A stretch of DNA of 34,104 nucleotides from Candidatus Nomurabacteria bacterium RIFCSPHIGHO2_01_FULL_37_25 (lineage in GTDB: Bacteria > Patescibacteriota > Minisyncoccia > Phycocordibacterales > UBA9973). Location of the stretch: positions 1 to 34,104 of the forward strand of contig MFTH01000010.1 in assembly GCA_001786765.1 (NCBI GenBank), in the 5' to 3' direction. The notes beneath the pieces were generated by a model. It ran no database searches. It saw nothing but the letters and a program-made list of their open reading frames with translations, and had not been told where the DNA came from. Shown in pieces: positions 1-34,104 of this stretch (its first letter is position 1; each line of letters begins with the position of its first letter). The translations under genes were made by a program, and so were the position numbers.

Positions 1-462
1 AAGGCAAATGTCGTTGAGTCGGACAGTAACGGCAAGGCGGCCGAGGATGTCGCGACAAAACCTGAGTTCGCCTTGGCGGCTGCGCTCGGGCCGAGAGTAG
101 CGGCTGAAAAGTATGGATTGGAAGTTTTGGACGAGGCTTGTGAAGACATGCCTGCTGCCACCACCTTTTTCCTGCTCGGGCCGAAAAGCCACTCCGTCAA
201 GCCCGGCAGTCGAGCTGTCTTGGTATTCCGGATCAAGCACGAATGCGGTGCGCTCGTTGATGCTCTCCTGCCTTTCAAGGAAGAGGGGCTCAGTCTTCGG
301 CAAATTCACTCCTGTTATACCCAGGAAGGTCAATACGATTTCTTCATTGAGATTGAGATCGAATGCGACAGACACGAACCTGACAAGCTATCACGAGCTA
401 TGAAAAAAGCGAGTCAGCACATGACACGCCACATACTGTTCGGCTCGTTTCCGGTTTCCTAA
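1..462 (+). CDS. pheA: Prephenate dehydratase, C-terminal part with ACT domain (5' truncated by window edge)
   Basis: Frame is open from base 1 (KANVVESDSNGKAAEDVATKPEFALAAALGPRVAAEKYGLEVL...). The ACT-like segment reads AVLVFRIKHECGALVDALLPFKEEGLSLRQIHSCYTQEGQYDFFIEIE. The track start at 73 is an internal TTG. Confidence 0.8.
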   Translation, partial: KANVVESDSNGKAAEDVATKPEFALAAALGPRVAAEKYGLEVLDEACEDMPAATTFFLLGPKSHSVKPGSRAVLVFRIKHECGALVDALLPFKEEGLSLRQIHSCYTQEGQYDFFIEIEIECDRHEPDKLSRAMKKASQHMTRHILFGSFPVS

Positions 463-535
463 CAAAACCCGTGCTTAGCGGAAGGTTTCTAAGTAAATGC
501 GCATAGCGCAACAGGCGGAATCCTGATCAACTATC

Positions 536-573
536 AAAAACCAGCGACATTCGAAGGGATATTGCTGGTTTTT
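536..573 (+). terminator. Probable intrinsic terminator downstream of pheA
   Basis: AAAAACCAGC...GCTGGTTTTT inverted repeat followed by a T-rich tract (tatctttt). Confidence 0.6.
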
Positions 574-577
574 ATCT

Positions 578-746
578 TTTATTACTCTGAATTACGAAAC
601 TCTAAAAATATAACTTTCTGCAGGGGTTTCGAGGCTGTCGAGCCGAGAATTTCAGAATTTTTCAAGCTTCGAAAAATTCGTAACGGAAGAAAGTTGATAT
701 TTTTATGGGTTTTGTAATTTACGATTTATTACTCTGAATTACGAAA
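578..746. repeat. 22-bp perfect direct repeat flanking repeat copy R1
   Basis: TTTATTACTCTGAATTACGAAA at 578-599 and again at 725-746; the first copy runs into the left arm of R1. Confidence 0.8.
589..720 (+). repeat. Structured intergenic repeat, copy R1
   Basis: Core GGGGTTTCGAGGCTGTCGAGCCGAGAATTTCAGAATTTTTCAAGCTTCGAAAAATTCGTA. Arms 589-602/707-720 and 603-619/688-705 are complementary, with G.T wobbles and two single-nt bulges. Confidence 0.8.
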
Positions 747-763
747 ATCACGATTTTATTAAA

Positions 764-2320
764 TTATTCAAATTCTGTAGTCGCGGGAGGTTTCGGAGTC
801 AGGTCAAAGAACACACGAACAATATTTTTATGTTTGGTTAAAGCATTTGTGATTTCATTTATAATTTCTTCTTTGAAATAATATCCTCGAGCTGTCATAA
901 AATCTACCGTCACCACGGCTCGAACAGCGAGAGAATGCCCATAGACTCTTTCATCGCCTTTCACTCCGACTGAATTTACTCCAAGCAACGCCACGATGAG
1001 TTGTGAAATATTTTTTGAGAGATTATATTTTTTTAATATATCACTTACAGTTTTATCAGCCTCCCGAACCAATTCAATATTTTCTTTTGTAACTGGAGCG
1101 CCAACAACTCGTAAATATAATCCAGGACCGGGAAAAGGATTGCGTTCATATATAGTCTTTGGAAGATTCAGCGCCCGAGCGAGTTCTCGCACTTCGTATT
1201 TAAATAAATTTCTTAAAGGATGCAAATCTTCTACTTTCCAAGTTAAGCCCACATTATGATGTGTTTTTATCATTACTGACTCTCCAGCCTTACCACTTTC
1301 TATTATGTCAGTAGCCAGTGTTCCTTGGACAATAAAACCTGCTTTATATTTAGCAATTTGCGTTTCAAAAATACTTTTATAAACTTCTCGGAACTTTGAA
1401 CGTTTCTCTTCTCCATCAATCGTAATGAATATGTTTTTAATAAATTTTTCACCGGCTTTGATTACAACTAGGTTTTTTATTCCGGCAGATTTTGTATTTT
1501 TCTTTAATTCCTCTATTTCATTCTTTCGAAGACCTCCGGTATCAATAGCGATGCATATAAGTTTTTTGCCTAAAACTGGAGCAAGAATAGCGGCCAAAGT
1601 GGTGGAATCCACTCCGCCAGAAACACCTAAAATAACTTTCTGTTTTTGCTTAGGTTTATCTACAATGTCTAAAACTTCTTTTTGAATTTGCTGAATTAAA
1701 TTTTTAGGATTCCAATCAATCGAACAGCCAGAAAGTGTGAGAAAATTTTGTAATATTTTTTTACCTTCCTTTGTGTGAACGACTTCAGGATGAAATTGGA
1801 TTCCTAGAACATTGTTGGTCTTATTACTCATAGCGGCAATACCGCTTGATGAGGCGATAGAAATAAAATTTTTAGGAAGTTTGGTAACTGTGTCTCCATG
1901 ACTTGCCCAAACTTCTGTTTTTTCTGGTATTCCTTTGAAAAGCGGGTGTTTTGTGTTTAATGTCACTTTAGCCGGACCATATTCACGATGTTCATGAGGT
2001 TTGTCCACATTACCGCCAAACTTGCGCGCTAGAAGTTGCATGCCGTAACAAATACCCAAGATTAGATATTTTTTATTTACCCCATCTTTGGGAAGATCAG
2101 TAACATCGAGCGACTTTGGAAGTTCTGGAGCTCCATCATCATGAACACTCCAGTTGCTACCCGAGAGAATAATAGCTTTTGGAATATTATTTTTCAGCCA
2201 TAAATCAACTTTTTTTGGTGGCAATATGATGCTTCGCACACCAAGTTCTCGCAGAGTTCTGCCTATTATGAGCGTATATTGCGACCCATAATCTACGACA
2301 AGTATTTGTATCTCATTCAT
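764..2320 (-). CDS. guaA: GMP synthase (glutamine-hydrolysing)
   Basis: Class I amidotransferase domain (ILGICYGMQ, GIQFHPEV), PP-loop VILGVSGGVDSTT, C-terminus typical of GuaA. Confidence 0.97.
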   Translation of the reverse strand: MNEIQILVVDYGSQYTLIIGRTLRELGVRSIILPPKKVDLWLKNNIPKAIILSGSNWSVHDDGAPELPKSLDVTDLPKDGVNKKYLILGICYGMQLLARKFGGNVDKPHEHREYGPAKVTLNTKHPLFKGIPEKTEVWASHGDTVTKLPKNFISIASSSGIAAMSNKTNNVLGIQFHPEVVHTKEGKKILQNFLTLSGCSIDWNPKNLIQQIQKEVLDIVDKPKQKQKVILGVSGGVDSTTLAAILAPVLGKKLICIAIDTGGLRKNEIEELKKNTKSAGIKNLVVIKAGEKFIKNIFITIDGEEKRSKFREVYKSIFETQIAKYKAGFIVQGTLATDIIESGKAGESVMIKTHHNVGLTWKVEDLHPLRNLFKYEVRELARALNLPKTIYERNPFPGPGLYLRVVGAPVTKENIELVREADKTVSDILKKYNLSKNISQLIVALLGVNSVGVKGDERVYGHSLAVRAVVTVDFMTARGYYFKEEIINEITNALTKHKNIVRVFFDLTPKPPATTEFE

Positions 2321-2356
2321 ATTATGCTATTATACACAATATATTTATGGCTACAA
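2306..2356. promoter_or_regulatory. Back-to-back overlapping promoters for guaA (-) and guaB (+)
   Basis: + strand: TTGTAT(2306-2311)-16 nt-TATTAT(2328-2333), extended TGC. - strand: TTGTAG(2351-2356)-16 nt-TATAAT(2329-2334). The -10 hexamers overlap in TGCTATTATACACA. Confidence 0.5.
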
Positions 2357-3819
2357 AAAAAGAAGAAAATTTTAAGGAAGGTCTGACTTATAATGATGTT
2401 CTACTTGTGCCCCAATACTCGGAAATTTTGCCTAGAGATATTAATATAACTTCCCATCTTACTAAGAAAATAAAATTAAATACGCCGATTATTTCCGCTG
2501 CCATGGATACTGTCACAGAATCTTCTATGGCAATAGCTATGGCGGAAGTTGGCGGGATAGGGATTGTTCATAAAAATATGACTATCTCAAAACAAGCGGA
2601 AGAAATACGCAAGGTTAAGCGTTCTGAAAGTGGAATGATTCAGGATCCTATCACCCTCACGGAGAGCGCTTCCTTAAATGAAGCGCTTGAAATTATGAAA
2701 AAAAATAAAATTGGCGGGATTCCGATTGTTGATAAAAATAAAAATTTGAAAGGAATATTAACCAATCGCGATTTACGTTTTCAAAAGAATTTAAAACTTC
2801 CTGTGAAAGATGTTATGACTAAAACAAATCTAATAACTAGCAGTTTGGGCACGGATTTGGAAGAAGCGGAAAAAATACTTACAAAATACAAAATTGAAAA
2901 ACTGCCATTGGTTGACAAACAAAATAAGCTCGTCGGTCTTATCACTTATAAAGACATCATGAAGGTAAAATCTCGCCCTTTATCTTCTCGAGATAGTTTA
3001 GGTAGATTGCGGGTAGGGGCGGCAGTAGGTGTGACAAGCGATACGCTAGAGCGAGTGCAAATGCTTTATCAAAATGGAGTGGATGTGATAATCATTGATA
3101 CCGCTCATGGTCATTCAAAAGGAGTAATTGAAATGCTAAAGAAGATAAAACAAAAATTTCCCAAACTGGAAGTTATCGCTGGAAACATTGCTACAGCAAA
3201 AGGAGCCTTGGATTTGGTCGCATCTGGAGCGGATGCGGTAAAAGTAGGTATTGGGCCTGGATCTATTTGTACTACTCGTATAATAGCGGGAGTAGGATAT
3301 CCTCAATTTCAAGCCGTATATGAAGTAGCGCAAGCTCTAAAAAATAAAAATATACCCATAATCGCCGATGGAGGAATACGAAATACTGGAGATATTCCAA
3401 AAGCTATCGCGGCTGGAGCAAGCTCGGTAATGATTGGTTCTTTGTTTGCGGGCGTAGAAGAATCTCCGGGTGAAACTATAATTTATGAAGGTAGAAAATA
3501 TAAAAATTATCGCGGTATGGGTTCTATTGAAGCCATGGAACAAGGATCTAAAGATAGATATTTTCAAGACACAGAAGATGATATTAAAAAACTTGTGCCG
3601 GAAGGAATCGTGGGTAGAGTTTCTTTCAAAGGCAAACTTGGAGATGTGGTTTATCAACTTATCGGTGGACTGAGAGCAGGTATGGGGTATCTCGGAGCGA
3701 AAGACATTAAAACTCTTCAAAAAAATGCAAAATTTGTTCGAATTACTCAAAACGGCAGAGAAGAAAGTCATCCGCACGATGTTATTATCACCAAAGAAGC
3801 TCCTAATTATAATTTATAA
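2347..3819 (+). CDS. guaB: IMP dehydrogenase with CBS pair
   Basis: [32 protein letters not shown] segment, [20 protein letters not shown] active-site loop, GGIRNTGDI. Confidence 0.97.
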
Positions 3820-3842
3820 AAAATAACATTTTTTATAAAAAT

Positions 3843-5219
3843 ATGAAAAAAGTCAAAAACAAAAAAGCCTGCCCGCCATCGCTACGCTCAGGCGTAAGCG
3901 GGCGGGGATTTGTCGATGTAGTGGTGGGTCTTCAATGGGGAGACGAAGGAAAGGGAAAAAATATTGACGAGCTTCTTTCACATAAGGTTTATTCTGGTGT
4001 GGCCCGTTTCCAAGGCGGAGCAAATGCAGGTCATACTTTGAAATGTGAAAACAAAACTTTTATTGGACATATTGTTCCTTCGGGTTGTCTTCAAAAAAAT
4101 ATTGAACTATATATCGGCAATGGAGTAGTAGTGGATGTAATATCTTTAATTAAAGAAATCTCTGAACTTAAAAAATTGGGTTTTAATGTAATCCCCCGTC
4201 TTTATATTTCTAACCGAGCAAAATTAGTTTCATATTTACATCCTTTTTTAGATCAAGCTGAAGAATTTTATAGAAATAATAAAGGAGAAAAAAAAGTAGG
4301 CACTACTCTCAAAGGAATTGGTCCGACTTATGCTGATGTCCGAGCCAGAAGGGCGCTTTTGATTGGAGACATTTTATTGCCAGATTTCAAAATTAAGGAA
4401 AGAAATCTTTCAGAATTCCATAAGAATTTTTTAAATATGTATAAAAAAAAGTATGGATTCAAATTTTCCGAAACTGAAATAAAAAAAGCGAAAATCAAGT
4501 GGCAGAGCGCAATTAAAAAACTAAAAAAATTACAAATATGTGACGTGTCGTATTTGGTACAGAAACGACTAAAAGAAGGAAAAAATATTTTAGCGGAAGG
4601 CTCCCAAGCCGTGATGCTTGATATTGATTTTGGCGATTATCCAAATGTCACTAGTTCCAATACCTTGCCGGCCAATGTTTCTCTAGGTCTTGGAGTGCCT
4701 CATACTTATATTCAAACTATATATGGCGTTATAAAAGCTTATACTACCAAAGTTGGCGGAGGAGATTTTCCAGCGAGAATCAAAGACGCAAGTCTTGAAA
4801 AACTTTTTCAAGACGCTGGAGGTGAATTTGGATCTACCACTGGAAGGCCGAGGATGTGTGGCTGGCTTGATTTATTTGCTCTTCGATACGCTATCGGTCT
4901 CTCGGGAGCTAATAAAATTTTTATAAATAAAGCTGATATTTGTTTAACGAATAAAATAAAAGTGGTAACCGGATATAAACATGCGGGAGAAAAATTAAAA
5001 GAATTCCCGCTCTACTTAAATCAAGTTACAGATGTCGTGACAGAAGAAATGCCCGGTTGGGGGTATGCAAATTATGGAGTCCGAAATAAAGAAAAAATTT
5101 CTTTAGAACTTTCTTCATATTTAAAATATGTTGAAAACAAACTTTCTGACCTTGATGTAAAGATAGTATCAGTCGGCACCGGCCCAGATCGAGAACATTT
5201 TTTTAATTGGAATGATTGA
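3843..5219 (+). CDS. purA: Adenylosuccinate synthetase with an N-terminal palindrome-encoded insert
   Basis: VVVGLQWGDEGKGK, RFQGGANAGHTL, GIGPTYADVRAR, GSTTGRPRMCGWLD. Confidence 0.97.
   Translation: MKKVKNKKACPPSLRSGVSGRGFVDVVVGLQWGDEGKGKNIDELLSHKVYSGVARFQGGANAGHTLKCENKTFIGHIVPSGCLQKNIELYIGNGVVVDVISLIKEISELKKLGFNVIPRLYISNRAKLVSYLHPFLDQAEEFYRNNKGEKKVGTTLKGIGPTYADVRARRALLIGDILLPDFKIKERNLSEFHKNFLNMYKKKYGFKFSETEIKKAKIKWQSAIKKLKKLQICDVSYLVQKRLKEGKNILAEGSQAVMLDIDFGDYPNVTSSNTLPANVSLGLGVPHTYIQTIYGVIKAYTTKVGGGDFPARIKDASLEKLFQDAGGEFGSTTGRPRMCGWLDLFALRYAIGLSGANKIFINKADICLTNKIKVVTGYKHAGEKLKEFPLYLNQVTDVVTEEMPGWGYANYGVRNKEKISLELSSYLKYVENKLSDLDVKIVSVGTGPDREHFFNWND
3867..3907 (+). repeat. Palindromic GC-rich repeat inserted in frame in purA
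   Basis: GCCTGCCCGCCATCGCTACGCTCAGGCGTAAGCGGGCGGGG encodes ACPPSLRSGVSGRG just before the conserved VDVVVGLQWGDEGKG. Confidence 0.75.
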
Positions 5220-7107
5220 GGTTTTCGGGTACATACTTGCCTATGTCTCTCCGATACTGCATTCCTTCAAATGATATTTTCTCTATCGCTCTATACGCTT
5301 TCTCTAACGCTTCTTTCATGGTATTGCCTGTTGCGGATACTCCTAAAACTCGCCCGCCGTTTGTCACTAAATTTTTCCCATTTATTTTTGTACCAGCGTG
5401 AAAAACCACTATGTCTGGTTGCATTTCCGCTTCGCTTACACCAGAAATTATTTTATCTTTTTCATATTTTTCTGGGTATCCACCTGAAGCTAGCATTATT
5501 GTACAGCTTGAAATATTTTTCCATTTTATTTCTAATTTTCCCAACTTTTGGTCAATGGACGCATCTATAATATCTAAAATGTCACTATCCAATAATCTCA
5601 TATATGTTTCCGTTTCCGGATCTCCAAATCTAGCATTGTACTCTAATATTTTCGGGCCACCTGAAGTCAATATTAGTCCAGGATATAACACTCCAACAAA
5701 AGAAGCTCCCTCTTTCGCCATAGCAGAGAGGGTTGGCGCAACAATAGTTTTTTCTATTAACTCCATGAGATTATTTTTTACTAATGGAAGTGGAGCTACT
5801 GTGCCCATTCCACCAGTATTTAATCCTGTATCATTTTCTCCTATTTTCTTATGATCTTGTGAGGATGGAAATATTTTATAATTTTTTCCATCGGAAAACG
5901 CATGGATAGATATCTCCGGCCCAGTCAAAAATTCCTCAATCACCACTTCGTTGCCAGAATCTCCAAACACTTTTTTTACGAAAATATTTTCAAGCGCTTT
6001 TAGCGCTCCACCCCCCGTTTGGCAAATCATTACCCCTTTACCTAAAGCTAAGCCACTTGCTTTAACAACAATCGGCAGTGGCTGTTTATCTACGTATTCT
6101 TTAGCTTTCTCAAAATTATTAAATATCTCAAACTTCGCAGTTGGCAAGTTATGTCGGCGCATAAAATCTTTAGAAAATGCTTTTGACCATTCAAGTTGCG
6201 CCGCAGCTCTTGTTGGACCCCAAATTCTTAAACCTGCTTTTCTAAATTCATCCACAATACCGAGCGAGAGTGGCTCATCTGAAAGCGCAAGCGTAAGGTT
6301 GATTTTCTGTATTTTTGCAAATTCTAAAAGTTTTTCAATTTCTGTTTCTTTAATATCCAAATTCACGCCGAGTTTTCCTGTTCCCGCATTTCCTCTAGCG
6401 AAAAATAATTCCCCTGCTCGTGGCGACTGCGCAATCTTCCAGCCGATAGCATGTTCCCTTCCGCCACCTGCTCCAATTATTAAAATTTTTTTATACCTCA
6501 CCCGACCTTCGGCCACCCTCTCCTTAACAAGGAGAGGGGCTGGGGGTGAGGTCAATTTCTCTAGAACTTCCACATACATTTTATTTTCTTTTTTCTTTAA
6601 TCGTGAATATAATGACTCAACATCGTCATGCTCGTCGATTTTTTCAAATACTCTTCCCAAAACCGGACCAAAATCAAAATCTGGAGTGAGAAAATGCACT
6701 GAAGATCCGGCAAAAGCGCTTTTTTTATCCAAAAAATTTAAAATAGCTTTGCTACCATACATTCCTTTATTCCATAGAGCATAACTATTATCAGGATTTT
6801 TTACAATTCCATCTATTGTGTCTGGAATTAAACCCGGATGTATATTTAAGATTTTATTCTCATATTTTTTTAATAATTCATCTGGAATAATTTTTTTCCA
6901 GCCAGCCAGGCATACATAGTCTGGTAATATTTTTTTCAGCATTGGCATTGCGTCTTCATTATCAGGAATAATTGCAGAAATTTCAGCATTTATTTTACCG
7001 TTAACAATAGCTTCTTGTATGGCTTTCAAGTTTGTATGACTACCACCTTCGTGAACCATAATCACTAATTTTATTATACTATTTGATTTATTCTTTGGGG
7101 ACATCAT
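5203..7107 (-). CDS. Fused PurN (GAR formyltransferase) and PurD (GAR synthetase)
   Basis: N-terminal PurN-like segment (NLKAIQEAI, AGWKKIIP, NIHPGLIP, DFDFGPVLGRV) joined to PurD (ILIIGAGGGREHAIGWK, ATP-grasp, GGMGTVAPLP, EYNARFGDPETE). Overlaps the purA 3' end by 17 bp (convergent). Confidence 0.93.
   Translation of the reverse strand: MMSPKNKSNSIIKLVIMVHEGGSHTNLKAIQEAIVNGKINAEISAIIPDNEDAMPMLKKILPDYVCLAGWKKIIPDELLKKYENKILNIHPGLIPDTIDGIVKNPDNSYALWNKGMYGSKAILNFLDKKSAFAGSSVHFLTPDFDFGPVLGRVFEKIDEHDDVESLYSRLKKKENKMYVEVLEKLTSPPAPLLVKERVAEGRVRYKKILIIGAGGGREHAIGWKIAQSPRAGELFFARGNAGTGKLGVNLDIKETEIEKLLEFAKIQKINLTLALSDEPLSLGIVDEFRKAGLRIWGPTRAAAQLEWSKAFSKDFMRRHNLPTAKFEIFNNFEKAKEYVDKQPLPIVVKASGLALGKGVMICQTGGGALKALENIFVKKVFGDSGNEVVIEEFLTGPEISIHAFSDGKNYKIFPSSQDHKKIGENDTGLNTGGMGTVAPLPLVKNNLMELIEKTIVAPTLSAMAKEGASFVGVLYPGLILTSGGPKILEYNARFGDPETETYMRLLDSDILDIIDASIDQKLGKLEIKWKNISSCTIMLASGGYPEKYEKDKIISGVSEAEMQPDIVVFHAGTKINGKNLVTNGGRVLGVSATGNTMKEALEKAYRAIEKISFEGMQYRRDIGKYVPENLNHSN
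6496..6551 (-). repeat. 56-bp palindromic repeat inside purN-purD, copy A
   Basis: CCTCACCCGACCTTCGGCCACCCTCTCCTTAACAAGGAGAGGGGCTGGGGGTGAGG; its reverse complement matches 30038-30093 at 52/56 positions. Encodes SPPAPLLVKERVAEGRVR. Confidence 0.9.
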
Positions 7108-8485
7108 AATTTACTTCTTTTTTTCGTTCTTTCAAATCAATCGGATATTCGCCTGTAAAAAAAGAAGTGCAAAGTTTATTTTTCGGCAGGCCGATTGACT
7201 TTATCAAACCATTAAGAGATAAGAAGTGAAGCGAAGTAGCGCCCAAGAATTTTCTTATTTGTTCAACTGTTTTATTTGAAGCTATTAATTCTTTTTGTTT
7301 CGGAGTATCAATACCATAAAAATCTGGATAACGAACGGGCGGTGAGGAAACGAGAAGATGAACCTCTTTCGCTCCAGAGGAAAACAATGTTTTTACCAAC
7401 TTTCTACTTGTATTGCCACGAACTATCGAATCGTCAATAATTCCAATTTTTTTTCCTTTCAAAATTTTTTTGAGAGGTATTAATTTAAGAGCGACACTAT
7501 TTCGGCGAGATTTTTGATCCGGTTCTATAAATGTCCGATGAACATAACGATTCTTAATAAGCGCCATTTCCATTGGAATACCAGAAGTTTCACTATAACC
7601 TATTGCGACAGGCATCGCGGTGTCTGGGACTGGCACCACCATGTCAATATCTGGTTTAAATTCACGCGCTAATTCCTTGCCGAAATTTTTTCTTACTTCA
7701 TAAATTAATTTTCCATTGAGTATGCTGTCCGGTCGCGCAAAATATACATATTCAAAAATGTCATATTTGGGATCTGGTTTGGCTAATTTTATACTTTTCA
7801 ATCCATTTTTGTTTATGACAATCATTTCCCCAGGATTCACATCTCGGATAAACTTTGCTCCGATGGTAGCAATAGCGCATGTTTCTGAGGCAATGACATA
7901 ACCCCGTCCTATTTTCCCTAGTGAAAGTGGTTTCATCCCGTACATATCTCGCGCCGCAACTAATGTATCCTTATTCATCATTACAAGAGCGAAGGATCCC
8001 GTAATAAGTGGAAAAATATTTTTAACCGCTTCTGGTATAGAATTCCCCTCTTTAATATAGAAGTCAATAGCATCCGCGATGAGCTCTGAATCTGAACGAT
8101 TCTTTTTTAATATTTTTTTAGACGAAAGAAAATTTTGGAGCGCTACAACACTTGGTAAATTGCCATTATGAGCCAGAGCAAAAGAAAAATCAGAATTAAG
8201 AACTGGCTGAGTATGTTCGAGCGCGCTCCCGCCTGAAGTGGAGTATCTGTTGTGTCCGATTCCTATATATCCATGCAAATTTTTTATATCTTTTTCTTTA
8301 TAAACTTGAGCCACCAATCCTGCGCCTTTATGAGTATGAAGCATTTTCCCATCATTGGTTGTGATGCCAGAAGCTTCTTGACCTCTATGTTGTAAGGCAA
8401 ACAAAGAAAAAAAGATCAACCTTGAAACCGGCAAATCCTTTCCAAAAATACCAACAACTCCGCATTTTTCTTTTAGGTCACTCAT
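7088..8485 (-). CDS. purF: Amidophosphoribosyltransferase
   Basis: MSDLKEKCGVVGIFG (N-terminal nucleophile Cys after processing), GIGHNRYSTSG, PRTase motif IGIIDDSIVRGNTS. Confidence 0.97.
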   Translation of the reverse strand: MSDLKEKCGVVGIFGKDLPVSRLIFFSLFALQHRGQEASGITTNDGKMLHTHKGAGLVAQVYKEKDIKNLHGYIGIGHNRYSTSGGSALEHTQPVLNSDFSFALAHNGNLPSVVALQNFLSSKKILKKNRSDSELIADAIDFYIKEGNSIPEAVKNIFPLITGSFALVMMNKDTLVAARDMYGMKPLSLGKIGRGYVIASETCAIATIGAKFIRDVNPGEMIVINKNGLKSIKLAKPDPKYDIFEYVYFARPDSILNGKLIYEVRKNFGKELAREFKPDIDMVVPVPDTAMPVAIGYSETSGIPMEMALIKNRYVHRTFIEPDQKSRRNSVALKLIPLKKILKGKKIGIIDDSIVRGNTSRKLVKTLFSSGAKEVHLLVSSPPVRYPDFYGIDTPKQKELIASNKTVEQIRKFLGATSLHFLSLNGLIKSIGLPKNKLCTSFFTGEYPIDLKERKKEVNYDVPKE

Positions 8486-8498
8486 TATTATTTACATT

Positions 8499-8612
8499 AA
8501 TACTTTACAAGATACTTTTGGAGGGGGTTTCGAGGCTGGCGAGCCGAGAACTTCAGGATTTTTTAAGCTTCAAAAAATCCGTACCCGGAAAAAGTCTATC
8601 TTGTAAAGTATT
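8499..8612 (+). repeat. Structured intergenic repeat, copy R2
   Basis: Core GGGGGTTTCGAGGCTGGCGAGCCGAGAACTTCAGGATTTTTTAAGCTTCAAAAAATCCGTACCC; perfect 16-bp outer arms AATACTTTACAAGATA/TATCTTGTAAAGTATT. Confidence 0.85.
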
Positions 8613-9417
8613 CAATTGCGTTTCTAAAAATTTGTAATCCTTTCCCTTCCTTTGATCCTTTTTTGTTCATTTGCCACATCGGACTTTGATGAGAAAACAT
8701 TGCTCGCTCCGGATGAGGCATCATACCTAGAACTCTCCCATTATATGCTAAAATTCCCGCGATGTCATAGTCAGAGCCGTTTGGATTTTTTTCTAGGTTT
8801 TGGAAATCACAAATTTCTCCTTTTGTGTATTGAAAAGCAATTTGCCCGCCCAACTGCGCAGTCGTTCGGGCGGGCTTGTTTCTCTTTAATTCTTTGTATT
8901 TTTTAGAATCAATCACATAATGCCCCTCGCCATGCGCTATCGGCAATGAAATTTTTTTTATTCCCCTTAGCCACGGCGAAGCTTGGAGAGAGGCAGGTAC
9001 AGTTAGATCAACCCAACGATCAATATATTTTCCATTTTTATTATAAGTTAACGCGCCGGGTAAAATTCCAAGATTAGTTATGATTTGAAATCCATTGCAT
9101 ATGCCTATAGTTAAAGTATCGCGAGCTAGAAATTCTTTTAATTCTTTTGTTAAATGATTTTTAAATTTATTAGCATAAGCTTTACCACTTCCGGTATCGT
9201 CACCATAAGAGAATCCTCCCGGGAAAACTAAAATCTGATATTGTGAAAGAGCTCTCGGCTCCTTAATTAAATCATTGATGTGCACAATGTCCGCCATCCC
9301 ACCTACACTCTCAAAAGCAAACTTGGTCTCTTCTTCACAGTTGAGTCCGTAGCCTGACATTATTATAATTTTTGTCGCAGGTACTAAGCTTATTGAATGT
9401 AATTTTTTATTTTTCAT
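8596..9417 (-). CDS. purQ: Phosphoribosylformylglycinamidine synthase, glutaminase subunit
   Basis: VFPGGFSYGDDTGSGKAYA, IGICNGFQIITNLGILPG, LGMMPHPERAM. Confidence 0.95.
   Translation of the reverse strand: MKNKKLHSISLVPATKIIIMSGYGLNCEEETKFAFESVGGMADIVHINDLIKEPRALSQYQILVFPGGFSYGDDTGSGKAYANKFKNHLTKELKEFLARDTLTIGICNGFQIITNLGILPGALTYNKNGKYIDRWVDLTVPASLQASPWLRGIKKISLPIAHGEGHYVIDSKKYKELKRNKPARTTAQLGGQIAFQYTKGEICDFQNLEKNPNGSDYDIAGILAYNGRVLGMMPHPERAMFSHQSPMWQMNKKGSKEGKGLQIFRNAIEYFTR
8844..8875 (-). repeat. Palindromic GC-rich insert in frame in purQ
   Basis: GCCCGCCC-caactgcgcagtcgttc-GGGCGGGC; encodes KPARTTAQLGG within purQ. Confidence 0.65.
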
Positions 9418-9477
9418 TTTATATTTATTTTACTTATAAATCTGCGATAGCAGAGTTGTAAGTATTTAATAAACTTA

Positions 9478-12400
9478 TTATTGCATTTTATTTGAAAATT
9501 TATGATAAATATCGTGTAATTTTTTCACAGACGACTCAACTATTTTTCTCTTGCCTTCCATAATTACCACTTTGCCATCTTTTGAAACTGTTCCTAATTT
9601 TGCGTGCGGGATGTCTTTCATTATTTTTTCAAATGCAGATTTATTTTTCAAAAGAACAGATACGAGTACTCTACCTTGACTTTCGGAAAAAAGCTTGGCA
9701 TCTATTGATAAAACGGAAGCCTTGCTTCCGTTTATTTCGTTTATGGATATTTTACATCCGAGCATTCCGCCCACACAGGCTTTAGCTAAAGCAATTCCCA
9801 AACCTCCCCCCGTTACGGAAAGTGAAGAAGTTAATAATTCTTTTTGTATAGCTTTTTCTAACGCTATATAAGTTTTCAGATTTTTCTTCCAATCAACTTT
9901 TGGCACATTATTGCCAATATTATTATTCCCCTCTTTTTTCGCAAGCATTTTATAATATTCTCCTCCCCCGAGCTCATCATTCGTTTCTCCTAATAAATAA
10001 ATTATGTCGCCAGCATTTTTGAATTCCGGTGATACTGTTTTATTTAAATCAGGCATTACGCTAATTGCAGAAATAAGGAGCGTCGGTGGAATTGAAATTA
10101 CAACTGAATTGCCATTCTCATCATAACCCTTAAAATCATTAAACATGCTGTCCTTGCCGGAAATAAATGGCGTGCCGTACCCGACAGCGTAATCATAACA
10201 AGCCTTAACTGAATCTACGAGCTCTCTAAGTCGCCTCTCGTCATAAGACGAACACCAACAGAAATTGTCAAGTATTGCGAGATGCGAAAGCGTTCCACCG
10301 GCAGAAATAATGTTACGGAGAGCGGTATCAAGCGCGCAAGCAACCATGTGGTAGGTGTTAATGTCTCCATACGAAGGATACACTCCGTAAGATAAAACAA
10401 CTCCTTTATTAGAAGACAAAACAGGTTTGAAAACTTGCGCATCAGTGTTGATGCGACCCCGTCCCGAGAGAGGTTTTAATACAGAAGATGCTTGCACTTC
10501 ATGATCGTATTGCTCAGAAATAAATGCAAAACCACTAATATTAATATTGCCTAATAATTTTTCTAAAACTTTTGTTTGCGAAAGGTTTTTCGGAATTTTT
10601 GGTTCAAAATTAGTATGGAAATATGGCAAAGTGACTAGCTGTTGTTTCGGTAGCCCGTTGTGCAGAAATTCCATATCCAAATTCATAATTTCCTTTCCTT
10701 TGTAATTTACAATACACTTTTTAGAATTTGTGAATTCACCTATCGCCGTAGCTTCTACTCCACGACTAGCCATTAATTTTTGAAATGTCAACCATTTTTT
10801 CTTTGGTACCGACAAGGTCATTCGTTCTTGTGATTCAGAAATCCATATCTCCCATGGTCGCAGTCCCGGATATTTCAGTGGAACTTTTTCTAGACAAACT
10901 TTTGCTCCCCCCTGCCTACCGGCAGGCAGGCATACTTCTTTTGCCATTTCTGCCACTGAGCAAGAAAGTCCGCCGGCGCCATTGTCTGTGATGCTATTAT
11001 ATAAATTCATATCGCGAGCCTCTTTCACTATTGCGTCGCTTAATTTTTTTTGAGTTATCGGATCACCGATTTGTACCGCTGTCGCCGGAGAACCTGCATC
11101 CATCATGACAGAAGAAAAAGTAGCTCCATGTATGCCGTCGAGTCCCACTCGACCACCCACAACAACAATCAAGTCCCCTATTTTTGCTTTTTTTATATGC
11201 GACAATCTTTCCCTACTCCCGCCAGAAGCAGGTAAATTTCTTGGAATTAACCCAACCGTTCCAGCAAAGACTAAAGGCTTGCCTCTGTATCTATCATCAA
11301 ACTTTACAAAACCAGAGAGCGTGGGAATTCCGGAACAATTTCCTCCGACATTTATACCCTTTATCACGCCCTCCATAATTCTTTTTGATGGAAGCATTGG
11401 CTGAGTTAAATTTTTATCTCTAAAAAAATTTCTTTTATCTTCTGGATATCCAAAACAAAAGCCATAAGTATTAGCCACTGGTTTAGCACCTAGTCCAAAA
11501 CCAATAGTATCGCGGTTTACCCCTCCAATTCCAGTAATGGCTCCGCCAAATGGATCAAGCGCTGAAGGACTGTTATGCGTTTCCACTTTGTGCGTAATTA
11601 AATAATCTTTATCAAAAATTATTCCACCGGAATTATCTTCAAAAACTGAAATGCAAAAATCTTCCCCTTTTTTCTGTTTCTCTTTACGTATCAAATTCGT
11701 CGCGCCTTTGATATAAGTTTTATACAAACCGTCTACTATATTGCCGTCCTTTATATTATCTATCGGATTCGCAAAGATAGTATGTTTACAATGTTCTGAC
11801 CAAGTCTGAGCTAAAGATTCCAGCTCTATATCCGTCGGATTTCTTTTTAGTTTCGCAAAATATTTTTTAATAGTTAGCATTGAGGATAAATCTAAAGCAA
11901 GTGGCCCTCTCCTTTTACCATCTTCATCCATTATTCCTTCTTTGCCAATTCTTATAAGTTCTTCATTAGGAACATCAAGCGAAACATCTCTAACTGGTCT
12001 TCTTTTTTTAAGAATCACTTTTGGAATTTTCGTTGGCAGATTTATTTGCCCCTCGCCTGCAACGTTATACGTAGCATTTCGGGCAGGATTTTTTATTGGC
12101 GCTATAAATACTCGCTCGATTAGCGGATTATATAAAGTAAGAGCAAATTTCTCTGCCTCAACCTTACTCTTCTTCACTAAAAATATTCTTGAAGAATAAA
12201 CATTAAAATTTTCGCTTTTATCTAAATGTAATAAATCCAAAGCAGTCTCTTTTACCGTATGCCCCACATTGTCAGTAACTCCAGGCAAAAAACCAACTTC
12301 AATCGCAAAAGAAAAATTCCCCACTTTTGGGGATTCATCTATAAAATATTTTTCAAGTATCGGATTCGTAAGCATTTCTGCCAACTTGACAATATCTTTT

Positions 12401-12480
12401 CTTGTCAGTTTTGAATCTATTAAGTATGAATCCATACGGCTAGCGCCATTTCGGAGAATTACATAAATCCGTGAAATCAT
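9478..12480 (-). CDS. purL: Phosphoribosylformylglycinamidine synthase, PurL with N-terminal PurS-like region (PurSL type)
   Basis: PGVTDNVGHTVKETALDLL, SLAQTWSEHCKHTIF, HKVETHNSPSALDPFGGA, GSPATAVQIGDPI, ISGKDSMFN. Confidence 0.95.
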   Translation of the reverse strand: MISRIYVILRNGASRMDSYLIDSKLTRKDIVKLAEMLTNPILEKYFIDESPKVGNFSFAIEVGFLPGVTDNVGHTVKETALDLLHLDKSENFNVYSSRIFLVKKSKVEAEKFALTLYNPLIERVFIAPIKNPARNATYNVAGEGQINLPTKIPKVILKKRRPVRDVSLDVPNEELIRIGKEGIMDEDGKRRGPLALDLSSMLTIKKYFAKLKRNPTDIELESLAQTWSEHCKHTIFANPIDNIKDGNIVDGLYKTYIKGATNLIRKEKQKKGEDFCISVFEDNSGGIIFDKDYLITHKVETHNSPSALDPFGGAITGIGGVNRDTIGFGLGAKPVANTYGFCFGYPEDKRNFFRDKNLTQPMLPSKRIMEGVIKGINVGGNCSGIPTLSGFVKFDDRYRGKPLVFAGTVGLIPRNLPASGGSRERLSHIKKAKIGDLIVVVGGRVGLDGIHGATFSSVMMDAGSPATAVQIGDPITQKKLSDAIVKEARDMNLYNSITDNGAGGLSCSVAEMAKEVCLPAGRQGGAKVCLEKVPLKYPGLRPWEIWISESQERMTLSVPKKKWLTFQKLMASRGVEATAIGEFTNSKKCIVNYKGKEIMNLDMEFLHNGLPKQQLVTLPYFHTNFEPKIPKNLSQTKVLEKLLGNINISGFAFISEQYDHEVQASSVLKPLSGRGRINTDAQVFKPVLSSNKGVVLSYGVYPSYGDINTYHMVACALDTALRNIISAGGTLSHLAILDNFCWCSSYDERRLRELVDSVKACYDYAVGYGTPFISGKDSMFNDFKGYDENGNSVVISIPPTLLISAISVMPDLNKTVSPEFKNAGDIIYLLGETNDELGGGEYYKMLAKKEGNNNIGNNVPKVDWKKNLKTYIALEKAIQKELLTSSLSVTGGGLGIALAKACVGGMLGCKISINEINGSKASVLSIDAKLFSESQGRVLVSVLLKNKSAFEKIMKDIPHAKLGTVSKDGKVVIMEGKRKIVESSVKKLHDIYHKFSNKMQ
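10911..10930 (-). repeat. Short CCTGCC...GGCAGG palindrome in frame in purL
   Basis: CCTGCCTACCGGCAGGCAGG encodes the CLPAGRQG peptide, interrupting AKEV...GAKVCLEKVPLKYPG. Confidence 0.8.
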
Positions 12481-12661
12481 AGAGATATATTAATATAAAT
12501 ATCATTTAAAGACAAATTAAATTCTATCCCCATAGAAACCAAAACTCTAAGCATTATATTTGAGATTCTCTTATTTTTCTCCGAAGTTAGTTTTGAAGCT
12601 AGGTTGTAAAATTACATAGGAATATTTGAATAGAATATTTTTTTGATATATACTTTATGTC

Positions 12662-13729
12662 ATGAAATTATACGAGTTTGAAGGAGCAAATCTTTTAGAG
12701 AAATACCAGATCCCAGTTCCAAAAAGACAGTTAATCACATCTTTAAAAGATAAAATACTTATCTCCTTTCCTTTTGTTTTGAAAGCTCAAGTTTTATCTT
12801 CTGATAGAAAAAAAGCAGGAGGCATCTTGTTTGTAAATAAAAAATCTGATTTTAATCAAGCTATTAAAAAACTTTTAAACAAAGAAATATCGGGAGAAAA
12901 AGTTACCAAAATCTTGATCGAAGAAAAGATTAAAGGAATAGCAGAATATTATATATCTTTTAGTTTTAGCGGAATCGTCAAAGCGCCAGTGCTTTCTCTT
13001 TCAGTAAAAGGAGGCTCTGGAATCAAAGACGCATTTGTTTATCCAATAGATATGATTTTAGGAGTAGAGCCTTTTTTTATAAGACAGGCGCTTTCAAGGT
13101 CAGGATTCCTTTCAAAAGACATCAATCCTCTTTCTGATATCATATTTAATTTATGGAAGCTTTTTAAAGAAGAAAAAGTAATATTAGCAGAAATTAATCC
13201 ACTTTTAAAAACGAACGATGGAATTTTTTTTGCTTGTGATGCAAAGATAGACTACGGTAAAAGACGCGCTGTTGAAAATATGAATGGAGATATCGCTATA
13301 ATAGCTTCAGGTGGAGGAGCATCTCTTATAAACATGGACGCATTGTTACTAGCTGGTGGACGTCCGGCTAATTACGCTGAATATTCAGGAAATCCTAAAG
13401 CAGAATTAGTGGAGAAAATAACAAAAGAAGTTTTATCAAAACCAGGTATCAAAGCTTGTTGGGTTGTCGGTGGTACAGCTAGTTTTACTGATATATACGA
13501 AACAATGAAAGGTTTTACTGAAGGTCTTAAAAAAATAAGTCCGCAACCAAAATTTCCTTTTGTAATTCGTCGAGATGGACCACGCGCTAAAGAAGCACAG
13601 AAATTTTTATCAGATTTTTCAAAAAAAGAAGGGTATGATTTTTTCATCTATGGCTTTGAAACTCCTATGGTCGAAACAGCCAAGATTGTAGTTGAACTTG
13701 CTTACGGTAAAAAATTAAAAAATAAATAA
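12662..13729 (+). CDS. ATP-citrate lyase / citryl-CoA synthetase beta-like (ATP-grasp) subunit
   Basis: SCS-beta-like N-terminus MKLYEFEGANLLEKYQIPVP; ACLY-like IASGGGASLINMDALLLAGGRPANYAEYSGNP, WVVGGTASFTDIYETMKGF, FVIRRDGPRAKEA. Confidence 0.85.
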   Translation: MKLYEFEGANLLEKYQIPVPKRQLITSLKDKILISFPFVLKAQVLSSDRKKAGGILFVNKKSDFNQAIKKLLNKEISGEKVTKILIEEKIKGIAEYYISFSFSGIVKAPVLSLSVKGGSGIKDAFVYPIDMILGVEPFFIRQALSRSGFLSKDINPLSDIIFNLWKLFKEEKVILAEINPLLKTNDGIFFACDAKIDYGKRRAVENMNGDIAIIASGGGASLINMDALLLAGGRPANYAEYSGNPKAELVEKITKEVLSKPGIKACWVVGGTASFTDIYETMKGFTEGLKKISPQPKFPFVIRRDGPRAKEAQKFLSDFSKKEGYDFFIYGFETPMVETAKIVVELAYGKKLKNK

Positions 13730-13734
13730 GTCTT

Positions 13735-14649
13735 ATGTCTATACTGATAGATAAAAATACTAAAGTACTAATTCAAGGCATAACCGGAGTTGAGGGTTCG
13801 AGGGCTTGTAGAGAAATGCTTCTGTATGGTACTAAAGTTCTTGCTGGCGTGAGACCGGGCGCAGGTGGAGAATTTGTAGAAAGCGTCCCAGTTTATGATA
13901 CTGTTGAAGAAGCGCTCAAATATCATCCACAAATAAACGCTTCACTTATAATAGTACCTGCCAAAAATGTGAAAGACGCTGCTCTTGAAGCAATATTTGC
14001 TAAAATTCCTTTGATAAATATTTTAACCGAATATGTACCTCCTATAGACAGTTCAGTTATTATGGCTTGGGCAAAAAAATATAAAACACGTATTGTTGGC
14101 TGTTCTTCGATAGGCATTATTTCTCCATCTAAATCCAAGATTGGCAGTATTGGTTCAGCTGAAATCAGGCACATATTTAAAAAGGGTCCAATCGGGATAA
14201 TTTCTAAAAGTGGAGGTATGACAGCAGAACTCGCTGTAGTTCTAGGTAAGCATGGTTTAGGACAAAGCACGGTTGTTGGAATCGGAGCTGACACTATTTG
14301 TGGTTCGGATTTTGTTGACATACTTAAATTATTTGAAAAGGATACAGAAACAAAGGCTACGGTTATATTTGGAGAAGTAGGTGGAGTCAGTGAAGAATTA
14401 GTAGCAGAATATGTAAAAAATAAAAAAATAAAAAAACCAATCGTCGCGCTCATTGGTGGAAAATTTACTCATATACTCCCCTCTGGAACCGTACTTGGGC
14501 ATGCGGGAGCTATTGTTTCTCATGGTAAAGGAGGGTATGATTCTAAGATAAAGGCTTTGCAAAAAAGTGGTGTTACTCTTGCTAACACTCCAGAGGAAAT
14601 TCCTTTACTGCTAAAAAAAATATTAAAAATAAAGACAATTACAAAATAA
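13735..14649 (+). CDS. Succinyl-/citryl-CoA synthetase alpha-like (CoA-binding, phospho-His) subunit
   Basis: VLIQGITGVEGSRACREMLLYGTKVLAGVRPGAGG; GIISKSGGMTAEL; GTVLGHAGAIVSHGKGG with candidate phospho-His. Confidence 0.85.
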   Translation: MSILIDKNTKVLIQGITGVEGSRACREMLLYGTKVLAGVRPGAGGEFVESVPVYDTVEEALKYHPQINASLIIVPAKNVKDAALEAIFAKIPLINILTEYVPPIDSSVIMAWAKKYKTRIVGCSSIGIISPSKSKIGSIGSAEIRHIFKKGPIGIISKSGGMTAELAVVLGKHGLGQSTVVGIGADTICGSDFVDILKLFEKDTETKATVIFGEVGGVSEELVAEYVKNKKIKKPIVALIGGKFTHILPSGTVLGHAGAIVSHGKGGYDSKIKALQKSGVTLANTPEEIPLLLKKILKIKTITK

Positions 14650-15375
14650 ATGAAATGGATAACAAAAATCAGCACTCATAAGAAAGGCGCACTATATATT
14701 CGTGGAAAAAAATTAACAAAATTAATAGAAACACTGTCTTTTTCTGAAACTATTTTCTTTATTTTAAAAGGCAAACTACCTAAACTAAATGAAAAAAAAC
14801 TTCTTGATGCAATTCTCGTTTCTTGTGTGGAGCATGGTGTAGAAGTTCCGTCAGCTTATGTACCTCGAGTAATAATTTCTACAGGCAACCAAATCAACTC
14901 TGCGTTAGCTGGAGGATTACTCACAATTGGGGATTTTCATGGAGGAGCAATAGAAAAAGCTGCCTATTATTTACAAAGTAATAAAAGTGCAAAAGAAATA
15001 GTAAGAGAATCTTTGTTAAAAAAAGAACACATTCCTGGACTTGGACATAAAATTTACAAAGATGTTGATCCTAGAAGTAAAGTACTGTTTAAACTAGCTA
15101 AAAAAATTAAACTATCCGGTAAGTTTATTGGAAAAGCCCAAAATATAGCAAAGGAGTTTGAAAAAAATAGCGGTAAAAAGTTAGTATTGAATATTGATAT
15201 GGCGATAGCTGCTTGTGTGTCTGAATTAGGTTTTAGTTATAAGCTTGGAAAAGCTTTTTTTGCATTAGGAAGACTTCCGGGAATGATTGCTCATACGTAT
15301 GAAGAAGTCACAAACGAAAAACCCTATCGTCGTTTTGAAGAAAGTGATGTTGAATATATAGGACCAAAAATCTAA
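14650..15375 (+). CDS. Citryl-CoA lyase-like protein (citrate-synthase fold)
   Basis: GDFHGGAIEKAA, IPGLGHKIYKDVDPRS, LVLNIDMAIAACVSELGF, LGRLPGMIAHTYEEV: the His, His and Asp positions of the citrate synthase family are present. Confidence 0.85.
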   Translation: MKWITKISTHKKGALYIRGKKLTKLIETLSFSETIFFILKGKLPKLNEKKLLDAILVSCVEHGVEVPSAYVPRVIISTGNQINSALAGGLLTIGDFHGGAIEKAAYYLQSNKSAKEIVRESLLKKEHIPGLGHKIYKDVDPRSKVLFKLAKKIKLSGKFIGKAQNIAKEFEKNSGKKLVLNIDMAIAACVSELGFSYKLGKAFFALGRLPGMIAHTYEEVTNEKPYRRFEESDVEYIGPKI

Positions 15376-15401
15376 ACAATTATATGAAACGGTTCAATAC
15401 A

Positions 15402-16040
15402 TCATTCTTTTACCGTAACTATAGAAGTATCATCAGAGATTTCTTCTTTTATTATAAAACCTAAACTTAAAAAAAGGTTCAGACTAGCAGTATTGCCTCT
15501 TTCTATAGTACTCCAAAGTTTAATACCAGGAAATTTTTTTAAATAAAAATCAACTACAAAATTACCAAAGTATTTCATAACTCCTGTACCTCTAAAAGGA
15601 GCATAACAACGAGCAGATAAAGTGTGCCAATCTTTATTATTGAGTTCAGTTTCATCTTTAGATATTTGTTCATTTGATAGGTGCTTAAGAGATTTTCTAC
15701 CAAGAGGTTTAGGTCCAAGCCAAATGATTGCAGCCAAGGTGTTCGTATCACCATGCGCTAAAGCAAATGGAGTTCTATTTTTCTTATACCAATCTTCATA
15801 TAAACCTTCGCCAAAACGTTTTAAATCAGAGGTATTATTTTGAAGCTCTACATCATTCTCATCTAATGACAACGCCTTAAGTTGCGTAACCATATTCTTA
15901 TCCAACCCAATAAAAATAGAAAATTCTTTACCTTCTTTGTTTGTAGCTTCACCAATAATAACCGTATTATAAATTGGTAATGGAAGGTTTAAAGACCCTA
16001 AGTCAGATTTTTGAAAAATCTTTATATTGGGTGTTGGCAT
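15402..16040 (-). CDS. GNAT-family N-acetyltransferase (putative)
   Basis: RCYAPFRGTGVMKYFGNFVVDFYLK...WSTIERGNTASLNLFLSLGFIIKEE resembles acetyl-CoA-binding and C-terminal GNAT motifs. Confidence 0.7.
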   Translation of the reverse strand: MPTPNIKIFQKSDLGSLNLPLPIYNTVIIGEATNKEGKEFSIFIGLDKNMVTQLKALSLDENDVELQNNTSDLKRFGEGLYEDWYKKNRTPFALAHGDTNTLAAIIWLGPKPLGRKSLKHLSNEQISKDETELNNKDWHTLSARCYAPFRGTGVMKYFGNFVVDFYLKKFPGIKLWSTIERGNTASLNLFLSLGFIIKEEISDDTSIVTVKE

Positions 16041-16049
16041 ACAAATATT

Positions 16050-17897
16050 TTACTCCACTGTTACACTTTTTGCCAAGTTGCGTGGTTTGTCAATATCACA
16101 CCCTCTAAACAAAGCGACATAATATGCTAATAATTGCAATGGAATAGAAGCAATAAAAGGCATCATCACATCTGAAGTCTCTGGAATTTCAATCACATAG
16201 TCTGCGATTTTTTTTATATTTTTATCTCCTTTGCTAAGGATGGCGATTATCTTTCCCTTTCGCGCTTTTACTTCCATCATATTACTAACAACTTTTTCAT
16301 AAAGTGGACCTTTGGTGGCGATAAATACAACTGGCATATTTTCATCTACCAACGCGATAGACCCATGTTTCATCTCTCCCATAGCAAAACCTTCTGCATG
16401 AATATATGAAATCTCTTTTAATTTTAGAGCTCCTTCTAGCGCGAGAGGAAAACCATAACCCCGACCAAGGAAAATAAAATTTTTAGCGTTTTTAAATTCT
16501 TTCGCGATTTTTTTCACTACCTCGTCCACTTTTAGAACTTCTTTTACTTTTTTTGGTATTTTCTCAAGTTCAGTCAATAATTCTTTCATTCTTTTTTTAT
16601 TTAAAATATTTTTTTCCTTTGCTAGGCATAAACACAAAAGCAATAGAGCTGTTATTTGCGCCGTGAAAGCTTTTGTTGAAGCCACTCCTATTTCGGGTCC
16701 TGCGTGTGTGTATATCCCAGCATCTGTAGCGCGAGGAATAGACGCTCCGACAACATTACAAATACCGAGAACTGTCGCGCCTTTTTCTTTTGCTAACTGC
16801 AATGCCGCCAAGGTGTCTGCTGTTTCTCCTGATTGAGAAATAACAATCACAATATCATCTTTATAAATAACAGGATTGCGATAACGAAATTCTGAAGCAT
16901 ATTCTACTCCCACAGGTATCAAAGAAAACTCCTCAAAAAAATATTTGGCTTCAAGTCCAGCATGCCATGATGTGCCACAAGCAATGATCAGGATACGCTT
17001 TGCATTTACCAATTTATCTAGATAATTTTCTATGCCACCAAGTTTTACGACAGCATTTTTTATATTTATTCTTCCCCTCATGCTGTCTTCGATAGACCTT
17101 GGTTGGTCAAAGATTTCTTTGAGCATAAAATGCGGGAATCCGCCTTTTTCCAATTCATCAATCTTCATTTGTAATTTTTGGAAATATGGATTTTTTATTT
17201 TATTGTCTATCGTTTTAATTGTTAGTTTTTTATTTTTTATTATTGCCATTTCTCGGTCTTCCAGATACACAACTTTCTTTGTATATTCTACAATCGGGGT
17301 AGCATCAGAAGCAACAAAGAATTCTCCCCTGCCCATGCCTATCACAACAGGACTGCCAACTTTTGCTATCACCATAGTATTTGGATCATCTTTTGATAAA
17401 ACTATAATTGCATAAGCTCCCACGACTTGTTTTAGAGCTAGACGCACAGCTTCATCTATATTTACTCTGGCATTTTTTTTGATATCCTCAATTAGATTTG
17501 CGAGAACTTCAGTATCAGTGTCACTTATAAATTTATAACCTTTTTCAGTTAATATTTTTTTTATGGAAAGATAATTCTCAATAATGCCGTTATGCACTAT
17601 GACAATGTCTCCTCCAGATGACAAATGTGGGTGCGCATTTCTGTCTGATGGTTCACCATGAGTCGCCCATCTGGTATGCGCTATGCCTACTCCACCAAAA
17701 ATATTTTCTTTATTTTCATTTTTTACAAATTTTGAGAGTTCTGCGACTCTGCCTTTCTTTTTATAGACTGAAAAATTCCCGCCATGAAGAATGGCAACTC
17801 CCGCAGAATCATAACCACGATATTCTAGCCTCTCCAGCCCTTTCACTAAAACAGGCCACGCTTCTTTATTCCCAATATATCCAACAATTCCACACAT
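16050..17897 (-). CDS. glmS: Glutamine-fructose-6-phosphate aminotransferase (isomerizing)
   Basis: MCGIVGYIGNKEAWPVLVKGLERLEYRGYDSAGVA, ISQSGETADTLAAL, C-terminal KPRNLAKSVTVE. Confidence 0.98.
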   Translation of the reverse strand: MCGIVGYIGNKEAWPVLVKGLERLEYRGYDSAGVAILHGGNFSVYKKKGRVAELSKFVKNENKENIFGGVGIAHTRWATHGEPSDRNAHPHLSSGGDIVIVHNGIIENYLSIKKILTEKGYKFISDTDTEVLANLIEDIKKNARVNIDEAVRLALKQVVGAYAIIVLSKDDPNTMVIAKVGSPVVIGMGRGEFFVASDATPIVEYTKKVVYLEDREMAIIKNKKLTIKTIDNKIKNPYFQKLQMKIDELEKGGFPHFMLKEIFDQPRSIEDSMRGRINIKNAVVKLGGIENYLDKLVNAKRILIIACGTSWHAGLEAKYFFEEFSLIPVGVEYASEFRYRNPVIYKDDIVIVISQSGETADTLAALQLAKEKGATVLGICNVVGASIPRATDAGIYTHAGPEIGVASTKAFTAQITALLLLCLCLAKEKNILNKKRMKELLTELEKIPKKVKEVLKVDEVVKKIAKEFKNAKNFIFLGRGYGFPLALEGALKLKEISYIHAEGFAMGEMKHGSIALVDENMPVVFIATKGPLYEKVVSNMMEVKARKGKIIAILSKGDKNIKKIADYVIEIPETSDVMMPFIASIPLQLLAYYVALFRGCDIDKPRNLAKSVTVE

Positions 17898-17942
17898 GCT
17901 AAAAATATAGCAAATTTCTCTATTTTAGGCTAATATCTATGA

Positions 17943-18932
17943 ATGAAATCTGATGTAAAAAATATTGTTACTGTAGGTGGAGGCACGGGAAGCTATACTG
18001 TGCTTTCTGGACTAAAAAATCTAGAAAATGTGTCTTTAACCGCGCTCGTTTCTATGGCTGATGACGGAGGTTCTTCTGGAGTATTGCGAGATGAACTAGG
18101 GGTGCTTCCTCCCGGGGATGTGAGACAATGCCTTGTCGCCTTATCTGAACATAGTGATGTAGTACGCAAGCTTATCAATTACAGATTTGGTGAAGGAACT
18201 TTAAAAGGGCATAGTTTTGGTAGTATTTTTCTAGCTACCTTGGAAAAAGTCACAGGAGACTTTGTAAAAGGTGTGGAAATAGCGTCAGATATTCTAAAAA
18301 TTAAAGGCAGTGTAATACCAGTCACAAAAAATAAAGCAGAGTTAGCTGTATCGCTCCTAAACGGAAAAATATTTAATGGGGAGAATAATATACAAAACGC
18401 CGACTTGCAGTCAACAGGCATTAAGAAGGTTTTTTATAAAAATAAAGTCTTACTGAACAAACATGCAAAGGTTGCAATTCTAAAGGCAGATTACATAATT
18501 TTAGGTCCTGGAAATTATTTGTGCTCTCTTGTTCCTAATCTCATCGTCGATGGTTTTAAACAAGCGGTAGCTAGAAGCAAAGCAAAAATTATTTTACCAA
18601 TTAATCTCACAAACAAATCAAATCATACAAGGAATTGGAAAGTTAGCGCTTATGTAAAAGATGTAGAAAAATATTTGGGAAAATCTGTTGACTTTATTTT
18701 AGTTAATAATGAAGCTTTAACCACTCAACAAATAGAACGTTATAAACAAGAAGAAGGTGATGGTGTGTTAATAGAAGATGATTTGAACGACAAGCGTATT
18801 ATTAGAATTCCGCTTCTTTCTCATGTTTTATTTGAAAAAGCGAAAGAAGATATTCTCCCAGCCGCCAAAGGGTTCGTCCGCCATGATTCTAAAAAATTAG
18901 CTGCAGCCATTAATAAAATAATCAACAAATAA
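17943..18932 (+). CDS. yvcK: YvcK/CofD-like gluconeogenesis factor family protein
   Basis: VTVGGGTGSYTVLSGLK, ALVSMADDGGSSGVLRDELGVLPPGDVRQCLVAL, GHSFGSIFLATL. Confidence 0.93.
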   Translation: MKSDVKNIVTVGGGTGSYTVLSGLKNLENVSLTALVSMADDGGSSGVLRDELGVLPPGDVRQCLVALSEHSDVVRKLINYRFGEGTLKGHSFGSIFLATLEKVTGDFVKGVEIASDILKIKGSVIPVTKNKAELAVSLLNGKIFNGENNIQNADLQSTGIKKVFYKNKVLLNKHAKVAILKADYIILGPGNYLCSLVPNLIVDGFKQAVARSKAKIILPINLTNKSNHTRNWKVSAYVKDVEKYLGKSVDFILVNNEALTTQQIERYKQEEGDGVLIEDDLNDKRIIRIPLLSHVLFEKAKEDILPAAKGFVRHDSKKLAAAINKIINK

Positions 18933-18935
18933 TAT

Positions 18936-19481
18936 ATGAAATTTATTTTTGATTTTGATGATGTTTTATTTTACAACACTAAACAATTTAAAGAATATAT
19001 GTATGAATGCTTGGAGAAAGCCGGCATTCCTAGAGATGTATCTCTAAAATATTACAAGACAGTGCGAGAAAATCAATTTTGGCTGAAAGACTTCTTGCGT
19101 CATTTTTCTCTTGAAGAAAACATGTATGAGAAAATGCTGAACAGGAGCAAAGGTTTTGTAAACACAGAAATGTTAACTCTACTAAAAAAACTGGGGAAAG
19201 AAAATTGTTACATAGTGACTCATGGCAATGAGCAATTTCAAAGAGATAAAATCAAAATAACTGGGATTGATTCACTTGTGTCTGAGATTTTTGTAATTTC
19301 AGAAAGCAAAAAAGAAGCAGTGGAAAATATATGCGCTAAACATAAAAACGAAAAAGTGATTTTCGTTGATGACAAAGCCAAACATTTTGAAAATTTAGAT
19401 TTCAAAAAATATCCAAATTTAAAGACGATTCTGTATGATGAGAGAGGTCTTGAAAAATTAGTGTTAGAAATTAAAAAATAA
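18936..19481 (+). CDS. HAD-like hydrolase
   Basis: MKFIFDFDDVLFYNT (motif I DFDD), YIVTHGN, KVIFVDDKAKHF (motif IV DD). Confidence 0.75.
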   Translation: MKFIFDFDDVLFYNTKQFKEYMYECLEKAGIPRDVSLKYYKTVRENQFWLKDFLRHFSLEENMYEKMLNRSKGFVNTEMLTLLKKLGKENCYIVTHGNEQFQRDKIKITGIDSLVSEIFVISESKKEAVENICAKHKNEKVIFVDDKAKHFENLDFKKYPNLKTILYDERGLEKLVLEIKK

Positions 19482-19511
19482 ATTAAAAGCCAAGCTATAT
19501 AAATATAACAA

Positions 19512-20108
19512 TTACTTTTTCAAAGGCTTAAACAATTCTTTTAATTCTTCCATTTTTTCTTTATTAAGTTTAGCTTCGTAAAATTTTATAATCACTTCTT
19601 TCTCATGAAAGTTTTCATGTCCATTCGTCGCTATATCGACTAGTTTATCAAAAGTTACAGGAAGTAATTTTATTTTCTCTCCGCTGTCTAGGTTTTGTTT
19701 TCCAATTTTCTTACATCCTTTTGCAATAAAAGTATATACTACCCAATCAATTTTACGGACAGGATGTTGAGCGTTCCATAAGATGAATTCTTTGGCTTCA
19801 TAACCACTTTCTTCTAAAAGTTCTCTTTTAGCCGCAGAAAGTATGTCCTCACCCTCATCTACTCTGCCACCAGCCCCTTGGATAGACGGTTCTGTTCCTG
19901 GTTGCTCTTCTTCTATAAGTATAATTTTGCCGTCATCCAACACTGGAAAAACGACGACCGTATCAGGGCGTTTTAATTTCTCAAATGTTGTTTTTGTTCC
20001 GTCAAACATTTCCTGTTCCCACTGATAAATATCAAAAACAGCGCCTTTAAAAACTCTTTTGGCATTTTCAGGAATTGGTTGCTTAGATTTTGGTCTATTT
20101 ATTTTCAT
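19512..20108 (-). CDS. NUDIX hydrolase (ADP-ribose pyrophosphatase-like)
   Basis: GAGGRVDEGEDILSAAKRELLEESGYEA matches GX5EX7REUXEEXGU. Confidence 0.9.
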   Translation of the reverse strand: MKINRPKSKQPIPENAKRVFKGAVFDIYQWEQEMFDGTKTTFEKLKRPDTVVVFPVLDDGKIILIEEEQPGTEPSIQGAGGRVDEGEDILSAAKRELLEESGYEAKEFILWNAQHPVRKIDWVVYTFIAKGCKKIGKQNLDSGEKIKLLPVTFDKLVDIATNGHENFHEKEVIIKFYEAKLNKEKMEELKELFKPLKK

Positions 20109-20177
20109 ATTATTGAAACTAGCTTACAGTTTCTTGGCGGATAAAACCCAGCAAATCCACTCAATTCTATTGTATGT

Positions 20178-20552
20178 TTATTTAAAACCTTCTTCTTCTC
20201 TTAAAAATTGTTGTGCAAGCATAAGGACTTCTCGAATTTTTTCCATCATCTCAGGAGAATTCATCTTGTATAAAATTTGTATTGCTTTATCTTTAAACGC
20301 CGCAAGAGTTGCGTCCCGCTCGTCTAAATCCTCGATCACTTTTGACAATATGTACGCTGCTTTTCCTGCGTTATTACTATTTATTCCCCCCGCATATTGT
20401 TCATCATATTGACTTAGTGCTTGCTGTAATTCTCTTTTCGCCGGAGAATTTGGATTTTGATAGAGAAATTCCCCTATCGCTTCTCGTAGAAGTAATGTAT
20501 TTTTTATTTCTTTTTGTTCCGATTCATTATTGAACGCAAGAGAAAGCTCCAT
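20178..20552 (-). CDS. Hypothetical protein, possibly the downstream part of a frameshifted ORF with 20504..20908
   Basis: Open frame, helical composition; its start overlaps the upstream ORF just after an A8 run (T8 at 20555-20562 on +). Confidence 0.5.
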   Translation of the reverse strand: MELSLAFNNESEQKEIKNTLLLREAIGEFLYQNPNSPAKRELQQALSQYDEQYAGGINSNNAGKAAYILSKVIEDLDERDATLAAFKDKAIQILYKMNSPEMMEKIREVLMLAQQFLREEEGFK

Positions 20553-20908
20553 TCTTTTTTTTCTAATTCTTTTCCATGCTCATCGTTTAATTTATAAACA
20601 GATAAATCTAAAATATTAAATATTTTATTTAATGCCGCGTTTCTGTACATAGAATTTTCGTATTCATTAAAATACTCCGTTATTTGATTTCTTGAAAGTC
20701 TCTCTCCTGATTGGAGTGTAAAGAAAGGTATGCTTTTATTCTGTAAAAAATTTTCTATATTTTGTCTATCACGACGAGTAAAAAAGATAGGTACTGCGCC
20801 AGTAAGTTTATGAAGACAATAATTAATAGTAGCCAAAGGATCTTCTGGATCAAATTTTGGATTCATCCTTTCTGGTGAAGGTATGTTGTGTTGTTCGCCT
20901 TCGAGCAT
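20504..20908 (-). CDS. Hypothetical protein
   Basis: Open frame with TATAAT exactly 6 nt upstream of ATG. Confidence 0.6.
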   Translation of the reverse strand: MLEGEQHNIPSPERMNPKFDPEDPLATINYCLHKLTGAVPIFFTRRDRQNIENFLQNKSIPFFTLQSGERLSRNQITEYFNEYENSMYRNAALNKIFNILDLSVYKLNDEHGKELEKKEWSFLLRSIMNRNKKK

Positions 20909-20915
20909 ATTTGTA

Positions 20916-21230
20916 TTATAACATAATTACTCCTTCTTTTTTAAGTAGAGCGCGTTTGGTTTTAACGCCACCCTTGCCGGAATACCCGCCAATTTTACCA
21001 TCAGAGCAGATTACACGATGACACGGAATTTTTATTGGAAATGGATTTGCCCCCACAGCATTTCCTACCGCTCGCGCCGCGCGAGGTCGCCCTATCTTTA
21101 TTGCTAATTCTTTATAAGTAATAATTTCTCCTTTTGGAATTTGGAGCAAAACCCTCCAAACCTTTTTCTGAAAATCCGTTCCTTTTAATTTTTCTATATC
21201 AACCTTTTTCATAAAAGATTTCATGTTCAT
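20916..21230 (-). CDS. ogt: Methylated-DNA-[protein]-cysteine S-methyltransferase (C-terminal domain only)
   Basis: PIKIPCHRVICSDGKIGGYSGKGGVKTKRALLKKEG. Confidence 0.93.
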   Translation of the reverse strand: MNMKSFMKKVDIEKLKGTDFQKKVWRVLLQIPKGEIITYKELAIKIGRPRAARAVGNAVGANPFPIKIPCHRVICSDGKIGGYSGKGGVKTKRALLKKEGVIML

Positions 21231-22267
21231 ATTTTTCGTGTTTCACTAAATTCTTCTGCCAGTTTTCTAAACGATCCTTTTCCTAAAATACTTTCAATAA
21301 TTCTGGCAAGGTGTAAATAATTCCCTGAAAAATTAGCTTCAGCAAACTCTTTAAAAACTTCGTCTCGACTTTTGAATTTTCCATTAGAACTTACAACTAA
21401 CTTGTCGAGAAGTTCATATAAATTTTTTCTTTCCTTATATCTTTCCATTTCTTCCAATTCTCTTTCTTTAAATAGTTCATTAAGCATTTTTGTTGCATAT
21501 TCTTGCCTTTTTTCTTCATCAGTAGAAAAAGCAAGTACCTTCTCTACTTTACTTTGTGGGTCAGTAATATATTTTAATTCTCTTTCAAACTCCCTAACTT
21601 TCTCTTCTCTTGATGTCCCAATCCTGAGATAATATGCAACGATCCAATCTTTAAACTTTCTAATAGCTTCAGCTTCTTCTTTTAAAATAGGGTCTTTACT
21701 TATTTCCTCGATAAATTTTATCGTGCATTCAGAAATAATAGCTTCTTCAAGCATGGCAAAATATTCCTTTTCTTCAATTTTTCCCTCATTAGAATTTTTT
21801 CTGTCATATTTATACATAGAAAGTCCACTTCGGTAGACATGTAAACCAACGGGCAATTTATCAATACGAGCTGACTTATATGATTTCAAATGAAATAACT
21901 CATGTCCAAAGGTACTTGCAAATAATAATTTAGATTCCCCCTTTTCAACACCAATTTTTAATCTAATGGGTCTATGAATACCTCCAGAAAATCTACCTCC
22001 TGTTATTGTTAAAATACTACCTGGTTTAAGAATATAAATATTATCAATCGGAAGTGCTTTTGGTCTACCACCATATCGTGCTACTATGTTATTAACAATA
22101 GTCTCTGATTTTTTTAAAATTTCTAAATCTTCAGGGGTTTTTTTGAGTTCATACTTCGAGAATTCTTTAATTCTTTCATCAAATAAATCTTGGAGTTTAT
22201 TAAAAGCCATATCTTTTTCTTCTTCAGTTCCACCAACTATTCTTTCGTAATGTGTTTTCCATTCCAT
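21227..22267 (-). CDS. Putative zincin-like metallopeptidase of unknown family
   Basis: HEXXH motif in FASTFGHELFHLKSY; overlaps the ogt start by 4 bp (translational coupling likely). Confidence 0.6.
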   Translation of the reverse strand: MEWKTHYERIVGGTEEEKDMAFNKLQDLFDERIKEFSKYELKKTPEDLEILKKSETIVNNIVARYGGRPKALPIDNIYILKPGSILTITGGRFSGGIHRPIRLKIGVEKGESKLLFASTFGHELFHLKSYKSARIDKLPVGLHVYRSGLSMYKYDRKNSNEGKIEEKEYFAMLEEAIISECTIKFIEEISKDPILKEEAEAIRKFKDWIVAYYLRIGTSREEKVREFERELKYITDPQSKVEKVLAFSTDEEKRQEYATKMLNELFKERELEEMERYKERKNLYELLDKLVVSSNGKFKSRDEVFKEFAEANFSGNYLHLARIIESILGKGSFRKLAEEFSETRKI

Positions 22268-22530
22268 ATACTTTATATTAACAATATATCAAATAAAATT
22301 CCAAGTATTTCATATAATTTTTTTAGTTGTGGAAAGAATTATTATTAAACCTAACCATAGTCTGAAGTAAATTTTTTAAAAGATAATTAATCCACGTCAA
22401 ACTTTTTTTACCATTTTTCTTTTTCTTTGACGATAAATTCTTTATTTGTCTTTATTTAATTTCTCAGTGACTAATTTTAAAACCATTAAAGCACGACGAG
22501 GTTATTTTAGCATTATCGGACTTATTGTAC

Positions 22531-23022
22531 TTAACTTCGACTAAGAGTTCTTTTCCGCCGTACGTACCAGTATCCGTAGAGGCAAGAGAGAACAATAACG
22601 TTTGGGATAAAGATCAATGGCTGACCCCAGGATGCTCCATCGATATAGAAATCTGAAATCGGCCACAAAAAAGGTGTTGGGAAAAAAGTAACGTCGTGTG
22701 TTGGTATATCAACTAAAATATGAAGTGGCCAAGCCAAGGTGAGTTTGGCAAAATGTTTCTTGCCGAAAAACCACAGAAACGCAAAGAATACTACGTAGAT
22801 GACAAGGCTGTGAGTGAAATCGTAGATAGTAAAGACGTATGATGGAATAGTTTCTAGGTTTGGCCGTCCTAGAGTACCTGTAGAAATTAGACTCGTTATA
22901 AAAAATGTGCCGAATGCTAAAAAATCCGGTCCTATACCAAAAAGGAATGCTGTCACATAATCTCGCCTGCTCGCGCGACCAACTGCGACACCTCCGTATA
23001 AACCATGTGAAAAGATATCCAT
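22531..23022 (-). CDS. Multi-pass membrane protein, possibly a YdjM/DUF457-like predicted hydrolase
   Basis: MDIFSHGLYGG..., FLFGIGPDFLAF, TIYDFTHSLVIY, WPLHILVDIPTHD: His/Asp-rich motifs between hydrophobic segments. Confidence 0.55.
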   Translation of the reverse strand: MDIFSHGLYGGVAVGRASRRDYVTAFLFGIGPDFLAFGTFFITSLISTGTLGRPNLETIPSYVFTIYDFTHSLVIYVVFFAFLWFFGKKHFAKLTLAWPLHILVDIPTHDVTFFPTPFLWPISDFYIDGASWGQPLIFIPNVIVLSCLYGYWYVRRKRTLSRS

Positions 23023-23087
23023 AAAATTATATTAACATTTTTCATCTTTTTTATTTTGAATTGATGCCAGCTAATCCAAAATATAAT

Positions 23088-23174
23088 CTACTTTTCCTTG
23101 TTTGCTAGGGATGGAGTTATCCAATTCAGAGAAATGGTGACTGTTTTGTTTTTTGAACCTATTCCGATTTTCAT
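23088..23174 (-). pseudogene. 5' relic of a second YjjX-like NTPase gene
   Basis: ATG...MKIGIGSKNKT is identical to the start of 24233..24766, then diverges and stops (28 aa). Upstream DNA (about 23175-23227) also resembles 24767-24825. Confidence 0.65.
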
Positions 23175-23303
23175 AAAATTACTTCATAGAAATATTAAAA
23201 ATAATTATTCATTGAGCATATTACACCAAATTTACTGGTAGTGTCTCACCCGTAAGGCTACGACCGAGGGACGCAGAGTTGGAACCTTTCTCATACCAAC
23301 GAT

Positions 23304-24114
23304 TTAATTAATAAATCCATTAACAAAAACTATTTTAACATCTTGCTCACCATGTGGATAATACAATGTTGCTGCACGATGTAAAGATGAAATTGTTTCT
23401 TTAGATAGCTTAGTTACGAATAATTGAAAAGCATTATTATCTAATGTAAATAAGCTTTTAAGTGAGTATCTATTGAAATGCTTGGTTTCTTCAAATAATT
23501 TTATAAGATCGTCAGTTTTATTTTGTAGGATATATCTATTAATCCAATCCTCTACTGAAAGATCTTCTGGTGCTATATTGAGTACTGTAAAAAATCTTAT
23601 ATCTGAGACTTTATATTTTTCTTTCAGTATTTTTTCTGAATATTTAATTGTTGCACCACTTACAATTGAGTCATCAATAAATATAATATTTTTATCTGAG
23701 ATATCTCGTTCAGGTTCAATAAAAGCATCCATTGAGTCAAATATATCTCTCCTTGATTCAATAGAATTAATTTTCGAATAATCACTCGTTTTATTGTTAT
23801 AGTTTGTGGTGTATAGATTAATTACATCAATATTTAATTCCTTACCAACAAGATTTATAAGTTCAACAGAAGGTGGGGGAATTTTACTAAAAGGAGGAGT
23901 TACTAAAACAAAGTTCTTATTATTTAAAATAATCGACTCTCCACATTTATTCTTAATAAGCTCTATTAAAATACGCGAAAAATATCTTGTGTCCTCGTAC
24001 GAACCATACTTTATAACGAGAATACTTTTCTACGAGCATGGTCATTTTTTCGTCTACTTCTTTATTGGAAATTAAAAAAATAGATTCAACAGAATTTTTA
24101 TCAAAAGCAGGCAT
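23304..24114 (-). pseudogene. Phosphoribosyltransferase-like gene interrupted by a single-base frameshift
   Basis: Downstream frame has PRTase motif NIIFIDDSIVSGATI. It stays open upstream into VIKYGSYEDTRYFSRILIELIKNKCGES..., and the N-terminus MPAFDKNSVESIFLISNKEVDEKMTMLVE lies in another frame. One A fewer in the AAAA (TTTT 24026-24029 on +) restores about 269 aa. Confidence 0.6.
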
Positions 24115-24232
24115 GAATTTATATTAAATTTATTTGCTGGATGTTCTTCATATATTCAGAATCGTTGATGTGATGTGAAGCCGTTCGGCTCTAAGAGTCT
24201 CAGGCTCGAAGAGTTAGAACTAGCCTAATGAG

Positions 24233-24766
24233 TTAATAATGCTCTGGATTCTCCAAATGCATTAATGCCATCACAACAGCAGTTTTGTTGTATTCTGTTC
24301 TATTTGTACGACCTTTCGTCATGATACCAACCAAACCCTCGTGCTCTCCTAGCTTTTCATGATTAGAAAGTCCTATAGCTTTCATTGCTTGACTACCGTC
24401 CATGCCTTTATTAAAGATTGCGTCTATTACTTTCTTTGGCCACTCACATCCTTGCGAAAGTCCCATGTGAATTTGTTTACCATCATAAATAGCACACACT
24501 AAAACTTCCATGTATCCTGATTTAGTTTGTGGAACTGCCATCAATCCACTCTCAAGTCCAAATCCATAATCATTACCCATGTATGCCTGCTTAGCTCTAT
24601 CGACAGCTCCTGTAACTGTTTCATTAATACTTTTAGGATGACCAAACTCTTCAATTTTTACATCAACACTAAAAACTTCAGCTCCGTTGAACATGGGATA
24701 ATCTTTCAGTAAATCTCCAACTGCATTTATTTTTGTTTTGTTTTTTGAACCTATTCCGATTTTCAT
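24233..24766 (-). CDS. Inosine/xanthosine triphosphatase (YjjX/DUF84-like)
   Basis: MKIGIGSKNKTKINAV, AVDRAKQAY, DYGFGLESGL, GMDGSQAMKAIG, GLVGIMTKGRTNRTEY. Confidence 0.85.
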   Translation of the reverse strand: MKIGIGSKNKTKINAVGDLLKDYPMFNGAEVFSVDVKIEEFGHPKSINETVTGAVDRAKQAYMGNDYGFGLESGLMAVPQTKSGYMEVLVCAIYDGKQIHMGLSQGCEWPKKVIDAIFNKGMDGSQAMKAIGLSNHEKLGEHEGLVGIMTKGRTNRTEYNKTAVVMALMHLENPEHY

Positions 24767-24872
24767 AAAATTACTTCAGAGAAATATAAAAAAATAATTT
24801 TTTTCATTAAATACATTATACCAAATTCTTTAGTTAACCTTCAAGGGTGAGAGTCTGGGGTGAAATTGGAAA

Positions 24873-25523
24873 CTATTTAGGAACTTCTGTCTCTCCATAA
24901 ATTGCCTCATTTTGATCTAGCTCTGCCGCCCATTTTTGATTTTTATAATCAAAATGCCACCATTCATCTTTATCCCCTGAAAAACCTGCTGACAACATAG
25001 CTTCCCGAAGAATCTTCCTGTTATTCCTCACAATTTCATTTTTATAATTTTTTTCAAAATAAAGCGATGACGCTTCAGGCCCAAAATAATCAAAAGCTGT
25101 GCCCATATCTAATTCTTTACCTTCTTGGTCTATCAAAGTTAAATCTACAGCTGCCCCGGTTGCATGCGGAGGTACACGATTTGAGTTATTAGGGACACTT
25201 GCAAATGTGCCAACTTCTATTTTTAATTTTTCTTCATCCCAATCTGGATGAGCCTCACTTAGCTCTTTCCAAAATTTATCATATATTGTTTTTTGCACAG
25301 AACGCGAACGAAAACCATCCCAAATTTTAAATTTATATTCCCCTAATTTTTCTTGTGTTTGTAATAACTTATCTGCAACGGATTTGCGTAAAAACATTTT
25401 TGAATCATTGGAGAGCCCCTTATTAAAATACATAGGCTCAAGCACAAAATCGTATTCACTTAAATTTACTAGCTGTTCACCGCATTCATTAACAGGTATA
25501 TCTTCAAATTTTATTAAAGTCAT
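24873..25523 (-). CDS. D-alanyl-D-alanine dipeptidase (VanX family)
   Basis: WDGFRSRSVQKTIYDKFW; PPHATGAAVDLTLID (HxxxxxxD); EWWHFDY. Confidence 0.9.
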   Translation of the reverse strand: MTLIKFEDIPVNECGEQLVNLSEYDFVLEPMYFNKGLSNDSKMFLRKSVADKLLQTQEKLGEYKFKIWDGFRSRSVQKTIYDKFWKELSEAHPDWDEEKLKIEVGTFASVPNNSNRVPPHATGAAVDLTLIDQEGKELDMGTAFDYFGPEASSLYFEKNYKNEIVRNNRKILREAMLSAGFSGDKDEWWHFDYKNQKWAAELDQNEAIYGETEVPK

Positions 25524-25535
25524 ATAAAGATTATA

Positions 25536-25901
25536 TCAAATTTGCGAGCTGGGTGTTTGATACAAATTGGAATAATCAAACCATTCCATCTTTTCTATTT
25601 CTGCGCTTGGATTTAATTCACCTAAATATTTTGCCTGATAACAAGTCATTCTAACGATGGTACCTTCAGGCTTTCCGTGTACTTGAGCCTCAAAAATTCC
25701 ATAGTAAGCAATGGTAGATAAGTCAATATCTATACTTAATTCTTCCTTTACTTCTCGAGTAAGAGCTTGTTCATCACTTTCTCCAGCATCACGCTTGCCA
25801 CCCGGAATATACCAAGTATCTTTTCCTCTACTTTTTGTTTCCAAAACTTTTCTATCTTTGAGTTCAATAAAAGCCAATTTATCAATATATGTTTTTCCCA
25901 T
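25536..25901 (-). CDS. NUDIX hydrolase
   Basis: YIPGGKRDAGESDEQALTREVKEELSIDI. Confidence 0.9.
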   Translation of the reverse strand: MGKTYIDKLAFIELKDRKVLETKSRGKDTWYIPGGKRDAGESDEQALTREVKEELSIDIDLSTIAYYGIFEAQVHGKPEGTIVRMTCYQAKYLGELNPSAEIEKMEWFDYSNLYQTPSSQI

Positions 25902-25964
25902 ATTTTTATTATATCAAACTTACGAGCTGGCTGTACGGGATTGTATCTGAAGGAAATTAGTTAA

Positions 25965-26477
25965 TTAAACTAAATAGTTAAGTCCTAGTTCTATTTGTAT
26001 TTTAGCTTCTAATGCTCTTTCCATTAATCTGTCTCCTACTATCCCCCAATCAAAATACTGTTTATAATCCTTTGGATCAATTAATTTTATTTCAGTAACA
26101 TCTCCATCGGGATCATTTACAAAATCTCCATATGGTTCAACTATACAAACAGACCTTGTTTGAGATACAGTTCTTTCAGGTTCAAATATATCTTGAATGC
26201 CTATAAATCTCTGCTTAATTACTTTCATATTTGTTTCTTCTTTTATTTCTCTTTTTACTGCATCTCTTGCTTCTTCTCCTTTTTCTACGCCACCACCTGG
26301 TGGCCCCCAATAACCTTTTGATTCTGCATACACAACAACTAATTTATCTTTGCAAAAACAATACATATGTACACCAGAAATATTTTTTTCTTCAAAATCA
26401 AGCTCACTTTCAACGTCTTTGTAAAGAACATTCAAAATTTGTCCATAACTATTTTTAAGAGTTGATTTTATTTCCAT
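25965..26477 (-). CDS. NUDIX hydrolase
   Basis: WGPPGGGVEKGEEARDAVKREIKEETNMKV. Confidence 0.9.
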   Translation of the reverse strand: MEIKSTLKNSYGQILNVLYKDVESELDFEEKNISGVHMYCFCKDKLVVVYAESKGYWGPPGGGVEKGEEARDAVKREIKEETNMKVIKQRFIGIQDIFEPERTVSQTRSVCIVEPYGDFVNDPDGDVTEIKLIDPKDYKQYFDWGIVGDRLMERALEAKIQIELGLNYLV

Positions 26478-26573
26478 GTTGTTAGTATATCAGAAAAACA
26501 GACTTGGATGAGTAGACGGAAATATGTGGAAACTTTAATTTAAACAAAAGTAGAGACCAGCAACTATTACTAT

Positions 26574-26660
26574 CTAGAGTAATTGCAAATTTTTCCCAGT
26601 TTCATCTAGAATTAAACCCTTAGTGTTTACTCTGTAAAATGTTTTTGGAATATTATCCAT
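26574..26660 (-). pseudogene. Truncated NUDIX hydrolase 5' relic
   Basis: MDNIPKTFYRVNTKGLILDETGKNLQLL*: NUDIX-like first beta strands, then stop before any Nudix box; an intact TTGATATAAT promoter lies 6 nt upstream. Confidence 0.55.
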
Positions 26661-26730
26661 AATTTTATTATATCAATTATCTAGTTTTTCATCAAAATTT
26701 ATGCTATAAATTAAGTGTTTAAAAAGATAT

Positions 26731-26801
26731 TGGGAGATCGTCTAACGGTAGGACAGCGGCCTTTGAAGCCGTGAATCTTGGTTCGATTCCAAGTCTCCCA
26801 G
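26731..26801 (+). tRNA. tRNA-Gln (anticodon TTG)
   Basis: Acceptor TGGGAGA/TCTCCCA, anticodon arm GCGGC-CTTTGAA-GCCGT, T arm CTTGG-TTCGATT-CCAAG; 3' CCA not fully encoded (GCAG). Confidence 0.93.
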
Positions 26802-26847
26802 CAGTGCTATGCTGAGTCAAGTGACTGATACGCATAGGAAAATTATA

Positions 26848-27495
26848 ATGGAATTATCACCTGTAGAAATTCATAAAGAAATACAAAAGACCCCCTTATA
26901 TCAGCAAGAGGATCTATTTAAACACTATGAAGGTATCGACATAAAAGGTATAGGTTCTTTACTCTCCATAAATTTAGATAATATCGCTAGTTCTTTTTTC
27001 AAAGAAGACAAACTTGAAAATGGTGTGTATGTGGAGATGCTAACTTACGATAAAGAAACTGATTCACTATGGTATCCCACTATCTGTTGTTATGCAGATT
27101 TAAATAAATATCCTGAATTAAAATTTAAGAAAAACAAGCAGAAAATTTTATTTACGGGTAAATTAAAAAAAGTTTATTCAAATGCTATTTATGTAATTAA
27201 CCCAGAATTTAATTTTGAAAATGCAACACCTGATTCAAAACAACTAATAAAAGATGATGAAAAAACAGAATCAAACCAAGCACTTAACAGGAAGATTCAT
27301 ATAGAGAAATTAGAAATTATTAATGGTGATAAAGTTAACAAAAATAAAATAGAACAGCATGGTAAAAAAAACAAGGCTTCGATAAAAAATGGTGACAGTG
27401 AGAGTTTTTTAAGTAAATTTTTTTGGCATGCTATAGCAGCAGTATTTGGACTAATAGTTATTTACGTTGCTTTTCGGTTGGGCTTTAATAATTAA
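26848..27495 (+). CDS. Hypothetical protein with one C-terminal transmembrane helix
   Basis: Track ORF 26809..27495; MELSPVEIHKEI at 26848 looks the more likely start. C-terminal FFWHAIAAVFGLIVIYVAFRLGF. Confidence 0.6.
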   Translation: MELSPVEIHKEIQKTPLYQQEDLFKHYEGIDIKGIGSLLSINLDNIASSFFKEDKLENGVYVEMLTYDKETDSLWYPTICCYADLNKYPELKFKKNKQKILFTGKLKKVYSNAIYVINPEFNFENATPDSKQLIKDDEKTESNQALNRKIHIEKLEIINGDKVNKNKIEQHGKKNKASIKNGDSESFLSKFFWHAIAAVFGLIVIYVAFRLGFNN

Positions 27496-27593
27496 CCTGA
27501 TTGAGACACCTCAATTTGGTATACTAAAAGTCGTCAAAGAACGCTTGTGGGGTCTCACAGGGTAAGGTTCTAGACTGAGTCAGCCAGCCAAGT

Positions 27594-28643
27594 TTATTCT
27601 TTACCTAAAATCTTCACCAACGCAAGCTCTAATGGCAATTCAGCAATAAACGCATTGTCTATATTTTGATACATTTCAAGCAAGATTACGAGCGCGGAAG
27701 AACGGAGCATGCCCGCTTTATCTTCTTTTACTAAAAATTTCAAGAACTCTAAATCAGCTTCCGACAAATCCCCCGCTATCATATCTTGAGTTTTCGGCGC
27801 ATAGCGCAAGATCATTGCCATGCGGAATTTTTGAATTATAAGTTTGAAATATAATTTCATATCCAAATTTGCTTCGGACGCATTCTGCGCGGCTTGCATA
27901 CCTTTTTCTATATTTTTTTCTGCGATAGCAGAGATAAAATCATTCACCAGAGTTGTCCTTGGCGCGCCTGTTATCGTCTCTACATCTTCCCTTTTGATTT
28001 TCTTACTCTTATTGTCTTTTCTGATAAAGTTTATAACTTTTTGGAGTTCACCAAGCCCGTCACGAAACGATCCGTCTGCTAAAATAGCTAAAAGTTCCGC
28101 TCCGCTTTTATCCAACTCATATCCTTCTTCTTTGGCGACATATAAAATTATATTTCTAAGCATTGCTTCGGACGCCTTTTTGAAAGTAAAAACCTGACAG
28201 CGAGAAATAATTGTTTCGGGAACTTTATGGAGTTCAGTCGTGGCTAGAATAAAAATAACATGTTTGGGCGGTTCTTCTAGGGTTTTCAGTAATGCGCCCC
28301 AAGCGTCTTTGGAAAGCATATGCACTTCATCAATTATGTAGATTTTATATTTTGAATCAAAAGGCAAAACTCGCGTGCCGTCGCGAAGAAGTTTTATGTC
28401 CTCGATGCCTCTGTTAGAAGCCGCGTCTATCTCGTAAAGATCGTTCGGGCTTACTCCGATACTTGTCGCAAAAATTCTAGCGACGGAAGTTTTACCGGTG
28501 CCGCGCGAACCCACAAAAAGGTAAGCGTGAGAGACTTTATTTGTCTCTACGGAACTTTCTAGAACTTTCACAATATGGTCTTGCCCTAAGACTTCTTTGA
28601 AACTTTTAGGCCTGTATTTACGATATAAAGCTAAATCGTGCAT
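27594..28643 (-). CDS. dnaX: DNA polymerase III gamma/tau-like subunit, short and without the zinc module
   Basis: LALYRKYRPKSFKEVLGQDHI, GSRGTGKTSVARIFA, YEIDAASNRGIEDIK, IIDEVHMLSKDAWGALLKTLEEPP. Confidence 0.95.
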   Translation of the reverse strand: MHDLALYRKYRPKSFKEVLGQDHIVKVLESSVETNKVSHAYLFVGSRGTGKTSVARIFATSIGVSPNDLYEIDAASNRGIEDIKLLRDGTRVLPFDSKYKIYIIDEVHMLSKDAWGALLKTLEEPPKHVIFILATTELHKVPETIISRCQVFTFKKASEAMLRNIILYVAKEEGYELDKSGAELLAILADGSFRDGLGELQKVINFIRKDNKSKKIKREDVETITGAPRTTLVNDFISAIAEKNIEKGMQAAQNASEANLDMKLYFKLIIQKFRMAMILRYAPKTQDMIAGDLSEADLEFLKFLVKEDKAGMLRSSALVILLEMYQNIDNAFIAELPLELALVKILGKE

Positions 28644-28709
28644 ATAAACATACTATCAAATTTTATTTAAAAATTCTAGAAGAAAAGAATAAGAAGCTTA
28701 AAGTATCTT

Positions 28710-28847
28710 TGAATTACGAAACTCGTCGAAGGCATGTCTTTTTTAGGGGGTTTCGAGGCTGTCGAGCCGAGAACTTCAGGATTTTTTTAAGCTTAAAAAA
28801 ATCCGTACCCTAGAAAAAGACATGCCTAGAAAGAGTTTCGTAATTCA
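28710..28847 (+). repeat. Structured intergenic repeat, copy R3
   Basis: Core GGGGGTTTCGAGGCTGTCGAGCCGAGAACTTCAGGATTTTTTTAAGCTTAAAAAAATCCGTACCC; perfect arms 28710-28724/28833-28847 (15 bp) and 28731-28743/28814-28826 (13 bp). Confidence 0.88.
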
Positions 28848-28891
28848 CGATAAAGTATACAACCGAGACTAAAGATTTAGAAATTTTACCC

Positions 28892-28920
28892 TTGCGTAAG
28901 CTAAGCGCTTAGGATATAAT
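28892..28920 (+). promoter_or_regulatory. Sigma-70-like promoter for candidate sRNA
   Basis: TTGCGT-17 nt-TATAAT. Confidence 0.6.
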
Positions 28921-28925
28921 ATAGA

Positions 28926-28989
28926 CATTGAGAGGTTGCCTCTCTAGCTCGCAAGAGCCCATAGCCCCGAAAGGGGCTATTATATTTTT
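28926..28989 (+). ncRNA. Candidate small RNA with three tandem hairpins ending in an intrinsic terminator
   Basis: GAGAGG-ttg-CCTCTC, GCTC-gcaa-GAGC, ATAGCCCC-gaaa-GGGGCTAT, then TATATTTTT; starts about 6 nt after TATAAT. Confidence 0.6.
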
Positions 28990-28991
28990 AA

Positions 28992-30143
28992 TTAAATTTT
29001 AAATAATCTATCAAAAACTATTTTTACTTCTTCTGCATTATTCGCCTCCATCAATTTCATTCGCAATTCCTTCGCGCCATCAAAACCATTTACATATGCT
29101 TTGTAGTGTTTTTTCATAATTGCGAAATTTTTATGTTCACCTAGCATCTTTTGGAAAAGTTTTGTGTGTTCCACCATGACTTCGAGTCGTTCTTTAAGAG
29201 AAATGGCTTCCGGAGAGCACGGATATTTTTCTGCTGAAAAATTCCTCGTGCTCGCGCCGTCGCGCTCCCAAGTCTCTGCGGAAGCCATTTCTCTACAGAA
29301 CAACCACGGGTTCCCAAATATCGCCCTCCCCAACATTACTCCATCGCAACCAGTTTCATTACATTTCCTCCTTGCGTCGTCAGTGTCTACGACATCACCA
29401 TTACCCAAGATTAAAATCTTCTGTCCCACTCTACCTTTTGCAAAGTAAATTTCATCACGAATCTCCACTATTCTTTTCATTAGATCCCAATGCGCAGGAA
29501 CATTAGACATTTCCTTGCGAGTGCGCAGATGCACAGTAAGGGCTGTGATATCGCTTGATAAAAGTTCTCTGACCCAAGTTTCAATTTCGTTTTTATTATA
29601 ACCAATACGTGTTTTCACAGACACAGGCAATCCGCCTCCGCCCTCTATGGCCGCCCTGATACATTCACGAGCTAATGCAGGATTCTTTATCATCGCCGCG
29701 CCCGAGCATTGTTTTTCAACAGACTTATCTGGACAACCCATGTTTATATCTATGCCGTCAAAACCGAGTTCTTTGCAAAGCTCTGAAGCTTTTTTTATAT
29801 TCTCTGACTTTGAACCGAATATCTGGGCTACTATCGGTCTTTCATTTTCTGAATATATAAAATCAATAAGAAGCTTGTCTCTACCCACCGAACAAAGACC
29901 GTCTGCAGAAACAAATTCCGTAAAGAAAATATCTGGCTTGCCATACTTTGCGATTATTTGCCTAAAGGCGCAGTCTGACACATCTGCCATGGGGGCCAGA
30001 GCTAAAATTGGTTTTTTTAATTTCTCCCAAAAATTCACCTCACCCCCGGCCCCTCTCCTTGTCAAGGAGAGGGTGGCTGAAAGTCGGGTGAGGTTTTTTT
30101 CACTTAAATTTGTAGTAGACTTTATTGCCATATCGTAAATCAA
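28992..30143 (-). CDS. dus: tRNA-dihydrouridine synthase; true start possibly GTG at 30038
   Basis: ILALAPMADVSDCAFRQI, GIDINMGCPDKSVEKQCSGAAM, LGNGDVVD, GCDGVMLGRAIFGNPW. Confidence 0.93.
   Translation of the reverse strand: MIYDMAIKSTTNLSEKNLTRLSATLSLTRRGAGGEVNFWEKLKKPILALAPMADVSDCAFRQIIAKYGKPDIFFTEFVSADGLCSVGRDKLLIDFIYSENERPIVAQIFGSKSENIKKASELCKELGFDGIDINMGCPDKSVEKQCSGAAMIKNPALARECIRAAIEGGGGLPVSVKTRIGYNKNEIETWVRELLSSDITALTVHLRTRKEMSNVPAHWDLMKRIVEIRDEIYFAKGRVGQKILILGNGDVVDTDDARRKCNETGCDGVMLGRAIFGNPWLFCREMASAETWERDGASTRNFSAEKYPCSPEAISLKERLEVMVEHTKLFQKMLGEHKNFAIMKKHYKAYVNGFDGAKELRMKLMEANNAEEVKIVFDRLFKI
30038..30093 (-). repeat. 56-bp palindromic repeat, copy B, at the 5' end of dus
   Basis: CCTCACCCCCGGCCCCTCTCCTTGTCAAGGAGAGGGTGGCTGAAAGTCGGGTGAGG; inverted relative to copy A in purN-purD. 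Confidence 0.9.
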
Positions 30144-30975
30144 TATATAAAAGCGAAGAATATTTATTTTTGAAATTTGATTGCAAAGGTTCGGTGGTAA
30201 GCGCTGTTTGTAAATTTTCAGCTATAATTTCTAAATCAGAATCTGCTTTGAAAATTATCTCTGGCGCATTTGGCAGGGTGTTTGCGCTGGAGAGAAAAAT
30301 TTTTATATCTTCATTTTCTTCTTTGTCCTTGTACAAAACCACAGGCTTTAATCCCATATGAGAAAGAGCCTCTTTAAATAAAATCAATTTTTGAAAAATA
30401 TCAGCTAAAAAATAGGACCCAATGGGTGTATTTTCTTTTGAATCAGTTGCGCCATAAAATTTAAAATAAACTTCTCCAGAAAAATACGGCGCTTCGGCAA
30501 AAATATAACCTGCCTCATCTATAAAATAACATTTTTCCTCTTTTGATAGTCCGTCTACCGAATTCATCATCTCTCCACACCATGTGTATAAAGCTATGCG
30601 TTCATCTAGAGATACTTTCAGCGTCTTATTTTCTACAGATAGACTTACGCTTTTAAGCCTATTAAATTGGTTAAATAAATCTTTTTCTATATTATCTTTG
30701 GGATAAAAGAAAATATTTGTCTTAGGAAAAAACCATAAATAATTTCCTGTAATTTCTTTTTTTACAGCAGTTTCAATCATCTCTTTACTTTCTACTTTAT
30801 TGCCAGTTATTTCCACTTCACTAATATTTAATTGTTCCAAATGAGAAATGTAAGCTAGACCTGCAAAAATAAAAAGGAGCGCAAATAGAGATAAAAAAAT
30901 TTTGTTCAGAAAAATCTTTTGTCTTTTTTTTTTAAATTCTAAAAGACGCGGAGAATTCAAAACGTTTCGCTTCAT
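30100..30975 (-). CDS. FtsQ-like POTRA-domain membrane protein
   Basis: N-terminal TM (IFLSLFALLFIFAGLAYI), then LNISEVEITGNKVESKEMIETAV (POTRA-like). Confidence 0.65.
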   Translation of the reverse strand: MKRNVLNSPRLLEFKKKRQKIFLNKIFLSLFALLFIFAGLAYISHLEQLNISEVEITGNKVESKEMIETAVKKEITGNYLWFFPKTNIFFYPKDNIEKDLFNQFNRLKSVSLSVENKTLKVSLDERIALYTWCGEMMNSVDGLSKEEKCYFIDEAGYIFAEAPYFSGEVYFKFYGATDSKENTPIGSYFLADIFQKLILFKEALSHMGLKPVVLYKDKEENEDIKIFLSSANTLPNAPEIIFKADSDLEIIAENLQTALTTEPLQSNFKNKYSSLLYIDLRYGNKVYYKFK

Positions 30976-31029
30976 ATATTAGATTCTAGGTTTTAGGTTC
31001 CAACAAAATCGCTAGAACCCTATGCCTCA

Positions 31030-32295
31030 CTATTTGATAAATTCTCTATCCCCCATATATTTTCGTAAAACTTCTGGAATTTTAATAGAGCCATCTGTTT
31101 GTTGATTGTTCTCAACCATAGAAACTAATATTCTAGGAGTTGGAATAGCTGTGCAGTTTAGAGAATGAGCATAACGCATTTTACCATCAGAGTCTTTATA
31201 TCTAATATTAAAACGTCTTGTTTGAAAGTCATGAAAATAAGAAGCTGAAGAAATCTCTCTATACTTATTTTCTTTTGGAACCCATAATTCTATATCATAT
31301 TTTTTTACTTGCCCCAATCCCAAATCTCCACCACAATTTATCACAGTATGATAAGGAATATCCAAAGACTCAATAAATTCTTCAGTATTTTTATTTATTT
31401 CTTCATGTAATCTAACTGATTCCTCATGAGACGCTTCACATAATACAACTTGCTCCATTTTATAAAACTCATGAACACGAATTAAACCTTTCACATCTTT
31501 ACCATGACTACCAGCCTCGCGTCTAAAACAAGGAGAAAAACCTAAATACTTTATTGGAAAATTTTTAGCATCTAAAACTTCACCACCATGCATGCTCATA
31601 AGAGGAACTTCAGCTGTACCAGCGAGAGTGTCTCCGTCTTGGGTCATATAATAATCTTCAACATCACCTGGTAAATGTCCAGTACCATATAAATTCTGTT
31701 TCCGTACGATAACAGGAGGTATTACAGGAAAAAAACCTCTTTCTCCAAAAAAATCAATTGCGTAATTCCAAATAGCAAAACACAAACGAGCCCCGTCGCC
31801 TATCAAAAAATAACCTCTGAAACCATGAACCTTCGTTCCCCTTTCAAAATCAACCATCTTTAGAGCTAACATTATTTCTGTATGATCTTTTGGTTCGAAA
31901 TTAAAAACTGGCTTCTCTCCCCAAACTCTTACTTCTTGATTATCTGTGTCATTAGTGCCATCTGGCACCGACATATCAGGTATATTTGGTATTTGCAACA
32001 TTATCTTTTGCCACTCTTCTAATGTTTCTTTTAATTTTTCCTCTTTTGTTTTTATATCGTCTTTAACGATACGCATTTCTTCAATGAGTTGCACCTTAAG
32101 CGCAGAGTCTTGATTGCGAGATATGTCGTTAGAAACTCTATTGACTTCCGCGCGCAAGTCTTCTACTTCTTTGAGTTCTTCCAAACGCAAATCATCAAGA
32201 GCAATGAGTTTGTTAATATCAATGTCCACGTGTTTCTTTTCTGCGCCCGTCTGCACTATTTCTTTATTTTCTCGAATAAATTTTATATCTAACAT
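31030..32295 (-). CDS. serS: Seryl-tRNA synthetase
   Basis: MLDIKFIRENKEIV, coiled-coil arm, LAGTAEVPLM, FSPCFRREAGSHGKDVKGLIRVHEF, class II motif 3. Confidence 0.97.
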   Translation of the reverse strand: MLDIKFIRENKEIVQTGAEKKHVDIDINKLIALDDLRLEELKEVEDLRAEVNRVSNDISRNQDSALKVQLIEEMRIVKDDIKTKEEKLKETLEEWQKIMLQIPNIPDMSVPDGTNDTDNQEVRVWGEKPVFNFEPKDHTEIMLALKMVDFERGTKVHGFRGYFLIGDGARLCFAIWNYAIDFFGERGFFPVIPPVIVRKQNLYGTGHLPGDVEDYYMTQDGDTLAGTAEVPLMSMHGGEVLDAKNFPIKYLGFSPCFRREAGSHGKDVKGLIRVHEFYKMEQVVLCEASHEESVRLHEEINKNTEEFIESLDIPYHTVINCGGDLGLGQVKKYDIELWVPKENKYREISSASYFHDFQTRRFNIRYKDSDGKMRYAHSLNCTAIPTPRILVSMVENNQQTDGSIKIPEVLRKYMGDREFIK

Positions 32296-32309
32296 GTTAC
32301 AATCATATC

Positions 32310-33170
32310 ATGCAAATCAAAAAATTACCAAAATCAAAATTCCCGAGCGCATTATTAGAAATTCCAGAACCTCCTGAAAATCTTTGGATAATAGGTGAAC
32401 TGCCAAAAGAGGATTTAATATATCTTTGCATTGTGGGGTCAAGAAAATTCACTTCTTACGGAAAAGAAGCGTGTGAAAAAATAATCACTGGTCTAAAAGG
32501 TTATCCGATAGTGATAGTATCTGGTTTTGCTATGGGCATAGACACAATAGCTCACAAAAAAGCGATGCAAGTAGGACTGAAGACTATAGTTTTCCCCGGT
32601 TCTGGACTCTCCGCGGAAGCAATGTACCCAAAAACAAATGTACGATTAATGAATGAAATAGTAGAAAATGGCGGATGTTTAATTTCAGAATTTGAACCTG
32701 ATTTCAAAGCAACACAATGGAGTTTCCCTATGCGTAATAGACTTATGGCAGGAATTTCAAAAGCAACACTAATAATAGAAGCCGAAGAAAGGTCAGGCAC
32801 TCTTATAACCGCTCGACTGACAACAGAATATAACAGAGACTTATTGGTCGTGCCTGGATCAATTTTTTCTTCTAGCTCAAAAGGCACAAATAGATTATTG
32901 CATCAAGGCGCGACTCCGGTAGTTTGCGCCGAAGATGTTTTAGAAGCTCTTGGTTTTGAACAAGAAAAAGACGAAGAAAAACAAAAAAAACTTTTTCAAG
33001 ATTTGTCTCCCGAAGAAAAGAAAATAGTTGAATTACTGCGTGAACCAATTCCCCGCGATGATTTAATTCGTGTAATGAAACTTCCAATCCCGACTGCTAA
33101 TGCCCTACTATCTGTTATGGAAATCAAAGGACTCGTTAAAGAAGAGTTGGGAGAAATACGCTTAGTGTAG
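32310..33170 (+). CDS. dprA: DNA-processing protein DprA/Smf
   Basis: IVGSRKFTSYG, VSGFAMGIDTIAH, FPGSGL, SEFEPDFKATQWSFPMRNRLMAGIS, C-terminal winged-helix region. Confidence 0.95.
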   Translation: MQIKKLPKSKFPSALLEIPEPPENLWIIGELPKEDLIYLCIVGSRKFTSYGKEACEKIITGLKGYPIVIVSGFAMGIDTIAHKKAMQVGLKTIVFPGSGLSAEAMYPKTNVRLMNEIVENGGCLISEFEPDFKATQWSFPMRNRLMAGISKATLIIEAEERSGTLITARLTTEYNRDLLVVPGSIFSSSSKGTNRLLHQGATPVVCAEDVLEALGFEQEKDEEKQKKLFQDLSPEEKKIVELLREPIPRDDLIRVMKLPIPTANALLSVMEIKGLVKEELGEIRLV

Positions 33171-33278
33171 TTTATTTACGCTTACGAACATTTATTATTG
33201 TCCTAATTTGCATTGAAAAATGGATTTGTTACAATCAGGATATTAAGGTAAATATTATTAATTAAAATTTTTAATGAA

Positions 33279-34104
33279 ATGAAAAACATTAAAGCAAAGT
33301 TAGAGTATATTTGGTTAGATGGTTATAAGCCTACTCAGAACTTGCGCTCTAAGACTAAAGTTGTAGAAAATTTTGGCGGTAAATTAAAGGATTGTCCGAT
33401 GTGGTCATTTGATGGTTCATCCACGCAGCAAGCGCCTGGAGGGTCATCAGACTGTATTTTGAAACCAGTTTTTATCTGTCCTGACCCAGAGCGTAAAAAC
33501 GGATTTTTAGTTATGTGTGAAGTTTTAAACGCAGATGGAACACCTCACCAAAGCAATGGTCGCGCAATGATTAAAGATGATGACAACGATTTTTGGTTTG
33601 GCTTTGAGCAAGAATATTTTTTATGGGATACGAAAACAAATAAACCTCTCGGCTTCTTACCGCAATCTGCGCCACAAGGACAATATTATTGTTCAGTCGG
33701 CGCAAATAATGCTTATGGCAGAAATATTATTGAAGAACATTTAGATGCTTGTCTGGAAGCTGGCTTGACTGTGGAAGGTATAAATTCTGAGGTGGCTATC
33801 GGTCAGTGGGAATTCCAAATTTTTTCTAAAGGCGCGAAAAATGCCGGAGACCAATGCTGGGTAGCGAGATATTTATTAGAGCGAATAGGAGAAAAATATG
33901 GAGTGGCAATTAATTGGCATTGTAAACCATTAGGTAAACTAGACTGGAATGGTTCCGGAATGCACGCAAACTTTTCAAACAGCATTTTGCGTAATTCTGG
34001 CAAACGAAAAACTTTTGAAAAAATCTGTGAGGCTTTTGCTCCAGTTGTAAAAGAACATATAGCTGTCTATGGCGCCGACAACCACTTGAGATTAAGCGGT
34101 AAAT
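33279..34104 (+). CDS. glnA: Glutamine synthetase, type II (eukaryotic-like), 3' truncated by window edge; absent from the ORF track
   Basis: Translation from 33279: MKNIKAKLEYIWLDGYKPTQNLRSKTKVV...MWSFDGSSTQQAPGGSSDCILKPV...WFGFEQEYFL...YCSVGANNAYGR...INSEVAIGQWEFQI...WNGSGMHANFSN. Confidence 0.93.
   Translation, partial: MKNIKAKLEYIWLDGYKPTQNLRSKTKVVENFGGKLKDCPMWSFDGSSTQQAPGGSSDCILKPVFICPDPERKNGFLVMCEVLNADGTPHQSNGRAMIKDDDNDFWFGFEQEYFLWDTKTNKPLGFLPQSAPQGQYYCSVGANNAYGRNIIEEHLDACLEAGLTVEGINSEVAIGQWEFQIFSKGAKNAGDQCWVARYLLERIGEKYGVAINWHCKPLGKLDWNGSGMHANFSNSILRNSGKRKTFEKICEAFAPVVKEHIAVYGADNHLRLSGK

Follow-up and report, generated by a model that had tools for sequence, protein, structure and literature searches.

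A small RNA gene between dnaX and dus

Between the dnaX and dus genes of Candidatus Nomurabacteria bacterium RIFCSPHIGHO2_01_FULL_37_25, a sigma-70-like promoter is followed by three hairpins and a U tract. The locus raises the question of whether these elements form a small RNA gene or only an elaborate terminator and, if the former, what such an RNA might do. The window referred to below is the whole stretch of DNA analysed (34,104 nucleotides, contig MFTH01000010.1). Every element of the orphan, promoter-driven RNA that a sequence-only reading had proposed was found in place by direct reading (Table 1).

Table 1. Features of the RNA locus and its surroundings in the window.
Feature	Position	Strand	Remarks
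dnaX	27594-28643	-	DNA polymerase III clamp-loader match agrees with the name
Possible decayed second RNA, class B1 (CCGAGA...TTTTA)	28863..28887	+	Just upstream of the -35 box; intact B1 RNAs at the same place in L002, L093 and L096; weak
-35 box TTGCGT	28892..28897	+	Read directly; relatives whose spacers have diverged also have a TTGC-type -35 box, 17 nt from the -10 box
-10 box TATAAT	28915..28920	+	Read directly; 17-nt spacer from the -35 box
Small RNA gene, ending in U tract	28927..28989	+	5' end approximate, 6-8 nt past the -10 box
Hairpin 1, GAGAGG-UUG-CCUCUC	28930..28944	+	Present in all relatives
Hairpin 2, GCUC-GCAA-GAGC	28947..28958	+	Counterpart in sister class is GCC-UUCG-GGC
Hairpin 3, ATAGCCCC-gaaa-GGGGCTAT	28961-28980	+	Read directly
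U tract TATATTTTT	to 28989	+	Follows hairpin 3; with it (28961..28989) forms an intrinsic terminator
dus	28992-30143	-	Dus confirmed by Pfam
Toxin scar, last codons (VKIVFDRLFKI) of lost PemK-like gene, fused to dus C-terminus	28995..29027	-	Based on Dus tails of the genus and the G004 remnant

The predicted RNA is ~62 nt long and comprises the three hairpins and then the U tract. The transcript strand folds into three adjacent hairpins at -28.3 kcal/mol, compared with a mean of -15.0 for shuffled sequences (z -4.84), and 0 of 200 dinucleotide shuffles was as stable. The RNA is present as a single copy in its own genome. Rfam and tRNA searches returned no family above gathering score and no tRNA over it.

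Relatives of the RNA

The same RNA was found in 8 other contigs, which belong to Patescibacteria wherever they are named. Scanning 84,980 species genomes with an exact pattern yielded seven contigs (five named Patescibacteria and two “uncultured bacterium”), a covariance model search gained one more (G376/L147), and the exact pattern had no match in viral contigs. Within the genus (n=80), one genome besides that of the window carries the RNA; this genome, G004, is among the seven from the pattern scan. There the RNA lies between dprA and topA (gene names from translations), not between dnaX and dus. Elsewhere in the genus the dnaX-dus gap is typically ~15 bp without the RNA, or holds unrelated inserts, and synteny between these genes, which had been put forward as a check, plays no part.

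The window and G004 RNAs show four differences in 65 aligned bases, none of which falls in a stem (the loop changes UUG to UUA and GCAA to GAAA, A to U in a linker, and one base before hairpin 1). G004 has also retained both promoter boxes at 17-nt spacing, despite a diverged spacer. In seven aligned relatives 100% of base-pair cells are paired and four terminator pairs have changed on both sides, although the invariance of stems 1 and 2 in this set is partly a matter of ascertainment, since the pattern search demanded those stems. Two relatives found without the pattern search, L147 and L102 (the latter from a sister class), both show compensated variants: the outer pair of stem 1 has changed from G-C to A-U in L147, and the inner pair to U-A in L102. 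From the alignments, the changes in the terminator and in stem 1 are compensatory. Identity in flanks and spacers is close to random (0.27-0.30), with the -10 box and the core conserved. The hexamers and the fold have been kept at unrelated genomic sites while their surroundings were randomised, which supports the proposed combination of promoter and three-hairpin RNA; on this comparative evidence the element is a real, presumably transcribed small RNA gene. The GNRA loops to which the sequence-only reading had drawn attention look incidental, as UUCG and other loops take their place in related RNAs.

The weak R1/R2 matches in the genus (E ~1e-5) were examined as candidates and discarded, as they proved to be simply GCCCCGAAAGGGGC-type terminators. 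At three loci (L002:1412-1473, L093:152-211 and L094:7756-7816) an RNA gene of another class, B1, lies directly beside the window-type RNA, so that RNA genes of different classes stand in tandem at a single locus.

A PemK/MazF-like toxin gene faces the RNA

Across this group of Patescibacteria, relatives of the window RNA lie tail-to-tail with genes for PemK/MazF-type toxins. The RNA is convergent onto such a gene in five loci, of which L093, L096 and L097 are intact and L095 and L099 frameshifted, and the toxin stop codon falls within the terminator tail of the RNA. The L093 and L097 products match PemK_toxin (Pfam PF02452, E 3e-13), and the toxins of L096 and L097 are 84% identical. In G004 an in-frame deletion remnant is all that is left of the toxin, with MKDFHDLN joined to EEEEYKKIKIVFDKLFKI.

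The toxin is ~130 aa long and scores above the PF02452 cut-off. W7, K11, G34, N36, E40, R50, P51, Q95 and R103 are invariant in the family alignment, the RP motif included. Against the PDB, a profile of the family matches B. subtilis MazF/EndoA (E 5e-10); phmmer of one toxin against the PDB gave no match. An AlphaFold2 model (pLDDT 91) has best PDB matches that are all MazF, and NCBIfam and PADLOC searches were without a real match. No recurring family of small ORFs, MazE/PemI-like or other, was present within 700 nt of 43 toxins, and no protein family recurred upstream of them.

Loss of the toxin at the window locus

At the window locus no intact cognate toxin adjoins the RNA, and a tail, apparently fused to dus, alone remains. 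About 40 other Dus proteins of the genus end differently from that of the window (VKIVFDRLFKI), typically in VEKIINDFLxKI, whereas the end of the window dus is identical at 29/30 bases to the toxin remnant that adjoins the same RNA in G004. In the simplest reading of these sequences, the body of the toxin gene was deleted and its final codons were joined to dus, leaving the promoter and terminator of the RNA intact. The sole PemK gene of this genome at E<=1e-8 (C16:58081-58458) has its own RNA, of class B2. The description of the window RNA as an orphan thus holds for this copy, as it does for those of L094 and L147, which have no adjoining toxin; it does not hold for the family, in which RNA and toxin gene form a pair.

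RNA classes and distribution of the pair

Toxin homologues were found in 145/397 genomes of the order and in 32/287 genomes of a phylum-wide sample. Opposite most copies stands a convergent TTGACW-N16/17-TATAAT-like promoter with a short hairpin RNA, the -10 box usually lying 50-64 nt from the toxin stop. Scores for the convergent promoter were higher at 44 toxin loci than at 123 control ORFs (P=9.7e-13). The sense strand downstream of the toxin itself scored at background, and the enrichment of the convergent promoter was repeated in an independent set from the phylum (23 toxin loci, 64 controls, P=2.1e-7). At several toxin loci, e.g., L126, L134, L191, L201 and L214, the usual place showed no clear RNA or promoter.

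The RNAs fall into classes W, B1, B2, B3 and D, each gene being a single unit of 2-3 hairpins with no tandem repeats. Class W is the three-hairpin window type; class B1 consists of GGC-UUCG-GCC, CCGAGA and a terminator; B2 and B3 are without a U tract. When mapped on the toxin tree, RNA class requires 5 changes (minimum 4, shuffled mean 25.6), some of the classes having been assigned by hand. This clade-by-clade pattern shows that RNA and toxin were inherited together, which linkage alone could produce. In searches from the RNA side, a toxin or toxin fragment abuts 24/30 of the best class-B1 matches, or 18/24 with the loci used for model building left out. Strong B1 matches occur in 53 genomes, 51 of which have the toxin, compared with 145/397 overall (P=5e-23).

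At L141 (G213:C17:3000-8500) there are at least 4 PemK-like genes in tandem, and a separate convergent promoter and RNA accompany each of them. At L117, L127 and L215 the RNA promoter lies so near the toxin stop that the RNA would be largely antisense to the coding region.

Outside Patescibacteria, the toxin family is found on mobile elements of a Nitratiruptor plasmid (L217), Helicobacter plasmids (L219, L221) and Campylobacter phage CJIE4-3 (L218). A homologue from the CJIE4 prophage is expressed as protein, and no MazE gene was found with it (PMC3995785). Convergent hairpins abut the toxin stop in the Nitratiruptor and Helicobacter plasmid copies, and the two Helicobacter RNAs retain three hairpins despite sequence changes. 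The layout is weaker in the C. jejuni CJIE4 phage copy, and a C. coli plasmid copy has no comparable fold. The presence of these copies on mobile elements outside the phylum suggests horizontal spread between phyla.

Comparison with known toxin-antitoxin systems

MazF-type toxins are a textbook case of control by a protein antitoxin. The toxin described here resembles those of type II MazEF/PemIK modules in its PF02452 match, its conserved core and its best structural matches, but the adjacent protein antitoxin gene of those modules is missing. Type III modules (ToxIN, CptIN, TenpIN) likewise tie a structured non-coding RNA genetically to an endoribonuclease-type toxin, and their toxins share the MazF/Kid/CcdB fold (PMC5086642). 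In type III, however, the antitoxin RNA lies upstream on the same strand, with one promoter and a terminator between the two genes, and is made up of tandem repeats that the toxin processes; here a single unit of hairpins lies downstream, convergent and with its own promoter. The type III RNA inhibits a MazF-fold endoribonuclease; the structural model points to the same fold here, where the toxin matches PemK/MazF by sequence as well and RNA binding is putative.

The geometry is that of type I pairs such as txpA/RatA, bsrG/SR4 and fst/RNAII, in which a toxin gene and a small RNA converge and their 3' ends overlap (PMC4147584). Provided that both genes are transcribed, the RNA tail would cover the toxin stop codon in the same way. 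Type I toxins are small and hydrophobic, whereas this one is a PemK/MazF protein predicted to have the MazF fold; moreover, the RNA stems are conserved and co-varying, and RNA genes persist without the toxin. Antisense RNA at a MazF locus is also known from aMEF (PMC8749433), which differs in regulating a MazE-containing operon and in stimulating its expression. SymE/SymR joins a ribonuclease-like toxin to an antitoxin RNA, but there the overlap of SymR with symE is at the 5' end and start codon of the gene (PMC4147584). The pair described here would behave as a toxin-antitoxin system whose antitoxin is an RNA, yet it has neither the same-strand, upstream tandem repeats of type III, nor the small hydrophobic toxin of type I, nor the adjacent protein antitoxin of type II. 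No Rfam family and no paper describing such a system was found, the literature search having mostly covered sources other than subscription journals and preprints. The window RNA, with its promoter and three hairpins homologous to the toxin-adjacent copies, belongs to this family.

Proposed function and alternative explanations

We consider it fairly likely that this RNA serves as antitoxin to a MazF-type toxin, in a pair that would combine a type III-like association of RNA and protein with type I-like convergent geometry. In intact loci, a constitutive-looking sigma-70-like promoter ~50-64 nt past the toxin stop would direct transcription at the toxin gene, giving a short transcript, with two or three hairpins, that ends at the toxin's last codons. 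By analogy with ToxI, which binds ToxN, this transcript would most likely fold and bind the MazF-fold protein directly, neutralising an active toxin; cis-antisense pairing with the 3' end of the toxin mRNA might occur besides. Several points weigh against an antitoxin: the tracking of RNA class on the toxin tree could be due to linkage alone, some toxin loci show no clear RNA or promoter where one is expected, classes B2 and B3 are without a U tract, and orphan RNAs by themselves are no proof of function.

If the RNA acted as an antitoxin purely by binding the toxin, with no antisense component, orphans might be kept as immunity to incoming toxins. The chances of this are about even: the toxin has the predicted MazF fold, the class to which ToxN is related (PMC5086642), class-specific RNAs are co-inherited with toxin clades, and orphan RNAs are retained, but the RNA has no tandem repeats and is not upstream on the same strand. 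That the convergent RNA works without protein binding, as cis-antisense to the 3' end of the toxin mRNA or through transcription interference, appears unlikely. The RNA does cover the toxin stop codon, and Gram-positive type I pairs, e.g., RatA/txpA and SR4/bsrG, likewise converge and overlap at their 3' ends (PMC4147584). However, perfect complementarity in cis requires no conserved sequence, yet the hairpins are conserved and compensated between species while the flanks are randomised; orphans with an intact promoter and fold (the window, G004, L094 and L147) have no target in cis; and the toxin is no small hydrophobic peptide. We prefer protein binding to pure antisense, since the stems are kept by compensation and orphans without a cis target are retained. 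A plain bidirectional terminator beside a chance promoter is highly improbable. Hairpin 3 and the U tract do form a terminator, of a kind common in the genus, but conservation is not limited to this last hairpin, as the sequence-only reading would have expected of a plain terminator: conservation is higher in hairpins 1 and 2 than in the terminator, pairs are compensated in relatives, the promoter is conserved, and the position at toxin genes is fixed. This explanation was rejected as contradicted by the comparative data.

Under the preferred reading, in which the RNA probably restrains the toxin, the window copy has outlived its toxin, and would now be an orphan that confers immunity in trans or else a recent relic. 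That the copy is a non-functional remnant of a lately lost module is a serious possibility, if somewhat short of an even chance. The toxin body is absent, its tail is fused to dus, and a decayed B1 RNA may lie upstream; the G004 remnant is still in frame, so the loss may be recent. On the other hand, the window copy shows no damage to promoter hexamers, stems or terminator, and its differences from the G004 RNA have left the stems untouched.

More tentatively, and with rather less than even confidence, we suggest a new type of toxin-antitoxin system, in which “solitary” PemK/MazF toxins annotated as type II would be controlled by a dedicated, convergent, toxin-binding RNA. It would be widespread in Patescibacteria and present in plasmids and prophages of Campylobacterota, and orphan RNAs such as that of the window would be anti-toxin immunity genes. 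Hundreds of PemK/MazF-like genes in Patescibacteria have no visible protein antitoxin, and the RNA supplies a conserved, testable partner for them. It may form a bridge between type II toxins and RNA antitoxins, and it offers a rare way into the study of regulatory RNA in bacteria that are scarcely culturable. The homologues in Campylobacterota carry the question into organisms for which RNA-seq data already exist.

Palindromic repeats near the RNA

The dnaX-dus gap of the window also contains a long imperfect palindrome (~28716-28847, termed R3 in the sequence-only reading), and similar inserts are found in this gap in some members of the genus. Within dus (29200-29300, residues ~285-314), the sequence coding for the Dus protein carries an in-frame insertion of a palindromic repeat. 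Many dispersed repeats of the genus match this repeat in translation, and it resembles the Rickettsia palindromic elements that lie inside genes.
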